This document shows positions 1 through 64,000 of a stretch of DNA of 64,000 bases, in pieces. Position 1 is the first letter of the stretch. Each line of letters opens with the position of its first letter. The notes under the pieces were generated by a model. The model was given only the letters and a program-made list of their open reading frames with translations, made no database searches and was not told the origin of the DNA. The translations under genes and the position numbers were made by a program. Source of the stretch: Verrucomicrobiales bacterium (GTDB lineage: Bacteria > Verrucomicrobiota > Verrucomicrobiia > Verrucomicrobiales > V1-33); the NCBI GenBank assembly GCA_018003315.1, contig JAGNEJ010000013.1, forward strand, positions 1-64,000, read 5' to 3'.

Positions 1-127
1 AAGTCATCCAACGTTATCAACGTCAAACCGACTCATGAACACCAACTCATCACTCAACCGCCGGATGCGGAACCGCACGTCCGGTGGTGTGGGAGGACGG
101 CGGGGGTAACCCCGCCTCCTACCCGAT
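1..127 (+). mobile_element. 3' end of a group II intron (domains V and VI)
   Basis: Positions 57-88 fold as a domain V hairpin: a 9-bp basal stem (57-65 with 80-88), a CG bulge at 78-79, a 4-bp upper stem (66-69 with 74-77) and a GAAC loop. Positions 91-124 fold as domain VI: stem 99-105 with 110-116, loop GTAA, lower stems 94-97/117-120 and 91-93/122-124, with A121 left unpaired as the expected branch point 7 nt before a 3' boundary at GAT 125-127. Only the 3' end is inside the window; the intron body and any reverse transcriptase would lie to the left. Whether the intron is active or just a scar cannot be told. Confidence 0.8.
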
Positions 128-142
128 GCACGAGAAACAAGC

Positions 143-925
143 ATGTCGCCGACAACCGCATACCTTGATCGTTGCCAGCAGATTCTCGCCTGCGTGAGGA
201 ATCAGGAATCAACCATTCAACAGGCGGCTGGTTGGTTTGCCGAAACCATAATGCAAGGCCGGATGGTGCATGTTTTCGGTTCGGGACACAGTCGCATCAT
301 GGTGGAGGAAATGTGGCCGCGGTATGGTTCGTTTCCTGGATTTAATCCAATCGTCGAATTGTCCTTAAGTTTTCATAATCTGGTGGTGGGTGCGAATGGC
401 CAGCGGCAGGCCATGTTTCTTGAAAATGTCAGCGGGTTAGCCGGACGCATTTTGAGAAATTTTGACCTGAAAGGGTCGGATACCGCTTTGGTGATTTCGT
501 CTGGCGGCTGCAATATCGTTCCGATCGAGATGGCGGAAGAGTTTCAACGTCGAGGAGTCCGAGTGGTTGCCATTCTGAGCAAAAAACATTCGGATGCATC
601 GGAATCACGTCGTGAGGATGGGAAGAAATTGGATGATTTTGCCGATCTGACATTGGATACAGGAGCACCGGTGGGGGATGCGATGGTGCCTGTGCCGGGC
701 CTCGAAACACCCGTTGCTCCCGGTTCGACTGTAGGAGGTTGTATTCTGGTGAACGCATTGAAGGCAGAAACGGCACGGTTGCTCACCGAAGCTGGACATC
801 CGCCCAAAGTGCTGACGGCCAGTGCGGTCATTGGAGGCCAGGCATCGACAGAATTGTTCGAGGCTGCATACGATGAGCATGCTCACCGGTTGGCCAGACT
901 TTATGCGAGTGTCGGCCCTGTATAG
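143..925 (+). CDS. SIS-domain phosphosugar-binding protein (UPF0309/COG4821-like)
   Basis: A 260-residue soluble protein with one SIS fold. The segment VHVFGSGHSRIM near residue 42 is the typical phosphosugar-binding start of the uncharacterised SIS family COG4821, and VISSGG near residue 117 is the second sugar-phosphate loop. Family members are thought to act as sugar-phosphate isomerases or deaminase-like proteins, but the substrate is unknown. The ATG at 143 gives normal family length; no clear Shine-Dalgarno is visible, and the group II intron boundary lies only 15 nt upstream, so the native leader has probably been replaced. The gene looks AT-richer than the genes to its right, which together with the flanking intron tail and DUF4338 remnant suggests an acquired segment. 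Confidence 0.8.
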   Translation: MSPTTAYLDRCQQILACVRNQESTIQQAAGWFAETIMQGRMVHVFGSGHSRIMVEEMWPRYGSFPGFNPIVELSLSFHNLVVGANGQRQAMFLENVSGLAGRILRNFDLKGSDTALVISSGGCNIVPIEMAEEFQRRGVRVVAILSKKHSDASESRREDGKKLDDFADLTLDTGAPVGDAMVPVPGLETPVAPGSTVGGCILVNALKAETARLLTEAGHPPKVLTASAVIGGQASTELFEAAYDEHAHRLARLYASVGPV

Positions 926-1461
926 CCATGGTTTTTTTGCCAATACGCAGTCGTCCGACTCAAATGGTCAGACACCGCAAGACAGGTTCCCCGTCTGCGT
1001 CGTTGGTGGTAACCCACCCACGTCAACTATTGGGTCATTCCCGGTAAGCTTCTGGCTCGTTGAATCGCCTTTGCAACGCTCTGCGCCCGCGGAAATAGAA
1101 CAGGTGGAGGGAAAACGGTCGACAAAAGGCAGACCGCCGCGCACCGCTAATCATGGAAATGTTCACCGCTCCGGAAAGCCATTTCGGAACCTTTTATCAG
1201 GCCGCAGGCTGGACGCTGCAGGGTCTCACCGCGGGCCACAGCCGCCAGTGGGTGGAATTTCACCTCCTGAACGACCAGTCCAAAAAGCAGTGGCCCCACC
1301 CTACGCGAGGATGCGCACCATCGCCTCTGCGCCACGCTCCTGGGTAGAGTATATCTTCGACTGTAAACGCTGCGCAGCCGGAGCGCCGCTCCGATCCCTG
1401 GGTTGCGGTGTCCGCCTGGGACTCGAAGAAGCTGGTGGTGCAGAGCTGCTGAAGCACCGGC
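926..1461. other. 536-nt intergenic stretch with degenerate sequence
   Basis: No intact gene is supported here. The only recognisable content is the DUF4338-like fragment listed separately (about 1099-1420). The overlapping open frames lack a start context and do not resemble proteins. Confidence 0.5.
1099..1420 (+). pseudogene. decayed DUF4338 (DruA-like) fragment
   Basis: In the frame of 1153 the conceptual peptide contains HFGTFYQAAGWTLQGLTAG, then RQWVEFHLLNDQSKKQW. This matches the DUF4338 signature as I remember it (GTxYxAANWxxxGxTxGxxR followed by a PKxLW element). DUF4338 occurs in Druantia DruA and in many transposon-associated proteins. The frame breaks near 1290; the continuation LREDAHHRLCATLLG is read one frame over and soon hits a stop. 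A TAG at 1096 closes the frame upstream, so only the C-terminal portion survives. It is therefore a remnant, not a working gene. The family call is from motif memory only. Confidence 0.45.
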
Positions 1462-2889
1462 CTACGCCAGAATGCCGCTGATCGAATTTCCAAACACATC
1501 GGTGAGCCGGTAGGCCCGCCCCTGGAAACGGTAGGTGAGCTGCGTGTGTTCGATGCCCAACAGGCGCAGCATGGTGGCATGCACATCGTGAACGTGGACG
1601 ACATCGCGGACCGGCTTGTAGCCGAGTTCATCCGTTTCTCCCCATTGCACCCCGCCTTTGATGCCACCGCCAGCCATCCAGATGGAAAATGCCAGCATGT
1701 GGTGGTCCCGCCCGTCGCCGCCCTGGCTCATGGGAGTGCGACCGAATTCTCCGGACCACACCACCAACGTTTCGTCGAGCATGCCACGCTGCTTCAGGTC
1801 GGTGATCAGGGCCATGCAGGCGCGGTCGATTTCTTCGGCCTTGAGGCGCACTCCCTCCTTGACACCTCCGTGGTGGTCCCAGTCCTTGTGATAGAGTTGG
1901 ATGAAACGCACGCCGCGTTCCGCGAGGCGCCGGGCCAGCAGGCAGTTCGACGCGAAGGAGCCGTCCCCTGGCCTGCATCCGTAGAGATCCCGAATGCTGG
2001 CGGGTTCCGCTGACATGTCCATCAACCCAGGCACGCTCATCTGCATTTTGAACGCCATTTCATACTGGGTGATGCGCGTGGCGATTTCCGGATCCTGCTC
2101 GGTGGCATCGCGGTGCGCATTGAGTCGGTTCACCGCAGCCACCACATCGCCCTGCATTTCCCGGCTGATGCCTGCGGGATTTCCCAGATACAAAACCGGA
2201 TCGCCCTTGCCGCGAAAATGAACCCCCTGAAACCGGTTCGGCAGAAAGCCTGCGGACCATTGCCGCGCCGCGATCGGCTGGTTTTGTCCTCCCCTGCCGA
2301 GAGATGTCAGGACAACAAATCCTGGCAGGTCCTCGGAATCGCTCCCCAGCCCATAAGTCAGCCAGCTCCCCATGCTGGGTCGGCCCGGGATTGAGGATCC
2401 GGTGTTGATGAAACAATGCGCCGGGTCGTGGTTGATCGCATCGGTGTGCATCGACCGGATGATGCACATTTCGTCGGCCACCGATCCCATCTGCGTGAAC
2501 AGTGCGTTCATTTCCGCGCCGCATTTCCCAAACCGTTTGAATTCCCACTGAGGTCCGAAGCATTTCAACCGCTGCCCCTGCAGTTGGGCCAACTGCTGGC
2601 CCTTGGTGAAGGATTCGGGCATCGGTTGCCCGTGCATCTGCGCCAGCCGGGGCTTGTGGTCGAAGGTTTCCAGGTGCGACGGCCCGCCGGCCATGGTCAG
2701 CCAGATCACCCGTTTTGCCTTCGCTGGATAGTGAGGTGTCGGGAGCACTCCGGTCCATCTGCTAGGTTCGGCACCGCGGACGACGGATGGCTTCAGCAGG
2801 GAAGCCAGCGCCAGCGATCCAACGGATGCCCGGCAAAGAAAAGCGCGCCGCGAAATGGCAGCCGGGAGGGAAGGTGGTGATGTCTGCAT
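1462..2889 (-). CDS. DUF1501 domain-containing secreted protein
   Basis: A 475-residue protein of the DUF1501 family, which belongs to the alkaline-phosphatase/sulfatase-like superfamily and is strongly expanded in Planctomycetes and Verrucomicrobia. The N-terminus (SRRAFLCRASVGSLALASLL) looks like a Tat or Sec signal, so the protein is exported. Family landmarks visible are MAGGPSHLETFDHKP near residue 67, DHHGG near 342, SGEFGRTP near 379 and GRDHH near 393. Function is not established; members are almost always encoded beside a DUF1553/DUF1549 cytochrome-like protein, and that is the case here: the partner ends 50 nt upstream on the same strand, so the two are probably co-transcribed. Full length compared with the family. 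Confidence 0.9.
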   Translation of the reverse strand: MQTSPPSLPAAISRRAFLCRASVGSLALASLLKPSVVRGAEPSRWTGVLPTPHYPAKAKRVIWLTMAGGPSHLETFDHKPRLAQMHGQPMPESFTKGQQLAQLQGQRLKCFGPQWEFKRFGKCGAEMNALFTQMGSVADEMCIIRSMHTDAINHDPAHCFINTGSSIPGRPSMGSWLTYGLGSDSEDLPGFVVLTSLGRGGQNQPIAARQWSAGFLPNRFQGVHFRGKGDPVLYLGNPAGISREMQGDVVAAVNRLNAHRDATEQDPEIATRITQYEMAFKMQMSVPGLMDMSAEPASIRDLYGCRPGDGSFASNCLLARRLAERGVRFIQLYHKDWDHHGGVKEGVRLKAEEIDRACMALITDLKQRGMLDETLVVWSGEFGRTPMSQGGDGRDHHMLAFSIWMAGGGIKGGVQWGETDELGYKPVRDVVHVHDVHATMLRLLGIEHTQLTYRFQGRAYRLTDVFGNSISGILA

Positions 2890-2939
2890 GGGACGGGAGC
2901 GAAATGGGATTGGTTGAACCAGCGGTGCAGCGGTGATTG

Positions 2940-5900
2940 TCAGGATCGGGTAATCGTTTCGTGCAGATTTAGCAGCGTTCTCGCGACGGACATCCAGGAC
3001 GCCTGTTCCGCCGCGGGGATTCCGTCAGGATTGGACGCCAGTCCGGTTTTGACCAGTTGGCTGACCGCCTGCTGGTTCGAGGAGAACTGGGTCCGGTGCC
3101 GGACCAGGAGCTGCATCAGTTCGGCAACCTCCGCCGCATCCGCTCGGCGGCCAGTCGCGAGATGCCATGCCCACTGGAGTTTTGTCGTGTCATCGCCTCC
3201 GCCCTCCTTCAAAATGCGGACGGCGAACATTCTTGCCGCCTCCACGTAGGTGGCGTCATTGAGCAGCGCCAGCGCCTGCTGCGGAATGTTGGACCGGGTG
3301 CGGTCTGCGGCGCATTCCTCACGGGTTGGTGCATCGAAGGCAAGCAGCGACGGGTGGACATAACTGCGCTGCCACCAGGTATAGAGTCCGCGACGCCATT
3401 GGTTTTCGTCCCGGCTGTTCTCCCATTCCCGCGGAGGGAAATTCAAATTCTCCCAATAGCCTGCCGGTTGATAGGGTTTGACGCTTGGACCGCCGACCCT
3501 GCGCACCAGCAGCCCGGAAATCGCCAGGGCGTTGTCCCTGACAAACTCTGCATCCAGCCGCCACCGGCCACCCCTTGCCCATTCGCGATTCTGCGGATCC
3601 CGCGCCAGCAGGTCGTGCGGAGCCACGGAGGTCCGCGCATAGGTGAGGCTGCCCACCATCAGCCGGACCATGTGCTTGAGGTCCCAGCCGCTTTCCATGA
3701 ATTCACAGGCCAGCCAGTCGAGCAGCGGCTGGTGGTCCGGCACCTCGCTTTGAGTGCCCAGATCGTCGAGCGTCTTGACGATGCCGCTGCCATAAAACAG
3801 CTTCCACAGGCGGTTCACCTGCACCCGGGCGGTCAGCGGGTTCCGCGTGTTCACCAGCCACTTCGCCAAATCCAGCCGGTTGCGGCGCACCTGGGAAGTG
3901 GAAGCGACGGCCTCCGGCAAAAATCGCGGCGTTGCTGGCAGCAGGATTTCCCCGGTTTCGTTCTGCCAGTCGCCGCGCGGCAGAATGCGGACGATGCGCG
4001 GGTTGGGCGACGCGGTGGTGACTAGGCAGCGCCCCGCTTTCGCGAGCAGGTCCTGCTGCTTCTGTTTTGCGGAGGCCAGGTCTTTGCGCAACGGCTCCAA
4101 CGCGTGCGCCGTGCTCCGAAAGTGCCGGGAAATCTGGTGCTGTTGTGACGTTGTGCGTTTCTCGATCGGAACTTTCAGTGCTTCCACCACCGGCCCGGGC
4201 AGTGCTCCCGCAGCGATCACTGCACGGACGGCGGATGGATCTCCGGTTGTTCGAATCCGAAAATAACCGAGTCCATGCGTGCCGCTGCCGTGATTCTGCA
4301 GCAGGTCCAGCGACAGCAAATCGCCCTTGGCAAGTGTGGCCGGCTTGTCCAGTGCCAGGGTGAGCGTGTTTGCTTTCCCCGCCTCCGGAAGAATTGCCCA
4401 GCCCCACTGTTTGCCCTTGGCGTCGCCATCGATCACCGCCGCGGCGGGCCAGCCGTGGTAGGGGGGGGCATCGCCAGGATTGGTTTGTTCATGGGTCGCC
4501 ACGGCGGCGGAAAACTTCAGGGTTTCCTCTGCACCGCCCGCCCGTTTGATTTTGGCGATGACTTCTGTAATCACAAAATTCCCGTTGGCGGCCCTGCCCG
4601 GCCCCTTCGCCGGCAGCGCGGCATGCGGCAGGGCCTCGATGCGCACTCCTGCCACGACACTTCCCTGCTGCTCCATGGCAGACAGGACGTATGTGCCCTC
4701 GCCCGGGTGTTCGGATTTCGCAAAGATCTCACCCGTGGCGGCCTGCTCCAACTGCGTTCCGGCCGGAGCCTCGCGTTTGGAAAATTCCAGGGTGGTCCAC
4801 CCTGCGTCCGCCAGTGAGGCCACGGCGGTCTTTTCCCATTCAGCCTGTGCCGCAGCCAGTTCCGGGTGCGGCCCGGCAAGCTTTTTTTCGAGTTCCGAAA
4901 TGGCTGCAGCCGCCTCCTCGCTGGCCGCCCGGTTTTCCGCTGTCATCACCGGCATTCCTTCACCGCGCCGACCCACCGCAGCTTCCTCCACGTCGGCAAA
5001 AAAGGCCCCCAGCGCATAAAAATCCCGTGCCGTCACCGGATCGTATTTATGGTCGTGGCATTCGGCGCACATGAACGTTTGCCCGAGCCAGGTGGTGCCG
5101 ATGCTTCTCACGCGGTCCACCAGATATTTCGCCTCATACTGTTTTGGCTGTGCGCCGCCTTCTTCGGTGGAAAGAATGAGCCGGTTGTAGGCGCTCGCCA
5201 CCAGGGTTTCCTGGCTTTTGTTAGGCAACAGGTCGCCGGCGATCTGTTCGATGGTGAACCGGTCGAATTTCCGGTTTCCGTTGAAACTGCGGATCACATA
5301 GTCGCGAAATGGGGACACCGGCATGGGATTGTCGCTGTGATAGCCGATCGTGTCCGCATACCGCACCTGGTCGAGCCACCAGACCGCCATCCGCTCGCCG
5401 AATTCCGGTGCGGTCAGGAGCCGGTCGATCAGCTTCGACGCGGCATCCGGTGCCGGGTCGTTCACGAACGCTTCGATGTCGCGCGGTGTCGGCGGCAGGC
5501 CGATGAGATCGAAATAAAAGCGCCTCGCCAAGGTCACCCGGTCCGCCTCCGGTTCCGGTGCCAGGCCGATTTTTTTCAATCGCTCCGCGACAAAGGCATC
5601 AATCGGATTGTTGGCCTCACCTGGCTGTGCGGGCGGCACCGGGGTTTTCACCGGCGGGATGTAGGCCCAATGTTCCTGGTATTCCGCCCCTTGTGCGATC
5701 CACCGGCGCAGCACCTCCTTTTCCCGCTTGGATACCTGACGCGCCTCCTCCGGCGGAGGCATGACCTCTTCCGGATCTTCCAGATGCAGGCGTTTCCAAA
5801 TCTCACTTTCCTCCGGTTTACCCGGCACGATTGGCCGTATGCCGTCGGTCTCTGCCAAAGCCGCGTCGCGCACATCCAAGCGCAGGTCTGCCTTGCGCTT

Positions 5901-6050
5901 GTTCTTGTCGAATCCATGACAGCGGAAGCAAGAGTCCGCCAGAATCGGACGCACATCGCGGTTGTATTCCGGTTTTTCGGGAATTGGAAGCTCCGCACCG
6001 AAGAGTGACGTGGCCGCCAGAGTGAATGCGGGGATGACTCTGCAGTTCAT
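2940..6050 (-). CDS. DUF1549/DUF1553 protein with cytochrome c-type heme motifs
   Basis: A 1036-residue exported protein with the planctomycete PSCyt1-DUF1549-DUF1553 architecture. After a short signal peptide, CFRCH at residues 41-45 is a CXXCH heme-attachment motif in the PSCyt1 region. DUF1549 follows (RRFYFDLIGLPPTP near residue 178), including a second CXXCH, CAECHDHKYDP, near residue 331. DUF1553 forms the C-terminal third (RNPLTARVQVNRLW and EWARGGRWRLDAE are typical segments). Family function is unproven; these proteins are suggested to be periplasmic redox proteins linked to polysaccharide use. First gene of a two-gene unit with the DUF1501 gene 50 nt downstream. Confidence 0.9.
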   Translation of the reverse strand: MNCRVIPAFTLAATSLFGAELPIPEKPEYNRDVRPILADSCFRCHGFDKNKRKADLRLDVRDAALAETDGIRPIVPGKPEESEIWKRLHLEDPEEVMPPPEEARQVSKREKEVLRRWIAQGAEYQEHWAYIPPVKTPVPPAQPGEANNPIDAFVAERLKKIGLAPEPEADRVTLARRFYFDLIGLPPTPRDIEAFVNDPAPDAASKLIDRLLTAPEFGERMAVWWLDQVRYADTIGYHSDNPMPVSPFRDYVIRSFNGNRKFDRFTIEQIAGDLLPNKSQETLVASAYNRLILSTEEGGAQPKQYEAKYLVDRVRSIGTTWLGQTFMCAECHDHKYDPVTARDFYALGAFFADVEEAAVGRRGEGMPVMTAENRAASEEAAAAISELEKKLAGPHPELAAAQAEWEKTAVASLADAGWTTLEFSKREAPAGTQLEQAATGEIFAKSEHPGEGTYVLSAMEQQGSVVAGVRIEALPHAALPAKGPGRAANGNFVITEVIAKIKRAGGAEETLKFSAAVATHEQTNPGDAPPYHGWPAAAVIDGDAKGKQWGWAILPEAGKANTLTLALDKPATLAKGDLLSLDLLQNHGSGTHGLGYFRIRTTGDPSAVRAVIAAGALPGPVVEALKVPIEKRTTSQQHQISRHFRSTAHALEPLRKDLASAKQKQQDLLAKAGRCLVTTASPNPRIVRILPRGDWQNETGEILLPATPRFLPEAVASTSQVRRNRLDLAKWLVNTRNPLTARVQVNRLWKLFYGSGIVKTLDDLGTQSEVPDHQPLLDWLACEFMESGWDLKHMVRLMVGSLTYARTSVAPHDLLARDPQNREWARGGRWRLDAEFVRDNALAISGLLVRRVGGPSVKPYQPAGYWENLNFPPREWENSRDENQWRRGLYTWWQRSYVHPSLLAFDAPTREECAADRTRSNIPQQALALLNDATYVEAARMFAVRILKEGGGDDTTKLQWAWHLATGRRADAAEVAELMQLLVRHRTQFSSNQQAVSQLVKTGLASNPDGIPAAEQASWMSVARTLLNLHETITRS

Positions 6051-6177
6051 GAGGAGGACCGCATACCCTGTGGCGCGGGCTCGTGCAAATCATGGTTTTT
6101 CCCCGTCTGCGCCCCCGGAGTTCCCGCCCTGCCATGAGAGGCAGCGCCGCGGGGCCAGCGGGCGGCACCGGTCCGCC

Positions 6178-7365
6178 CTATCCAACGCGGACGGTGTGCG
6201 TTTTGTCGAGCTTGAGGATGTCACCGGACGCAAGCGGCACTTCCCTCTGCGGATCGGTTAGTTTTGCGCCATTCAACTGCACGCTGCCCTGCTGCAGCAG
6301 TTGGCGAAGCTGCGATTTCGACTTCACGGTGGTCGGAAAACAGTCGGTGAAGGCCTGCGCCACCAGACTGAGGATGCGACGATCCGCTCCCGGATGAAAA
6401 ACCGGATACTGCGCATGCAGATGGTCTTTTTTGGAAAACATGGCTTCCCAGTTTCCTCTGGCCGCATCCGCTGCCGCGGCATCGTGAAACCGTTTTGTTA
6501 GGGTCCATGCCAGCCGTTTTTTGGCGTCCATGGGATGTTCCGTGGCGGACAGCTCCTCGCCCAGCAGGAGGGTGAAATAGCGCTTCATCAACTCGTCGGA
6601 AATGCTCATGGTTTTGCCGAAAATCTCCGCCGGTGCTTCGTTGAGACCGATGTAGTTGTTGTAACTCTTGCTCATCTTCTTCACGCCGTCGGTGCCTTCC
6701 AGCAGGGGCAGCGTCAGCACCACCTGCTGCGGCTGCCCGTGGGCCTTCTGCAGATCGCGGCCCACCAGGTTGTTGAACAACTGGTCGCTGCCTCCGATTT
6801 CAACGTCCGACCGGATCATGACGCTGTCCCAGCCCTGCATGATGGGGTATTGAATTTCATGCAGGCGGACTTCCTGGGCGTTGTCGATCCGGTTTCTGAA
6901 ATCCTCCCGCTGGAGCATCTGCTGGAGGGTCACCTGGCTGTTGAGCCGGATGACTTCGGTGAAGCTCATCCGGCCGAACCAGTCGCCATTGTGCACCACT
7001 TCGACGCGGTCCCTGTCCAGCACCTTGAAGGCCTGCTGCTTGTAGGTTTCCGCATTCGCCATGACTTCGTCATGAGTTAGGGCGGGCCGGGTGGCGCTGC
7101 GTCCGGTGGGGTCCCCCACCATGGCGGTGAAGTCGCCGATGATGAGCACCACGGTGTGCCCGAGGTCCTGAAACTGCCGTAGTTTTGTGAGGGCCACGCT
7201 GTGCCCCAGATGCAGGTCCGGTGAGGTGGGATCCACGCCCAGTTTCACCCGCAGTGGCCGGCCCGCTGCCAGTTTGTCCGCCAGTTCCTTCTCGCTGATG
7301 AGATGAACGGCACCGCGTTTGATGGTTTCGAGGGACTCGGCAATGGAAGACATGATGGCAGACAT
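6178..7365 (-). CDS. tyrS: tyrosine--tRNA ligase
   Basis: Class I aminoacyl-tRNA synthetase that charges tRNA-Tyr in the cytoplasm. The ATP-binding HIGH signature is HLGH at residues 52-55 and KMSKS is at residues 230-234. The C-terminus (from about residue 335, KSQLRQLLQQGSVQLNGAKL) is an S4 RNA-binding domain. The 395-residue length and the sequence around the active site fit the TyrS2/TyrZ-type bacterial subclass. Two start codons are possible, Met1 (7365) and Met5 (7353); neither has a clear Shine-Dalgarno. It is divergent from the SCO lipoprotein gene, and 127 nt separate it from the downstream DUF1553 gene on the same strand. Confidence 0.95.
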   Translation of the reverse strand: MSAIMSSIAESLETIKRGAVHLISEKELADKLAAGRPLRVKLGVDPTSPDLHLGHSVALTKLRQFQDLGHTVVLIIGDFTAMVGDPTGRSATRPALTHDEVMANAETYKQQAFKVLDRDRVEVVHNGDWFGRMSFTEVIRLNSQVTLQQMLQREDFRNRIDNAQEVRLHEIQYPIMQGWDSVMIRSDVEIGGSDQLFNNLVGRDLQKAHGQPQQVVLTLPLLEGTDGVKKMSKSYNNYIGLNEAPAEIFGKTMSISDELMKRYFTLLLGEELSATEHPMDAKKRLAWTLTKRFHDAAAADAARGNWEAMFSKKDHLHAQYPVFHPGADRRILSLVAQAFTDCFPTTVKSKSQLRQLLQQGSVQLNGAKLTDPQREVPLASGDILKLDKTHTVRVG

Positions 7366-7614
7366 TTTGGAGCCGCTAGAAAAAGGGAATCCGGCCCGGC
7401 GTCAAGCAGGGGTTTGGCCCCCTGGGGCAGCTGCATCCGAGGGGCAGCTCAACGGGATGCGTGGACGGCTTGACCGGCACAGGTTGCGGAGCCAACATGG
7501 CTGGCAGTGAACGCGTCCCGGTGAGCCTTTGCCGGCGGCGGCAGCAGTATCCTGCGCGGGTGGGTTGACCGCGGTCAATGCGTCCGGTGCCGGTTCCGGC
7601 GATGGGTCCATTCC

Positions 7615-8271
7615 ATGAAACCTGCCTTTGTCCTGTGCGCCCTTTCAGTGTTCCTGCTTGTTGTCGGCTGCGATTCTTCCGTTCCGGAGCGGGAGGCTGC
7701 GCAGACCGCGGAAGCAGCAGCCCGCAATGTCCTTCAGCCAGGGGATCGCGTGCCGGATTTTGCCTTCACCAATCATGAAGGGAAGGAATCCTCCCTGGCC
7801 GCGCTGCGTCCCCGGGCGGTGCTGGCGACATTCATTTTCACGCGGTGCACGATGGCGGAGTTCTGTCCGCGGATGTCGGCCAAATTTCGTGAAATGCGCA
7901 ATGCCCTTGATGCGACTGCGCGTCGGGATGGCGTGGAGCTGTTGAGCATCACGCTGGACCCGGAGCATGACACGCCGGCGGAACTGGCCATTTACGCGAA
8001 AGCCCTGAAGGCCACTCCGGGGAGCTGGACCTTTGCGCAGTGCCAAGCGCCGGTGCTCGCGACCCTAAAACAGCAGTTCGGCGTCCGGGCGGAACCTGCG
8101 GCTCCGGACGGAAGCATCGAGCACAATCTGATCACCGCGCTGATCACGCCAGACGGACGGTTGAGAAAAATCTGGGAGGGCAACCGCTGGGGGTCTGCGG
8201 AGGTGATCGCCGAACTGGATGCCATGGAAGCGGCGCCGGTTCGAACCGCTGCGAACCGCACAAACCGTTGA
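7615..8271 (+). CDS. SCO1/SenC-family copper chaperone lipoprotein
   Basis: A 218-residue lipoprotein: the signal ends in a lipobox at Cys19 (LLVVGC). The mature part is a thioredoxin-fold SCO domain. The copper/redox cysteines lie in FTRCTMAEFCPRM, that is C-x5-C rather than the classical C-x3-C; this wider form is familiar to me from PVC-group and related SCO proteins. The conserved distal His is in IEHNLITALITPDG near residue 170. SCO proteins deliver copper to the CuA centre of cytochrome oxidases or act as thiol-disulfide reductases. Its place just before the azurin and the oxidase-like operon fits CuA assembly. A second SCO domain is encoded at 13840. Confidence 0.88.
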   Translation: MKPAFVLCALSVFLLVVGCDSSVPEREAAQTAEAAARNVLQPGDRVPDFAFTNHEGKESSLAALRPRAVLATFIFTRCTMAEFCPRMSAKFREMRNALDATARRDGVELLSITLDPEHDTPAELAIYAKALKATPGSWTFAQCQAPVLATLKQQFGVRAEPAAPDGSIEHNLITALITPDGRLRKIWEGNRWGSAEVIAELDAMEAAPVRTAANRTNR

Positions 8272-8317
8272 TGTACGTCAAAGCAATCCGCCCGTCCCCT
8301 TTCCATTTTCCGCGACC

Positions 8318-8824
8318 ATGAAACCATTGACATTGCTGTTCACCACTGCCCTCGCCATCACCCCCTGCCTCCTCACCAGTTGCGGCAAGAAAGATTCCGG
8401 CGGCGGCGCCTCCTCCACCGAATCCGTCGGCGCAGACGGCGTTCGCACGCTCAAGCTCACCGGCAACGATGCCCTGCAGTACAATGTCAAGGAAATCACC
8501 GCCACACCCGGGGAAAAACTGAAGATTGAAATGACCAATGTCGGCTCGATGCCCAAGGCGAGCATGGCGCATAATTTCGTCCTGCTCCAGGCCATGCCGG
8601 ACGCCGATGTCCAGGCGCTGGCGATGGCCGCCTCCACCAAGCCGACGGAGTATCTTCCCGAGGATCAGTCCAAGATCATTGCCCACACGAAAATGCTCGG
8701 CCCTGGCGAATCGGAGACCCTCACCCTGACTGCTCCCAGTGCGCCTGGCAGCTATCCCTACGTCTGCACGTTCCCCGGACACTTCACGCTGATGCGCGGC
8801 AACTTGGTGGTCAAGGCGAAGTAA
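8318..8824 (+). CDS. azurin-like blue copper lipoprotein
   Basis: A 168-residue lipoprotein (lipobox LLTSC, Cys near residue 19) with a cupredoxin domain of azurin type. The copper ligands are visible: His in MAHNFVLL, then Cys and His in YVCTFPGHF, and Met in TLMRG. Azurins carry single electrons in the periplasm, so it is a plausible electron donor for the CuA subunit encoded at 11546. A longer frame starts at 8219 inside the preceding SCO gene, but the ATG at 8318 begins the signal peptide directly and is preferred. It follows the SCO gene by 46 nt and is probably co-transcribed with it. Confidence 0.9.
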   Translation: MKPLTLLFTTALAITPCLLTSCGKKDSGGGASSTESVGADGVRTLKLTGNDALQYNVKEITATPGEKLKIEMTNVGSMPKASMAHNFVLLQAMPDADVQALAMAASTKPTEYLPEDQSKIIAHTKMLGPGESETLTLTAPSAPGSYPYVCTFPGHFTLMRGNLVVKAK

Positions 8825-8903
8825 CTTCTGATCCCTTGCTGCGGAGATCGCAGCCCTTGCCGTTCCCGGCGCTCTGCGGCCCTGATCTGTCCTTTGGGAT
8901 GGA

Positions 8904-9800
8904 TCAGGGTCTGTCCATGACAAGGGCCAGCATCAGCGGCATGAGCGTGAACAGCGTGGTGCGGAACAGGGCGCGGGCACGTTGATCCTCCGGCTGGCGC
9001 AGGAACCGCACTGCCATCCCCAACAGCACCACGGCGCAGGCGGTTGCCGTGAAGCCATACCAGGCACCCATGCGTCCCAGCAGCCACGGCAGGACCAGCA
9101 CCAGGGCCAGCAGGGAGGTGTATGCCAGGGACCATCGCGCGGTGCGGTGGCCGGTTTTATCCTCCGCCGGCAGCAGGGGCAGCCCGGCTGCGCGGTAGTC
9201 ATGGCGGTAAATCCACCCGATGGCGAAAAAGTGCGGCATTTGCCAGAACAGCAGCACCACGGAAAGCACCACCGCGGGAGTGGACCAAATGTTTCCTGCG
9301 GCCGCAGACCCCAGCAGCGGCGGCAGCGCCCCGGAAACGGAGCCGACCTCCGTCGCCCAATGGGTCATCCGTTTCATGGGTGTATAAACAAAGCCGTAGA
9401 TGATGCAGATGGCGGCGGCAATTCCGGCGGTGGCGGCACTGAAAACTCCCGCCAGCAAGGCGATGCCCGCCAGGGTCAGCAAAGTGCTCCAGGCCAGCGC
9501 CAGGGTGGGGCTGATCTGCCCCTGGACCAGCGGGCGCTGCCGGGTGCGACCCATGAGCGGGTCGGTATCGCGTTCCCACCACTGGTTGAACGCCAGCGTG
9601 CCGCCTGCCGCCATTCCGGCCCCTGCCAGCAGCAGCACATGTTCCGCCAGTCCGCCGTGTCCCGGCGTCGCCGCAAAGCCTGCCAGTGCGGTGAGGATGG
9701 AGGCGCTGGCCACCCGTGGTTTGGTGAGGGTGAGGAGTGCTCGGGCAGTGAATGGCACCGCACGGGCCAATGGCAGCGCGAATTCGCGGGAGTCAGTCAT
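8904..9800 (-). CDS. ctaB: protoheme IX farnesyltransferase (heme O synthase)
   Basis: UbiA-superfamily integral membrane enzyme that adds a farnesyl group to heme B, giving the heme O needed by heme-copper oxidases. The first Asp-rich motif is NQWWERDTDPLMGRTRQRP, the typical CtaB/CyoE sequence; a second conserved region is DYRAAGLPLLPAED. About seven to nine hydrophobic segments follow. Start: an in-frame codon exists at 9863, but Met at 9800 (MTDSREFALPL) gives a normal 298-residue length. It converges on the azurin gene and diverges from the oxidase-like operon, so it belongs to the same functional block. CyoE is an equivalent name. Confidence 0.93.
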   Translation of the reverse strand: MTDSREFALPLARAVPFTARALLTLTKPRVASASILTALAGFAATPGHGGLAEHVLLLAGAGMAAGGTLAFNQWWERDTDPLMGRTRQRPLVQGQISPTLALAWSTLLTLAGIALLAGVFSAATAGIAAAICIIYGFVYTPMKRMTHWATEVGSVSGALPPLLGSAAAGNIWSTPAVVLSVVLLFWQMPHFFAIGWIYRHDYRAAGLPLLPAEDKTGHRTARWSLAYTSLLALVLVLPWLLGRMGAWYGFTATACAVVLLGMAVRFLRQPEDQRARALFRTTLFTLMPLMLALVMDRP

Positions 9801-10010
9801 GGCGTAGTGGGGATATGCATAGCGCAGCCCACGATGCAATGCCTGCATATTCCTGCAAACCAATGATTACTATTGACCGTCATCAAAGAAGATCGCGCGG
9901 CTCCGCGCCTATGTGCCGCCATGACCGCACTGGACACCCCTCTGACCCTGCACCCCGCCGGATTGCGCACGGGCACAGAGGCGGAAACTGTCGGCAAGCA
10001 GGAGGTGTCC

Positions 10011-11393
10011 ATGCCGCTGCCAACGCGGCAGTGGACTTGGCTGGCGGTGTCCAGTCTGGTGGTGGCCGGGCTGCTGTCGCTGTCCGTGGTGATTGGACGC
10101 ATCCCGGTGGTGTCGCGGTGGATTGGTGATCCGCTCTTCTTCAAACGCTGCCTCGTGGTGCATGTGGATCTTGCGCTCATTGCGTGGTTTTACACCTTTA
10201 TTGCGGGCATTTCGGCCATGCGGACGCCTGGCGAAACACGGGGGCTGGCCCGGTGGGCGCTGCCGGTCTCAGCGGTGGGCCTGGTGCTCATGCTGGCCGG
10301 GGCTGCGGTGCCCGGCGCGATGCCGGTGCTCTCCAACTACATTCCCGTCATTGACCATCCGCTGTTTTATACTGGGCTGGGCGTGTTCTTTGTCGGCGTG
10401 CTGCTGAGCTGTGTGCGCCAGGTCCTGGCACCACCTGCGCCGCTCGCCGGCGGGCTGCCTGCCGATGCTTCTACCGGCCTGCTGGCGGCCGCTCTGGCCG
10501 TGGTCCTGGCAGCGGCAACGTGGGTTTCCGCCCGCAGCGGCCTGCCGCAGGGACTGGACGCCTGGACGAGGGCGGAGTTTTCCACCTGGGGTGCCGGGCA
10601 TGTGCTGCAAGTCGCCAATGTGAGTGCGATGCTGGCGGTGTGGCTCTGGCTGCTGCGCCGCGCAACCGGACTTCAGGTGCTGTCAGGGTGCCAGGCCCGG
10701 GTGCTGTTCACCCTGCTGCTGGCTCCCCATTTTCTCATGCCGCTGCTGACCTGGCGCGGCACCATGAATCCGCTCTACATCGACGGCGCAACGGCATTGA
10801 TGCGCTGGGGCATTTTCCCCGTGGTGCTTGCCGTGTTGTATTTCTCCATCCGCCATCTGCGCCGCAATCGGGAATGGGTGAGCGAGTCCGTGCAGCGCGT
10901 GGCCGTCGCAGGGTTCAAAGCCAGTGCAGCCCTGACCGTGCTGGGAATTGGGCTCGGCGCCTGCATTCGCAGTTCCAACACGCTGATTCCGGCGCATTAC
11001 CACGCCTCCCTCGGTGCGGTGACGGCGGCGTTCATGGCGGGAGCCTATCTCATCATCGAACGCTTTGCCCATGAGGCTGGGCGGACGGAATCCCTGGCCA
11101 AACTGTGGCGCTCCGCCCGCCGCCAGCTCGTGCTCTTTGGCATTGGACAGTCGGTTTTTGCCGTCGGTTTCGGCATCGGCGGCGCCTACGGCCTGGGCCG
11201 CAAGACCTACGCCGGCGAGCAGCATGTGCGCTCCTTCGGCGAACTCGCCGGCATCGGCATCATGGGACTCGGCGGGCTGCTTGCCGTGGCCGCTGGACTT
11301 TGGTTTCTCACACTCGTCATCCGCGAACTGCGCCGGGGCCGGCCCGCGGAGAAGGCCACGCCCCGGCTCATTCCAACACGTCTCATTCCATGA
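10011..11393 (+). CDS. heme-copper oxidase subunit I-like membrane paralogue
   Basis: A 460-residue protein with about twelve hydrophobic segments that aligns by eye with the layout of heme-copper oxidase subunit I. Histidines fall at the expected helices: H51 (helix II, VVHVDLALIAWF), H197 (helix VI, GAGHVLQVANVSAM), H240 (helix VII, LAPHFLMPL, where the usual His-His pair is Pro-His), and H329/H331 (helix X, PAHYHASLGAV). One CuB ligand is thus missing and the residue 4 after H197 is Val. It may bind hemes without a full binuclear centre, or be an assembly or accessory subunit. Upstream in-frame TTG (9873) and ATG (9921) codons exist, but only the ATG at 10011 has a strong Shine-Dalgarno (AGGAGGT at about 10000-10006). 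Its stop overlaps the next start (ATGA). Confidence 0.7.
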   Translation: MPLPTRQWTWLAVSSLVVAGLLSLSVVIGRIPVVSRWIGDPLFFKRCLVVHVDLALIAWFYTFIAGISAMRTPGETRGLARWALPVSAVGLVLMLAGAAVPGAMPVLSNYIPVIDHPLFYTGLGVFFVGVLLSCVRQVLAPPAPLAGGLPADASTGLLAAALAVVLAAATWVSARSGLPQGLDAWTRAEFSTWGAGHVLQVANVSAMLAVWLWLLRRATGLQVLSGCQARVLFTLLLAPHFLMPLLTWRGTMNPLYIDGATALMRWGIFPVVLAVLYFSIRHLRRNREWVSESVQRVAVAGFKASAALTVLGIGLGACIRSSNTLIPAHYHASLGAVTAAFMAGAYLIIERFAHEAGRTESLAKLWRSARRQLVLFGIGQSVFAVGFGIGGAYGLGRKTYAGEQHVRSFGELAGIGIMGLGGLLAVAAGLWFLTLVIRELRRGRPAEKATPRLIPTRLIP

Positions 11394-11533
11394 ATCAGGA
11401 ACCCAAACCACATCCCATCCAGCGACTGATGGACAACCCCTGGCTGCTGCTCGTTCTCGGGCTGCTCATCCCTTTCGTTTCTTACACCGCCTGGGGCTGG
11501 ATCGAACTGCTCTTCACCAAACCCGCACCCTAA
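11390..11533 (+). CDS. small single-helix membrane peptide, subunit IIa-like
   Basis: A 47-residue protein with one membrane helix (PWLLLVLGLLIPFVSYTAWG) and short hydrophilic ends. Its ATG overlaps the TGA of the preceding gene by the ATGA arrangement, a sign of translational coupling, and it ends 12 nt before the subunit II gene. In the Thermus ba3 oxidase operon a similar one-helix peptide (subunit IIa, CbaD) is encoded directly before subunits II and I; the order here is the same. The resemblance is positional and topological, not a recognisable sequence match. Confidence 0.75.
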   Translation: MNQEPKPHPIQRLMDNPWLLLVLGLLIPFVSYTAWGWIELLFTKPAP

Positions 11534-11545
11534 CACACTGCCGCC

Positions 11546-12097
11546 ATGAGTCTCGTCGTTCCTGAAAAAAACTGGTTCCAGGCGCCCGCCGGAGGAGAAC
11601 GCCTCTGGATTGGTCTCGCCCTCGTCTGGTGTTTTGTCCTGAGCGTGATGATGCCGTTCTGGCATTTTCGCGGCAAGCAGAACAGCCGCGGCGAAGCCTA
11701 CAGCATCACGCCGGCTGCCTTCGGTGAGAAGGCGGAGAAGTTCATCGCTGCCAACAAGGTGGGTGAACACAAAGTCACGATCGGGCAGATGCAAATGCCG
11801 CTGCCGCTGGTGGCTCCGCCGCCCGGCGGCGACGCCTACCTGGTGGCGCGCATGTGGTCGTGGTCTCCGGTGCTCAAACTCCGAAAAGGGGAGACCTACC
11901 GGCTGCATCTCAGCAGCATGGACCTCCAGCACGGTTTCTCGCTCCAGCCGCTGAACATGAATTTCCAGGTCGCACCCGGCTATGATCACGTGCTGACCCT
12001 GACTCCGACTTCCAGCGGCGAATTCACCATCGTTTGCAACGAATTCTGCGGCATCGGCCACGACCGCATGATCGGCAAAATCCTCGTCGAAGACTAA
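11546..12097 (+). CDS. CuA-containing oxidase/NO reductase subunit II
   Basis: A 183-residue protein with one N-terminal membrane anchor (LWIGLALVWCFVLSVMMPFW) and a periplasmic cupredoxin domain. The full set of CuA ligands is visible: His in LQHGFSL near residue 131, then CNEFCGIGHDRM near residue 164, giving Cys, Glu, Cys, His and Met at canonical spacing. This domain accepts electrons from a soluble donor such as cytochrome c or azurin and passes them to subunit I. One helix and short length are features of B-type (ba3-like) enzymes. It lies 25 nt before the subunit I gene. Confidence 0.92.
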   Translation: MSLVVPEKNWFQAPAGGERLWIGLALVWCFVLSVMMPFWHFRGKQNSRGEAYSITPAAFGEKAEKFIAANKVGEHKVTIGQMQMPLPLVAPPPGGDAYLVARMWSWSPVLKLRKGETYRLHLSSMDLQHGFSLQPLNMNFQVAPGYDHVLTLTPTSSGEFTIVCNEFCGIGHDRMIGKILVED

Positions 12098-12122
12098 ACT
12101 CCAACCTTCTTAATTTCACATC

Positions 12123-13835
12123 ATGAGTACCATTGCCGCCACCGCCGCGCTCGACGTTCCAGGCGCCGCCGCCCGCAAGTGCGACACCACCGGTCTCCAG
12201 GTCTGCCTCGGAGCCCAAAAGTTCATCAAACTCCACGCCGTTTGCGCGGTTGTCTTTCTGCTGCTGGGGGGCATCGCCGCCATCCTGCTGGCGCTGACCC
12301 GCTGGCAGGCGGTGCACCTGCTCCCGGTGGACTGGTTCTACCGCATTCTGACCTTCCACGGTCTGAACATGCTCATCTTCTGGATTCTTTTCTTTGAAGT
12401 CGCCATCCTCTACTTCGCCTGCACCATCCCGTTGAACTGCAAACTGTATTCCAACAAAGTCGCCTGGGTGGGCTTTCTGATGATGCTGGTCGGCGCCTGC
12501 CTGGTGGACTATGCCATTCTGGTTGAAAAGAAGGCCGACGTGATGATGACCAGCTATCTTCCGCTGCTGGCCTGCCCGAATTTCTATCTGGGCATCATCC
12601 TCGTGGCGGTGGGTACGCTGATCGGAGTTTACAACTTCTTTGCCACTCTCTACATCGCAAAACGGGACAAAACCTATGAAGGGTCTATGCCGCTGGTGAC
12701 CTTCGGTGCCCTGGCTGCGGCCATCATCGCCGTCGCCACGCTGCTGCACGGAGCCATTGTGATGATTCCCACCTACACCTTCTCCATGGGATGGACCGCG
12801 CAGCCGGATCCGCTGTGGTACCGCATGATCTGGTGGGGCCTGGGCCACATGTCCCAGCAGGTCAACGTCTGCGCGATGGTTGCGGTGTGGTATCTCATCG
12901 GATTCCTCGCCACCGGGGCGAAACCGGTGAACGAAACGGTCTGCCGCGGGGCGTTTGTCCTCTACATTCTGTTCATCAACCTCGCCTCGGCACACCACCT
13001 GCTCGTGGACCCCGGCGTCAGCGCCACCTGGAAAATCTGGAACACCAGCTACGCCATGTATCTCGCCGTGCTGGCCTCCATGATCCACGCCTTCACCATT
13101 CCTGCGTCCATTGAAGTGGCGATGCGGAAAAAAGGCCACAACAAGGGCCTGTTCGGCTGGGTGATGAAGCTGCCGTGGCGCAATCCAGCCTTTGCCGCGT
13201 TCATCCTCTCGTTGCTGATCTTCGGATTCATCGGCGGCATCACCGGAGTGACGCTCGGCACCCAGCAGATCAACATCAGCGCCCACAACACCCTGCGCAT
13301 CACCGGCCACTTCCACGCCACGGTCGTCGGCGGCACCACGCTGGCGTTCATGGGGCTCGCCTATTATGTGATTCCGCTCATTTTCAGGCGCGATTTCGTG
13401 TTCCCGAAACTGGCCCGCATTCAGCCCTGGCTGTTTGGCGGAGGCATTTTGCTCGTCTCGCTGGGAATGTCCTTTGCCGGCTCCCTGGGCGTCGCCCGCC
13501 GCGTGCATGACATCGAAAACGCCGGGATCTACGGTCCGGCCACCCATCTTTTCCTCGCCATCATGGGTGTCGGGGCCACCATTGCCGTCACGGGACTGCT
13601 GCTCTTCTGCGTGCTTTGTGTGGGCACGCTGCTGGCCGGCAAGCGCAATGAAGGCCGCCCCATGGAAGACTGGGGAGTGGCTACGGCCACGGCGGACGCC
13701 CCCGGGGAAAACATTGCGCACGTCCACTGGGCCATGCGCGGCACCATCGCGCTGACGCTCATCTTCCTGGCATGCTTTGCCGTGTATTACTTCGCCAACT
13801 GGAAGGCGCTCTCCGACATGTGGCATGTGAAATGA
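12123..13835 (+). CDS. heme-copper oxidase superfamily subunit I, B-type-like (possible NO reductase)
   Basis: A 570-residue catalytic subunit with about thirteen membrane segments. All six metal-ligand histidines are present: H79 (FHGLNML) and H398 for the low-spin heme, H396 (TGHFHATVVGG) for the high-spin heme, and H242, H291 and H292 (GLGHMSQQVN; SAHHLLVDPG) for CuB. In oxygen reductases of A and B type the helix VI His is followed at +4 by the cross-linked Tyr. Here that position, 246, is Gln. Loss of this Tyr is a mark of nitric oxide reductases in this superfamily, including B-family-derived CuA-dependent NORs. No subunit III gene follows. Annotation as a terminal oxidase is therefore uncertain. 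Confidence 0.9.
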   Translation: MSTIAATAALDVPGAAARKCDTTGLQVCLGAQKFIKLHAVCAVVFLLLGGIAAILLALTRWQAVHLLPVDWFYRILTFHGLNMLIFWILFFEVAILYFACTIPLNCKLYSNKVAWVGFLMMLVGACLVDYAILVEKKADVMMTSYLPLLACPNFYLGIILVAVGTLIGVYNFFATLYIAKRDKTYEGSMPLVTFGALAAAIIAVATLLHGAIVMIPTYTFSMGWTAQPDPLWYRMIWWGLGHMSQQVNVCAMVAVWYLIGFLATGAKPVNETVCRGAFVLYILFINLASAHHLLVDPGVSATWKIWNTSYAMYLAVLASMIHAFTIPASIEVAMRKKGHNKGLFGWVMKLPWRNPAFAAFILSLLIFGFIGGITGVTLGTQQINISAHNTLRITGHFHATVVGGTTLAFMGLAYYVIPLIFRRDFVFPKLARIQPWLFGGGILLVSLGMSFAGSLGVARRVHDIENAGIYGPATHLFLAIMGVGATIAVTGLLLFCVLCVGTLLAGKRNEGRPMEDWGVATATADAPGENIAHVHWAMRGTIALTLIFLACFAVYYFANWKALSDMWHVK

Positions 13836-13839
13836 CATC

Positions 13840-14826
13840 ATGATCGCAGCAGCCCCCTGTTCTGAAAATGAATCCACGAGCCTGCGCCGGTTTTTTTCCG
13901 GCGCAGGCTTTCCAGCCTGCCTCATCGCTGGCACGGTGGTGTATGAGGCTTTCCTCATCACCGTGATCTTCTGGCCGGAGGGGGCCGGACCGTGGGGACA
14001 GTTCAGCCAGGATTTCAAGCGCTGGTGTTTCAGCTACGACCCGCGCACCGGCGGCATGTCCTGGGCCGCGGTCTGGGTCATGCTGGCAGAGCCCCTGTTC
14101 CTCGCCTCCATCACGGCATTTCTCTGGCGGCGCACCCTGCGGCCGCTGTTCACCCTGCGCGGACTGGCGGCGCACTGGAAGGCGATGGCTGGAGGCGGGC
14201 TTGCGGCGCTGCTGGCCGCAGGGACCCTGTTTTTCTGGGGCAACCGCGATGCGGAGGCGGCTGAAAAACCGCTGCCCTTTCCCGGTGAGCGCATCCGCAC
14301 GCAGCTCGAACCGCCCGCATTTGCCCTCACCGATCACCAGGGCGCACCCGTTTCCCTGGAGCAGCTCAAGGGGCGCGTGGTGCTGGTCACCGGAGTCTAT
14401 GCCACCTGTTCCACCGCCTGCCCGCAGATCCTGCGCGAGGTGAAAAACCTCATGGATGCTCTGCCCGCGGACCTGCGCGGAAATTTCTCAGCCGTCGCGC
14501 TCTCACTCAATCCGGAGTACGATTCCAGCGAATACATGTCGGCCATCGCTTCGGCCTATGCGTTTCCCTATCCCGGTTTTCATTATGCCAACGGGGACCC
14601 AGTCGTGATGCATGATCTGCTGTCCCGCTTTCAGTTTGCTCCGATCAAAAACACGGAAACCGGAGCCATTGACCACGCGAACCTCTTCATTCTGCTCGAT
14701 GCGAAAGGGCGCATCGCTTATCGTTTCAATCTGAGCGAACGTCACCTGCCGTGGCTGCATCAGGCCACCCTGGACCTGTTGAAGGAAGCGGTGGCACCGA
14801 CGCTCGTCGGTCTTCACGGCAAATAA
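13840..14826 (+). CDS. membrane-anchored SCO-domain protein
   Basis: A 328-residue fusion. Residues about 25-145 form a membrane domain with three hydrophobic segments; residues about 155-320 form a SCO/thioredoxin-like domain with CSTACP (C-x3-C) near residue 190 and the distal His in AIDHANLFILL near residue 280. Role: probably copper insertion or thiol reduction for the CuA subunit of the same operon. The gene starts 4 nt after subunit I and its stop directly abuts the next ATG. Codons 14-27 contain a perfect inverted repeat (listed separately) that encodes SGAGFPACLIAG, which looks like a dispersed palindromic repeat translated into the N-terminus; the ancestral start may have been downstream. 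Confidence 0.85.
   Translation: MIAAAPCSENESTSLRRFFSGAGFPACLIAGTVVYEAFLITVIFWPEGAGPWGQFSQDFKRWCFSYDPRTGGMSWAAVWVMLAEPLFLASITAFLWRRTLRPLFTLRGLAAHWKAMAGGGLAALLAAGTLFFWGNRDAEAAEKPLPFPGERIRTQLEPPAFALTDHQGAPVSLEQLKGRVVLVTGVYATCSTACPQILREVKNLMDALPADLRGNFSAVALSLNPEYDSSEYMSAIASAYAFPYPGFHYANGDPVVMHDLLSRFQFAPIKNTETGAIDHANLFILLDAKGRIAYRFNLSERHLPWLHQATLDLLKEAVAPTLVGLHGK
13879..13920 (+). repeat. REP-like palindrome inside a coding sequence
   Basis: Positions 13879-13890 (AGCCTGCGCCGG) are the exact reverse complement of 13898-13909, separated by seven T. The right arm can alternatively pair with AGCCTGC at 13914-13920 across TTCC, so two mutually exclusive hairpins are possible. The GCAGGCT/AGCCTGC theme resembles dispersed palindromes common in Verrucomicrobia and Planctomycetes genomes. 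It lies 39 nt into the SCO-fusion gene and stays in frame. Confidence 0.75.
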
Positions 14827-16923
14827 ATGAGCGCACTAGTCCCCCCCGAAACCGCGCCTGCACAAAGCGAGGCGGCCCCGCTGCCTCCCAAAGCACGCTT
14901 CGAAAAACTCCTCATCCGCGGCGACAATCTGCTGGCCCGCCTCGACGGGTGGATGCAGCGCTGGCTGCCCGCAGAGGACAACCCGCTCAACCAGACCGGG
15001 CGGGCCGCCAACCTGGCGCTGATCGTGGCGGTGATCTCCGGGGTGCTCATGCTCATTTGGTATTCGCCCAGCGTGCACCTGGCGCACGGCAGCATGGCGG
15101 CCATCCATGGGAGGACTCCCGGTGGCATTATGCGCGCCCTGCACCGTTACAGTTCAGACCTGACCATGCTGTTCCTGGCAGTGCATGCCATGCGGATGTT
15201 CTTTGCGCGGAAATTTACCGGTCCGCGCTGGCTGGCCTGGACCACTGGTGTGGTGTTGCTCGCCATCGTGTGGTTCATCGGGTGGACGGGGTTCTGGCTG
15301 GTGTGGGATCAGCCCGCACAGCAGGTCGCGGTGAACTCCATGATGTTTCTCGACAGTCTGCCCATTTTTGGCGAGCCCATGAGCCGACTTTTCGTGGCCG
15401 ACCGGCTCATTCCCAGCCTGCTGTTTTTTGTGGTCTTCTTTTTGCACATGCTGCTGCCGCTGATGATCGCCGTCGGCCTGGTGCTGCACCTGGCGCGTCT
15501 GAGCCGCGTCAAGCTGTTGCCCAGCCGCCAGCTTGCGGTCGCGCTGTGCATCGGCCTTGTCCTTGCTGCCATCGTGGTGCCCGCGCCGCTCGATCCGCCG
15601 GCGCAAATGAATGTCAAAGCCGCCAGTTTCACCGTCGATGCCTGGTATCTCACGCCGCTGGCGCTGACGCTGCGGTTCGGGCAGGCCGGCATGTGGCTGG
15701 GTCTGGGCGCCACCGCTGCCTTTGCTGCGGTCCCCTGGCTGCTGGGAAAACGCACGCGCCGCATCGTTTCCGAGCGCGACGACAAGCCGGTCACTCCCTG
15801 GCAAACCAGCGTTCGCCAGCCGCGCTGCCACGCCTGCACGCAGTGTGTACAGGACTGCCCGTTCGATGCGGTGAAAATGATCCCCCGCACCGATGGCAAA
15901 TCGGCGTTCGACTCCCGAGCCTGGGTGGATCCCGACCGCTGCACCGGCTGCGGTGTCTGTGTCGGTTCGTGCGACTCCGAGGCCATGAGTTTCACCTGGT
16001 TCGACGTGCTGGAGCAGGAGGCCCGCATCATGGCCGGGATCAAGCGCAACGGCACGCAGCACCTTGCCCTGGTCGCGGGTGACATTGACGGCGGGCTGGC
16101 CCATTTTAACAAGGCGCAATGGGAAAAGCGCCTCCCTGGCTACGCCGTGGAATTTGTGCCCACGTCCGGATGGGTGCGTCCGAAGTTCGTGGAAAAAATC
16201 CTGCATGACGGCCTGCGTGGCGTGCTCATCGTGCGTGACGCCCGTGTCGAATCCGCCGCCCGCGACGGCAACCGCTGGGTGGCCATGCGTTTGAGCGGCG
16301 AACGCAAACCGGTCTTCCGCCCGCAGCGGGCCGGCGATGGCCGCTGGCACATCGCCGACTTCACGCCAGGCGATGACGATTCCCTGCGCGCCGCCGCCGA
16401 TGCCTTCCGTGCCGCCTCGTCGCCGCCGCCACTCCGTCCGCTTTCCAAACCCCGGGCCGTCGTGGCCATTGCTCTCATCACCCTGCTCGTCATCGCTGCC
16501 AGCATCGCTCCCAGCCACCTGCAGGTGCCCAACCCCGCCCCGGCCAATCCCGAATTCGTGTTTGCCTTCAAAATCCTCGGCGACATGCAGACGACCACGG
16601 CGCTCGATCCCGCGGAGGAAGCCAAAAAGCCCATCCACATGCGAGGCCGAGTGACGGAAAAACCGCACCGTCATGCCGTGACGATACGCCTCATCATGGA
16701 CGGAAAAGTCAGCGAGCGCACCTTCGAACCCAAAGGCGTCGGGCACGACGGTCCGGCGATCGGCGAATGGCGCGAACCGCTCACGCCGGGGCCGCATTCC
16801 CTCGTGCTGGAAATCCACCGCGGCTCCAGCGAGCCACTGCGCTGGGAAGGCACGTTCGAAGCCCGCGAGCGCCGTCTCCAGGTCATCACCTACGAACCGG
16901 CGGAAGGATTTCGGGTGGAGTAG
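14827..16923 (+). CDS. cytochrome b / 2[4Fe-4S] ferredoxin / MvhD-like fusion
   Basis: A 698-residue three-part redox protein. Residues about 55-310 are a diheme cytochrome b (bc1/b6f N-terminal type) with heme ligand pairs H106/H120 and H207/H221, each 14 apart. Residues 334 to about 390 form a two-cluster ferredoxin: CHACTQCVQDCP and CTGCGVCVGSC. Residues about 405-505 resemble the MvhD/FlpD hydrogenase iron-sulfur subunit (ALVAGDIDGG, VPTSGWVRPKFV, GVLIVRDARVES), but the cysteines normal at PCSG and GCHPGDC are Ser and other residues. A further membrane helix lies near 550-570, followed by an unknown C-terminal domain. It may move electrons between quinol, a soluble donor and the oxidase-like complex. 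Last gene of the operon. Confidence 0.82.
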   Translation: MSALVPPETAPAQSEAAPLPPKARFEKLLIRGDNLLARLDGWMQRWLPAEDNPLNQTGRAANLALIVAVISGVLMLIWYSPSVHLAHGSMAAIHGRTPGGIMRALHRYSSDLTMLFLAVHAMRMFFARKFTGPRWLAWTTGVVLLAIVWFIGWTGFWLVWDQPAQQVAVNSMMFLDSLPIFGEPMSRLFVADRLIPSLLFFVVFFLHMLLPLMIAVGLVLHLARLSRVKLLPSRQLAVALCIGLVLAAIVVPAPLDPPAQMNVKAASFTVDAWYLTPLALTLRFGQAGMWLGLGATAAFAAVPWLLGKRTRRIVSERDDKPVTPWQTSVRQPRCHACTQCVQDCPFDAVKMIPRTDGKSAFDSRAWVDPDRCTGCGVCVGSCDSEAMSFTWFDVLEQEARIMAGIKRNGTQHLALVAGDIDGGLAHFNKAQWEKRLPGYAVEFVPTSGWVRPKFVEKILHDGLRGVLIVRDARVESAARDGNRWVAMRLSGERKPVFRPQRAGDGRWHIADFTPGDDDSLRAAADAFRAASSPPPLRPLSKPRAVVAIALITLLVIAASIAPSHLQVPNPAPANPEFVFAFKILGDMQTTTALDPAEEAKKPIHMRGRVTEKPHRHAVTIRLIMDGKVSERTFEPKGVGHDGPAIGEWREPLTPGPHSLVLEIHRGSSEPLRWEGTFEARERRLQVITYEPAEGFRVE

Positions 16924-16988
16924 GACCGCCGCCGCAATGCAGCGGTCCGGAACGCCTCCGTATCCAGCACGGCTTACGGTCCCTGCGG

Positions 16989-17011
16989 TTTCTAGGGAAT
17001 TTCCCTAGAAA
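16989..17011. repeat. AT-centred palindrome upstream of prepilin gene
   Basis: TTTCTAGGGA (16989-16998) and TCCCTAGAAA (17002-17011) are perfect 10-nt inverted arms around ATT. There is no following T-run, so it is not a typical terminator. It lies between the redox operon stop (16923) and the prepilin start (17148) and could be a regulator-binding site. Confidence 0.45.
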
Positions 17012-17147
17012 ATCCCTGCAAATTCCCAATAATGTATTTACAAAATAATCTCATTGCAGTATTTTTGCCGACACAAACTGAAATTTTCGACTTGCCGATT
17101 TCCCCTCGCATCCGCATAAGCACCGTCAGTCTTTTTCAACCTGCACC

Positions 17148-17732
17148 ATGAAACTCCATCCTTTCAGCCGCCACCGTCAAGGCTTCACCCTCATCGAACT
17201 GCTGGTCGTCGTTGCCATCATCGCGCTGCTTGCCGTGGGCATCATCAGCGGCTACACAAAAATCACCAAGGGAGCAAAGGTCAAGGCTTCCCAGATGGTC
17301 TGTGTGCAGGTGGCCAATGCCGTTTCGCAGTTTTACAGCGACTATGAAGGACTGCCGACGGAAGTGGGTGGTGAAGACACCGAGCAAACCAGCATGGAAG
17401 GCGATCTCATCGCCATTCTGCTGGCCAAGGGTGAGGTGGCCAAGAATCCGCGGAAACTCAACTACCTGGAAGGCATGAAGCAGGCGAAAAAAGGCTCCAG
17501 CGGCGCCTTCGAAGACGGTTTGGACTTTGAATCCGACCCGACCAAACCCACCCTGCTCGACCCGTGGGGCCAAGCTTATAAAATCAAAATGGATTCCGAT
17601 CTGAACAATGAAATCGAGAATCCGGAGAAAGACGCCACGCCGAAAATCATTCGCGGAAAGCGCTGCATCGTTTGGGCTCCAGGTCCGGATAAAAATTACG
17701 ACACCTGGAACGACAACGTGAAGTCCTGGTAA
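17148..17732 (+). CDS. type IV prepilin-like / type II secretion pseudopilin
   Basis: A 194-residue protein with a class III signal: basic leader MKLHPFSRHRQG, then FTLIELLVVVAIIALLAVG. Cleavage and N-methylation by prepilin peptidase would occur between Gly12 and Phe13, leaving the canonical Glu at mature position 5. The C-terminal half (LLDPWGQAYKI, IRGKRCIVWAPGPD) resembles the GspG-like pseudopilins that are numerous in Verrucomicrobia and Planctomycetes. It is a single-gene unit with a 224-nt upstream region. It could be a pilin subunit or a secretion pseudopilin; the PilT-type ATPases at 24998 and 26157 are candidates for acting in the same machinery. Confidence 0.88.
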   Translation: MKLHPFSRHRQGFTLIELLVVVAIIALLAVGIISGYTKITKGAKVKASQMVCVQVANAVSQFYSDYEGLPTEVGGEDTEQTSMEGDLIAILLAKGEVAKNPRKLNYLEGMKQAKKGSSGAFEDGLDFESDPTKPTLLDPWGQAYKIKMDSDLNNEIENPEKDATPKIIRGKRCIVWAPGPDKNYDTWNDNVKSW

Positions 17733-17885
17733 GCCCTGGGCATTGCGCGAGCGGCAAAGCCCCTCGCAACCGCCGCTGCAGCGCCGATTCCGGACGGAGC
17801 AGTCCGTGGTGAGGAGGGGGGATGCCAGAACGCGGGAAATTGTCGGCAGTGGACGCAGCGGCATTCTCCGGTTACCGGACGCAGC

Positions 17886-18764
17886 GTGAGATCGCTGCAT
17901 CTTTTTCTCCAACTGGCACGGACATCGAACCTGCCAACCATCTGGACCAACGCCCTGGTGCCTTGGGCGTTGTGCCATGCGGAGCCGTGCTGGCAACTGG
18001 CAGTTCTCGCCGTGGCGGGCAGCCTGCTTTATGCCGGCGGCTGCACGCTCAATGACGCCTTTGATGCCGAATGGGACGGTCGCCACCGCCCGGAACGCCC
18101 CATTCCCTCCGGCAGCTTAACAAAACGCGCCGTCTGCCTGGTCGGGACGGCGGAATTGACCGCAGGCATGATTCTGCTGGTCTGGCTGGGACTGCAGGCG
18201 GCGCTGGGCGGAATGCTGCTGGCCGCAGCCATTCTGCTCTACGACTGGCTGCACAAAAAATCGCCCTGGGCCGTGCTGCTCATGGGTTGGTGCCGCTTTC
18301 AGTGGGTGTTGACGGCCGCCGCCGCCACCGGAGTTGCAGCCCTGCCCGCAGCGCTCCTCGTGTATGCCTCGGCGCTGTTCCTCTACGTCGTGGGACTCAG
18401 TCTGGTGGCCCGGAGGGAAAGCCGAAAACCTTCCGGGGACCGGCCAGAAATCCTGGAGGTTGATCCCGCCCGCTGGCTGCCGCTGCTGCCGGTGGCGCTG
18501 GCCGCCTGGCTTTGGAGTGGGAAGGCCAGCGTCGCCCTGGCTGCGGCAGCCGTGGTGCCGTTCATTGCCTGGGTGAAACTGGCGGAATGGCGGTGTTTGC
18601 GACTCCAGCCGGTGCGCATCGGCACCTATGTTTCGCGCCTGCTGGCTGGCATCGTCCTGCTGGACCTGCTTTTTGCCGCAATCACGTGGGGCTGGAATGC
18701 CTTCTTCCTCGTTGCGTTTCTGCCGCTCTGCCTGTTGCTCCAGCGGAAATTCGCAGCTACCTGA
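17886..18764 (+). CDS. eboC: UbiA-like prenyltransferase, EboC family
   Basis: A 292-residue membrane protein of the UbiA superfamily with about eight hydrophobic segments. The first Asp-rich motif is LNDAFDAEWDGRHRPERPIP (near residue 55); the second Asp motif is poorly conserved. The neighbouring EboD-type dehydroquinate-synthase homologue identifies it as EboC, part of the ebo cluster studied in cyanobacteria, algae and some bacteria, which is thought to make a small prenylated precursor and help move products to the periplasm. The frame opens with GTG at 17886, directly before the first hydrophobic stretch; no ATG alternative is near. It is 36 nt upstream of eboD. Confidence 0.75.
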   Translation: MRSLHLFLQLARTSNLPTIWTNALVPWALCHAEPCWQLAVLAVAGSLLYAGGCTLNDAFDAEWDGRHRPERPIPSGSLTKRAVCLVGTAELTAGMILLVWLGLQAALGGMLLAAAILLYDWLHKKSPWAVLLMGWCRFQWVLTAAAATGVAALPAALLVYASALFLYVVGLSLVARRESRKPSGDRPEILEVDPARWLPLLPVALAAWLWSGKASVALAAAAVVPFIAWVKLAEWRCLRLQPVRIGTYVSRLLAGIVLLDLLFAAITWGWNAFFLVAFLPLCLLLQRKFAAT

Positions 18765-18800
18765 CTGAGCAGCGTCCCCCCCTTTTTTGCCGCCCGATCA

Positions 18801-19955
18801 ATGATCGACCACGCCATCCGCCTCACTTTCCGCCATCGCGTCATTTTCACTGAAGGCGTCTTCGCCCCCGAAAACCGCACTCTGGTCGAGGTGCTCCAAA
18901 TGGGCGGCGAAACCCGCCGGACACGCTGCCGCGTGCTCGTCCTCCTTGATGCCGGTCTCGTGCAGGCGGATCGGTCACTGCCTCATCGGGCTGCAGCCTG
19001 GTTTGCCCATCACCAGAATTGTCTCGATCTGCGCGGGGCTCCCGTGGTGCTGCCCGGCGGTGAGGCCTGCAAGAACGATCTCGAGTTGGTCCGCGCGTTG
19101 TGGCGTCGCTTCAATGAAGCCGGGCTGGACCGCCATTCGTGCGTCGTTGCCATTGGCGGCGGAGCCTTTCTGGATCTTGCGGGGTTTGCCGCCGCCACCG
19201 CGCACCGCGGCCTCCGCCTGGTGCGCCTGCCCACCACCACCCTCAGTCAGGGTGACGGCGGCGTGGGGGTGAAAAACGGCATCAACCAGTTTGGAAAAAA
19301 GAACTGGGTGGGCACCTTCGCCGTGCCCTTCGCCGTCATCAATGACCTGGCATTTCTGCCGCTGCTCCCGCCGGAAGAACGCCGCGCGGGCTTCATCGAG
19401 GCCGTCAAAGTTTCCCTCATCCGCGATGGGGAGTTTTTCCGCCGCATCGAGCAACTCGCCCCGCTCCTGAGGGAATTCGAATTGTCAGCCGTCCGCGAAG
19501 TCATCGAACGCAGCGCCGCGCTCCACGTCCGCCACATCGCCACCGGGGGCGATCCCTTTGAAATGGGCAGCGCCCGGCCGCTGGATTTCGGCCATTGGGT
19601 CGCCCATAAACTCGAACAACTGACGGAATTTTCTGTCAGTCACGGCAGCGCGGTCGCCATCGGCATGGCCGTGGATTTGGTCTATGCCGAATTGTCAGGA
19701 ATGCTGGCCCCGGACGCCTGCGAACGCATTCTGAGTCTCATTCGGAAACTGGGCTTTGCGACGTGGCACCCTGGCCTGCAGCAGGCGGATCAGACCGGCG
19801 AACCCGCCATTCTCCGCGGCCTTGAGGAATTCCGCGAACACCTCGGCGGCGACCTCTGCGTCACCCTCGTCACCGGCATCGGCGACGCGGTGGAAGTCCG
19901 CGAAATGGACCGCCCACGGGTGATCCAGGCCCTGGAAAAACTGCGCCAAGCCTGA
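18801..19955 (+). CDS. eboD: 3-dehydroquinate synthase-like protein, EboD family
   Basis: A 384-residue cytoplasmic sugar-phosphate cyclase homologue. Landmarks of the dehydroquinate synthase fold: VVLPGGEACKND near residue 77, GGGAFLDLAGFAAATAHRG (NAD-binding loop), LPTTTLSQGDGGVGVKNGIN, and metal ligands in GFIEAVKVS (Glu), LDFGHWVAHKLE (His) and VSHGSAVAIGM (His). The altered loop SQGDGGVGVKNGIN, where AroB has a Gln-Val-Asp-Ser-Ser-type segment, is typical of EboD and related cyclases rather than AroB. Co-located with eboC, it probably belongs to ebo-type metabolism rather than the shikimate pathway. The downstream oxidoreductase starts 9 nt after its stop. Confidence 0.8.
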   Translation: MIDHAIRLTFRHRVIFTEGVFAPENRTLVEVLQMGGETRRTRCRVLVLLDAGLVQADRSLPHRAAAWFAHHQNCLDLRGAPVVLPGGEACKNDLELVRALWRRFNEAGLDRHSCVVAIGGGAFLDLAGFAAATAHRGLRLVRLPTTTLSQGDGGVGVKNGINQFGKKNWVGTFAVPFAVINDLAFLPLLPPEERRAGFIEAVKVSLIRDGEFFRRIEQLAPLLREFELSAVREVIERSAALHVRHIATGGDPFEMGSARPLDFGHWVAHKLEQLTEFSVSHGSAVAIGMAVDLVYAELSGMLAPDACERILSLIRKLGFATWHPGLQQADQTGEPAILRGLEEFREHLGGDLCVTLVTGIGDAVEVREMDRPRVIQALEKLRQA

Positions 19956-19964
19956 GCCTCGCCA

Positions 19965-21224
19965 ATGCCCGTCACCTTGGCCATCATCGGAGCCGGCAGC
20001 CGCGGAAGAGGCTATGCCAGTTTTGCGGAAACCTTTCCGGAGCGGGCAAAAGTGGTGGCCGTGGCAGAACCCCGGGAGGAAATCCGCCATGCCCTGGCGC
20101 AGGCGCACCAGATTCCGCCGGAGCGGCAGTTTTCCACTTGGGAGCAGGCCGCCCGGCTGCCAAAATTTGCCGATGCCGTGGTCATCGCCACACAGGACCG
20201 GATGCACACCGCCCCGGCCCTGGCGTTTGCCGAAAAAGGCTGGCACATCCTGCTGGAAAAACCCATGGCCCCGACCGAGGCCGAATGCCGGGACATTGTC
20301 GCCGCTGTCAAACGTGCCGGCATCCACTTCGCCGTCGGCCATGTGCTGCGCTACACCCGTTACACCCGGCAGCTCAAAGCCATCCTGCAGCAGGGGCGTC
20401 TTGGGCGGATTGTCAGCATCCAGCATCTCGAACCCGTCGGCTACTGGCACCAGGCGCATTCTTTTGTCAGGGGCAACTGGAGCAGCACCGCACAGTCCAC
20501 CTTCATGCTCATGGCCAAATCCTGCCATGATCTCGACTGGCTGCGCCACCTCATGGCCGTCCCCTGCCGGGCCGTTTCCAGTTTCGGAGGACTCTTTCAT
20601 TTTCGCGCTGAAAACCGTCCCCCTGGCGCCGCGGAGCGCTGTCTGGACTGCTCCGTCGCCGCCCAGTGCCCGTATGATGCCCGGGCGTTTTACCTCGAGC
20701 GGCTGCGCTCCGGAAAATCCGGCTGGCCGGTCGATGTCCTGACGCCAAACCCGACCGAGGACACCCTTTTGGATGCCCTGCGCCATGGACCCTACGGGCG
20801 CTGCGTCTATGCCTGCGACAACGATGTCGTCGATCACCAGGTTGTGAACCTCGAGTTCGCCACCGGTGCCACCGCATCCTTCACCATGACCGCATTCAAT
20901 GAAGCCGCGCCGCGCATCACCAAAATTTTCGGCACCCGCGGCGAATTGTCCGGCGATGGAAGAATCCTGCGCCTCTTCGATTTCCTGACGGACGGGACGG
21001 AGGAGATTGACACGGACCCAGCGCCTGCGTCCGGAGTGCTGTCCGGCCATGGCGGCGGCGACTTCGGCCTCATGGATGCCTTCATTGCAGCCATCGAGAG
21101 CGGTGACGCCTCGCGCATTCTCTCAGGACCGGATGAAACCCTCGAAAGCCACCTCATCGCCTTCGCCTCAGAGCGCGCCCGGCTGCAACGCACCGTCGAA
21201 TCCATTCCGACGGAGGTTTGCTGA
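19965..21224 (+). CDS. Gfo/Idh/MocA-family oxidoreductase
   Basis: A 419-residue NAD(P)-dependent sugar dehydrogenase-like protein. The Rossmann motif is IIGAGSRGRGYASFA near residue 7, and the catalytic EKP motif is HILLEKPMAP near residue 96. KSCHDLDWLRHL near residue 187 is the conserved C-terminal-domain motif (the DxxxH-type region). The Cys-rich segment CLDCSVAAQCPYDA near residue 227 is seen in one subgroup of this family and might bind a metal. It is translationally close (9 nt) to eboD and may act on an ebo-pathway intermediate, though it is not a standard ebo gene. Substrate unknown. Confidence 0.88.
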   Translation: MPVTLAIIGAGSRGRGYASFAETFPERAKVVAVAEPREEIRHALAQAHQIPPERQFSTWEQAARLPKFADAVVIATQDRMHTAPALAFAEKGWHILLEKPMAPTEAECRDIVAAVKRAGIHFAVGHVLRYTRYTRQLKAILQQGRLGRIVSIQHLEPVGYWHQAHSFVRGNWSSTAQSTFMLMAKSCHDLDWLRHLMAVPCRAVSSFGGLFHFRAENRPPGAAERCLDCSVAAQCPYDARAFYLERLRSGKSGWPVDVLTPNPTEDTLLDALRHGPYGRCVYACDNDVVDHQVVNLEFATGATASFTMTAFNEAAPRITKIFGTRGELSGDGRILRLFDFLTDGTEEIDTDPAPASGVLSGHGGGDFGLMDAFIAAIESGDASRILSGPDETLESHLIAFASERARLQRTVESIPTEVC

Positions 21225-21362
21225 CTTCCCTCCACCACAAGCCTTTGATGAGTCGCCCTGCTGCATTGGAAAATCGAGTTGACCGCACCGGGGATGCGAC
21301 AGAGTTTATGCGCCCTTTCCGAAGATGCCTGCCATGAAACCAGGCTGCCGGAACTGTGACTC

Positions 21363-21842
21363 ATGACCCTGCACACCATCTCCGTTCTCGTGGAAAACAA
21401 ATTCGGCGTTCTGGCCCGCGTGGCCGGAATGTTCAGCGGCCGTGGCTACAACATTCACACCCTGAATGTCGGCCCCAGCCACGATCCCAAAGTTTCCCGC
21501 ATGACGCTGGTCGTCCGCGAAAAGGAGAACGTGCTCAACCAGATCATCAAGCAGTTGGACAAGCTGGTGGATGTCATTCAGGTGATCGACTTTCGCGAAG
21601 GCGACTACGTGGAGCGGGAGTTGGTGCTGGTGCAGGTGAAGGTGGACCGGCAAAGCCGCGCCGAGGTCATTGAACTGTGCGACATTTTCCGCGCGAAGAT
21701 CATCGACGTCAGCAAGGAAGTGCTGAGCATCGAAATCACCGGCGACAGCGGAAAAATCGCAAAATTCATCACCCTGATGGACAATTTCGGCGTGCTCGAC
21801 CTGACCCGCACGGGAAAGATCGCCCTGCCGCGGGTGGAATAG
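21363..21842 (+). CDS. ilvN: acetolactate synthase small (regulatory) subunit
   Basis: A 159-residue regulatory subunit for the first common step of branched-chain amino acid synthesis. The N-terminal ACT domain (HTISVLVENKFGVLARVAGM; GRGYNIHTLNVG) binds valine for feedback inhibition; the C-terminal domain (RAKIIDVSKEVLSIEITGD) contacts the catalytic subunit. Full length for the IlvH/IlvN family. No catalytic subunit gene (ilvB/ilvI) or ilvC lies in this window, so it is an orphan here. It stands alone between the ebo-type operon and a convergent isomerase gene. Confidence 0.95.
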   Translation: MTLHTISVLVENKFGVLARVAGMFSGRGYNIHTLNVGPSHDPKVSRMTLVVREKENVLNQIIKQLDKLVDVIQVIDFREGDYVERELVLVQVKVDRQSRAEVIELCDIFRAKIIDVSKEVLSIEITGDSGKIAKFITLMDNFGVLDLTRTGKIALPRVE

Positions 21843-21861
21843 CGCTCGAAATCCTGCGGGG

Positions 21862-22842
21862 TCAGAAAATTTTGACCTTGCTGAGGTCCTGGGTATCGAC
21901 CACGCCCACGGGATGGCCTGCAGCGTTGGTGACGATGACTTCATCGACACTGTGCTTTTCCAGCAGGTGGAGGAGGTGCCCGGCGAGGCGGTCCTCCTGA
22001 ATGGTGATGGGTCGGCGCGACATGAATCCCGCCACCGGCAGGCTGCCGACATTCGGATGCTGCTGGAATGCGCGTGCGAAGTCACCCTGCGTGAAAATGC
22101 CGGCAAGCATTCCCTCCGCATCCACCAGGACCACGGCTCCAGACTTCGCAGCAATCATGATTTGCAGGGCATCCAGCACAGTGGCCGCGGCGGAACACAG
22201 CGCCAGCCGCTCCCCCTTGCGCATGACATCGCTGACCCGGGTGAGCAGGGCGCGGCCCAGCGAGCCGCCGGGGTGCAGCCGGGCAAAGTCCTCCGGCTGA
22301 AAGCCGCGAGCCTCCAGGAGCACCATCGCCAGGGCATCTCCAAGCACCAGCATGACCGTGCTGGAAGACGTAGGCGCCAAATTCAGCGGACAGGCCTCCC
22401 GCTGCACGTTGGTGTCGAGCACGGTGTCTGCATGGCGGGCCAGGGTCGAGGCGGGATCGCCAGTGAGGGCGATGATCCGGACATCCATGCGCTTGAGGTG
22501 GGGCAGCAGGTTGATGAGTTCATCGGTTTCCCCGCTGGCGGAGAGCAGCAGCACCGCATCCCCGCCGTTGACCACGCCGAGGTCTCCGTGCAGGGCGTCC
22601 TGGGAATGCAGCGCCACAGCCGTGGCGCCGGTGCTGTTCAGCGTGGCGGTGATTTTTTGGGCGATGTTCCCGGACTTGCCCACACCGCAGACGATGATTT
22701 TCCGCTGCGTTTCTATCGCCCGTTTCAGCGTGTCCACCGCGTCGCAAAAGGCATCGCCCAGCCGCTGCAGCAGCCGCTGCAGTTCCGCAATTTCATTTTC
22801 AATGACCGCCCTGGCTTTTGTTAGGTAATCCATGGTTGACAT
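21862..22842 (-). CDS. kdsD: D-arabinose-5-phosphate isomerase (KpsF/GutQ family)
   Basis: Interconverts ribulose-5-phosphate and arabinose-5-phosphate, the first step towards Kdo of lipopolysaccharide. An N-terminal SIS domain carries CGVGKSGNIAQKITATLNST and LLLSASGETDE; LHPGGSLGRAL is the family hallmark linker. Two CBS domains follow (VSDVMRKGERL onward, and GFMSRRPITIQEDRLAGHL). In-frame start candidates are 22893, 22842 and 22833; the frame upstream of 22842 has no typical N-terminus, so Met at 22842 (MSTMDYLTKA) or 22833 is preferred. No Kdo gene is adjacent; the HU-family gene lies upstream on the same strand with a 186-nt gap. Confidence 0.9.
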   Translation of the reverse strand: MSTMDYLTKARAVIENEIAELQRLLQRLGDAFCDAVDTLKRAIETQRKIIVCGVGKSGNIAQKITATLNSTGATAVALHSQDALHGDLGVVNGGDAVLLLSASGETDELINLLPHLKRMDVRIIALTGDPASTLARHADTVLDTNVQREACPLNLAPTSSSTVMLVLGDALAMVLLEARGFQPEDFARLHPGGSLGRALLTRVSDVMRKGERLALCSAAATVLDALQIMIAAKSGAVVLVDAEGMLAGIFTQGDFARAFQQHPNVGSLPVAGFMSRRPITIQEDRLAGHLLHLLEKHSVDEVIVTNAAGHPVGVVDTQDLSKVKIF

Positions 22843-23028
22843 GCTTGACTGGCGGGCGGGGCAATTTTTGCCCATCCTCGGGCGCTTGACCATGAATGCC
22901 GCGCCGGATTTAGGGTCGCCAAGCCTGCGGGATGGTCGGCCCGCCGCGGGTTTGGCGACTGCGGGAGGTGTTCATGCCGCTGCGGGGGGCTTCCATGGAG
23001 CCATCGCGTCCAGGCCGTCACAGCACGG

Positions 23029-23382
23029 TCACTCGCTCTTTGCCTTTGCCTTTGCCTTTCCTTTTCCCTTGGTTTCGGAGAGCAGGGTGGGCAGCAACTG
23101 GGCAACTTTTTCCTTCATTTCCTTGCCCGGCTTGAACTTGACCACGGCACGCGGCGGGATGGGCACGTCCTTTTCCGGGGCATTGGGGTTGCGCCCGACC
23201 TTGGCCTTGGTCATGCGGATTTCGAAAGTGCCGAAATTGCGCAGGACGACTTCATTCTGGGCAGCGAGGTGGCTGGTGACGTTGTCCAGAAAATGCTGGA
23301 GGATCTTGAAGACCTGCTGCTGGGTTATTCCAACGGTGTCAGCGATTTCAACAACGAGGTCTCTTTTGGTAATGGTGGCCAT
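23029..23382 (-). CDS. HU/IHF-family DNA-binding protein with lysine-rich tail
   Basis: A 117-residue nucleoid protein. The core (RDLVVEIADTVGITQQQV; VVLRNFGTFEIRMTKAK; GRNPNAPEKDVPIPPRAVVKFKPG) is a standard HU/IHF fold with the DNA-intercalating Asn-Pro of the beta arm. The extra C-terminal tail is Lys/Gly/Ala-rich (KGKGKAKAKAKSE), reminiscent of histone H1-like tails. A longer frame reaches 23478, but the Met at 23382 is preceded by AAGGA seven nt upstream and begins the family sequence, so this start is chosen. The neighbouring SET-domain gene could encode a modifier of this tail. Confidence 0.92.
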   Translation of the reverse strand: MATITKRDLVVEIADTVGITQQQVFKILQHFLDNVTSHLAAQNEVVLRNFGTFEIRMTKAKVGRNPNAPEKDVPIPPRAVVKFKPGKEMKEKVAQLLPTLLSETKGKGKAKAKAKSE

Positions 23383-23521
23383 GGCAAATCCTTGGTAGGG
23401 TGGGGTTCGTAGCCACGCATCGTTGGGCGGATGGGTCCGAAAAGCAACGAAAAGTTCCACCTGCCGCCAGCAACACATTCAGGGGCTGCCAACCGCCGTT
23501 TTGGAGAGGAATCGACCCGTG

Positions 23522-24046
23522 CTAGGTCGCGCCGTTACTGGGCGTGGAGGCTGCCTGGCGCTTCTGGATCTCGCGCCGGAGCTGCTTCCATTGGTCTTCC
23601 GACACGATGTAGCCGACACACCGGCTGGTGCCGCAGCGGCACGGGTGTTCGTCCCAGTTTTCCACGTCAAATCCGTAATTCAGGGTGAGTTCCTCGCCCG
23701 CGGGGATGTCCCGAATAGCCAGATACCAGATGCGACCGCGGATGACCTCCGCCTCGCAGTTCGGATCGCAGGAGTGGTTCATGAGGCGCGCCACGTTGGC
23801 CGGAATATTGCCGTCCAGGTCGTAGCGCTTGTTGAGAACGAACAGATACACGGCACCTTCACCCGTCGATTTGCTCTTTTCAAAATGGGCGGTGCCGCGG
23901 CGCTGGGATTCCGCTTTGGTGATTTTTTCGCCGATGTATTCGATGACCCGTTCGCCCTTTCGAATCCCGCGTGCGGCATAGAGTCCATGGCCGTGGATCG
24001 GGGAGTTTTTGACGAGGTAGGGTTTGTCAGTCATGGAGGTGGACAT
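23522..24046 (-). CDS. SET-domain protein lysine methyltransferase
   Basis: About 174 residues, essentially a whole SET domain. Visible motifs: GHGLYAARGIRKGERVIEYIGE (pre-core), RLMNHSCDPNCEAE (the NHSCxPN cofactor/pseudoknot motif), and EELTLNYGFD (the catalytic Tyr region), followed by a post-SET-like Cys cluster CRCGTSRC that with the NHSC Cys can bind zinc. It would transfer methyl groups from SAM to lysines. Possible starts are Met at 24064, 24046 and 24034; none has a good Shine-Dalgarno, and 24046 was taken as a compromise. Bacterial SET proteins are known in Chlamydiae, where a histone-like protein is a target; the HU gene lies 139 nt downstream. Confidence 0.88.
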   Translation of the reverse strand: MSTSMTDKPYLVKNSPIHGHGLYAARGIRKGERVIEYIGEKITKAESQRRGTAHFEKSKSTGEGAVYLFVLNKRYDLDGNIPANVARLMNHSCDPNCEAEVIRGRIWYLAIRDIPAGEELTLNYGFDVENWDEHPCRCGTSRCVGYIVSEDQWKQLRREIQKRQAASTPSNGAT

Positions 24047-24195
24047 GGAATCGGGGATGAACATCGGGGTTCCGGCGAGCTTGATTTTGCCAGTCCGCAG
24101 TGTCACGTTGCCGGGAATCTGCAAAGCACCAGAGCGTTGCGTCTGCGAGACAAGCACAGACTGTTCCGTTTTCAACCCATCAACCACCACACCGC

Positions 24196-24414
24196 ATGGA
24201 AATCATGAATCCGGGAGAAATCCCACCGCCGACGCCTCCAGAGTCGCTACCGGGAGATTTCAAAACCCTGGCCGATCAGGCGCTGCGCGACGCCCGCGAA
24301 AAATGGAATGTCCTGTGGGAGGAAGGGGAAAAATTCGTCAGGCACCACCCTGGCAAGGCAGTTCTGGCCGCTCTTGGCACCGGATTTCTGCTCGGCATTC
24401 TCCTCAAGGACTGA
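24196..24414 (+). CDS. small DUF883 (ElaB/YqjD)-like membrane-anchored protein
   Basis: A 72-residue protein: Pro-rich start, a short amphipathic helix (LADQALRDAREKWNVLWEEG), then VRHHPGKAVLAALGTGFLLGILL, a His-Pro-Gly segment followed by one glycine-zipper membrane helix. This ending is typical of DUF883/ElaB-YqjD proteins, which anchor ribosomes or stress factors at the inner membrane in enterobacteria. A longer frame begins at 24100 inside the divergent SET leader, but the ATG at 24196 (MEIMNPG) is more natural. The next gene starts 12 nt downstream. Confidence 0.7.
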   Translation: MEIMNPGEIPPPTPPESLPGDFKTLADQALRDAREKWNVLWEEGEKFVRHHPGKAVLAALGTGFLLGILLKD

Positions 24415-24426
24415 CCCCTGCGCTCC

Positions 24427-24906
24427 ATGCAAGTTCCGATTTTTTCCACCTCCTCCGACGCCTCCCCGGCGCTGGAATCGCAGGTTCCTGCTGCCCCCGG
24501 CACGCCACCGCCAGCAGGTTTTTCTGCGGCTGCACCGCCGCCCATCCCGGACACGGCACCGTCCGGAGTCTCCACAGATTCGCCGATGGACAAACTGACC
24601 GCCTGGCTGAAAAGCCCCGCGGTGCTGGCTGGTGGCGCGGTGGTTGCCGGTGTGCTGGTGGCCCGGCTGGCGGGGCGCGACGTTCTGCGGCAGTGGGTTG
24701 GCAGCGTGGTGGCGGACCATTTGAAAAAGCGGCAGACCGCCGCGGCGGCTCCGGCGGCCGTGGCAGCGGAGCCGCCTGCAGCAGCCCCGCCGCCCGGCGG
24801 AGTGCTGGGCAGCGCCCTTCTGGGTGCGCTGACGGCCCAGGCGCTGCCGGTTTTGGTGGATGCCGCCAAGAAACTGCTTGCGCAAACCGCCGCCAAGAAA
24901 CATTAG
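24427..24906 (+). CDS. hypothetical Ala/Pro-rich membrane protein
   Basis: A 159-residue protein not recognised as any family. The first 50 residues are low complexity (Pro, Ala, Ser). One hydrophobic helix follows (SPAVLAGGAVVAGVLVARLAG, near residues 63-83), then a basic stretch HLKKRQ, another Ala/Pro-rich linker and a C-terminal amphipathic helix ending KKLLAQTAAKKH. It probably forms a unit with the preceding DUF883-like gene (12-nt gap) and may extend into the PilT-type ATPase genes 91 nt downstream. The open frame and codon pattern match the neighbours, so it is likely real. Confidence 0.6.
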   Translation: MQVPIFSTSSDASPALESQVPAAPGTPPPAGFSAAAPPPIPDTAPSGVSTDSPMDKLTAWLKSPAVLAGGAVVAGVLVARLAGRDVLRQWVGSVVADHLKKRQTAAAAPAAVAAEPPAAAPPPGGVLGSALLGALTAQALPVLVDAAKKLLAQTAAKKH

Positions 24907-24997
24907 GGCGGCGGATGCTGACGGCTGTTCCAGTCCGCTCTGCTCCGCCATTCCTTCCAACGATTTTTCCACTTTTTTCCAGCACTTTCCGCACTGT

Positions 24998-26125
24998 ATG
25001 AGCGAGGCCACCGCCGGAACAACTGAACGGGTTCACACCCTGCGCCATGTGGACGACTACCTCCACCTCGGCCAGCAATACGAGTGTTCCGATGTCCACC
25101 TGGCCACCAGTTCCATGCCCTACTGGCGGCGCTTTGGAAAACTGGAACCGATCTGGGACGACGCGGATGTCCTGACATCTTCGGACACGGAGAAACTGGT
25201 CAACAGCTTCCTCGGGCCGCATGAAATGGAGCGTCTCAAGGAACGGGGCGACGTGGACTTCGCCTACGCGACGGACTTTGGACGATTCCGCGCCTCGGTC
25301 GTGCGCCAGCGGCTGGGGTTTGACATCACCTTCCGGATCATCAACACCACGGTGCGCACCATGCAGGACCTGCACCTCCCGGAAGCGCTGCACCCGCTCA
25401 TCCAATACCACAACGGACTGGTCCTGGTCACCGGTTCCGTTGGTTCCGGCAAATCGACGACACTGGCTGCCCTCATCGACCAGATCAACAAGGAGCGCCA
25501 CGACCACATCATCACCCTGGAAGACCCCATCGAATACGTCTTTCAGTCCCAGGGCTGTCACGTCAACCAGCGGGAGCTGCACACCCACACCGAAAGTTTT
25601 GCCACCGCCCTGCGCGCCTCGCTCCGGGAGGACCCTGACATCATCATGGTCGGGGAAATGCGCGACTTGGAGACCATCCAGCTTGCCATCACCGCCGCGG
25701 AAACGGGCCACCTCGTACTGGGTACCCTGCACACCGGCTCCGCCGCCCGAACGCTGGACCGCGTGCTCGACGTCTTCCCCGTGGACCAGCGGGATCAAAT
25801 CCGCATCATGGTCAGCGAATCGCTCCGCGGCATCGTTTCCCAGCAGTTGGTCCCCCGGGTCGACGGCGGCGGCCGCGTGCTGGCCATGGAGCTGCTCGTG
25901 AATACTCCCGCCACCTCTGCCTGCATCCGCGATGGAAAAACCTTCATGCTTCCCGGCATCATGCAGACGGGCCGCAACGTCGGCATGATCACCATGGATG
26001 ACGCCCTCAAGGAGTTGTTCTTTGCCGGACTGATTTCGGTTGAGGAATGCGTCAACCGTTCCGTCGATCAGGAAACCGTGCGCAAGGACCTCGGCAACGC
26101 CGCAGCCAAAGTCATGCGCCGCTGA
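24998..26125 (+). CDS. PilT/PilU-type retraction ATPase
   Basis: A 375-residue secretion ATPase of the PilT branch. Walker A is GSVGSGKST near residue 144; the Asp box/Walker B region is DPDIIMVGEMRDLET and the His box is GHLVLGTLHT. The N-terminal PAS-like domain has ECSDVHLATSSMPYWR. The GMITMDDAL segment near the end is the place of the usual PilT C-terminal helix, without the classical AIRNLIRE. PilT-type hexamers power retraction of type IV pili at the inner membrane. Start: a frame is open from 24860, but the ATG at 24998 begins the domain. A second PilT-type gene follows 31 nt later, so this is the PilU-like member of a tandem pair. Confidence 0.9.
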   Translation: MSEATAGTTERVHTLRHVDDYLHLGQQYECSDVHLATSSMPYWRRFGKLEPIWDDADVLTSSDTEKLVNSFLGPHEMERLKERGDVDFAYATDFGRFRASVVRQRLGFDITFRIINTTVRTMQDLHLPEALHPLIQYHNGLVLVTGSVGSGKSTTLAALIDQINKERHDHIITLEDPIEYVFQSQGCHVNQRELHTHTESFATALRASLREDPDIIMVGEMRDLETIQLAITAAETGHLVLGTLHTGSAARTLDRVLDVFPVDQRDQIRIMVSESLRGIVSQQLVPRVDGGGRVLAMELLVNTPATSACIRDGKTFMLPGIMQTGRNVGMITMDDALKELFFAGLISVEECVNRSVDQETVRKDLGNAAAKVMRR

Positions 26126-26156
26126 ACCGCCTCCCCCACTTTTCGATCCGCTTTCC

Positions 26157-27257
26157 ATGCCCTACATCGACCACTACTTCAAAATCCTCATCGAGCACAA
26201 GGGCTCGGACCTCCACCTTGCCGAAAGCCAGCCGCCGAAAATTCGCATCCACGGGGCCGTCACCCCGCTGGATGATGAAATCCTGACGCATGACAAAATT
26301 GAATACATGCTCAAGGAGATCGCGGAATCCCGGGGTTGGGAGCGTTTCATGCAGAAAGGGGATCTCGACTTCGCCTATGAAATGGATGAAACCAGCCGTT
26401 TCCGCTGCAACTATTTCAAGCAGAACAACGGCATGGGAGCGGTGTTTCGTCTCATTCCCACTAAGATCGCCACGGTCGAGGAACTGGGCGTGCCGAAACA
26501 GATTCTGAAATTCGCGGAAATGCGCAGCGGCCTGGTCCTCGTCACCGGACCCACCGGTTCCGGAAAGTCCACCACCCTGGCGGCCCTCATCGACTACATC
26601 AACCGCAATTACGCCCGCCACATCATCACCGTCGAAGAACCCATCGAGTTCGTCCATTCCAACCGCAAAAGTATCATCACCCAGCGGGAGGTGCCCATGC
26701 AGACACCCACCTTTTCCGACGGCCTGCGCGCCGCTTTGCGGGAAGACGCGGACATCGTCCTCGTCGGGGAAATGCGCGACTTGGAAACCATCTCCCTGGC
26801 GCTGACCGCTGCGGAAACCGGCCTGCTGGTTTTTGGAACCCTGCATACGAACAATGCCCGCAAGACCGTGGACCGGATTGTGGACGTCTTCCCCTCCGAC
26901 CAGCAGTCGCAGGTCCGCACCATGCTCTCCGCATCCCTCCGCGGCGTCGTCGCTCAGCTCCTCATGAAAAAAGCCGACGGCAAAGGGCGGGTTCCCGTCA
27001 ACGAAATCCTCTTCACCACGCCCGCCGTGGCCTCCATCATTCGCGAAGGAGCCACCCAGAAACTTTACGACGTCATCACCTCCGGCGCCGCCCTCGGCAT
27101 GCAGTTCATGGATCAATCCATCTGGGAAAAACTCCGCCTCGGGCTGGTCACCCCCATGGAAGCCTACATGAAGGCCATCGACAAAAACCGCTTCCGCAAC
27201 TTCCTCCCGCAGGAATTGGTGGACCAGTTCGACGCCGGTGGTGAAGCCGTGAAGTAA
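26157..27257 (+). CDS. pilT: PilT-type twitching-motility ATPase
   Basis: A 366-residue hexameric ATPase. N-terminal domain: KGSDLHLAESQPPKIRIHG. Walker A: GPTGSGKST near residue 130. Asp box VEEPIEFVH, Walker B DADIVLVGEMRDLET, and His box TGLLVFGTLHT follow. In the C-terminal region, EGATQKLYDVITSG and GMQFMDQSI match the place of the AIRNLIRE helix. About as long as typical PilT. It lies 31 nt after the first ATPase gene and ends before a strong hairpin terminator at 27301. No pilB, pilC or pilM genes are in this window; the pilus structural gene might be the prepilin at 17148. Confidence 0.92.
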   Translation: MPYIDHYFKILIEHKGSDLHLAESQPPKIRIHGAVTPLDDEILTHDKIEYMLKEIAESRGWERFMQKGDLDFAYEMDETSRFRCNYFKQNNGMGAVFRLIPTKIATVEELGVPKQILKFAEMRSGLVLVTGPTGSGKSTTLAALIDYINRNYARHIITVEEPIEFVHSNRKSIITQREVPMQTPTFSDGLRAALREDADIVLVGEMRDLETISLALTAAETGLLVFGTLHTNNARKTVDRIVDVFPSDQQSQVRTMLSASLRGVVAQLLMKKADGKGRVPVNEILFTTPAVASIIREGATQKLYDVITSGAALGMQFMDQSIWEKLRLGLVTPMEAYMKAIDKNRFRNFLPQELVDQFDAGGEAVK

Positions 27258-27300
27258 CTGTCTTCACCGCGGCGCAGCATTTCCAGACAAAGCAAAAACG

Positions 27301-27340
27301 CAAAAACCATGCCTTCCCGCGTGGAAAGGCATGGTTTTTG
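27301..27340. terminator. bidirectional intrinsic terminator
   Basis: Positions 27301-27315 and 27326-27340 form a perfect 15-bp stem around a 10-nt loop. The stem begins with CAAAAA and ends with TTTTTG, so a U-run is produced on both strands. It sits between the convergent pilT and PEP-CTERM genes, exactly where a shared terminator is expected. Confidence 0.9.
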
Positions 27341-27359
27341 AAAAGTGAGCGGTGGTTTC

Positions 27360-28109
27360 TCAGGCGCGGCGGCGGCGGCGCAGCAAGGCTGCGGCAGCCA
27401 GCCCCGCGAGCGTCGCTGATCCCGGTTCGGGGATGGTGGAATAGTTGTCAAAGTTTGCCGCTGCCGTCTGGTTCCCGCCGCTGCTGCTGTCATAGACAAA
27501 CAGGCCATTGACGCCGCTGGCGTAGGTGGCATCCGAGCCGGAAATGGTGGAGATGGGCGGGCCGGGATTGGTCAGGTCGTAGAGCAAAGCGGTGAAATTG
27601 GTGCCGGACGCTCCAAAGACAATGCGGTAGTCGTTTGCTGGGTTGAGGCTTACCAATGCCCCCGCAAGGGTGGCGCTGCCGGCTTCGTTGGTGATGGTCT
27701 GAATGGCGAAGGAACCGCCGACATCCAAGAGCACCGCATAGCCATCGGTGGAACCGAGACCGATCTGGGTCGTGCGTCCGAGCAGGCCGATCATCATGTC
27801 CGGCTGGGCGATATCCCAACCGAGCACATCCACGGACATGGTGAAGTCCGTGTAGGTCGCATCATTGCGGAAACTGCCCGCCCGGGCGGGGCCGAGTCCT
27901 CCGGGATTGGGCGACGGCGCGGAGGTGGCAATGTTGTAGCTGTTGCCGCCGGGGAAAGTGTAGGTGCCTCCTGAACCAAACCCGCTGAGTGGCTCGTAAT
28001 GCGTCCACCCGGTGTCATTGCCGTCATTGAAGTCGTCCGAGATGGTGACCGCGGAGGCGGTGGAGAGGAGGGTGGCCAGAGCAAGGCCGGTCGTGAGGGT
28101 GCATTTCAT
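27360..28109 (-). CDS. PEP-CTERM sorting-signal exoprotein
   Basis: A 249-residue secreted protein. A signal peptide (MKCTLTTGLALATLLSTASA) is followed by a jelly-roll-like, Gly/Thr/Asn-rich beta region (FNDGNDTGWTHYEP; MIGLLGRTTQIGLGSTDGYAV) of the laminin-G-like type often found in this class. The C-terminus PEPGSATLAGLAAAALLRRR is a PEP-CTERM signal: Pro-Glu-Pro, hydrophobic helix, Arg cluster. Such proteins are processed by exosortase and exported to the surface or biofilm matrix. The upstream frame to 28199 is not part of the protein; Met at 28109 starts the signal peptide. Confidence 0.88.
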   Translation of the reverse strand: MKCTLTTGLALATLLSTASAVTISDDFNDGNDTGWTHYEPLSGFGSGGTYTFPGGNSYNIATSAPSPNPGGLGPARAGSFRNDATYTDFTMSVDVLGWDIAQPDMMIGLLGRTTQIGLGSTDGYAVLLDVGGSFAIQTITNEAGSATLAGALVSLNPANDYRIVFGASGTNFTALLYDLTNPGPPISTISGSDATYASGVNGLFVYDSSSGGNQTAAANFDNYSTIPEPGSATLAGLAAAALLRRRRRA

Positions 28110-28229
28110 GGTGTCGGATGGTGGATAATTGTGGTTTACAAAAATTTTCCCGCGGAAGTCAACCCTCGAGGCAGAATTTTTTTCCTCTGCATTCCGCATC
28201 CATCCGCTGCCGCCTGCGGTGCATGGGGA

Positions 28230-30062
28230 TCATTCCTGGGGCCGCTGGGGGTCGAAGAAAATGCGAATGTCGGCCTTGGTGGTGCCGAGCAGTTGCTGGG
28301 CGCGCTTGAGGGCGTTGCGGGTGCTGAGGTTGGGATTGTGACCGCTGCCCATGAAGATGTTTTCCCGTCCGATGACCGGCACCATTCCGGCATTGCGGAG
28401 GACGCGGTAAACCTCTTTTGAGGCCCCGCTGATGATGAGGTGGCGGTGCTTGCTGTGGAGGAATTTGATGAGGTCTTCCAGCGCCATCACGCTGGTGGCG
28501 TCGAGGTGCCGGGCGTTTTTCATTCGCAGGATGATCACCCGCAGACTGGGATCGACCACCGTGCGCTGGATCTGGTTGCGGAACAGTTCCGCGGCTCCAA
28601 AAAACAGTTCGCCCTCGACATGGACGATCGAAATCTGCGGATTTTGCCGGGGGCTGGCTCCGGCCTTTTCCTTGAGGTCGCCTTCCGGGTTGAATTCATA
28701 CTCCACCAGCATCGGGCGCGAGGCTTTGCGCAGGTAGAGCATGACGGAGGTGGCCACCCCCACGAAAATGGCGACATGCAGCGGTGCGATGAGCGCCGCG
28801 GTGGCGGTGACAATGAGGGTGGTGGCGTCCGACTTGGTGGCTCGGAGGCAGATGCGCAGATTCCGCCGGTTCAGCAGGGAAAAGGCAATGCAGACCATCA
28901 GCATGGCCAGGCTGCACAGGGGAATCCAGGAAACCGCCGAACCCAGACACAGCGCCCCGGCGGCGCAGAGGAGCCCGCAGACGATGCTCGACACCTGGGT
29001 GGCGGCACCGCTTTCAAAATTCAGCGTGGACCGCATCAGGCTGCCGGAGGCCGGCATGTGACTGACAAATGCGGCGCCCAGGTTGGCAATGCCTACGCTG
29101 AGCATGTCCTGGTTGGCGTCGAAACGGTCACCGCAGCGTCCGGCAAGGCTCTTTCCCATCACCGAACTTTCCAGGGCAGCGAGAAATGCCAGCGCCATGG
29201 CGGGGCCGATGAGCAGCATCACCTGATCCAGCATCCGGGCATCGCGCAGGTCCGGACCGTGCGGAATGAGATGGCCAAAGTCGAATGCGGCGACATGGGG
29301 CACCCCCTGCAGCCACCCGGCCTTTTCCAGAACCGCGGAAATCAGGCTCATGCCCACCAGCGTCAGGGCGAAGGCAGGCAGCTTGCGGGCAAACCGCCGC
29401 AGCAAAAGGTAAAGTGCCAGCGTGCCGAGGCTCAGCCAGATGATTTGCCAGCGCACTTCGCGCAGCCGCCAGAGCGACTCCCCGAGGATGGAAAAAAAGG
29501 ACCGCGCCTTGCTGCCGGCGGGGGAGGCGGGGATGCCGAGCACCTCGCGCAGTTGTCCGGCCATGATGAGAAACGCCGAACCGGTGAGGTAGCCCACCAT
29601 GACACTGCGGCTGATGTACTGGATGAAATCCGCCATGCGCAGGTAAGCCCCCGCCACCAGGATGATGCCGGCCAGAAAAATGAGGATGGGCAGCAGCATT
29701 TCCTTGTCTCCGGCGGAAATGCTGCGCCCGGCCAGGGCGCTGAACAGCAGCAGGGCCGTGGCATTGGTGGGGCCCAGGATCGTGAACCGGGAAGTGGAAA
29801 AAAAGGCTGCCAGAAAGGCGGCCACCGCCGAGCAGGTGATGCCGTAGGCGACATTGTCCAACCCCGCCATCAGTGCGTAGGCCATGCCCTGGGGAATGGC
29901 CATGAGGGCCACATTGGTGCCGGCGGCCACGTCGCGCAGGCAGCGCCGTCCGTTGTAGCGGACCAGACTGGTCCGCAGCGGCAGTATGGTGAGCTGATTG
30001 CCCAGCAGAAAGTGCCGGACGGCATGGAGCGCCTTGCGGATTTTTGCTGGGAACAAGGCCAT
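28230..30062 (-). CDS. SulP-family anion transporter with STAS domain
   Basis: A 610-residue inner-membrane transporter of the SulP (SLC26) family for sulfate, bicarbonate or related anions. It has about twelve to fourteen hydrophobic segments; the signature near residue 55 is MAIPQGMAYALMAGLDNVAYG, and ILGPTNATALLLFSALAG corresponds to the conserved anion-site region. FESGAATQVSSIVCG is the usual C-terminal transport-domain motif. The last 120 residues (IVHVEGELFFGAAELFRNQI; ARHLDATSVMALEDL) are a STAS domain. The substrate cannot be told from sequence. Last gene of a minus-strand unit behind the kinase and a lipoprotein gene (15-nt gap). Confidence 0.9.
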   Translation of the reverse strand: MALFPAKIRKALHAVRHFLLGNQLTILPLRTSLVRYNGRRCLRDVAAGTNVALMAIPQGMAYALMAGLDNVAYGITCSAVAAFLAAFFSTSRFTILGPTNATALLLFSALAGRSISAGDKEMLLPILIFLAGIILVAGAYLRMADFIQYISRSVMVGYLTGSAFLIMAGQLREVLGIPASPAGSKARSFFSILGESLWRLREVRWQIIWLSLGTLALYLLLRRFARKLPAFALTLVGMSLISAVLEKAGWLQGVPHVAAFDFGHLIPHGPDLRDARMLDQVMLLIGPAMALAFLAALESSVMGKSLAGRCGDRFDANQDMLSVGIANLGAAFVSHMPASGSLMRSTLNFESGAATQVSSIVCGLLCAAGALCLGSAVSWIPLCSLAMLMVCIAFSLLNRRNLRICLRATKSDATTLIVTATAALIAPLHVAIFVGVATSVMLYLRKASRPMLVEYEFNPEGDLKEKAGASPRQNPQISIVHVEGELFFGAAELFRNQIQRTVVDPSLRVIILRMKNARHLDATSVMALEDLIKFLHSKHRHLIISGASKEVYRVLRNAGMVPVIGRENIFMGSGHNPNLSTRNALKRAQQLLGTTKADIRIFFDPQRPQE

Positions 30063-30077
30063 GCGGTGCGGCCTGGT

Positions 30078-30743
30078 CTATTTGTTGAGGAGTTTGCGGA
30101 TGTCCTTGATGCTCCACCCCTCGTCGGGTTTTTCGGTGCTGCCAACATCCTGCACGATTTTCGGATCATCGTGCTCCATGGCCTTTTCCGCAGCCTGGTT
30201 GGCGGAGGTCCTGACCCTGCGGTCTTTTTCACGGAAATCCCCGGCGGCAAAATCCTTCGAGGAATCGCGGGCGGCATCGCCGGTTTCCCGTGCGGCACTG
30301 TCCGCCTCTCCGGCGACGCGCTCCTGTTCCCGGGCAGGCTTGATCGCGGCCGTCTGGCTGGTGCGCGCCTCTTTTTTGGCCCAGGGCCAGGGGCTGGGCT
30401 GGTTTTCCTTGGTTCCGGTAAATTCTTTGGTTCCGAACTGCCGTTCCTGCCAGGAGGAGTCCTTCGATGTCGCCGCCGCGTGGCGGGAATCCATCACCTT
30501 CTTCTCAAAACTCGTCCGCCGAATCTTCTTTTCCGCTTCGGCCCGTTTCTTGGGATCGGTCTCGCTGGCCGCCGCCCACCAACTCGCATCCTCCGGCTTC
30601 CACCCGATGAATTTTTTTTCAATCATCGCCTCTCCTCCCACCAATGCCCCGCGGTTGGCATTGCCGTCAGTGACCGTGCGCTCCGACTGGCACTGGCACA
30701 ACACGGCGGCAGAACAGGGAAGTAACAGAAAGCGGCGGAGCAT
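30078..30743 (-). CDS. hypothetical lipoprotein
   Basis: A 221-residue protein with a short lipoprotein signal (MLRRFLLLPCSAAVLCQC) and then a highly charged, Lys/Glu/Arg/Ala-rich, probably helical and partly disordered body. GWKPEDASWWAAASETDP is a distinctive Trp-rich segment near residue 45. No known domain was recognised. The frame is open to 31016, but Met at 30743 starts the signal peptide. It lies 15 nt before the SulP gene and 68 nt after the giant kinase gene on the same strand, so the three may form an operon. Confidence 0.65.
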   Translation of the reverse strand: MLRRFLLLPCSAAVLCQCQSERTVTDGNANRGALVGGEAMIEKKFIGWKPEDASWWAAASETDPKKRAEAEKKIRRTSFEKKVMDSRHAAATSKDSSWQERQFGTKEFTGTKENQPSPWPWAKKEARTSQTAAIKPAREQERVAGEADSAARETGDAARDSSKDFAAGDFREKDRRVRTSANQAAEKAMEHDDPKIVQDVGSTEKPDEGWSIKDIRKLLNK

Positions 30744-30811
30744 GACCGGGAACCTAAATGCAATTCCAAAATCCCTCACGGAAATTTTTCCGCAGCGGCA
30801 TGAAATCCACG

Positions 30812-33800
30812 TCACGGAGCCGGCAGTTCGGCCAGTGTGCCTACGGCCACGCTGCCGGGCGGCACTTCGCACAGGGCATCGGGCAGCAGCAGGCCGTTTT
30901 CCGCCTGGGCGGAGCGCAGTGCGGCGCGGGATTCCGGACTGGTGGAAAATGTCAGGCTGGTGATCCTGCACCCGCCGTCCACCGGCGCCAGGGTCAGGGC
31001 CAGATCGTGGGAACACTCAGGTGCGGCCAGCCGTGACCGGCGCACCACCACGTCCAGCGTTCCATCCGCACCCGCGCGGACCAGCTCCACCGGAACAGAA
31101 ACCAGCGTGCCAGTGGCCTGCGCTTCCTTCATGACACTGGCCACGGAGCCGGCCGGCGCCTGCAGCAGTTGTGAAAAGACCGCGAGTTTTCCCGGCGCCT
31201 GTTTCAGCAGTGCGGCCGCTGCTGCGGAAAATTTCGGCAACCCCCGGTCCGCCCGCAGGCCGCCGGCCTCCGCGGGCAGTTTGTCTGCGGACTGCAGGGC
31301 GGCAGCCCAGGCGGCATTAAAGGCAATCAGCCGCCCCATTCGGTCGCGTCCGGCATCGTCCAGTGAGGGAATGCTCCACTGTTCCGCCCATTTGCTGCGC
31401 AGTTCATCCGCCGGATTTCCAGGCCGCAAAATCAGTGCCAGGGAGCGGTAGAGGTCGTCGCGCGTCTGCTTCCAGGCATCGGAAAAATGCCGCTGCAGGA
31501 ATTTTCCCGCGGCCATTCCCGCCAGTGACTCCACCAGTGCCTCCTGGCGTTCGCGGCTCACCGCGCCATTGAAAACTTCCAGCAGCGAGGTCAGCGACTC
31601 CCCATTGTCGGCCAGCAAATCCTGCCCCTTGCGCCGTTTCGCTCCGCGGGAGGCATCGAGGTCCGCCGCCGCCTTTTGATAGATCTCGGCCAGGGCGTTG
31701 CGCATCGCGCTGGAAAACCGCGCCGCCATGAAATTGAGGTCCGCCCCGTGCAGCGCGCGGGTGGGGATCCAGGCCGCGTCGGGCTGGGCCTCGCCGATCG
31801 TGTCAGGAATGGTCAGGACCAGCCAGCAGGGAAATTCTGCCGCGGGCGGTGCCGGTGGAACATTCAGCGCCATGGCTGCCGCTTCCGGCGTTTCCAGATA
31901 GCGGCGGGCGGGCAGCTTGATCGGCAGCGAACCGCCAAAGATTTTTCCCACCGGCACCGGCGGCGGAAGCAGGGAAATGGACGGCACGGCTGCGGTCAGG
32001 ATATGAATTCCGAGCGGGTGTGCCGGCGGTTCCACCGCCTCCGGGCCAGCCATTCCCAGCAGGGTCACGGAATAGGCCGCCTCGGGCAGCCCGGCGATGA
32101 TGGTTGGCTCCTTCCTGCCGAGGCCAAATGGCTTCGCCAGCCGCCCGCTGATTTCCTCCAACTCGCCCGCCGCAAATTTGCTTTTTCCCGGCACCACTTC
32201 GAGCCGCACCGCGGAAAACAGGGTGGAGGAGGCTGCGGGGCGGATTTCGATGCGGCCTTGATAGGGTTTCCATACCGGCTGCGTGAGGATGCGGCCGGCG
32301 TCCTCTGGCGTCCCCACGGCATCCATGCGGCATTCGGTCCAGTCCGACCAGGCGTGGCCGACCGCCCGGAATCGGGCCATGAAGCGGTGCTGCGGCTGCG
32401 CGGCGGCTTCCGGAAGCTGGAGGGCGGCGCGAAGATCGCAGCGCCAGGCCTTGTCCACGACGCTCAGCGGAAGATCGCGCTCTCCCTCCAACTGTGCCTG
32501 CACATACTGCTTGTCATTGAAGCCTTCCGCGGGGAATGCCGCCCGTTTCGGCCAGAACCGCGTCGCCGGACCGGGCGGCGGTGGGGGTGGGGGATGTTCG
32601 GAAATCGCTGGCACCTGCGGGTTGCCTTGCGGTGCTGCCTCCGGCGGCGGTGCTTGGGAAACCACCGTTGCGCCGGGCTGTGCGGCCGGTGCTGCAAGCC
32701 ACGCGGTGAGGTTCGGCCACCAGTGGACGGCCCCGGCGATGACGCCCGCCAGCAGCAGACATCCGAACAGGGTCTTGGCCGCGCGCCGCCGACGGTGGCG
32801 GGAGCGTTCCTCCATCAGCCCCACGGCCTGCCGCAGGGATTTCTCCGCGGCGTGGGTGCTGGCGCTGGCTTTCACCGCGGCATCCGTCGCGGCCTGCGCC
32901 GCCAAGGAGGCGGATTCCCAGGCCGCAGCCGCACCGGGATGGTTTCCAGAAGCAGCCCGAGCCGCCTCCGCCAGGACGCGGGCCACCTCTGCTTCCGCGG
33001 CGGCATGGCGGGCCAGTTCCGCATGTTCCGCAGCGCGCAGTGCCGCTTCCTTGAGCCGCTGCAGCACGGTTTTTGCCTCGCGGAAATTTCCCGTCAGCCG
33101 CACCACTTTCCCCAGCGATTCGGCATCCGCGGCCTCTTTCCGGGCATCCGCGGCGGCAAACGTCGCCTTCTGTGCGGCGATCGCGGCATCCTCTTCCGCC
33201 TTTTCCGCTTTGGTTAGGGCGCCGGATTTTTCCTGGTGCTGGCGGAACTTCACTTCCCACGCCGCCGCGGCATCCTGCGCCGCTGCACCGGCCAGCCGGG
33301 CTGCTTTCGCAAAGGCCTGGGCTGCCACAGCCGCGGCTTCCGCGTCCTGCAGCGCCAGCCTGGCGCGGCGCAGGGCGGAGCCGTATCCCGTGGTGCGGGC
33401 CGTGGTTTCGGTTTCCATGGCCGCTGTCTCCGCGGTGTCGCGGGCTTCCCGGCAGAGCATGGCACTGTGGGCGGCTTCCTGCGCCGCACTGTCCGCGGCC
33501 TTTTCTGCTTCCAGTGCCAGGGCGGCGGCCCGGTGCGCCCCTTCTGCGGTGGTGGCTTCGCGGACTTTTTTCGCCGCCGCATCCGCCGCGGCCGCCTGGT
33601 GCTGGGCGGTTTCGCGAAACCGCATTGCCGCCTCCGCTTCATGCCGGGCCTGAGCCGCGGCCTCCTCCAGTTTGTCCCCGCTGGCGAGCCGGCGGTGGCT
33701 GCGCCGCAGTTCCTCCGCCATGCCCCGGAGTTCCTCGGCCCGCCCGGCGGTTTGCGCCAGTGCGCGGGTTTCCTTTTCAAGTTCGGCGGCCCGGGCGAGC

Positions 33801-36800
33801 TGATTTCCCAGCGCCGGCTGGAGCCGCGGAGGAGCCAGGGACTGAATCTGCTGCACCATCTGCTCCACTTGCTGGCGGTGCTGGTGCAGTTCCCTTTCCA
33901 GCATGGCGGTGCGTCCGGCCAGGCTGGAAATGCTGTCGGCGGCCTCCGCAACCTCGGCCCCGTCCGCATCCGCGCGCAGTCCGTTTCGCACCGTGCCGGC
34001 CCGGCGGCTGTATTCGTCCAGTTCCAGGGTGATCCGGCGCAGTTCCTTGGTCTCGTCCGCCGCCTGTTGCAGCAGTGCCGTCACCGTTTTTGTCCGCTCT
34101 CGGTCGCCGGACTCCTGTCCGCTCATTTCTCCAGCCCGTGCCTGCGCGGCCTCCACCTGGCTGGCTGCCTGCAACTGCAAAAATTCCAGACGCTGCTGCG
34201 CATCATCCACCAGCCGGGCATAAGTGCCGGCATCTGCTGCGGACTGCTGCAGCCCTCCGGCAGGTGCGGATTCCGCTGCGGCCTGCGCTGCGGCCACTGA
34301 CCGGGCGGCGGCTTCCGCATCCAGGCGGGCCACCCGCAGCCATTCGTCGAAACGGCTCCGCTCCGCGTGCAGCAGCGGCAGGGCGGACTGTGCCTGGGTG
34401 GCGGTTTCGCTCCGGGCAATTTCAGCGGCCATGCTGCGAATCCTCCCAAAACATGCCTCCGCATCCTTCACCAGAACTCCGGCACGCAGGGAGTAGCGTT
34501 CGGTTGCCGCCACCGCTTCCCTAACATCTGCTTCGGCCTGCTGTCGGCGTGCCTCCCGGCATTCCTCCGCCAGTTTGCCGGCCGCAGCGGCCGCTTCCGC
34601 CGCCAGTTGCGGCGAGCGCCGCGCTTCGGCGAGCAGTTCGTCCAGTTCCTGCAATGGGCGGTGAAAATCCTCTGCCTCCTCCGCCTGGCGAATCGCTTCC
34701 GCCAGTTCACTGCGCACCGTTCCGGCTTCCGCAGATCTGGCGGCGGCCTGATCGGATGCCGCCTGCGATTCCCGTGCGGCATCGGCGGTTTTCTGCACAT
34801 TGCCTTCATGCCGGGCGGCTTGCGCCACTTTCTGGGCGGCCTCCGCAGTGGCTCCGGCACTCAGCGCGGCCCGGGCAGCGGCGGTGGCCCGGTGCAGGGC
34901 CTCGCGGATTTTTTGCTCCGCTTCCCTCGCGCAGTGACGCAGTTCCGTCTGTGCCGCGTGATGCGCCTCCTGGGCTTCGTTGAATGCCTTTTGCGAATCC
35001 GCAGTCAACTGCCCCAGCTCCCGCAGACCGGGACTGCCCGCAGTGCCCCCGTGAGTCAGTGCGCCATCCCCGGCCTCCGCTCCGGCCTCCCGAATCCGCG
35101 CCGCCTTTTTGCCGGCGGAAATCGCTTGCTGTTCGGCTTCCTGGGCGGCGCTGGCACAGTCCTGGTAAAATCCGCGCCGCCGCGCCTCCACCGCTCGCTG
35201 CGCAGCCGCTCTGGCGGCGGCGGACGCCGTCTGGGCCTCCTCAAAATCCACGGTGGCGCGGCGGAGCATGGATTCCATGCGCAGCCGCAATTCCTCCTCC
35301 AGGGCCTTGAATGTCTGGCGCACTGCTGCCGCCGTCCGCTCCGCTTCCTGGCGCACGGATTCGGCCTGGCTGGCATATTCAGCCGCCCGCCGCGCATCCT
35401 CCACTGCTTCCTGGCTACGGCGTTTTGCTCCGGGACCGGAGGTGGCGCTGGCGGCAAATGCGGAAGCGGCGGCCTCGGCATCGGTGGCATGGCGCTGCGC
35501 CTCCCGCGCTGCCTCCGCGGCCACAGAGGCCTGGCGTTCCGTGTCGCTGGCGGCGGCACGGGCAGCTGCCAATGGCGCTCCCTCCCGCACCACGGCGGCG
35601 GACTTCTCCACCATGGTCAGGGCCGTTTCCGCCGCATCCAGCGCGGACGCCGCCTGCTTGCGCATCCACTCCACCCGCTCGCCAATTTCATTGCCCGGCG
35701 GTGCTCCGGTGGTCCGGTCGAGGATTGGTCTCAGCGGCACGGCCTGCGACGCCAGGGCGGCGATGACTCCCTGTGCGCCGCCGGTGGGCGGTTCCGGGGC
35801 TGCCGACGGTGCCGGTGTGATTTCTGGTTCGGCAAACACCACGTTTTCCAGCCGGCACAACTCGCGGAAAAAATCCAGACATCCCTGGTCCGGCTCCTCA
35901 TGATAGCCGGCCACGGCCTCGCTCAGGAAATTGCACCCCGCCTCGCTGAGTCCGGAAATGCGCACCAGGTTTCTGGGGTTGAACCGCGCGGCGACCGCGG
36001 GTGGCCGGCCGGCCAGCACATAATAAACCAGACTGGCAAAGGTCGCGCTGAAGGAAAAGACCTCGTCATTGCCAAAGCCGGTGATGGATCCCCGGTGGTT
36101 GCGCCCTCCCATCGTGACCATGGTCACTTCGCCGGAGCCGCTGTCGGAAAGCGACGGCGGTATGGGCGGACACAGCAGTGGACGCATCACCGGACGAGCA
36201 TTTTTCCACGCTCCATCAAAGGCAAACCGATCCGACGGCGGCGGGGTCGCTCCCGCGGGCTGCAGAAAAATTTCCGGTGGATTGGCCGCCAGGCCCGGCA
36301 GCCGGCAAACCCGGGCGTAGTCCAGGGCGGCGGCGCTCTGCGCCAGAAAATCAGCAATGTCCCCCAGCGTGGCCATGCCATGGCGGCGCAGGGCGGAAAG
36401 CAGATCATCCCCCGGCACCGGCTCCCACAAGGCAAACCAGCCCTCGCTGAATTCCGCGATCTGCACCAGGCGTGTCAGGTTGCGGTGCGGACGGGCGGTC
36501 AGCCGCGATGCCGCCCCGCGCATTTCCTTGACCACTGCCGGACTCAGCCCGGAGCGCTGCTCCTCCAGCCAGAACACCCGCTCCTCGCGCAGCCCCAGGA
36601 CTTCCACCGGATGCCCCGGCAGCAGTCCGCCCGGAGGCAGCGCATGCACCGGACGGAAATGCGCGCTCCATGCTTCGTGGCGCGTCGCCGAGGCATTCGG
36701 CGGCGGAAACCAGCGGCGCAGCCGGCTCAGGGCCTTGTCTTCCGAATAGCCGAGGTCCTGCGCCGCCACATCAATGGCCGCCATGACCTCCGCCGCGGAT

Positions 36801-37621
36801 TTGCACCGGTCCTCCCGGCGTTTGGCGATCATCTTTTCCAGCACCTGCCGGACCGCAGCAGGAACCGCATCCGGCAACTGCGGTTCATAGCCGCTGTCAA
36901 AATTCGTGCGTTCTCCCAGTACCACGCCCATGGCTCCGGAAACCGGCGGTCCGCCTTTGAGCAGGAACCACAGCGTCATCCCCAGGCTGAACACATCCGT
37001 TCGTTCGTCCAGATCCTCCTCGTGCACCTGTTCCGGGCTGGCATATTCCGGCGTGTAAAGTGCCTGCCCGTCCCGGGTCACAAAGGCCCGGCTGCCGTCC
37101 GCTTCCTGGTTGATCGGATGCACCAGACCGAAATCGATCATTTTGAGCTGCGGCAGCGGTCCGTCGCCGATGCACAGCATCAAATTGGACGGCTTGATGT
37201 CGCGATGCACCAGATTGCGCTGGTGCGCATAGCCCAGCGCCTCCGCCGCTTGGCGGATCAAGACGAGCGCCACTCCCGGCTCAACCGGTCCGCCCACCCG
37301 CTCCACCAACCGGCGCAGGTCCCCCCCGTCGCAAAACTCCACGGCATAGTAGGGCACTCCGTTTTCCTCCCCCAGATCCTCGATCGCCGCAATGTGCGGA
37401 TGCCGCATCCGGGCCTGCTCCTGCGCCTCCTTGGTGAAGCGCGACAGCGATTTCTGATCCGTCAGCAGCCGACTGTTAAACACCTTCAGCGCCACCTGTT
37501 TTCCCAGCGCCAGATGCCGGGCATGGTAGGTCGTCCCGAAGGCACCCTCTCCCAGGCGCACCGGGTTCCCCTGGGCATCGTTCAAGATCTCGTATTTTCC
37601 AAAACGCTGGCGTCCGGCCAT
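30812..37621 (-). CDS. giant Hanks-type Ser/Thr kinase with alanine-rich coiled coil
   Basis: A 2269-residue transmembrane kinase. The kinase domain (about residues 8-280) is complete: Gly loop GEGAFGTTY (24-32), Lys46 in VALKVF, catalytic loop HRDIKPSN (139-146, Asp141), and DFG at 163-165. A second, degenerate kinase-like region may cover about 330-620 (HPVEVLGLREERVFWLEEQR; RPHRNLTRLVQIAEF). Residues about 645-1600 are an almost uninterrupted alanine-rich coiled coil. One membrane helix lies near 1612-1636, then a Pro-rich linker and a 580-residue C-terminal domain, presumably extracytoplasmic, of no recognised family. The frame continues to 37747, but Met at 37621 starts the typical sequence. 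Confidence 0.9.
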   Translation of the reverse strand: MAGRQRFGKYEILNDAQGNPVRLGEGAFGTTYHARHLALGKQVALKVFNSRLLTDQKSLSRFTKEAQEQARMRHPHIAAIEDLGEENGVPYYAVEFCDGGDLRRLVERVGGPVEPGVALVLIRQAAEALGYAHQRNLVHRDIKPSNLMLCIGDGPLPQLKMIDFGLVHPINQEADGSRAFVTRDGQALYTPEYASPEQVHEEDLDERTDVFSLGMTLWFLLKGGPPVSGAMGVVLGERTNFDSGYEPQLPDAVPAAVRQVLEKMIAKRREDRCKSAAEVMAAIDVAAQDLGYSEDKALSRLRRWFPPPNASATRHEAWSAHFRPVHALPPGGLLPGHPVEVLGLREERVFWLEEQRSGLSPAVVKEMRGAASRLTARPHRNLTRLVQIAEFSEGWFALWEPVPGDDLLSALRRHGMATLGDIADFLAQSAAALDYARVCRLPGLAANPPEIFLQPAGATPPPSDRFAFDGAWKNARPVMRPLLCPPIPPSLSDSGSGEVTMVTMGGRNHRGSITGFGNDEVFSFSATFASLVYYVLAGRPPAVAARFNPRNLVRISGLSEAGCNFLSEAVAGYHEEPDQGCLDFFRELCRLENVVFAEPEITPAPSAAPEPPTGGAQGVIAALASQAVPLRPILDRTTGAPPGNEIGERVEWMRKQAASALDAAETALTMVEKSAAVVREGAPLAAARAAASDTERQASVAAEAAREAQRHATDAEAAASAFAASATSGPGAKRRSQEAVEDARRAAEYASQAESVRQEAERTAAAVRQTFKALEEELRLRMESMLRRATVDFEEAQTASAAARAAAQRAVEARRRGFYQDCASAAQEAEQQAISAGKKAARIREAGAEAGDGALTHGGTAGSPGLRELGQLTADSQKAFNEAQEAHHAAQTELRHCAREAEQKIREALHRATAAARAALSAGATAEAAQKVAQAARHEGNVQKTADAARESQAASDQAAARSAEAGTVRSELAEAIRQAEEAEDFHRPLQELDELLAEARRSPQLAAEAAAAAGKLAEECREARRQQAEADVREAVAATERYSLRAGVLVKDAEACFGRIRSMAAEIARSETATQAQSALPLLHAERSRFDEWLRVARLDAEAAARSVAAAQAAAESAPAGGLQQSAADAGTYARLVDDAQQRLEFLQLQAASQVEAAQARAGEMSGQESGDRERTKTVTALLQQAADETKELRRITLELDEYSRRAGTVRNGLRADADGAEVAEAADSISSLAGRTAMLERELHQHRQQVEQMVQQIQSLAPPRLQPALGNQLARAAELEKETRALAQTAGRAEELRGMAEELRRSHRRLASGDKLEEAAAQARHEAEAAMRFRETAQHQAAAADAAAKKVREATTAEGAHRAAALALEAEKAADSAAQEAAHSAMLCREARDTAETAAMETETTARTTGYGSALRRARLALQDAEAAAVAAQAFAKAARLAGAAAQDAAAAWEVKFRQHQEKSGALTKAEKAEEDAAIAAQKATFAAADARKEAADAESLGKVVRLTGNFREAKTVLQRLKEAALRAAEHAELARHAAAEAEVARVLAEAARAASGNHPGAAAAWESASLAAQAATDAAVKASASTHAAEKSLRQAVGLMEERSRHRRRRAAKTLFGCLLLAGVIAGAVHWWPNLTAWLAAPAAQPGATVVSQAPPPEAAPQGNPQVPAISEHPPPPPPPGPATRFWPKRAAFPAEGFNDKQYVQAQLEGERDLPLSVVDKAWRCDLRAALQLPEAAAQPQHRFMARFRAVGHAWSDWTECRMDAVGTPEDAGRILTQPVWKPYQGRIEIRPAASSTLFSAVRLEVVPGKSKFAAGELEEISGRLAKPFGLGRKEPTIIAGLPEAAYSVTLLGMAGPEAVEPPAHPLGIHILTAAVPSISLLPPPVPVGKIFGGSLPIKLPARRYLETPEAAAMALNVPPAPPAAEFPCWLVLTIPDTIGEAQPDAAWIPTRALHGADLNFMAARFSSAMRNALAEIYQKAAADLDASRGAKRRKGQDLLADNGESLTSLLEVFNGAVSRERQEALVESLAGMAAGKFLQRHFSDAWKQTRDDLYRSLALILRPGNPADELRSKWAEQWSIPSLDDAGRDRMGRLIAFNAAWAAALQSADKLPAEAGGLRADRGLPKFSAAAAALLKQAPGKLAVFSQLLQAPAGSVASVMKEAQATGTLVSVPVELVRAGADGTLDVVVRRSRLAAPECSHDLALTLAPVDGGCRITSLTFSTSPESRAALRSAQAENGLLLPDALCEVPPGSVAVGTLAELPAP

Positions 37622-37705
37622 ATCCGGTGCACACCATGCCGCATCTTCCCCGCAGATAAAGCGCGAAAAGCAGCCCACCCCATGCCTCAAATAAATGTCC
37701 TGGCA

Positions 37706-37727
37706 TTTTATGTGGCTTTTATGTGGC
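37706..37727. repeat. tandem 11-bp duplication between kinase and argS
   Basis: TTTTATGTGGC occurs twice head to tail (37706-37716, 37717-37727) in the 164-nt gap between the divergent kinase and argS start codons. It could be a slippage duplication or a paired binding site. Confidence 0.5.
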
Positions 37728-37785
37728 TTCCTGTATCGAATCCGCATTCGACAAGCGGGGGGAGTCCGGTAATTTCCCCGCCTTT

Positions 37786-39549
37786 ATGACGATTTCCGAG
37801 ATGCTGACAGAGCGGGTGCAGGCGGCGCTGGCGGGGCATTCCCAGCCGGTGCCGGAGGGATTTGTGGCGGAAGTTGTGCCTGCGGCGGACGCCCGCTATG
37901 GCGACTACCAATCCAATGCGGCGATGACTCTGGCCAAGGTGTGGAAGCAGAATCCTCGGGCGCTGGCGCAGGAAATCGCGCAGCGGGTGGATGTTTCCGG
38001 TCTGTGCGCGCCCCCGGAAGTTGCGGGGGCGGGGTTTGTGAATTTCAAGGTGCTGCCGGAAGCCCTGGAGGGACGGCTGGCGCAACTGCTTGGGGACGAA
38101 AAACTGGGCGTCCCCCAGGCTGCGGTGCCGAGGACGATCGTCGTGGATTTTTCCGCACCGAACGTGGCCAAACAGATGCACGTCGGGCACATTCGCAGCA
38201 CCATCATCGGGGATGCTCTGGCCCGCATTGCACGGTTCACGGGCCACCGGGTGGTGACGGACAACCACATTGGCGATTGGGGCACGCAGTTCGGCATGGT
38301 GCTCTACGGGTGGAAGCATTTCCTGGATTCCGCGGCGCTGGGGGCGGACCCGATCACAGAACTGCTGCGGCTCTACAAGCAGGTGAATGCGCTGCAGGAG
38401 GCGGACCCGGAGGTGCGCGAGATTTGCAAGGGAGAATTGGTGAAGCTCCAGGCGGGCGATGTGGAAAACCGGGAGATTTGGCGGGAGTGCGTGCGGGTTT
38501 CGCTGGATGGGCTGAACGTCATTTACGGAAAGCTGGGGGTGCAGTTTGACCACCATCTGGGCGAGAGTTTTTACAATGACCGGCTGGCACCGCTGGTGGA
38601 GGAACTGCTGCACAGCGGCGTGGCCGTGGAAAGCGAGGGCGCAGTGGTGGTGCTCTCTGACGGCAGCGTCCCCCCGGCGGAAGATCCTTTCATGGGAATG
38701 GATCGGGAAACCAAGGAATGGAAGGCGGTGCCGATGCTCATCCGCAAGAGCGACGGCGGTTTTCTCTACGCCACCACCGACCTGGCCACGCTGGAATACC
38801 GCGTGCAGGAATGGGGTGCGGATGAAATCTGGTATGTGGTGGGAATGCCGCAGGGGCTGCATTTCCGGCAGCTTTTCGCCGCAGCCGGGCGGCTGGGATT
38901 GCCGCAAACGCTGGTGCATGTCGCGTTTGGCAGCATTCTGGGAGAGGATGGAAAAATGTTCAAAACGCGCAGCGGGGAATCGGTGGGCCTCAAGGAAGTG
39001 CTGGAGGAGGGCATCCGCCGCGCCCGCATCCTGGTCGAGGAAAAAAACGCCGGCCTGTCGGAAGAGGAAAAGCAGGAAGTGGCCGAAGTGGTGGGGCTGG
39101 GCGCGGTAAAATATGCGGAACTGAGCCAGAACCGGTTGACCGATTACAAATTTTCCTGGGACAAAATGCTCAGCCTGCAGGGGAATACGGCACCCTATCT
39201 GCAATACAGCTATGTGCGCACCCGGTCCATTTTCCGCAAACTGGGCGGGGAGCCGGTGAATCTGTCAGGACCGTTTGTCATCGGCGACGACGCCGAGCGG
39301 GCGCTGGCCCTGAAGCTGGCGCAGTTTGGCGAGGTTGTCCCCGCGGTACTGCGGGACTGGCGTCCCAGCCTGCTGGCGGCCTATTTGTATGAAGCGGCCA
39401 CGCGGTTTCATTCCTTTTACGAAGCCTGTCCCGTGCTGAAGGCCGAGGGGGCTGCGCGCGATACGCGGATCGCCCTGTGCGAAGCGGCCTCCCGCGTGCT
39501 CAGGGAAGGACTGAACCTGCTGGGCATCCGCGTCACCGAACGGATGTGA
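37786..39549 (+). CDS. argS: arginine--tRNA ligase
   Basis: Class I synthetase that charges tRNA-Arg. An N-terminal Add-1 domain is present (residues about 5-95, with YGDYQSNAAM). VDFSAPNVAKQMHVGHIRST carries the HIGH motif as HVGH (132-135), and HIGDWGTQFGM is the conserved ArgS segment next to it. The KMSKS site is replaced by FKTRSGE, as in most ArgRS. The C-terminal DALR anticodon-binding domain (YLQYSYVRTRSIFRK; AATRFHSFYEACPVL) is complete. Start: Met at 37786 (MTISEMLTERV), not the open frame from 37723. It converges on the DUF1460 gene with a 20-nt gap. Confidence 0.96.
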   Translation: MTISEMLTERVQAALAGHSQPVPEGFVAEVVPAADARYGDYQSNAAMTLAKVWKQNPRALAQEIAQRVDVSGLCAPPEVAGAGFVNFKVLPEALEGRLAQLLGDEKLGVPQAAVPRTIVVDFSAPNVAKQMHVGHIRSTIIGDALARIARFTGHRVVTDNHIGDWGTQFGMVLYGWKHFLDSAALGADPITELLRLYKQVNALQEADPEVREICKGELVKLQAGDVENREIWRECVRVSLDGLNVIYGKLGVQFDHHLGESFYNDRLAPLVEELLHSGVAVESEGAVVVLSDGSVPPAEDPFMGMDRETKEWKAVPMLIRKSDGGFLYATTDLATLEYRVQEWGADEIWYVVGMPQGLHFRQLFAAAGRLGLPQTLVHVAFGSILGEDGKMFKTRSGESVGLKEVLEEGIRRARILVEEKNAGLSEEEKQEVAEVVGLGAVKYAELSQNRLTDYKFSWDKMLSLQGNTAPYLQYSYVRTRSIFRKLGGEPVNLSGPFVIGDDAERALALKLAQFGEVVPAVLRDWRPSLLAAYLYEAATRFHSFYEACPVLKAEGAARDTRIALCEAASRVLREGLNLLGIRVTERM

Positions 39550-39569
39550 ATCCGCGGTGCCCCCGGTGC

Positions 39570-40535
39570 TCAGGCCCGGGTGAGCCGACTCAAATTTGCC
39601 TGGTAGGTGGCGAGGTCGCGGATGGACCGGGCAGTGGGCAGCGGTCGCGCCACCAGAATGCCGAGGTGGCTTTTGAAGTCGTTGAGGTATTCGGAAATGG
39701 TGCCGTCCACGACGACTTTTTTGTGGTTTGACGACGCGTGCATGAAGTGGGCTTTGGCATCGGTATTCGGCCGCAGGATGAGCCCCACATGGGAACAGAC
39801 GCCGCCCTGTTCCCGCGTGACGATGCCGATGATGTCGCCGTTCAGGAGTTTCGGCTCGATGCCGGGAACGCTGGCTTTGGGGATGTAGCTGACTGGAAGC
39901 TGGTCGATCTTTTTTTCCAGTTCCGCCATCCGCGGGCGCAGTTCCGGATTTTTGCGCAGGTAGCGGTAGCTTTTCCAAAGCACGGTCATTTCCCGGCTCT
40001 CGCGGCCGCGCAGCGGCATGGCCACGCCAAAACTTTTGGTCAGGTCGCTCACATTGCCGCGGGCGGCATTGTCCAGATACCATTCGTTGAGATAGTGGAT
40101 GCGTTCCAGATAGTTTCCCGTGCATTTGCCGCCGCGGTAGCGCGTCCATTCGATTTCCGCCAGCAGGTCTGCCGGGGTGTTGGCATCCGGCTTTTCCAGC
40201 ATCCGGGCGAGGCCTAGCACGATTTCAAAAAACGTCCAGCAGTCGAGGCCGTTGAAATTGGCCGACGGGCACTCGATGCGGTCGTCGATTTCCAGCGTGT
40301 AGCCGACGTAGGGGACGCCGCGCAGTTCCAGCGCCAGGAAAGCCATGCGCTGGCCGATGGGTCGTGCGGCCCAGCCGTTCTTCCGCGCCTTGGAAACCAC
40401 GTCCTCGAATTTTCTCCGTCCGACGAAGGCGCGTTCCAGCGGCAGGAGATTGGCTGCGGCGCGGGAATCCGGGATGCCACCGGCAAGCGCCAGGGTTCCT
40501 CCGGCCACGGTGTGAAGAAATCGGCGTCGGTGCAT
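39570..40535 (-). CDS. DUF1460 family cell-wall amidase-like protein
   Basis: A 321-residue exported protein. The N-terminus MHRRRFLHTVAGGTLALAGG is a Tat-like signal (RRRFL). The body matches DUF1460, an NlpC/P60-related fold with reported N-acetylmuramoyl-L-alanine amidase activity: FNGLDCWTFFE (the Cys nucleophile region), LNGDIIGIV and VCSHVGLILRP (the His region). Together with the L,D-transpeptidase 55 nt upstream on the same strand it forms a small peptidoglycan-remodelling unit. Starts at 40577 and 40547 are also open but add no signal-peptide features. Confidence 0.85.
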   Translation of the reverse strand: MHRRRFLHTVAGGTLALAGGIPDSRAAANLLPLERAFVGRRKFEDVVSKARKNGWAARPIGQRMAFLALELRGVPYVGYTLEIDDRIECPSANFNGLDCWTFFEIVLGLARMLEKPDANTPADLLAEIEWTRYRGGKCTGNYLERIHYLNEWYLDNAARGNVSDLTKSFGVAMPLRGRESREMTVLWKSYRYLRKNPELRPRMAELEKKIDQLPVSYIPKASVPGIEPKLLNGDIIGIVTREQGGVCSHVGLILRPNTDAKAHFMHASSNHKKVVVDGTISEYLNDFKSHLGILVARPLPTARSIRDLATYQANLSRLTRA

Positions 40536-40590
40536 GGGGATCACCATGCACGAAATTGCCCGGTTGTCACCGCGCAATTCTCGCCGGCAG

Positions 40591-41166
40591 TCACTGCGTG
40601 ATCGTCACCGGTGTGCCCACCACGACGTTGTTGAAGAGCGTTTCCGCCATTTCAGCAGGCAGGCGAATGCAGCCGTGAGAGGCGGGTTTTCCCGGATCGG
40701 GAATCGGCCCGGCATGCATGCCCACGCCGAAGCTGGTCAGCCGCATCCAGTGCGGCATGGAGGCGGGAATGTAGCGGCAGCCTGCGGCGACCTTTTCCCG
40801 GCCCGGCGAGGCATCGCCGTCGATGATTTCGCCTTCCGAATTGACGATGACTCCGTATTTGTTTGAAACCTTGTCGGCAGTTTTTTCCTGGATAGAGAAT
40901 TTCCCTTTCGGCGTGGGGTGGGAACTCAGCCCGGTGGCGACGTAGGTCCAGCCAACCTCCTGTCCGCCCTTGTAGATATGGGCTATTTGCTCGGAAATGC
41001 TGATGCGGATGCTGACGGATCCCGCTACTTCATCGCCCTTCCATTCATACAGCGGCAGGGACTGGGCCACTGCTGCGGCAGCGGCGGACTGACCCGGCGG
41101 CAGGGTGCGGCACGCTGGCAGGGCTGCCGCCAGGAGGATGCAAAAGGCAATGGATTTCGGAATCAT
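40591..41166 (-). CDS. L,D-transpeptidase (YkuD domain) lipoprotein
   Basis: A 191-residue protein with a lipobox (LLAAALPAC, Cys19) and one YkuD domain. The catalytic motif is SHGCIRLP with the nucleophile Cys166; the upstream conserved His is in GMHAGPIP. The family forms 3-3 cross-links in peptidoglycan or attaches outer-membrane lipoproteins to it. The protein acts in the periplasm. First gene of a pair with the DUF1460 amidase-like gene. It is divergent from the alpha-2-macroglobulin gene across a 243-nt region. Confidence 0.9.
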   Translation of the reverse strand: MIPKSIAFCILLAAALPACRTLPPGQSAAAAAVAQSLPLYEWKGDEVAGSVSIRISISEQIAHIYKGGQEVGWTYVATGLSSHPTPKGKFSIQEKTADKVSNKYGVIVNSEGEIIDGDASPGREKVAAGCRYIPASMPHWMRLTSFGVGMHAGPIPDPGKPASHGCIRLPAEMAETLFNNVVVGTPVTITQ

Positions 41167-41409
41167 GGGCTGAGTTGAGCGGACACGGACAAGCGGGAGC
41201 CGCCAGGCGGGAATTCGTGGCAGGGGAGGATGTAGAATCCGCGAATCCGGTATGACAAGTGATATTCGCGTTCATTTTATCCGCCTTCCGGAGGAGGTCT
41301 GCTCCGGGAAAAATCCCCATTTCATGCGTGCCGCCGCGCGGCAGCCTCCTCACACATTTTTTACAAGGTTGCACTAAACGAAGTGCGGATGCTGCGTTAT
41401 GATGGCATC
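41167..41409. promoter_or_regulatory. divergent intergenic region with several short dyads
   Basis: This 243-nt gap separates the L,D-transpeptidase and alpha-2-macroglobulin genes. Visible elements are the inverted pair CGCGAAT ... ATTCGCG (about 41239-41272), a CCGGAG/CTCCGG hairpin near 41285-41310, and a TGCCG/CGGCA hairpin near 41329-41343. No consensus promoter could be placed. Confidence 0.35.
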
Positions 41410-44400
41410 ATGAACTGGAAAACCATTTTCGTACTGAGTTGTTTTGGAATGCTCATGGGAACGTCGAACGCACAGAATCCACCCGGCGCTGGAACAGCCG
41501 AAAAGCGGACGAAAGCGCAAAAACTGCAGAGCGACGGCAACTGGAAGGATGCACTGGTCCTTTGGAAGGAATTGATGACGGCTCCGGACAACGCCGGTAA
41601 ACCGCTCGCGGAAGACACCGCGCATCTGGTGGAATGCCTGGGTGCTGGAAACATCTGGGGCGAATTTGACGAACTGATGGACAAGGCCGTGACGGCCCAC
41701 CCGAAGGACTGGCGGCTGCTGGCGGCAGTGGCGGCGCAGTATTCCGAAAACGTGCCGCACTGGGGGCTGATCATCGAAAACCGGTTCCAGCGGGGCGGGC
41801 AGGGTTCGGGAAAACGAGTCGGCTCCGCGGACCGGGATCGGGTTCGCGCGATGCAGCTGCTGGAGCAGGCGTTTGTGACGGTGACCGGCAGTGCCGAGGC
41901 GGCGGCCAGGGATGCAGAGCAGTTTTACGCGCTTTTTGCGGAAACCATCGCCTCCAGGGAAAGCTGGGAACTGCAGGCGCTGACCGACCTGAAGACGCTG
42001 CCGGACTACGATGAACAGAACATTTACGGACGCCGTTTCGGCGGGCGTGGCATGTTCGCGCCATCCGCTGACCGCGGAGCGCCCGTGGATGAAAAAGGTG
42101 ATCCGGTCTTCCACCACACGCCTCAAAGCTGGGATACGTCCGCTTCCGACGGGGAACGCTGGCGCTTTGTCCTGACAAAACTCGCCGCCTGCGGAGAGCA
42201 GGGAAAAGAAATCGCAGACACTGCTTTCGCCCGGTTTTTGAAGGAGGATTTTGACGTCCATACCATGGCCCAATGGTGGCGGCCCATGGAGGATGATGAC
42301 GAGAAAAACCGCCAGCAGTCGATTTTTGCCGTCCACACCCTGAAGGAGACGGAAACGATCGCCCGATTGGCCACCGGTGTGAAGCGCTTCACCCTGCCTG
42401 AGGAGTTCAATTTCATCACGATGTTCCTGAAACTGGCGGAGACCGCCAAGAACGAGGACATCGCCAAGGGTGCCTTTGCCGAACTGGCCGGGACCTTCCA
42501 AGACCGGCGGCAGTTGGTCCGCGCGGCGGAAATCCTCCTGAAGCAGAAGCAGCGTTTTCCGAAACTGCCCAGCGATGCCTATCAGCAAATCGTCGGCAAC
42601 TGGGGACGCTTCGACGGGTCGATGGTGCAGACGCCGGGCGTCGGCGCGAAGGTGGGATTCACCTTCCGCAATGCCACCCTGGCGCACTTCAAGGCGCGGG
42701 AGATCCATTTCCCGCAACTGCTGGAAGATGTCAGGAAATACCTCGCCTCCGACCCTGAATCCATCGACTGGCAGAAAACCCAGATCGGCCAGATCGGGTG
42801 GCAGATTCTGGAGGACAACAACGCGAAATATGTCGGCAAGGAGGTGGCGAAATGGGATCTGGAACTGAAGCCGCGGGACGGCCACTGGGACCGGCGCATC
42901 GACGTGACCACGCCGCTGCAGACTCCGGGAGCCTATCTTTTGGAAGCCCAGGTGGAGCAGGGCAACAAGGTGGCCGTGCTGGTGTGGATCACCGACACCG
43001 TGATCGTCAAAAAAGCCGGCGGTGATGAGATACAGTATTTCGTGGTGGACGCGGTCACCGGCGCCCCCGTGTCCAAGGCAACGGTGGATTTCTTCGGCTG
43101 GCACCAGAAATACCTGCCGGCCAAGGAACAGAAGGGCAAGCGCAGAGCCCATACGGTCACGAAACGACTCACCGAATTTACCGATGAGAACGGGCAGTAT
43201 TTTGGCAAAAAGGACACGTTGGACCAGAACCTGCAATGGCTGGTGACGGCAACGACGGACAAGGGACGCTTCGCCCACCTTGGGTTTTCCAACGTCTGGT
43301 ATCCGGGGAACAACCCTGATTTTTTCGAGCAGACCAAGATTTATGTCATCACGGACCGGCCAGTGTACCGCCCGGGTCAGCCGGTGAAGTTCAAGGCCTG
43401 GGTGCGGCGGGCCAGATACGATGCCGCGATGGACAAGAGCGAATTTGCCAATCAGAAATGGCAGGTTGAAATCCTCGACGGCAAAGGGGTGAAGTTTTAC
43501 GAAAAATCCCTGACCAGCGACCAGTATGGCGGAATCAACGACGAACTGGTACTCAAGGAGGATGCCGCGCTGGGAGTCTGCCAGTTTCACATTTTCCGCA
43601 AACCGAACGAGCATCTGGAGCAGCAGGGCAGCTTCCGGGTGGAGGAATACAAAAAGCCGGAATTCGAAGTGAAGGTTGATGCCCCCGCCGATCCGGTGAT
43701 GCTAGGCGAGAAAGTGCCGGCCAAGGTTACGGCGAAATACTTTTTCGGCGCCCCGGTGGTCAACGCGAAGGTGAAATACAAGGTGCAGCGCAGCGCCCAT
43801 GAGAGCCGGTGGTATCCGGTGCGGCCGTGGGATTGGTTTTACGGACCCGGCTACTGGTGGTTTTGTTATGACTACGACTGGTATCCCGGCTGGAAAAACT
43901 GGGGCTGTCTGGCGCCGCACTGGTGGTGGGGCGGACACTCCGCCGACCCGCCGGAAGTAGTGCTGGAAAACGAAGCGCCGATCGGACCCGACGGCACCGT
44001 GACGATCGACATCGACACCGCCCTGGCAAAAGAACCGCACGGGGACGAGGACCATCGTTATGAAATCGCCGTGGAAGTCACGGACGAAAGCCGCCGCACC
44101 ATTGTGGGCAAGGGTTCGGTGCTGGTGGCGCGGCAACCGTTCAAGGTGAACCTGTGGACCGACCGCGGACATTACGAAGTCGGACAGGAAATCAATCTGG
44201 GCATCAAGGCGCACACTCTCGATCACAAGGGGGTGAAGGGCGACGGCAAAGTGCAACTCTTCAAACTGTCCTACAACGACAAGGGCGAACCGCAGGAGCG
44301 GGAAGTGAAAGTCCAGGATTTCAAAACCGACGGTGAAGGCTCGGCGAACCTGAAGTTCAGCGCCACCGAGGCCGGGCAATACCGCTTCTCCGCAAAGGTG

Positions 44401-47400
44401 ACCGATGCCAAAGGCCGCACCGTGGAGGGCGGTTATGTCATTGTGATCCGCGGCCAGGGCATGGACGGGCGTGATTTTCGATTTGCCCAGCTGGAAATCG
44501 TCCCGGAAAAGGCGGAATACGCTCCCGGGGAGGAAGTGAAACTGCTGATCAACACCGAACGCGCCGGGAGCACGGTGTTTTTCTACGTACGCAGCTCCCA
44601 GGGAGTGGCACCCAGACCGCAGGTGCTGAAGCTCGACGGCAAAAGCGCCACGCAAGTTGTAAAAGTGGCCCTGGGCGACATGCCTAACTTTTTTGTCGAG
44701 GCCTTCACCGTCAGCGACGGAAACGTGCACAAGGCGGTCAAGGAAATCGTGGTGCCGCCGGCGAAACGGGTGCTGAACCTCGAAGTGCTGGCCGATGCAG
44801 CAAAGCACAAGCCGCGTGACCAGGCGAAAGTGAAGATAAAGCTCACGGACCTCGACGGCAAGCCGTTCGTCGGTTCCACGGTGGTCACCGTCTATGACAA
44901 GGCACTGGAATACATTTCCGGAGGATCGAATGTCCCTGACATCAAGGAATACTTCTGGAAGTGGCGGCGGCATTATTCCGACCATTCGGAATCCAGCGTG
45001 CAACTTGCTTTTCCGGGGTTGAATCTGCCGCGCGGCTCAGCGGGCATGAACCTGCTGGGTGTCTTCGGTGACTTGACAGGGGATACTGCGGACGACCCAT
45101 TCGGTGACAGTGGAGCGCAGCGGCGCAGGTCCGCCAGCCGGGGCGGGCCGGGTTATGGCGGAGTGGCCAAGTCCCGTGGCGGCATGGCGCCGCCCATGCC
45201 CATGGCGGCACCCATGCCCGCAGAGGGCATGGACGGATTCGCCGCCAGCAGCTCACGAATGGCCGAAGCGCCGCTGGCGAAAAATGGGGCGGCTGCAGAC
45301 GCCTTCTTTGATGCCGCGGAAGGCGGCGGAGCTGGAGCGCCGGCACCGCAGGTCATGATCCGCACCGACTTTGCCGATGCCATCCACTGGACGGCCACGG
45401 TGGAGACCAATGCCGAAGGCGAGGCGCACATTGAAGTCCCCCTGCCCGACAACCTGACCACCTGGAAAATCAAGTCCTGGGGCATGGGCCACGGCACCCG
45501 CGTCGGCGAGGGCGAGGCGGAAGTCATCACCAGCAAAGATCTCATCCTGCGCCAGCAGGCGCCGCGCTTCTTTGTGGAAAAAGATGAAGTGGTCCTCAGC
45601 GCCAATGTGCATAATTATCTCCCTGACAAAAAGGACGTGAAGGTGAGCCTGGAACTGGACAGCGGCTGTCTGGAGGTGATGCCCGGCCAGGAACTGACGC
45701 GGACCATTGCGCTGGACAGCCAGAAGGAACAGCGGGTGGACTGGCGGGTGAAAGCGGTGAGGGAAGGAACGGCGGTCGTCCGCATGAAGGCGATCACGGA
45801 CAAGGACAGCGACGCCATGGAGATGAAATATCCCGTTTACGTCCACGGCATGCTCAAGACCGACAGCTACAGCGGTGCCATCCGGCCTGAAGCAACGGCG
45901 GGCAAGGTGGAAGTCACCATTCCCAACGAGCGGCGGCCGGAGCAGTCGCGGATCGAAGTCCGCTACAGCCCGACCATTGCCACGGCCATTGTGGATGCCG
46001 TTCCTTATCTCGCGGACTACCCCTATGGTTGCACCGAACAGACGCTGAATCGTTTCCTGCCCGCCCTGCTGGCGCGCAAGCTGCTGCAGGACATGGGAAT
46101 CGACCTCGCCGCCGTTCAGGCCAAACGTTCCAATTTGAATCCGCAGGAAATCGGCGACGACAAGGAACGCATGGCGCAGTGGAAAAAGCGCTACGTGGAC
46201 AATGTCGTTTTCGACGCGGCCGAGTATGACAAAATCGTGAAGCAGGGCCTGCAGAAGCTGGTGTCCATGCAGAACCGCGACGGCGGCTGGGGATGGTTTT
46301 CCGGCGAGCGGGAACAGAGCTACCCCCACACCACCGCGGTGGTGGTCCACGGGCTGCTCCAGGCCCGCGCTGCCGATCTGGCGATTCCGCAGGGAGTCCT
46401 GGAAAATGGCCTGGCCTGGCTCAAGGCTTACGAGCAGGAGCAGGTGGAGAATATCAAACTCTGGGAGAAAACCAAGGGGGACAAGGGTAAACCCAAAGCC
46501 GACAATCTGGATGCTTTCGACCACATGGTCCTCACGGAAGGCGACGTGGTGAATGCCGAAATGCGCGAATTTCTCTACCGCGACCGCAACGGTCTCGCCG
46601 TCTATGCGAAATGCGTGTACGGCCTGGCGCTGGCCATTCAGGGCCAGGAGGAGAAGCGCGACATGCTGGTGAAGAACATTGAGCAGTTCCTCGTGATCGA
46701 CAACGAGAACCAGTCCGCCCGGCTGGACTTGCGCAATGGCGGCTTCTGGTGGTGGTGGTATGGCAGCGAATTCGAAGCCCAGGCATTTTACCTCAAGCTG
46801 CTGGCTAAAATCGACCCCAAGAGCGAAAAAGCATCCGGTCTGGTGAAATACATCGTCAACAACCGGAAGAATGCCACCTGGTGGACTTCCACCCGCGACA
46901 CCGCCTACTGCGTGGAGGCGCTCAATGACTACCTGAAGGCCACCAAAGAAAATGAACCTGAGGTCACCGTGCAGGTGCTGTTCGACGGACAGGTGAAGAA
47001 AGAGGTGAAGATCACCAAGGAAAACCTGTTCAGTTATGACAATGCGTTCGTCTTGGAAGGTGCCGCGGTGCCGGCTGGGAAGCACACGGTGGAAATCAAG
47101 AAAACCGGGAAAAGTCCGGTGTATTTCAATGCCTACGTCACCAACTTCACGCTGGAAGACCGCATCACCCGTGCGGGCTTGGAGGTGAAGATCGACCGGA
47201 AGTATTACAAACTCACGGAACGCAAGGACGCCAAAGCCCAAGTCAGCGGCAGCCGCGGCCAGGTCATCAACCAGAAGGTGCTCAAATACGACCGTGCGGA
47301 GATCAGGGACGGTGCGGAGTTGAAGAGCGGCGACCTGATCGAGGTGGAGCTGCTCATCGAAAGCAAGAACGACTACGAGTATCTGGTGTTCGAAGATATG

Positions 47401-47658
47401 AAGGCTGCGGGATTCGAGGCGGAAGACGTGCGCAGCGGCTATGTTTCGGGGGATGGGCTCGGGACCTACCGCGAATTCCGCGATGAACGCGTCGCGATGT
47501 TTGTCAGGGCGCTGCCGCTGGGCAAGCACAGCCTCACCTACCGGCTGCGCGCCGAGGTTCCCGGAAAATTCAGCGCCCTGCCCGCCAAGGCCAGCGCCAT
47601 GTATGCTCCGGAACTCCGTGCCAACAGCGACGAAATGAAGCTGGGCGTGGCGGACTGA
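41410..47658 (+). CDS. bacterial alpha-2-macroglobulin-like protease inhibitor
   Basis: A 2082-residue exported protein (signal MNWKTIFVLSCFGMLMGTSNA). Macroglobulin repeats occupy the middle: KIYVITDRPVYRPGQPVKFK is the usual MG start. DAIHWTATVETNAEGEAHIE and LPDNLTTWKIKSWG are the A2M domain. YGCTEQTLNRF carries the thioester Cys1541-Gln1544, and the thioester-domain helices follow (NRDGGWGWFSG, FWWWWYGSEFEAQAF). Residues about 1235-1287 are Gly/Met/Pro/Arg-rich and may serve as the bait region. Residues about 798-849 form an insert very rich in Trp and Tyr. It is longer than typical Escherichia YfhM, and no pbpC neighbour is present. It probably traps foreign proteases in the periplasm or at the surface. 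Confidence 0.92.
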   Translation: MNWKTIFVLSCFGMLMGTSNAQNPPGAGTAEKRTKAQKLQSDGNWKDALVLWKELMTAPDNAGKPLAEDTAHLVECLGAGNIWGEFDELMDKAVTAHPKDWRLLAAVAAQYSENVPHWGLIIENRFQRGGQGSGKRVGSADRDRVRAMQLLEQAFVTVTGSAEAAARDAEQFYALFAETIASRESWELQALTDLKTLPDYDEQNIYGRRFGGRGMFAPSADRGAPVDEKGDPVFHHTPQSWDTSASDGERWRFVLTKLAACGEQGKEIADTAFARFLKEDFDVHTMAQWWRPMEDDDEKNRQQSIFAVHTLKETETIARLATGVKRFTLPEEFNFITMFLKLAETAKNEDIAKGAFAELAGTFQDRRQLVRAAEILLKQKQRFPKLPSDAYQQIVGNWGRFDGSMVQTPGVGAKVGFTFRNATLAHFKAREIHFPQLLEDVRKYLASDPESIDWQKTQIGQIGWQILEDNNAKYVGKEVAKWDLELKPRDGHWDRRIDVTTPLQTPGAYLLEAQVEQGNKVAVLVWITDTVIVKKAGGDEIQYFVVDAVTGAPVSKATVDFFGWHQKYLPAKEQKGKRRAHTVTKRLTEFTDENGQYFGKKDTLDQNLQWLVTATTDKGRFAHLGFSNVWYPGNNPDFFEQTKIYVITDRPVYRPGQPVKFKAWVRRARYDAAMDKSEFANQKWQVEILDGKGVKFYEKSLTSDQYGGINDELVLKEDAALGVCQFHIFRKPNEHLEQQGSFRVEEYKKPEFEVKVDAPADPVMLGEKVPAKVTAKYFFGAPVVNAKVKYKVQRSAHESRWYPVRPWDWFYGPGYWWFCYDYDWYPGWKNWGCLAPHWWWGGHSADPPEVVLENEAPIGPDGTVTIDIDTALAKEPHGDEDHRYEIAVEVTDESRRTIVGKGSVLVARQPFKVNLWTDRGHYEVGQEINLGIKAHTLDHKGVKGDGKVQLFKLSYNDKGEPQEREVKVQDFKTDGEGSANLKFSATEAGQYRFSAKVTDAKGRTVEGGYVIVIRGQGMDGRDFRFAQLEIVPEKAEYAPGEEVKLLINTERAGSTVFFYVRSSQGVAPRPQVLKLDGKSATQVVKVALGDMPNFFVEAFTVSDGNVHKAVKEIVVPPAKRVLNLEVLADAAKHKPRDQAKVKIKLTDLDGKPFVGSTVVTVYDKALEYISGGSNVPDIKEYFWKWRRHYSDHSESSVQLAFPGLNLPRGSAGMNLLGVFGDLTGDTADDPFGDSGAQRRRSASRGGPGYGGVAKSRGGMAPPMPMAAPMPAEGMDGFAASSSRMAEAPLAKNGAAADAFFDAAEGGGAGAPAPQVMIRTDFADAIHWTATVETNAEGEAHIEVPLPDNLTTWKIKSWGMGHGTRVGEGEAEVITSKDLILRQQAPRFFVEKDEVVLSANVHNYLPDKKDVKVSLELDSGCLEVMPGQELTRTIALDSQKEQRVDWRVKAVREGTAVVRMKAITDKDSDAMEMKYPVYVHGMLKTDSYSGAIRPEATAGKVEVTIPNERRPEQSRIEVRYSPTIATAIVDAVPYLADYPYGCTEQTLNRFLPALLARKLLQDMGIDLAAVQAKRSNLNPQEIGDDKERMAQWKKRYVDNVVFDAAEYDKIVKQGLQKLVSMQNRDGGWGWFSGEREQSYPHTTAVVVHGLLQARAADLAIPQGVLENGLAWLKAYEQEQVENIKLWEKTKGDKGKPKADNLDAFDHMVLTEGDVVNAEMREFLYRDRNGLAVYAKCVYGLALAIQGQEEKRDMLVKNIEQFLVIDNENQSARLDLRNGGFWWWWYGSEFEAQAFYLKLLAKIDPKSEKASGLVKYIVNNRKNATWWTSTRDTAYCVEALNDYLKATKENEPEVTVQVLFDGQVKKEVKITKENLFSYDNAFVLEGAAVPAGKHTVEIKKTGKSPVYFNAYVTNFTLEDRITRAGLEVKIDRKYYKLTERKDAKAQVSGSRGQVINQKVLKYDRAEIRDGAELKSGDLIEVELLIESKNDYEYLVFEDMKAAGFEAEDVRSGYVSGDGLGTYREFRDERVAMFVRALPLGKHSLTYRLRAEVPGKFSALPAKASAMYAPELRANSDEMKLGVAD

Positions 47659-47667
47659 AGCCGGGTA

Positions 47668-48717
47668 TCAGCCGCCAATCGCAATCATGGTGCGGTTGGG
47701 TTCGTAGTTGTTGCGGAAATCATGCTCCTTTGGCTTCCGCGCCACCACGTCCAGGAAAAACTGCCGCAATTCCTCATCCGAAGCGCCCGCACGCAGCACC
47801 TTCAGCAGGTCGAATTCCAGATAACTGCCCAGACACGGGCGCAACCGTCCGTCGGCGGTCAGGCGCAGCTTGTTGCAGGCATCGCAAAAATGCAGGTTGG
47901 TCATCGCGCCGATGAACCCGATGACCTGTTCGCGTCCCGGAATCTGATAATACACCGCAGGTCCGTTGCCCTTGACGTCTGTCCGCGGAAGCAGCGGGCC
48001 GTAGCGGGCTTCGATGCTCTTCTGCGCCGCTCCGGCACTCAGGAAATTGCCCTCGGTGAGCATTTCCCGGCTGCTGACCGGCATGAGTTCGATGAAGCGC
48101 AGCACGCAGTGGTTGGCTGCGGCAAATTCGATCAATTCCGGCAGCGTCTCGGCGCTTCTTCCGTGCATGAGCACTGCATTGAGCTTCACCTTGGGGATGC
48201 CCGCGGCAAGAGCGGCGTCGATTCCCGCAAGCACCCTGGGCAGAAAATCGCGCCCCGCGGTGGCGGCGTATTCCGCACGGTCCAGGCTGTCGAGTGAAAT
48301 GTTGACGCTGCGCACCCCAGCCGCGGCGAGGGCTTCCGCCGTGGTGCGTCCGCAGTTCGTTTCGGGATCCGGGTCCGCCAGCAGGGTGCCGTTGGTGGAA
48401 ACCCCGACTTCCTCAATGCCGGGCAGCGAGCGCAGTTCCCTGACAAATCCGAGCACTCCGCGGCGGGTTAACGGCTCTCCGCCGGTCACCCGCACCTTGC
48501 GGATGCCCAGCGCAGTGCCAACCCTGACGATGCGCAGGATTTCCTCGTAGGTGAGAATGCCATCGCGCGGCAGCCACTGCTGCACCTCCTCCGGGATGCA
48601 GTAACGGCAACGCTCGTTGCAGCGGTCGGTGACGGAAATGCGCAGATAGGAAATTCGATGGCCAAAACGGTCTTCCACGGATAAAAATAAGGTGGGCTCA
48701 GGTGCCCGCAAATTCAA
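47668..48717 (-). CDS. moaA: GTP 3',8-cyclase (molybdenum cofactor synthesis)
   Basis: A 349-residue radical SAM enzyme for the first step of molybdopterin synthesis. The SAM cluster is C33-x3-C37-x2-C40 (DRCNERCRYC). The second cluster is in FCDACNKLRLTADGRLRPC near residue 282. VTGGEPLTRRG and STNGTLL are typical. The polypeptide ends in Gly-Gly, the MoaA tail needed for activity. Between them, SLDSLDRAEYAATAGRD is the usual central motif. No other mo-genes are in the window. It converges on the alpha-2-macroglobulin gene (9-nt gap) and its start is 14 nt from the divergent lipoprotein gene. Confidence 0.95.
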   Translation of the reverse strand: MNLRAPEPTLFLSVEDRFGHRISYLRISVTDRCNERCRYCIPEEVQQWLPRDGILTYEEILRIVRVGTALGIRKVRVTGGEPLTRRGVLGFVRELRSLPGIEEVGVSTNGTLLADPDPETNCGRTTAEALAAAGVRSVNISLDSLDRAEYAATAGRDFLPRVLAGIDAALAAGIPKVKLNAVLMHGRSAETLPELIEFAAANHCVLRFIELMPVSSREMLTEGNFLSAGAAQKSIEARYGPLLPRTDVKGNGPAVYYQIPGREQVIGFIGAMTNLHFCDACNKLRLTADGRLRPCLGSYLEFDLLKVLRAGASDEELRQFFLDVVARKPKEHDFRNNYEPNRTMIAIGG

Positions 48718-48731
48718 AAATCCGCCGAATC

Positions 48732-49193
48732 ATGTCCTGTCCCGTTCCCCTCCGTTTCCTCCCCGGACTGTTGGCCGCACTGTTTCTCTGCGGGTGTGCC
48801 GCATCGACGCCGCAGAGCCGCATCGCCAAGCGGCCCGAGGCCTTTGCCGCCATTCCCGCCAAGCACAAGGAACTGGCGCAGCGCGGTTCCATCAGCGAAG
48901 GCATGTCGAAGGACGCGGTTTGGATCGCATGGGGGCCGGCCAATCAAATTCTGCGCGGGTCCGTCAACGGCAAGAGCTACGATCTGTGGCGCTACACCGG
49001 CCTGCGTCCCGTTTACCAGCACAGTTTCGGGATGGGAATTTCCTTTGGCCACCACCATGGACACCGGGGGTGCGGAGGATGGTCCGCACCTTACTATGAC
49101 TACGACTACGGTCCGGTTTATGTTCCGTTTACCGCGGCGGAAGTGCGCTTTCGCAACGACGCCGTGGTCTCGTGGGAGCGCCTCGCACGCTAA
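48732..49193 (+). CDS. BamE/SmpA-like lipoprotein
   Basis: A 153-residue lipoprotein: signal MSCPVPLRFLPGLLAALFLC with the lipobox Cys near residue 22 (FLCGCAAS). The segment ISEGMSKDAVWIAWGPAN, then KSYDLWRYTG, resembles the BamE/OmlA fold (helix-helix followed by a beta sheet), where GxxxxxVxxxxGxP is characteristic. A His/Gly- and Tyr/Asp-rich segment follows (FGHHHGHRG; YYDYDYGPVY). Role at the outer membrane is likely but unproven. An open start at 48702 overlaps moaA; Met at 48732 begins the signal peptide. Confidence 0.6.
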   Translation: MSCPVPLRFLPGLLAALFLCGCAASTPQSRIAKRPEAFAAIPAKHKELAQRGSISEGMSKDAVWIAWGPANQILRGSVNGKSYDLWRYTGLRPVYQHSFGMGISFGHHHGHRGCGGWSAPYYDYDYGPVYVPFTAAEVRFRNDAVVSWERLAR

Positions 49194-49200
49194 GCGGCGC

Positions 49201-50022
49201 TCACGGCAGCAGGCGCACTCCGCCGTGCAGCACCCTGACACGCCGACTTCCGGGAAATGGGCGGGTGCTCACTGCGGCCTCGCCCAGCATCACCATGGTG
49301 GCACGGCCACCCGCAGCTTGGGCATCGCGGATGCACTGCACCAGTCGCTCGCTTTGCAGCAGCCCGGAGTTTTCAGCAAACTGCAGTGAGACGGCGAAAA
49401 GCCGGTCCAGAGTCAGGTCAGCCCCGCATCTGCCCAACTCCGCCAGCGCCGAGTGACCGGCGGCATTGACTGCCAGGAGTTTCTGCCGGCTGCCGATCAC
49501 TTCCGGCGTGTGGATGGGGCCAAAAATGCGGACGTGCAGATTCTCCGCCTTCACTGGCAGTTGCGAAACTTGCAGCGGTTCGAACTTCCGGGTCTTGATC
49601 ATGATGCCGCCGTTGAACTGCCCGCCCACGTCGCCGAGGCCGGTGGCATGATCCACCTCGGCGCGGTGTGCAATCATGCCCAGATCACCCCGCGCATTGC
49701 CCAGATCGAGGAAGGCATCGATTGCAATCGCCGCCGCCAGGGCGCTGGCGCCGCTCATGCCAAAGCCGCAGCCAAACGGAAACGCCGCCTGGATGTCGAG
49801 CCGCAGCGGGCGGTCGGTCAATTCCCGCATCACCTGCGCCACGGTGGGGAATTCCCAGGATTCTCCATGAACAAAGATGCCTGGCTCGTCCGCTGGGTTC
49901 ACGGAAACAACAGCGCCCTCGTCCAACGTAATGCCCACGCCCAGCGATCCCCTTCCGTGCGGGAGTTCCGCGTCGTAGGTTTCAAAAATCAGGGAAATGT
50001 TCGCGGGAGCGAAGGCGCGCAT
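49201..50022 (-). CDS. GHMP kinase, pantoate-kinase-like
   Basis: About 273 residues with the GHMP-kinase phosphate loop PFGCGFGMSGASALAAAIAI near residue 85. The opening RAFAPANISLIFETYD, then RGSLGVGITLDEG, is close to the archaeal pantoate kinase/COG1829 pattern (coenzyme A synthesis), but COG1829 contains other small-molecule kinases, so the substrate is not certain. A GTG at 50106 overlaps the purK stop by four bases and would add 28 residues of poor composition; Met at 50022 gives a normal start. It sits directly behind purK and is probably co-transcribed. Confidence 0.7.
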   Translation of the reverse strand: MRAFAPANISLIFETYDAELPHGRGSLGVGITLDEGAVVSVNPADEPGIFVHGESWEFPTVAQVMRELTDRPLRLDIQAAFPFGCGFGMSGASALAAAIAIDAFLDLGNARGDLGMIAHRAEVDHATGLGDVGGQFNGGIMIKTRKFEPLQVSQLPVKAENLHVRIFGPIHTPEVIGSRQKLLAVNAAGHSALAELGRCGADLTLDRLFAVSLQFAENSGLLQSERLVQCIRDAQAAGGRATMVMLGEAAVSTRPFPGSRRVRVLHGGVRLLP

Positions 50023-50102
50023 GGTCGCGCGCAGTTTTCCGTTCGCCTCACGGAATGTCCAACAGATTGCGGGCGGATTCCATGCGTCCGACCGCGCGGC
50101 CC

Positions 50103-51299
50103 TCACGCCTTCACCGGCTCCGGCGGAGCGTTCTCCCGCCAGGCTTTGGCCGCCGCGTCCAGGGCATTCTTGATTTCCCCGGCATCGCGCAGTGCCTCCT
50201 CCACCGTGTCGCCTAGCACGGTAAAATGTCCCATTTTGCGTTTTGTCAGGGCGCGGCGTTTTCCGTAGAGATGCAGTTTGGCCCGCGGGTGGCGCAGGAC
50301 CGGCGACCAGTCCGGCGGAGTGGTTTCGCCGAACCAGACATCGCCCAGCAGATTCTTCATGACCGCGGGCGCATGCTGGCGGGTGCTGCCCAAATCCAGT
50401 CCGGCCACGGCGCGCAGTTGCTGTTCGAACTGGCTGCAGTCGCAGGCGTCGATGGTGTGGTGGCCGCTGTTGTGAGGCCGCGGGGCGATTTCATTGACCA
50501 GCAGTTGTCCGTCCTGGGTGACAAACATTTCCACCGCCAGCGTGCCGACGTAGTCCAGCGCATCCGCCACGGATCGGGCCAGGTGGATGGCTTCCGCGGC
50601 CCGTTCCGGTGCGAGGCGCGCCGGTGCTATGGTCGTGTCCAGAATGTGATGGCGGTGGATGTTTTCACACGGCGGAAAGGCGGCATAGGCGCCGCGTTGA
50701 TCCCGCGCGCCAACCACAGAAATTTCCATGGCGAAGTCCACCCATTGCTCCACCACGCCGCGCGGTGCTCCGAAGTTGTGCCAGATTTCCTCCACGTTTT
50801 CCCCGCCATCCAGCCGGATCTGCCCTTTTCCGTCATAACCAAATGCGGCTGTTTTCAGCACACACGGCACGCCAATTTCAGTGAGGGCACCGCGCAGCGT
50901 GTCCGGGCCATGAACCACGCGGAAGGCCGCATGGGCCAGGCCGTGGGCCTTGAGGAAGTTTTTCTCTTTCTCCCGGTTTTGAGTTGTCTCCAGTGCATGG
51001 CGACTGGGAAAAATGGGTCGCCGCTGTTCCACCGCTTCCAAAAAGGCACCGGGGATGTTTTCAAACTCCATCGTCACCACGTCCACCTCGCGGATGAACT
51101 GGGCGGTGGCTTCAGGGTCGAAATACGGTGCGTTGATCTCCCGGTCTGCAAACTGGCCGGCTGGACTCGGCGGATATTCGTCCGTGAAGACCACCACCCG
51201 GTAGCCACTGCGCCGCGCCTCCCGTGCCAGCATGCGTCCAAGCTGGCCGCCGCCAATGATGCCAAGAGTCTGGCCGGGTTGCAGGATATGGGATGTCAT
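50103..51299 (-). CDS. purK: N5-carboxyaminoimidazole ribonucleotide synthase
   Basis: A 398-residue ATP-grasp enzyme of purine synthesis that carboxylates AIR. The N-terminal signature GIIGGGQLGRMLAREARRSG is typical of PurK. MEFENIP and RRPIFPSRHALETTQNREKEK follow. The ATP-grasp core has PCVLKTAAFGYDGKGQIRL, and the C-terminal part has EIAPRPHNSGHHTIDAC and QFEQQLRAV. The frame is open to 51407, but Met at 51299 (MTSHILQPGQ) fits the family start. purE is not adjacent. The GHMP-kinase gene follows on the same strand. Confidence 0.95.
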   Translation of the reverse strand: MTSHILQPGQTLGIIGGGQLGRMLAREARRSGYRVVVFTDEYPPSPAGQFADREINAPYFDPEATAQFIREVDVVTMEFENIPGAFLEAVEQRRPIFPSRHALETTQNREKEKNFLKAHGLAHAAFRVVHGPDTLRGALTEIGVPCVLKTAAFGYDGKGQIRLDGGENVEEIWHNFGAPRGVVEQWVDFAMEISVVGARDQRGAYAAFPPCENIHRHHILDTTIAPARLAPERAAEAIHLARSVADALDYVGTLAVEMFVTQDGQLLVNEIAPRPHNSGHHTIDACDCSQFEQQLRAVAGLDLGSTRQHAPAVMKNLLGDVWFGETTPPDWSPVLRHPRAKLHLYGKRRALTKRKMGHFTVLGDTVEEALRDAGEIKNALDAAAKAWRENAPPEPVKA

Positions 51300-51416
51300 C
51301 CGGCTATGACTAGAAGAGCCCGGGCGGATTGCAACCTGCGGCGCATCCGATCCGCCGCAGGTTGTTCGGCATCGGCCCTCCGGAGGAAAATCATTCCCCG
51401 CGGGCATTCCTGCAGA

Positions 51417-53675
51417 TCACAATTTGTCCAGCCCTTCGGAAATCGGTTTGAAAAACGCGGGCTGTGCGGACAGATTGGCCGTGATCCATGCCCGGATCAG
51501 CGCGATTTTGGTGCGCCCACGCAACGCTGCAGAGACCTCGGCGGCCAATTGGCTGAGCAGTCGTTCCCGGTCCTTCTGCTTGACCGGTTCGGACTGCGCC
51601 CATTGTTCCAGCCAGTCTAGCCAGGATTCCGCGGACGATTTTCTGAGCCGTTTCCACGCGGTCTTGAGTTTCGAGCGCCACCGGGCCGCGCCTTTGCCAC
51701 GCACCAACGGGGTTTTGTCCTCAACAGCGTCCGCCACTACTGAGAACAAAATGCCGCCATGCACGGGGCCAAGATCACGGTATCTGCGGTCAGCGGGCCT
51801 CGGTCTCATCGGGCTTGCTATTTTCAGCATCAGCGGTAACGCCGACAGCTTTACCGGCTGCTCCCATTCTCCTGGGTCCAGCGACGGCTGGTAAATGCTC
51901 CGTTTGGTGCGCACCGCGACTTTTTCCGCGGCATCCCAGGCAATGAAGGCTGCGCCCTCACAAAGCAGATTTGCATCCTTTGCCAGGGAAATGGCATCGG
52001 CGGACTTCCCGCATTCCAGCAGGTGCTGGATGCGTCCGCGGCTCCAAAGGCGGCTGACCGCCGGATCCTCCACGGGTACCAGGTCAATGGAGGTTTCGTG
52101 CCGGGATCCATCCGGCAGCGTGCCGCACACCACCACTTGCGTGGCCCCGGCAGGACCGCGGGCGCACAGGGTGGGGCTGTCTCCGGCAAAAATGTCCGCA
52201 GGCGCTTCCGCAGGCCATTCCCAACCCGGTGCAGTCAGTCGCAGATCGGTGAGCACGGGGCGGCGCAGCCGGGCGCCCAGGGCGGCAATGGTGGAGGCAA
52301 TGTCATCGTTGGGAGTGACCAGGTGGCACGAGCCGCGCTGCTGGCGGGCCAGGCCCTTGAGAAAGGCATCGTTGACGCAGGTGTCGATGCCGAAGGTGTG
52401 AACCCGAATGTCAGGATGGGTCCGGAATGCCTGGCGGATTTCCGCTTCATTTCCCATCTGACCGTCGGTGATGACGACCACCGCCACATTGCGCCCCGGG
52501 GAAAGCGCCTTACATTTTTCCAACACATGCCGCACCGCGGGCAGCAGTTCGGTCCCACCGCCCACCGCCCAGTCCTCCAGTTTCCGGATTGCCTTTTCAG
52601 CCAGCAGTGCCGCGGGCGACAGCGGCTTTTCCGCAAGGTCCTGGAAGTCGGATTCAAAGAACGTGACCCAGGCGCGGTCTTGCGGTGCCAGATGGCCGAG
52701 GAATGCCCGAAGGGCTTGCGCCGTGGCGGTCCACTTTTTCCCTCCCATGCTGCCCGAGCGGTCCACCAGGAAATAGACATCCTGTGCCCAGGTGCCGGAC
52801 GTCTCCGTCACCGCCGGAGCCTGAAATGTCAGGAGTGCATGCGTCCGCTCATTTTGCCCGGTGCACCACCCCTGGGTGCGCAGGGCATCACCGGCTGACG
52901 GTTCGAACTCAATAACCACATCGCGATCCGGCACCGCCCCGCGGTTGCCGAGCCGAACTTCGGCCGCGTTGCCCGCGTCGCGGACCACCAGCGTGTGGCT
53001 GGGTGACGTGACCTCCACCGCGCAGCCATGCAGCACGCCCTCCACGCAAACATAAGCGGCGTCGGGGTGCAGCGCGTCGATGCGCGGCGGATTCAGGCGC
53101 GAGGCGTCCGGAACCTGGTCTGTGTCATCGGTCACGCCCGTTCCCACGTTGGCGCGCAGCAGTGGCTTGCCGGGAGTGTAGCGGATGCCGGGGCAGAATG
53201 GCAGGCGCAACGTCAACCTTCCCTCCAGCGGCTCCAATGATTCAAAATACGCCAGCCGCACCGCCACCACATCCCCCGGAGCCAGGTTGCCCAGCGCCAG
53301 TTCGAACAGATTCTCCCGGACGGACTCGATGAGCGCCGCGCGGTGACCGGCTGCGGATTTTTCCGCAAATGTTTTTCTGGCGGTCTCCAAGTCTTCAATT
53401 TTGGCGGCGATCAACCGCTCGTTGACGTGCAGTTCGCAGCGGTAGATGGCCGCCTCCGCCGGCAGCGGAAACGTGTAAACCACGTCGAGCACATCCTTCG
53501 CATCCTGGTAGAAAATTTGATCCATTTCCACCGATGCCAGCCGCCCACGGACGGAAAACCGGCATTCCACCCCCTTCAGCGGCAGGGTGATTCTCGTTTT
53601 TCCCAGCCAGGAAACAAGTCCCCAGGCAGTGGCGGTTTGGCGGTCGGAGGCGGGATCGACAGCAGGTTTGTTCAT
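51417..53675 (-). CDS. VIT and VWA domain protein
   Basis: A 752-residue protein without a signal peptide or membrane helix, so probably cytoplasmic. Residues about 25-160 are a VIT domain (vault/inter-alpha-trypsin: MDQIFYQDAKDVLDVVYTFP; FELALGNLAPGDVVAVRLAY). Residues about 295-475 are a von Willebrand A domain with a full MIDAS motif DRSGSMGG, plus GGGTELLPA and VVITDGQMGNEAE. The C-terminal 240 residues are mixed helical and not recognised. It follows a MerR regulator by 47 nt, almost certainly in one transcript. Function unknown; VIT/VWA proteins often form protein-binding scaffolds. Confidence 0.9.
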   Translation of the reverse strand: MNKPAVDPASDRQTATAWGLVSWLGKTRITLPLKGVECRFSVRGRLASVEMDQIFYQDAKDVLDVVYTFPLPAEAAIYRCELHVNERLIAAKIEDLETARKTFAEKSAAGHRAALIESVRENLFELALGNLAPGDVVAVRLAYFESLEPLEGRLTLRLPFCPGIRYTPGKPLLRANVGTGVTDDTDQVPDASRLNPPRIDALHPDAAYVCVEGVLHGCAVEVTSPSHTLVVRDAGNAAEVRLGNRGAVPDRDVVIEFEPSAGDALRTQGWCTGQNERTHALLTFQAPAVTETSGTWAQDVYFLVDRSGSMGGKKWTATAQALRAFLGHLAPQDRAWVTFFESDFQDLAEKPLSPAALLAEKAIRKLEDWAVGGGTELLPAVRHVLEKCKALSPGRNVAVVVITDGQMGNEAEIRQAFRTHPDIRVHTFGIDTCVNDAFLKGLARQQRGSCHLVTPNDDIASTIAALGARLRRPVLTDLRLTAPGWEWPAEAPADIFAGDSPTLCARGPAGATQVVVCGTLPDGSRHETSIDLVPVEDPAVSRLWSRGRIQHLLECGKSADAISLAKDANLLCEGAAFIAWDAAEKVAVRTKRSIYQPSLDPGEWEQPVKLSALPLMLKIASPMRPRPADRRYRDLGPVHGGILFSVVADAVEDKTPLVRGKGAARWRSKLKTAWKRLRKSSAESWLDWLEQWAQSEPVKQKDRERLLSQLAAEVSAALRGRTKIALIRAWITANLSAQPAFFKPISEGLDKL

Positions 53676-53722
53676 GGGTATGAATGGTGTTGGGTTTTTA
53701 GTGGCTACGGACGATTGGCGGC

Positions 53723-54232
53723 TCAGGGTTCGGCATTGCGCTGCTGCTGCCAGGAATGAAGCGCAGACTGGAGATGCTCGCGCAATCCGGCCGGAATGGT
53801 CTGACCGGTCCGCGAGAGAAGGAGAAATTCAGAGTCCAGCGCCACCACCGCCCAGGTCTCGCCCATGGGCGGCAGTGCGGGTGGAAGCGCCGCCGGCCGA
53901 GCCGAAAGCTGGCGCAGTTCCTGCAAACCCTGCGCTTCCACACGGCGCAATTCCGACAGGTTCCGCCCGTGCAGCAACTCCCGGATTTGCCGCAGCGGCA
54001 GCGCCCGCGCCTGCAGCAGCCGAATCGCAGTCAGTTGCAAAAAATGTTTCTCTCCGTAACCGCGCCCCCCTCCGGACTCCGGGGCATCCAACAACCCAAT
54101 GGTCCGGTAAAACCGTATGTTCCGATCCGTCAACCGCTCCGCCGCCTGCCCGTTCGCGGGCGTCACCTGGTGCTCCCGGCACCACGCATTCACCGCATCG
54201 GCCAGTTCAGAAAGGGATCGGTTCGGATGCAT
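53723..54232 (-). CDS. MerR-family transcriptional regulator
   Basis: About 169 residues. The N-terminal winged helix has NGQAAERLTDRNIRFYRTIG and GGGRGYGEKHFLQLTAIRLL, matching MerR helix-turn-helix and wing elements, then a predicted coiled-coil linker (LRQIRELLHGRNLSELRRVE). The C-terminal domain (GETWAVVALDSEFLLLSR) contains no obvious metal-binding cysteines, so it senses something else or a protein partner. The first codons are GTG (54235) and ATG (54232); both lie at the predicted transcription start of the promoter just upstream. It precedes the VIT/VWA gene and likely controls both. Confidence 0.85.
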   Translation of the reverse strand: MHPNRSLSELADAVNAWCREHQVTPANGQAAERLTDRNIRFYRTIGLLDAPESGGGRGYGEKHFLQLTAIRLLQARALPLRQIRELLHGRNLSELRRVEAQGLQELRQLSARPAALPPALPPMGETWAVVALDSEFLLLSRTGQTIPAGLREHLQSALHSWQQQRNAEP

Positions 54233-54241
54233 CACGAGGAC

Positions 54242-54270
54242 ATATTACACTACGACAGTGTTACTGTCAA
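54242..54270 (-). promoter_or_regulatory. sigma-70 promoter with overlapping MerR-type dyad
   Basis: Read on the minus strand, TTGACA (54265-54270) and TAATAT (54242-54247) are separated by exactly 17 nt. A perfect dyad ACAGT-AAC-ACTGT overlaps the -35 and spacer (54255-54267), and a second dyad ACACT-N5-AGTGT spans 54247-54261. Transcription should start about 54235, at the start codon itself, predicting a leaderless mRNA. MerR proteins bind spacer dyads, so autoregulation is likely. Confidence 0.85.
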
Positions 54271-55080
54271 TTCCGGCGATCAAATTTTTTTCCAATCGTT
54301 CATTCCCTGCCCCTCCTGCCCCTCAAAGCACTCCGGGGTGCGCGAGCGCCATGACGCGACACCAGCATCCCTCCTGTCTCTCCTGTCTTGGATTCCGGCT
54401 CTCAATGGATACCCTGCCAGTAGCAATGAATTGCACATGATTTATCTGGCATTTTGTCTGGCGCGGTGGGCACCGCCAGGACTCCGGACTTCTCCGCGGA
54501 TCTCCCGCAGTGTCATCTGCGGCCACTGGCTGCGCGGCACGCCTTTCTGCGGCACGGGCACGGTGAGCAGCGTGCTGCCGTTGCACAGCACGCGCAGAAC
54601 TTTCGCTTTGATGTTGGCGCGCACACGCACCAGCAGGTGGCTGCCTTTGTGGGCGAGCGCGTTCTGCAGTTCATGGACCACTGCGGGCACGCCATAGAGC
54701 CGGTCGAGCAGCACCAGCGCCTGCGCGGGAATGTGCGCAAAGAGGGTGCGTGCGAGCCAATGCCTGCAGCGCGTCGGGAAGAGTCGGGGCCAGACTGGCG
54801 CTGGCGGGTGGAGAATGCGGAGTGCGGGGAAGCATCCGCAGCTGAAGTCACGGCACTAACAAAAGCACAAGGACTATGATGCGGAATTCTCAGAAACCTT
54901 GCCGCTGTAAACTTAACGGCATTGGGGTTGGGGGTTGGGATGTGGACCCGCCGGAGGAGGTGAATCCACCCATTGAATGATCGCGCCAGAAGCTGAGATT
55001 TATCCAACGCGCTGGTTGCCGCATGAGCCGGGACAGATCAACTTGATTTCCGGTTACCATCAAGTAGATACCGCCGTGGA
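54271..55080. other. 810-nt low-content region with mobile-element debris
   Basis: Apart from the transposase remnant at 54442-54800, no intact gene is supported. The flanks (54271-54441, 54801-55080) hold short open frames without start signals or recognisable protein sequence. The stretch looks like an insertion and decay hotspot next to the nucleotidyltransferase pair. Confidence 0.5.
54442..54800 (-). pseudogene. IS4-type transposase remnant
   Basis: The minus-strand peptide LVLLDRLYGVPAVVHELQNA, then GSHLLVRVRANIKAKVLRVL and GSTLLTVPVPQKGVPRSQWP, matches the DDE core of IS4-family transposases around the second catalytic Asp (ADRG-like DRLYG) as I know it. The preceding LPDALQALART is in a different frame, so there is a frameshift near 54755; the downstream continuation is lost after SPGGA. 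Neither end of an IS element can be seen. It is a fragment. Confidence 0.6.
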
Positions 55081-55263
55081 ATGCATGAGCAATTTTCAGA
55101 ACCCGTGAAAAAGCGTGTGGGCGGGAGCCTTGGCAAGGTGCCCGTCTTGGCTCGGATCGCGATGCTTCAAGCCAATGCCCTTGTGCTTCGCAAACAAGCT
55201 GCATGGATGCCACCTGCCGATGATGGAACCGTCGTTCGAAAAATTGTTGGTAAAACTCGCTGA
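55081..55263 (+). CDS. small hypothetical protein overlapping a nucleotidyltransferase gene
   Basis: A 60-residue basic protein: a helical segment VPVLARIAMLQANALVLRKQ, then PADDGTVVRKIVGKTR. It ends about 40 nt inside the following gene in another frame. Such small helical proteins encoded just before, and overlapping, AbiEii-type nucleotidyltransferases are common in toxin-antitoxin-like pairs, which is why it is listed. No sequence family was recognised and the start has no clear Shine-Dalgarno. Confidence 0.45.
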   Translation: MHEQFSEPVKKRVGGSLGKVPVLARIAMLQANALVLRKQAAWMPPADDGTVVRKIVGKTR

Positions 55264-55696
55264 TGCGGGGGTTCGATTTATTCTTGTTGGGGGGCTTGCT
55301 GTCACTCTGCAAGGGTACGTCCGGTTCACGGAGGACGTGGATATCCTTGTGGAATGCACCAAGGGGAATATTGATCGATTGCTGGCTTGTCTGGGCGATT
55401 ATGGGGAGGGATTCGCGCGTGAATTGACTCCGGATGATTTTGATGAGGAAGAAGGTGCGATTCGTATTGTCGAGGAAACCGAACAGTGCCAGCTCGACAT
55501 CTTCACGCGAATGTCGGGACTGAACTACGCGGACATCCTCACCAGTGCCGACGTTTTCGCGCTTTCGGGGCGGGAGGTCCGCTACGCGTCCAAAGCGGCC
55601 TTGATCCACTGGAAACAAGCATCGGTTAGGGAGAAAGACCGCCTTGATGCCATGGCATTGCAAAAATTGATCGCGGATCCAGGGGCCTTTGATTGA
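55220..55696 (+). CDS. nucleotidyltransferase-fold protein (AbiEii/DUF6036-like)
   Basis: About 158 residues. The segment VRFILVGGLAVTLQGYVRFT, then EDVDILVE, is a nucleotidyltransferase core: the Gly-Gly loop followed by two acidic residues that bind metal (DVDI). The third acidic residue may be the Asp in QLDIFTRM. The C-terminal part (KAALIHWKQASVREKDRLDA) has the LxxxK..R.KD..D ending seen in DUF6036/AbiEii-type proteins. These proteins are often toxins or unassigned partners. An earlier in-frame start at 55115 is possible, but Met at 55220 or 55223 places the domain at the N-terminus. Looks AT-richer than neighbouring genes. Confidence 0.75.
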   Translation: MMEPSFEKLLVKLADAGVRFILVGGLAVTLQGYVRFTEDVDILVECTKGNIDRLLACLGDYGEGFARELTPDDFDEEEGAIRIVEETEQCQLDIFTRMSGLNYADILTSADVFALSGREVRYASKAALIHWKQASVREKDRLDAMALQKLIADPGAFD

Positions 55697-55850
55697 CGGT
55701 TCGAAGCCGCGTGGCAATGCGTTTTAATTTGTCTGGCAGATCATTTCTACAGGAAGCGGGCGGCTGCGCGTCGGCAGGGTGCCAATGGCACTTTACGGCG
55801 TTGATGCACCTGTGATCCGTGGGTCGGGCAGTGGGTGCGGGGTGGGGGAC

Positions 55851-56561
55851 CTAGCGCGGGAGCATGAGGTCGTCCTGGGAGAGGCCGGTGAGGCGCTGCA
55901 GGCCTTTGATGAGGCGCAGGAAGGCGGTGATGAGGAAGGCCATCATGGGCACGCCGATGACCAGGAAGCCCCAGCCGGTTTGTCTGCCGATGGCCTGGGT
56001 GTATTCCTCCGAACCCGGTTGCTTGCCGTCCAGGAAATGCATGGCGAGCACGAAATTGAGGACGGCGCTGAGCAGGAAGGAACCGGCGAGCAGCCAGGTG
56101 ATTTGCCAGAGCAGTCGGGAAAATTCCATGCGGCAGTTGTTGGAGTCGATGGCTTTTTCGATTTTTGGGACATCGAGCATCTCGGGGTTCATGAGCAGGG
56201 TGCGCGAGAGGGGCTTGCCCGCCTTGTGGGTCCACAGAAAAACGATGCCGAGCACCAGCGGGATGACTGCCTCCTTGGCGGCAAAGGCCGGGGCGGACAA
56301 TTCCAGCAGGCCCAGACCGCCGGTGAGCAGGACGCTGATGGTGCCGATGATGGAAAACGCATTGATTTTGCGCCGCTGGAGCCAGTCGCAGATCTGGTAA
56401 CCGACCGGCAGGGCGACGGCAATGATCAGCGCCCACTTTGGCCCGACGGCGAACAGGCCGGATTTTTTGCTGCAATAGCTGAGAATGGTGACCGGCAGCA
56501 GGACGTTGAGCAGAAGATTGAGCAGGGCATTTTCCTGCTTTGGCGGGGTGGAGTCGGGCAT
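55851..56561 (-). CDS. VC0807-family integral membrane protein
   Basis: A 236-residue membrane protein with about six hydrophobic segments. LLNLLLNVLLPVTILSYCS at the N-terminus, RRKINAFSIIGTISVLLTGG and FAAKEAVIPLVLGIVFL are typical of the VC0807 family, whose function is unknown. The frame is open far upstream (to 57020) inside the rmlD gene, but Met at 56561 (MPDSTPPKQEN) is the natural start. It lies 14 nt downstream of rmlD and is likely co-transcribed with it. Confidence 0.8.
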   Translation of the reverse strand: MPDSTPPKQENALLNLLLNVLLPVTILSYCSKKSGLFAVGPKWALIIAVALPVGYQICDWLQRRKINAFSIIGTISVLLTGGLGLLELSAPAFAAKEAVIPLVLGIVFLWTHKAGKPLSRTLLMNPEMLDVPKIEKAIDSNNCRMEFSRLLWQITWLLAGSFLLSAVLNFVLAMHFLDGKQPGSEEYTQAIGRQTGWGFLVIGVPMMAFLITAFLRLIKGLQRLTGLSQDDLMLPR

Positions 56562-56575
56562 GTGGAAAAAATTGG

Positions 56576-57481
56576 CTAGTGGAGAGGCGTGGCGGTGCCG
56601 TGTCGTTCGGCGACGTATTCCCGCAATGCTTCGCGCCAGGGACGCGCAGTGCGACCGGTGAGCCGCTGGTATTTGGCGATGCTCATGGCGGAGTGCGGGG
56701 GGCGCGGGGCGGTGAGGCCGGCCAGGGAAGCGATGGAAATGGGGGTGATTTCCCTGGTTTGCAACGGGATTCCGGTGGCGGTGGCGGCATCCAGCACGGC
56801 TTGGCCATATTCCGCCCACGAGCAGGCTGGGGGGTTGCAGAAATGGACCACACCTCCGGGCAGGTCCGGATTTTCCATCCACGGCAGCAGGGCTTCGGCG
56901 GCATCCCGGCTGCAGGTCGGAGAGCCGGATTTGTCGCTGACGATCTCCACCCGGTCCTGCTGGAGTGCTTTGGAAATAATCCAGTCTGGAAATGCGGGCC
57001 GCCCCATCCCAAAAAGCCACGAAAGGCGAACGACGAGGTGCCGCGGTGCGGCTTCCAGGACCAACTGTTCCCCCATGAGTTTGGACTTCCCATAGACGCT
57101 CAGCGGGTTTGGCGGGTCCTCCTCGGTGTATGGGGTGCCTTTGCTTCCGTCGAATACGTAATCGGTGCTGAACTGCACCATCCGCGCTCCCTGCCGTGCG
57201 GCGATGCGGGCCAACATGCCGGGAGCCCGTCCATTGACGAGGTAGGCGAGGTCTCCCTGGATTTCGCAGTCATCCACGGCGGTGCAGGCCGCACAATTGA
57301 CCAGCACGTCGAACTCCAGCGCGGCGAGCACCCGTTCGAACTGCTGGGGGTTGGCCAGGTTCAGCTCCGCCCTGCCCAGTGCGGTGAGCACCACCCAGTC
57401 CCGTTTTGCCAGACACTGCCGCACCGCCGAGCCAAGCAGGCCGTGGGAACCCAGGAGAACGATGCGGATGGAAGCAGCCAA
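56576..57481 (-). CDS. rmlD: dTDP-4-dehydrorhamnose reductase family protein
   Basis: A 301-residue short-chain dehydrogenase-type enzyme for the last step of dTDP-L-rhamnose synthesis. VLLGSHGLLGSAVRQCL is the NAD(P)-binding Gly motif, VNCAACTAVDDCE the RmlD-specific segment, FSTDYVFDGS the Ser/Asp region and YGKSKLMGE the catalytic Tyr-x3-Lys. Full length for the family. The start is uncertain: no ATG or GTG lies close upstream of the Gly motif, so a TTG at 57481 was taken, without a good Shine-Dalgarno. No rmlA, rmlB or rmlC gene is adjacent, so it could also be another sugar-nucleotide reductase. Confidence 0.85.
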   Translation of the reverse strand: MAASIRIVLLGSHGLLGSAVRQCLAKRDWVVLTALGRAELNLANPQQFERVLAALEFDVLVNCAACTAVDDCEIQGDLAYLVNGRAPGMLARIAARQGARMVQFSTDYVFDGSKGTPYTEEDPPNPLSVYGKSKLMGEQLVLEAAPRHLVVRLSWLFGMGRPAFPDWIISKALQQDRVEIVSDKSGSPTCSRDAAEALLPWMENPDLPGGVVHFCNPPACSWAEYGQAVLDAATATGIPLQTREITPISIASLAGLTAPRPPHSAMSIAKYQRLTGRTARPWREALREYVAERHGTATPLH

Positions 57482-57679
57482 AGGGAAAAAGGAATCGAGC
57501 GCAACGGGTGGCAGATTCCCGGAAATCCGCCCTCCGTCAACCTCCGGTCTGGTCGCTGCGGGGAAAAGGCAAGATGGGCTTTCATTTGATCGGAAATGGG
57601 ATGATCGATGGAAACGAGACGCCAAAAGGCAAACGATTGACAATCCGCGCTTCTGTGGGGCAAATTGGCCCACTTTCCA

Positions 57680-58156
57680 ATGTCCCAAAGCCTCCTGGAA
57701 GAACCCGTTGCCTCCGTTCGCCCCGCTCCCCGCCCCAGACTCCGTCAACTGAGCCTGCTGGCTCTCGCAGGGGTGGCGGTGGCAGCCACGCTGGCCTACG
57801 CCGGGCGTCGCATTCATCTGCTGAGCCGCGATGTGGAGTCCCTGGAGCGTGAGGCGCAGGAATTGCGTGCGCAGCGCGAGCATTGGCTCACCGCGCAGCG
57901 TCGCGAAGCATCCTGGCGCACCCGTGCGCTGGAGGAAACCGGACGCAAACAGGATCTGGAACGCACGCTGGGTACCCTGCGGGAGGAAGTGCGCAGCAAC
58001 CGTGCCCTCTCCGCCTCCCGCGAACAGGAACTGCGCCAGGTCATCGGATTCCTGCGGGAGGAGATCACGGCGGCGGAGGCGACCATTCAGCGTTTGAGCG
58101 GTGGCCAGCCGGTGCAGGGTCGCGACATTTCCGAGAAATCGGAACCGGTGAAGTAA
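57680..58156 (+). CDS. hypothetical single-helix coiled-coil protein
   Basis: A 158-residue protein with one N-terminal membrane helix (RQLSLLALAGVAVAATLAYA) and a long coiled coil (SLEREAQELRAQREHWLTAQ; LREEVRSNRALSASREQELR). Not recognised. The topology suggests a membrane-tethered rod facing the periplasm. It precedes the kelch gene by 57 nt on the same strand and may be co-transcribed. Start: Met at 57680 rather than 57665; both are open. Confidence 0.65.
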   Translation: MSQSLLEEPVASVRPAPRPRLRQLSLLALAGVAVAATLAYAGRRIHLLSRDVESLEREAQELRAQREHWLTAQRREASWRTRALEETGRKQDLERTLGTLREEVRSNRALSASREQELRQVIGFLREEITAAEATIQRLSGGQPVQGRDISEKSEPVK

Positions 58157-58213
58157 GAAGCGAAGAAATCGCCGGTTGCAAAAACCGGGGTAGCGAAGAA
58201 ATCTCGCCACCGC

Positions 58214-59644
58214 ATGGCTGCTATTTTCTCACCACAATTCCTGAATCGCCCCGCCCCCTGGATGCTGGCTGGCATGATGTCCTGCTGCCTGACAGCCATG
58301 GCTGAGGTCCCCCGCACGGGAACCAGCCCTGAACTCCCCCAGGTGGGCGTGCCGATCCCGGGGAATCCTCCCGCCATCCCTCCGCGTCCTAAACCGGCTC
58401 CGGCCCCGGCCCCTCGCATCGAAGTCCGCCCCGCAGCATCGGAGAAACCGCTGCCGGTTCCGTCATCCCCTCCGCAGGGCGACATGCTGCTGCCGCCTCC
58501 GCAGATCGAGTGGAGGGAAATCGCCCGGCTGCCCCCCGCGCCGGGATTTGCGGAACAGCCGGGCTTGGCTGGCGCTTTTGCCGGTGCCCAGGGTCTGCAC
58601 CTCATCATTGCCGGCGGGGCAAACTATGCAGCCGGCCAGGCCTGGGACGAAGCACCGCGCGCTTACTGGAACCAGATTTATGTGCTCGAAAAGGAGCGCA
58701 ACGACACCGACGGAAATCACCAATACCACTGGGTGCCAGCCGGAGCGGAACTTCCCCAAGCCATCGCCTATGGTGCCAGCATTTCCGTGCCTGAGGGACT
58801 GCTGTGCATTGGCGGGCGGACGGTGGAACGCTGTTACGCAGACTGCCTGCTGCTCCACTGGAATGAGGAGCAGCAAAAGGTGGATGTCCTCGAATTTCCC
58901 CGCCTGCCCGTTCCGCTGGCCAACCATGCCGCGGTCAAAATCGACAACATGATTTATGTCATGGGCGGACGGGAAACGACCGTTGGCCGCGCCACCAATG
59001 ACTTTTACATGCTCGACCTCAGTCGGCAGCACGATCCGAAAACTTTTGTCTGGCAGAAGGCCACCCCCTGGGATGGCGCGCCGCGCATCGGCCCGCTGGC
59101 CGCCGTGGGCTCCGACAACGCGGGAGAGAGTCTTTACCTCTGCGGCGGACGCAACCCTGGTGGAAACCCGGATTTCCTGAGCGACCTCCACCGGTTCGAC
59201 CCCCGCACCAGGAGCTGGGCCATCCTGGGCAGCGCGGTGGACGCCTCCGGAAATGCCGCCACGCTCATGTCCGCCCCCACCTTTTTTGTGCCACCCCACC
59301 ACCTCGTGGTTGTCGGCGGCACTGATGAACACCTGACCGCCCTGCTGGAAGACAACGCCCGCCGTATCGATACAAAGGACCCGGCAGAGGCTGCGGACCG
59401 CAAAAAACTCCTGCGCGCCATTCTCGAAAATTTTCCGGGATACAGCCGCAATGTCATGGCCTTCGACATCATCGCCAGCGAGTGGTCGCTCATCGGCACC
59501 TTTCCCGAGCGTCCGCCCGTTGCCACCAGCGTGGTCAACTGGGACCTCAACATCATCATCCCCGGCGGTGAAACCGGCCCCGGGCAGCGCACGGCAAAAA
59601 TCTGGCAGGCTACCGTGAAAAAGAAGGCGCGGGTGGTGGAATAG
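58214..59644 (+). CDS. kelch-repeat protein, NanM/mutarotase-like
   Basis: A 476-residue exported protein with a short hydrophobic start (MLAGMMSCCLTAMA, Met17 may be the real start at 58262), a long Pro-rich linker (residues about 40-95) and about six kelch blades: HLIIAGGANYAAG, GLLCIGGRTVERCY, MIYVMGGRETTVG, SLYLCGGRNPGG, HLVVVGGTDEHL and NIIIPGGETGPG. Each has the paired Gly of kelch. The opening LPPAPGFAEQPGLAGAFAG resembles N-acetylneuraminate epimerase NanM and the cyclically permuted mutarotases. Sialic-acid function is not shown by context, since no nan genes are near. Confidence 0.75.
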   Translation: MAAIFSPQFLNRPAPWMLAGMMSCCLTAMAEVPRTGTSPELPQVGVPIPGNPPAIPPRPKPAPAPAPRIEVRPAASEKPLPVPSSPPQGDMLLPPPQIEWREIARLPPAPGFAEQPGLAGAFAGAQGLHLIIAGGANYAAGQAWDEAPRAYWNQIYVLEKERNDTDGNHQYHWVPAGAELPQAIAYGASISVPEGLLCIGGRTVERCYADCLLLHWNEEQQKVDVLEFPRLPVPLANHAAVKIDNMIYVMGGRETTVGRATNDFYMLDLSRQHDPKTFVWQKATPWDGAPRIGPLAAVGSDNAGESLYLCGGRNPGGNPDFLSDLHRFDPRTRSWAILGSAVDASGNAATLMSAPTFFVPPHHLVVVGGTDEHLTALLEDNARRIDTKDPAEAADRKKLLRAILENFPGYSRNVMAFDIIASEWSLIGTFPERPPVATSVVNWDLNIIIPGGETGPGQRTAKIWQATVKKKARVVE

Positions 59645-59999
59645 CAGTGAACACGAACCAGTCGGCCTGTTTTTGCGGTGGTGGACGCAGCGAATGGTCA
59701 AAACAGCAAGGCCCCGGTTGAGCCTGACAACCTCCGCCAGTGGCTTTTGCCGGGCAATCCGCCCCAGATCAATTCGCAGGCCGAAGGTCTGGGTTAAGAT
59801 CCGGGAGCAGGACTTTCCCAACCGGGAATTTTCCTGCATGGAGACGGGTCATGCAACGCTGCAGGAAGGTTTGGTCGCATTCACGACAGACTGGGTGATT
59901 TTTTGTGGCGACTCGTCCCGAACGCTTGACACCGCCGCCGGTTTTACTGCAAAATTCTGCATTCGTTGTCGTTTTTTCCATCTTGCCAACCACACAGCC
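59645..59999. other. 355-nt region upstream of PEP-CTERM gene with candidate promoter
   Basis: No coding sequence is supported. A TTGACA at 59926-59931 followed 18 nt later by CAAAAT (59950-59955) is a possible sigma-70 promoter 45 nt before the PEP-CTERM start at 60000. The -10 is weak. A GC-rich stretch at 59700-59800 has an open frame on the minus strand with no recognisable protein. Confidence 0.4.
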
Positions 60000-60725
60000 A
60001 TGAAGTCATTCAGCAAAACTTACTTCCCTGCCGCGGTGTTCTGCCTCAGCGGTTTCGTATCCCCGGTGACGGCAACCACCATCACTTTTCCCACCGGGTT
60101 TGGAAACAACACGCAACTCTCCACGGCGGTGGGGGCCAACTACGGTTCCAATGCGGCGGCGAATGGCAACGGCATCGTCACCACGGACGGCACCGGCACC
60201 ACGCCGGATATCGCCCTGGCATGGGCACCCATCGGTGTGAATGGCCCAGGAGGCAACACTCTGGAAATTCACAGTTCGGTCACGTTCCAGAATGCCGGCT
60301 TCACCGTGCCCATCCTCCAACTGGACATGGATGCGCAGAGCGGGGTGTTTCCTCCAGACCCCACGGTCACCTTCAGCGTGGCCAACGGGGCCAGTCTGAT
60401 GCTGAACTCGGTGGAGATCGGCAATGCTTCTGATCAGACCGAACCGGCGTATAGCTGGGAGCTTACCCTGACCCGCCAATCAGACAGCCAGGTAGTGGGC
60501 ACGTGGAATACGGGGCCAATGGTGGCGACCAACCGTGTCACGATCAATTTCAATTTTACTGGCACTGCGGACGAAGATTATGTGCTCCGGTTCGACGACG
60601 GCGGAGCCAACCGCATCCGCACCGGCATCGACAACCTGAGCTTCAGTCAGGTTCCGGAACCGTCAGGAACCGCCCTCAGCGCGCTGGGCCTTGCAGCCTT
60701 GGCAGCACGCCGTCGGAGGGCGTAA
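60000..60725 (+). CDS. PEP-CTERM sorting-signal exoprotein
   Basis: A 241-residue secreted protein: signal MKSFSKTYFPAAVFCLSGFV to about residue 25, then a Thr/Asn/Gly-rich beta region without cysteines (TFPTGFGNNTQLSTAVGANY; VTFSVANGASLMLNSVEIG). The C-terminal signal PEPSGTALSALGLAALAARR is a PEP-CTERM type tail. It shares this tail type with the protein at 27360 but not the body. Probably a surface or matrix protein. The upstream frame to 59673 is not part of it; ATG at 60000 starts the signal peptide. Confidence 0.87.
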   Translation: MKSFSKTYFPAAVFCLSGFVSPVTATTITFPTGFGNNTQLSTAVGANYGSNAAANGNGIVTTDGTGTTPDIALAWAPIGVNGPGGNTLEIHSSVTFQNAGFTVPILQLDMDAQSGVFPPDPTVTFSVANGASLMLNSVEIGNASDQTEPAYSWELTLTRQSDSQVVGTWNTGPMVATNRVTINFNFTGTADEDYVLRFDDGGANRIRTGIDNLSFSQVPEPSGTALSALGLAALAARRRRA

Positions 60726-60754
60726 TTTTCTGGGGCCATCGGAGTCGGTTGCTT

Positions 60755-60938
60755 GTCATTGATTCGCGCTCTTGCGGCCGGTGATGTTTCGGGCCTTCAG
60801 CCCTCACCATCCATTGGTTGCGGCAACGCCTGGGGACCGTGTCCGTTCGTGATGCTGAGCACGGTAGGTGCGAAACACCCGGTGCGACGCGGATCGCGCA
60901 CTGTCGTTCGCAAAACCCCAAAAGCGCGAATCAATGAC
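60755..60938. mobile_element. 184-bp MITE-like element with 20-bp terminal inverted repeats
   Basis: GTCATTGATTCGCGCTCTTG (60755-60774) pairs with the reverse complement of 60919-60938, which differs at one base (TTTTG instead of CTCTTG at the inner end). The 184-bp unit encodes no protein; it contains an inner GGGC-CTTCA-GCCC hairpin near 60790. It fits a non-autonomous palindromic element located between the PEP-CTERM gene and the next gene. Only one copy is in the window. Confidence 0.7.
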
Positions 60939-61042
60939 TCCGAAAGGTCTTCGCACCTCCCTGAAGGTCCCGCATTTCCTGGTTGGCATTGGCCGTGGCC
61001 GGCGGCAGGGTGCCGGATTGCCATCTGGTCCCTGTTCCTGAC

Positions 61043-61876
61043 ATGATTGCCATGCGCCAGTTTCTTGGAATTTTCCGCGTCTGGATGGCGGTGGCATGGG
61101 GGTGTGCGGTTTCGGGAGTTGTGATTGCGGACGATGCTTCAATGCCGCTCCGCTCAGCGGCGGAACTGGCGGGGCAGTTGGCGGGAGGAGGCAGGCAGGG
61201 TTCGGCGTTTGTGCGGCTGCGCGTTGAAGTTCGGCAGCTTGCCGCGAAATCCCGTTTGGTGTTGCAAGTTCAGGTCAAATCACGCCGCAGTCCGGCACGG
61301 ACCGAACTGGTTTACCAGGTACTCTGGCCGAAGGAACGCAAAGGCGAGGCCATTTTGCTGACAAGGGTCGGCGGTGCGGCACCATCCGGGACCCGTCTGG
61401 TCCCACCGTCCGGCGCGCAACCAATGGCGGCCTCGGCATTTGCGAACCGCCTTTTCGGAACGGATCTGTTGCTGGCAGACCTTATCGAAGAGCACTTTGG
61501 CTGGAAACACCAGAACCTGGCGGGAACGGAAGAGATCGACGGCATCCGCTGTGACATTCTTGAGTCGCGCCCGGGAAAGGGAGAGTGGGCGGGGTGTGCC
61601 ACAGTGCGCAGTTGGATCGACCCGCGGCGCCTCGTTCCCATGCGCATCGAAAAGTATTCCAGCAGCGGCCAGTTGCTCCGCCGCATCGACACCCTGAAAG
61701 TGGTCAGGCAGGATGGCTGGCATTTTCCCGCTAGATTTCTGGTGCGTCAGTCTGGTCAGGATTCTGAAAGCGAGTTTGAAGCGGTGCGGGGTGAGAGGGG
61801 CGTGACCTTTGCGGACGAAGACTTTACCGCGCAGGGGCTTGGGCGGCTGGATCCGCCGCGTTCCGGCGGGGAATGA
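61043..61876 (+). CDS. LolA-like outer-membrane lipoprotein-sorting family protein
   Basis: About 277 residues, exported (signal MRQFLGIFRVWMAVAWGC to about residue 30). The body fits the LolA/LolB-like superfamily (Uncharacterised protein TP0789 group): AFVRLRVEVRQLAAKSRLVL, then ARTELVYQVLWPKERKGEAI, LADLIEEHFGWKHQNLAG, EIDGIRCDILESRPG and RSWIDPRRLVPMRIEKYSSS. Such proteins occur with RND-type exporters, but no exporter gene is adjacent. An earlier frame (60983) is open; Met at 61043 or 61052 begins the signal peptide. Confidence 0.65.
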   Translation: MIAMRQFLGIFRVWMAVAWGCAVSGVVIADDASMPLRSAAELAGQLAGGGRQGSAFVRLRVEVRQLAAKSRLVLQVQVKSRRSPARTELVYQVLWPKERKGEAILLTRVGGAAPSGTRLVPPSGAQPMAASAFANRLFGTDLLLADLIEEHFGWKHQNLAGTEEIDGIRCDILESRPGKGEWAGCATVRSWIDPRRLVPMRIEKYSSSGQLLRRIDTLKVVRQDGWHFPARFLVRQSGQDSESEFEAVRGERGVTFADEDFTAQGLGRLDPPRSGGE

Positions 61877-61942
61877 ATGCGGACGGGAATTGCCAGCCGG
61901 TCGCCCCTTGCGGCGGTACGGGATTTTGACTAGAATCGCCCC

Positions 61943-62524
61943 ATGATTGCGAAAACAGCGCTCATTCTGGCCGGTGCGGTCCTGCTGGCAGCGGGATCGC
62001 TGGGGCAGTCGGCACGGGCCGGGGAAACACCGGAGAAACCATCGGTGAAAAAATCCGCACCGTGGAGCGCCTATCACAATCCGCGGTTTGGATTCGACCT
62101 TCCGGTGCCGCCCGGACTGAAGGCGCAGCGCGACCCTGACAATGGAGGCGGACGCACCTATGTTTCTGCGGACGGGGCGTTTTCATTGAGCGCCTGGGGA
62201 GCATTCAACGTGGATGAAGCCATCACCGGCCTGGAGGCACAATGGAAGGAGGAACTGGCCCGCGAGGGGAGAACGGTGACCTACAAGAAAAAGGGCGATG
62301 TCTGGTTTGTGGTGTCAGGTGAAACCAAGGACGGCAGGGAATTTTATGAGAAACGGTTTGTGAAGGGTGACCACTATGCCGGATTTTCCATCACCTATCC
62401 CAAAGCGCGGCTCGCCGAATTTCAGGCGTGGGTGGAGCGGGTCGAGAAGGAATTCAAAGCGAATCTCGGACAGGGAATCGACCGCATCGAGAAGGAACCG
62501 CCCACAAAGCCCGTCGGGAAATAG
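61943..62524 (+). CDS. hypothetical secreted protein
   Basis: A 193-residue protein with a clear signal peptide (MIAKTALILAGAVLLAAGSL, cut near ARA). The core WSAYHNPRFGFDLPVPPGL, then GRTYVSADGAFSLSAWGAFN, is a single small beta domain that I associate with uncharacterised secreted proteins in Alphaproteobacteria and others; no name is assigned here. The C-terminal helix RLAEFQAWVERVEKEFKANL is amphipathic. It lies 66 nt after the LolA-like gene and 24 nt before the CPBP gene, so the three may form a unit. Confidence 0.7.
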   Translation: MIAKTALILAGAVLLAAGSLGQSARAGETPEKPSVKKSAPWSAYHNPRFGFDLPVPPGLKAQRDPDNGGGRTYVSADGAFSLSAWGAFNVDEAITGLEAQWKEELAREGRTVTYKKKGDVWFVVSGETKDGREFYEKRFVKGDHYAGFSITYPKARLAEFQAWVERVEKEFKANLGQGIDRIEKEPPTKPVGK

Positions 62525-62548
62525 GCGGACGGCATCCGTTAGCACCGC

Positions 62549-63913
62549 ATGGTTTCCCCTTCAGCGCCGCCGGAATTGCCGCCTCCACTGCCCCACATCC
62601 ATCATGCCGGCTGGGGAAGCGGCATCGCTTGGCTGGTGCTGCTGGCCGGCATGGCGCTGGCGATCGGGTCGCACTTCAGGCGTCAGGCGAATGCAGCGGC
62701 CAAACCAGCATCCGGGGTGGACGTTCCATTTGAAATGATGGCCCGCTATGTGGTGGGAGCCGCCAGCCTGCCGGGCATGAAGGCCGGCAGTCCGCAGATG
62801 GAGCAGCTGCTGAAGCAGGCGCAGACGGCAGCCGGAGCCAGGGGGCCCTCGTCTGAATTTCGCGGGGAACTGCTGCGCTCGTATTTGTCAGCAACCTGGC
62901 CCGCGGATGAGACGATGCAGCGTCTGGTGCAGCGAGACGCTTCGCTGCGGGATGACTGGCAGACGGTGCAGGCACTGCGCGATGGCCACTGCCGCGCGGA
63001 AGACTGGGAATCATTCCACCACCGCCACGGCTGGGTGGCAAAACTGCCCAGGGCTCTGGCGCTGCCGGCCGGGGACTCCTTCGCAAAAGACATTGCGGAC
63101 GATGCCACCCGCACCCTGATGGTGGTGGGTGGCGGTGGATTGCTGGCCATGGCGGCCGCCGTGGGAGGATTGGTGGTGCTGATTGTCTGGCTGGTCGGTG
63201 TGAAGAAAGGCCGGCATGTTCCGGTGTTTTACGGAGTGGCTCCCGGCATGGGAGCGCCCTTTCTGGAAGGGATGGCGTGGTATTTCGCAGGCATGATCCT
63301 GATTCCTTCCGCCCTGGTGCATTGGATTGGGGCGCAGTGGCCGTGGTGGGCAAAGCTGGCACCGGGCGTCGTCGGCGTCCTGACAGGATTTCTCTGGCCG
63401 CGCTGGCGCGGAATCCCCCGCGAGGTCTGGAAACATGTTGCGGGGTGGCATCTGGGGCGCGGATTCTGGCGCGAGGCCGGCTGCGGTGCGCTGGGCTGGC
63501 TGGCTTCCCTGCCGGTGCTGGCGGCGGGCATCATCCTGACCAATTACTTGATGAAGGCATCCGGCGAGACGGTGTCGCATCCCATCTACGAATGGCTGGG
63601 CGGCTCCAGGGGGATGAAGTGGCTGGCTTTCCTGCTGGCGGTGCTGTGGGCTCCGGTCACCGAAGAAATGATGTTTCGCGGACTGCTCTTTCCGGGTATT
63701 TCCGCCCGGCTGCCCTGGTGGGCGGCGGCGCTGCTGTCCTCGTTTATTTTCGCGGCCATTCATCCGCAGGGGTGGCTGGGACTGCCCGTGCTCATGGTCA
63801 TTGCGATGATGCTGAGCATCCTGCGCCGGTGGCGCGGCAGCCTGGTGGCGCCGATGACCGCCCATGCCTGCAACAACGGAACCCTGCTGCTGCTGTTTCT
63901 GCTGGCGGTGTAA
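62549..63913 (+). CDS. CPBP-family intramembrane protease
   Basis: A 454-residue membrane protein. Residues about 240-454 hold the CPBP (Abi/CAAX-type) domain with its three motifs: the Glu-Glu-x3-Arg motif in TEEMMFRGLLFPG near residue 372, FIFAAIHPQG (Phe-x3-His) near 402, and the HACNN box near the C-terminus. The first 200 residues form a soluble region after one N-terminal helix and are not recognised. These proteins are glutamic-type endopeptidases that process prenylated or secreted peptides, or give immunity to bacteriocins. The N-terminal extension is unusual for the family. Confidence 0.85.
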   Translation: MVSPSAPPELPPPLPHIHHAGWGSGIAWLVLLAGMALAIGSHFRRQANAAAKPASGVDVPFEMMARYVVGAASLPGMKAGSPQMEQLLKQAQTAAGARGPSSEFRGELLRSYLSATWPADETMQRLVQRDASLRDDWQTVQALRDGHCRAEDWESFHHRHGWVAKLPRALALPAGDSFAKDIADDATRTLMVVGGGGLLAMAAAVGGLVVLIVWLVGVKKGRHVPVFYGVAPGMGAPFLEGMAWYFAGMILIPSALVHWIGAQWPWWAKLAPGVVGVLTGFLWPRWRGIPREVWKHVAGWHLGRGFWREAGCGALGWLASLPVLAAGIILTNYLMKASGETVSHPIYEWLGGSRGMKWLAFLLAVLWAPVTEEMMFRGLLFPGISARLPWWAAALLSSFIFAAIHPQGWLGLPVLMVIAMMLSILRRWRGSLVAPMTAHACNNGTLLLLFLLAV

Positions 63914-64000
63914 AGGCGGACAAGTCCGCACTCCCTGACCGCCAACGCAAAGACGGAGGAGGCGCTTTCCCGGGTGGCGCAGATGCCGGAAACGGCCACC
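63914..64000. other. window end: palindrome then unassigned sequence
   Basis: GCGGAC-AA-GTCCGC (63915-63928) is a perfect 6-bp dyad directly after the CPBP stop, without a T-run. The remaining 70 nt carry no start codon or motif that supports a gene. Confidence 0.4.

Follow-up and report, generated by a model that had tools for sequence, protein, structure and literature searches.

A predicted eNOR-type nitric oxide reductase operon with a CuB-less subunit I paralog and a cytochrome b/iron-sulfur protein in a Verrucomicrobiales bacterium

We analysed a 64 kb stretch of DNA (here the window) from a Verrucomicrobiales bacterium, and found that the heme-copper operon within it most probably encodes an NO reductase of the eNOR type. 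Judging from its sequence, the catalytic subunit I (COX1A) is a new member of this named family. In the reading that we favour, to which we assign a probability of roughly 0.85, the enzyme is controlled by a regulator of the CRP/FNR family, is fed through CuA, and has a second subunit I-like protein (COX1B) and a cytochrome b as added electron input. eNOR has reportedly also been treated by Hemp and Gennis (2008) and by Murali et al. (2024).

Gene cluster and family placement of subunit I

The features of the cluster are given below with their coordinates in the window, strand and supporting match.

7565-7578, unstranded: FNR/DNR-type box TTGACCGCGGTCAA, 50 nt upstream of the SCO start codon (7615)
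7615-8271, + strand: SCO-family copper chaperone (PF02630, E=4e-17)
8268-8281, unstranded: FNR/DNR-type box TTGATGTACGTCAA, 50 nt upstream of 8318, where the azurin-like gene probably starts
8318-8824, + strand: azurin-like cupredoxin lipoprotein, candidate donor to CuA (PF00127, E=6e-14)
8904-9863, - strand: heme O synthase (CtaB/CyoE), divergent from the eNOR operon (TIGR01473, 235 bits, above cut-off)
9873-9886, unstranded: FNR/DNR-type box TTGACCGTCATCAA, 48 nt before ATG 9921, ahead of the eNOR operon
9921-11393 (alternative start 10011), + strand: COX1B, paralog of heme-copper subunit I that lacks the CuB His pair (sequence and model comparison)
11390-11533, + strand: IIa-like peptide of 47 aa, single helix (same place in related loci)
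11546-12097, + strand: subunit II with CuA site (CoxB model, E=1e-11)
12123-13835, + strand: COX1A, putative catalytic subunit I of eNOR (PF00115, E=1.1e-64)
12846-12860, + strand: codons for H242-Q246 (H-M-S-Q-Q), the helix VI eNOR signature (alignment)
13840-14826, + strand: membrane-anchored SCO protein (PF02630, E=3e-17)
14827-16923, + strand: cytochrome b (four His) with two [4Fe-4S] motifs, a weak FlpD-like stretch and a C-terminal domain (PF00033, E=1e-20; Fer4)

The genes named in the original prediction were found in place, namely COX1B with its end at 11393, the IIa-like peptide, the CuA subunit II, subunit I, the SCO protein and the cytochrome b/2[4Fe-4S] fusion. The extent proposed there for the operon holds from COX1B on and is too short upstream, where the cluster also takes in 7615-8271, approximately 8318-8824 and 8904-9863. 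We included the SCO gene at 7615-8271, the azurin-like gene and the heme O synthase gene because of the neighbourhood in some relatives, and the first two also because of the common regulatory box. The azurin-like gene adjoins the eNOR operon in the related loci L031, L032 and L037. Its reading frame is open from 8219, with ATG 8318 as the likely start, and the product scores 87.8 bits against the azurin model TIGR02695, under the cut-off of 105. The CuA ligands of subunit II (H129, C164, C168, H172 and M175) are invariant in 91 of 91 sequences, and C190, C194 and H279 of the membrane-anchored SCO protein are conserved among relatives.

The active site of COX1A was as predicted from the first inspection of the sequence. 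All six metal-ligand His residues (H79, H242, H291, H292, H396 and H398) are present, and in an alignment with Thermus ba3, Gln246 faces the Tyr of GHxxxY, the cross-linked residue of B-family O2 reductases. Relatives of COX1A were gathered from the phylum, from plasmids and from GTDB contigs. In the 90 that were aligned, H79, H242, Q245, Q246, H291, H292 and H396 are invariant, the helix VI motif reads H-x-x-Q-Q throughout (90/90), and H398 is conserved in 88, the other two having Lys. Tyr occupies the Gln246 position in 14 B-type relatives.

According to Table A4 of PMC8756737 (after Hemp and Gennis), the residue at this position is Gln in eNOR, Tyr in O2 reductases, Asn in sNOR and the CuANOR of Bacillus, Asp in gNOR and Glu in cNOR and qNOR. 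The table lists one proton channel for eNOR, and passages of the same paper treat Gln as the defining feature of the family. Neither the Glu of cNOR/qNOR nor the Asn of bNOR (CuANOR)/sNOR is found at this position of COX1A, which is Gln246, and Gln is present in every copy. The gene for a cupredoxin subunit II, a further mark of eNOR, is located directly upstream (11546-12097), with its CuA ligands complete. eNOR is described as biochemically characterised in a passage of PMC11388526, and is named for Verruconatronum in a passage of PMC13274419.

In two trees, the Gln-bearing sequences, including the window protein and those from Thermus, Thermomicrobium and Chloroflexota, formed one group (support 92 and 90) apart from the B-type O2 reductases (support 99 and 100), in trees built without reference bNOR, sNOR and gNOR sequences and without the Rhodothermus eNOR. 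A position of COX1A within the B-type O2 reductases, the outcome that would have spoken for O2 as the substrate, was thus not observed. Over its full length, COX1A is 45-51% identical to the plasmid copies of Thermus, Thermomicrobium and Defluviimonas. We take these to be of the eNOR kind too, because the relevant passage of PMC8756737 counts one Thermus protein, along with the Chloroflexi copies, among the eNORs. The original prediction of an NO reductase with its own redox input stands in that the enzyme is placed with NO reductases and not with O2 reductases, and in that genes for a dedicated redox input are present. The term undescribed used there does not stand for the catalytic core, as the Gln signature in Table A4 of PMC8756737 marks the core as eNOR. 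Among the points against the eNOR reading, the genome already harbours a qNOR, and support for the eNOR group is 90-92, no higher.

Regulatory sites and the start of COX1B

The three boxes listed above share the pattern TTGAYNNNNRTCAA, which occurs at exactly three sites in the 64 kb against approximately 0.2 expected, each before one unit of the eNOR cluster. The first scan was made with an E. coli-type FNR box allowing mismatches and the pattern was picked afterwards, so that the relatives serve as the independent test. Of 83 related loci, 34, nearly all of them from Verrucomicrobiota, have an exact site close to where the operon begins, against 1.58 expected, where the expectation derives from the rest of the 83 loci and some loci represent one genome counted twice. 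In the whole genome we found 30 sites versus 3 for a reversed control. One is situated some 170-180 nt upstream of qNOR on C41, another separates the gene of a Crp/Fnr regulator from that of a TIGR04053 radical SAM protein, and another precedes a HemN-like radical SAM gene; no exact site was present in the regions of nirK and nosZ. FNR/DNR-type boxes also control O2-limited genes in other bacteria, and for this reason the boxes are no proof that NO is the substrate.

The box also bears on the start of COX1B. In many relatives, it is followed after approximately 22 nt by a TAnnnT-like element, and an ATG stands 48 nt after the start of the box. As the box in the window precedes ATG 9921 by the same 48 nt, this codon is favoured, and would represent a leaderless or near-leaderless start. 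An AGGAGG sequence stands before ATG 10011, pointing to the latter instead. The predicted start at 10011 may thus have to be replaced by 9921, while the predicted end at 11393 is retained.

COX1B and the cytochrome b/iron-sulfur protein

In all 63 sequences compared, COX1B retains the His residues of helices II and VI as well as the HYH motif, and in all 63 the helix VII His pair of CuB is missing. It therefore lacks the three-His CuB site of a catalytic heme-copper subunit, the helix VI His being retained. The COX1B of the window gave no Pfam match, and a profile search of the PDB gave no sequence match; among the orthologs, seven of nine matched PF00115 (best 9e-11). Its structural model (pLDDT 91.9, pTM 0.92) matched cbb3, ba3 and cNOR structures with a Foldseek probability of 1.00. 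In the trees, COX1B formed a group of its own (support 100), which joined eNOR rather than the B-type oxidases (99-100) and had long branches. We regard COX1B as a paralog of eNOR subunit I.

The distribution of COX1B follows that of eNOR within the phylum. Among 388 genomes, it was found in eight of the nine with eNOR and in none of the 379 others, the weaker matches in this survey being eNOR or B-type subunits themselves. Beyond the phylum, COX1B adjoins eNOR in Myxococcota, Balneolota, Spirochaetota, Planctomycetota, Calditrichota, Nitrospirota, Rokubacteria and Oligoflexia. It was not found in the eNOR loci examined from Thermus, Thermomicrobium, Chloroflexota, Gemmatimonadota and Alphaproteobacteria, nor was a copy found on plasmids.

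All 78 aligned sequences of the cytochrome b/2[4Fe-4S] protein share its four His and eight Cys, which would be expected if it binds two b hemes and two [4Fe-4S] clusters; the match of the FlpD-like stretch is weak (PF02662, E=0.02). This cytochrome b is the sole PF00033 match in the genome, a 96% complete draft in which no cytochrome bc1 was therefore found. Its gene also adjoins eNOR in loci that have no COX1B, such as those of Gemmatimonadota and Alphaproteobacteria, and the Thermus eNOR loci are without either gene. Since eNOR exists elsewhere without both, we consider COX1B and the cytochrome b gene to be additions beyond the eNOR minimum.

A dedicated electron-input module of COX1B and the cytochrome b protein is plausible. 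In an extended form of this proposal, which we find rather doubtful, COX1B and the cytochrome b/2[4Fe-4S]/FlpD-like protein would constitute the redox-input module and the products of the whole operon would assemble into one quinol- (or ferredoxin-) to-NO oxidoreductase supercomplex. COX1B, a former catalytic subunit stripped of CuB, would then carry electrons by way of two hemes, the second of which might be bound by both the helix VI His and the first HYH His. The physical supercomplex in this proposal is suggested by gene order. It is a serious possibility, falling somewhat short of an even chance, that COX1B is merely an assembly or structural subunit, or a regulator that binds NO or O2, and takes no part in electron transfer. 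The missing CuB His pair and the fact that many eNOR lineages dispense with COX1B would both fit such a role, as would its faster evolution, the mean column identity being 39% for COX1B versus 65% for subunit I. A ligand-less CcoN-like protein encoded in the same genome (C90) could be a structural subunit of this kind. A pure scaffold, however, would not need the four heme-type His residues that are invariant in 63 of 63 sequences.

Substrate, electron route and relation to known systems

Besides eNOR, the draft genome encodes an A-type oxidase (C90) and a CcoNO cbb3 fusion (C45). It also carries nirK on C27, nosZ on C79 (TIGR04246, Sec-dependent type) and, as a separate gene on C41, qNOR, and NO is therefore a likely intermediate in this organism. 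On C90, an alternative complex III-like gene set, identified via NrfD and sequence inspection, precedes the A-type oxidase; a CcoN-like protein without the usual ligands (C90:8618) is encoded between alternative complex III and the caa3 oxidase. In Thermus, the TTHNAR1 copy of eNOR lies near a gene annotated as nitrite reductase, an Rrf2 regulator and a DUF542 protein.

We considered whether COX1A might belong to an unusual B-family O2 reductase that either dispenses with the cross-linked Tyr or takes a Tyr from a different helix, and that would scavenge O2 or support respiration at low O2. The nearest structures to the AF2 model of COX1A (pLDDT 81) are of the ba3 type, and ba3 O2 reductases are the closest solved structures; the ligand sets of CuA and CuB are complete, and relatives are named cytochrome c oxidase in databases. 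With respect to a Tyr from another helix, Tyr281 in helix VII is invariant. This residue is located ten residues before the HH pair, four further off than the position of the cbb3-type Tyr. The cbb3 position itself, six residues before the His pair, is Ile285 in the window protein and Ile or Leu in 90 of 90 relatives, whereas the CcoNO of the same genome has Tyr there. A replacing Tyr, against which the original prediction was to be checked, is thus missing from both the A/B and the cbb3 position of the alignment, and one from another helix is unlikely to fill the site. A cbb3-like O2 reductase with the Tyr shifted to helix VII was ruled out, as the position is without Tyr. Together with the Gln that Table A4 of PMC8756737 assigns to eNOR, the tree position apart from the B-type O2 reductases and the NO-type gene context (nirK, nosZ, the boxes and the Thermus neighbourhood), this makes an O2 reductase improbable. 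The resemblance to the Bacillus azotoformans enzyme (bNOR) that had been pointed out extends to a CuA subunit II and the B-family fold, but we rejected bNOR identity as highly improbable, because the active-site residue is the wrong one (Asn in that enzyme in Table A4 of PMC8756737, Gln in every copy here) and, according to a passage of PMC11388526, bNOR had been found only in Bacillota.

For the eNOR-type NO reductase, we propose the following electron route. The operon would be switched on by a CRP/FNR-family regulator of the FNR or DNR/NnrR type, and the enzyme, to judge from its family, would convert NO to N2O. Electrons would reach CuA of subunit II from a carrier in the periplasm, for which gene order and co-regulation make the azurin-like protein the best candidate. 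They would then pass via the low-spin heme (H79/H398) to the heme-CuB site (H396; H242, H291 and H292) of subunit I, where Gln246 would stand in for the Tyr with which O2 reductases split O2. The SCO proteins would load copper, and a heme would probably come from the heme O synthase. As lineage-specific additions, COX1B and the cytochrome b/2[4Fe-4S] protein would most likely feed in electrons, taken either from quinol or from an Fe-S donor in the cytoplasm.

As eNOR-type enzymes are annotated as cytochrome c oxidases, the capacity to form N2O is overlooked in many genomes. The operon type occurs across Verrucomicrobiota, Myxococcota, Balneolota, Spirochaetota, Planctomycetota and other groups. 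A conserved paralog minus the catalytic copper site, COX1B would offer a testable example of how an oxidase-fold subunit can become an electron carrier or a scaffold, and the operon would also be a case of an NO reductase carrying its own quinol or Fe-S input. No description of COX1B occurs in the passages on eNOR consulted, which come from papers other than the main eNOR paper (Murali et al. 2024); what could be new is the form of the operon that includes COX1B and the cytochrome b fusion.

With the known eNORs, the operon has in common the Gln at the Tyr position, a B-family subunit I and a cupredoxin subunit II directly upstream; the eNOR of Thermus is without COX1B and the cytochrome b/2[4Fe-4S] protein, whereas the operon in the window has both. 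It shares with the B-family O2 reductases of the Thermus ba3 type the fold, the six His residues, a CuA subunit II and a IIa-like peptide, but these enzymes have Tyr where Gln is found here and constitute a separate group in the trees. The bNOR/CuANOR of Bacillus azotoformans has the CuA input and B-family relationship in common, with Asn there in place of Gln. As for the cytochrome b part, the best named match is ExtP, the cytochrome b of selenite/tellurite-reduction operons (NF040969). The score of 88 bits is far under the cut-off of 290 and, unlike ExtP, the cytochrome b described here carries two fused [4Fe-4S] motifs and is associated with eNOR.

Subunit I variants and a split gene

Among the 90 aligned relatives of subunit I of the window's nitric oxide reductase (eNOR), two carry Lys in place of the low-spin heme His (GHFK versus GHFH). 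One of these is encoded on a Thermus thermophilus plasmid.

L045 9983-11668, eNOR subunit I with GHFK, plasmid TTHNAR1

A CcoN-like protein of the window's own genome is its second heme-copper subunit I without a metal site, the first being COX1B, the paralog of eNOR subunit I.

L010 8486-10024, CcoN-like protein, contig C90

The HH pair and the remaining usual His ligands are missing from the protein, which perhaps has a linker role. On one side of its gene lie genes resembling those of alternative complex III, on the other a set made up of CcoO-like and A-type oxidase genes. In a related locus (L037 5413-7532), the cytochrome b/Fe-S gene is broken into two reading frames by a frameshift or sequencing error.

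Box position and transcript start

The FNR/DNR-type boxes at window positions 7565, 8268 and 9873, like those in related loci, lie 48-50 nt upstream of the start codon, and downstream of each is a TAnnnT-like element approximately 6 nt 5' of the ATG. This arrangement suggests that the transcripts are leaderless or near-leaderless in these Verrucomicrobiota.

Candidate regulators

A Crp/Fnr-family regulator encoded elsewhere in the genome is a candidate for the protein controlling the eNOR operon.

L174 (C86:9000-13000), Crp/Fnr-family regulator gene and TIGR04053 radical SAM gene

These two genes are divergent, with one exact box between them. A TIGR04053 gene is also found near eNOR on Thermus plasmids. 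Near eNOR in one locus from each of two other phyla, genes were read as encoding Rrf2-family (NsrR-type)-like regulators.

L114 6637-7083, Gemmatimonadota
L113 5541-5939, Bacteroidota

Judging from sequence, eNOR control in these two loci is likely to differ from the Verrucomicrobiota type.
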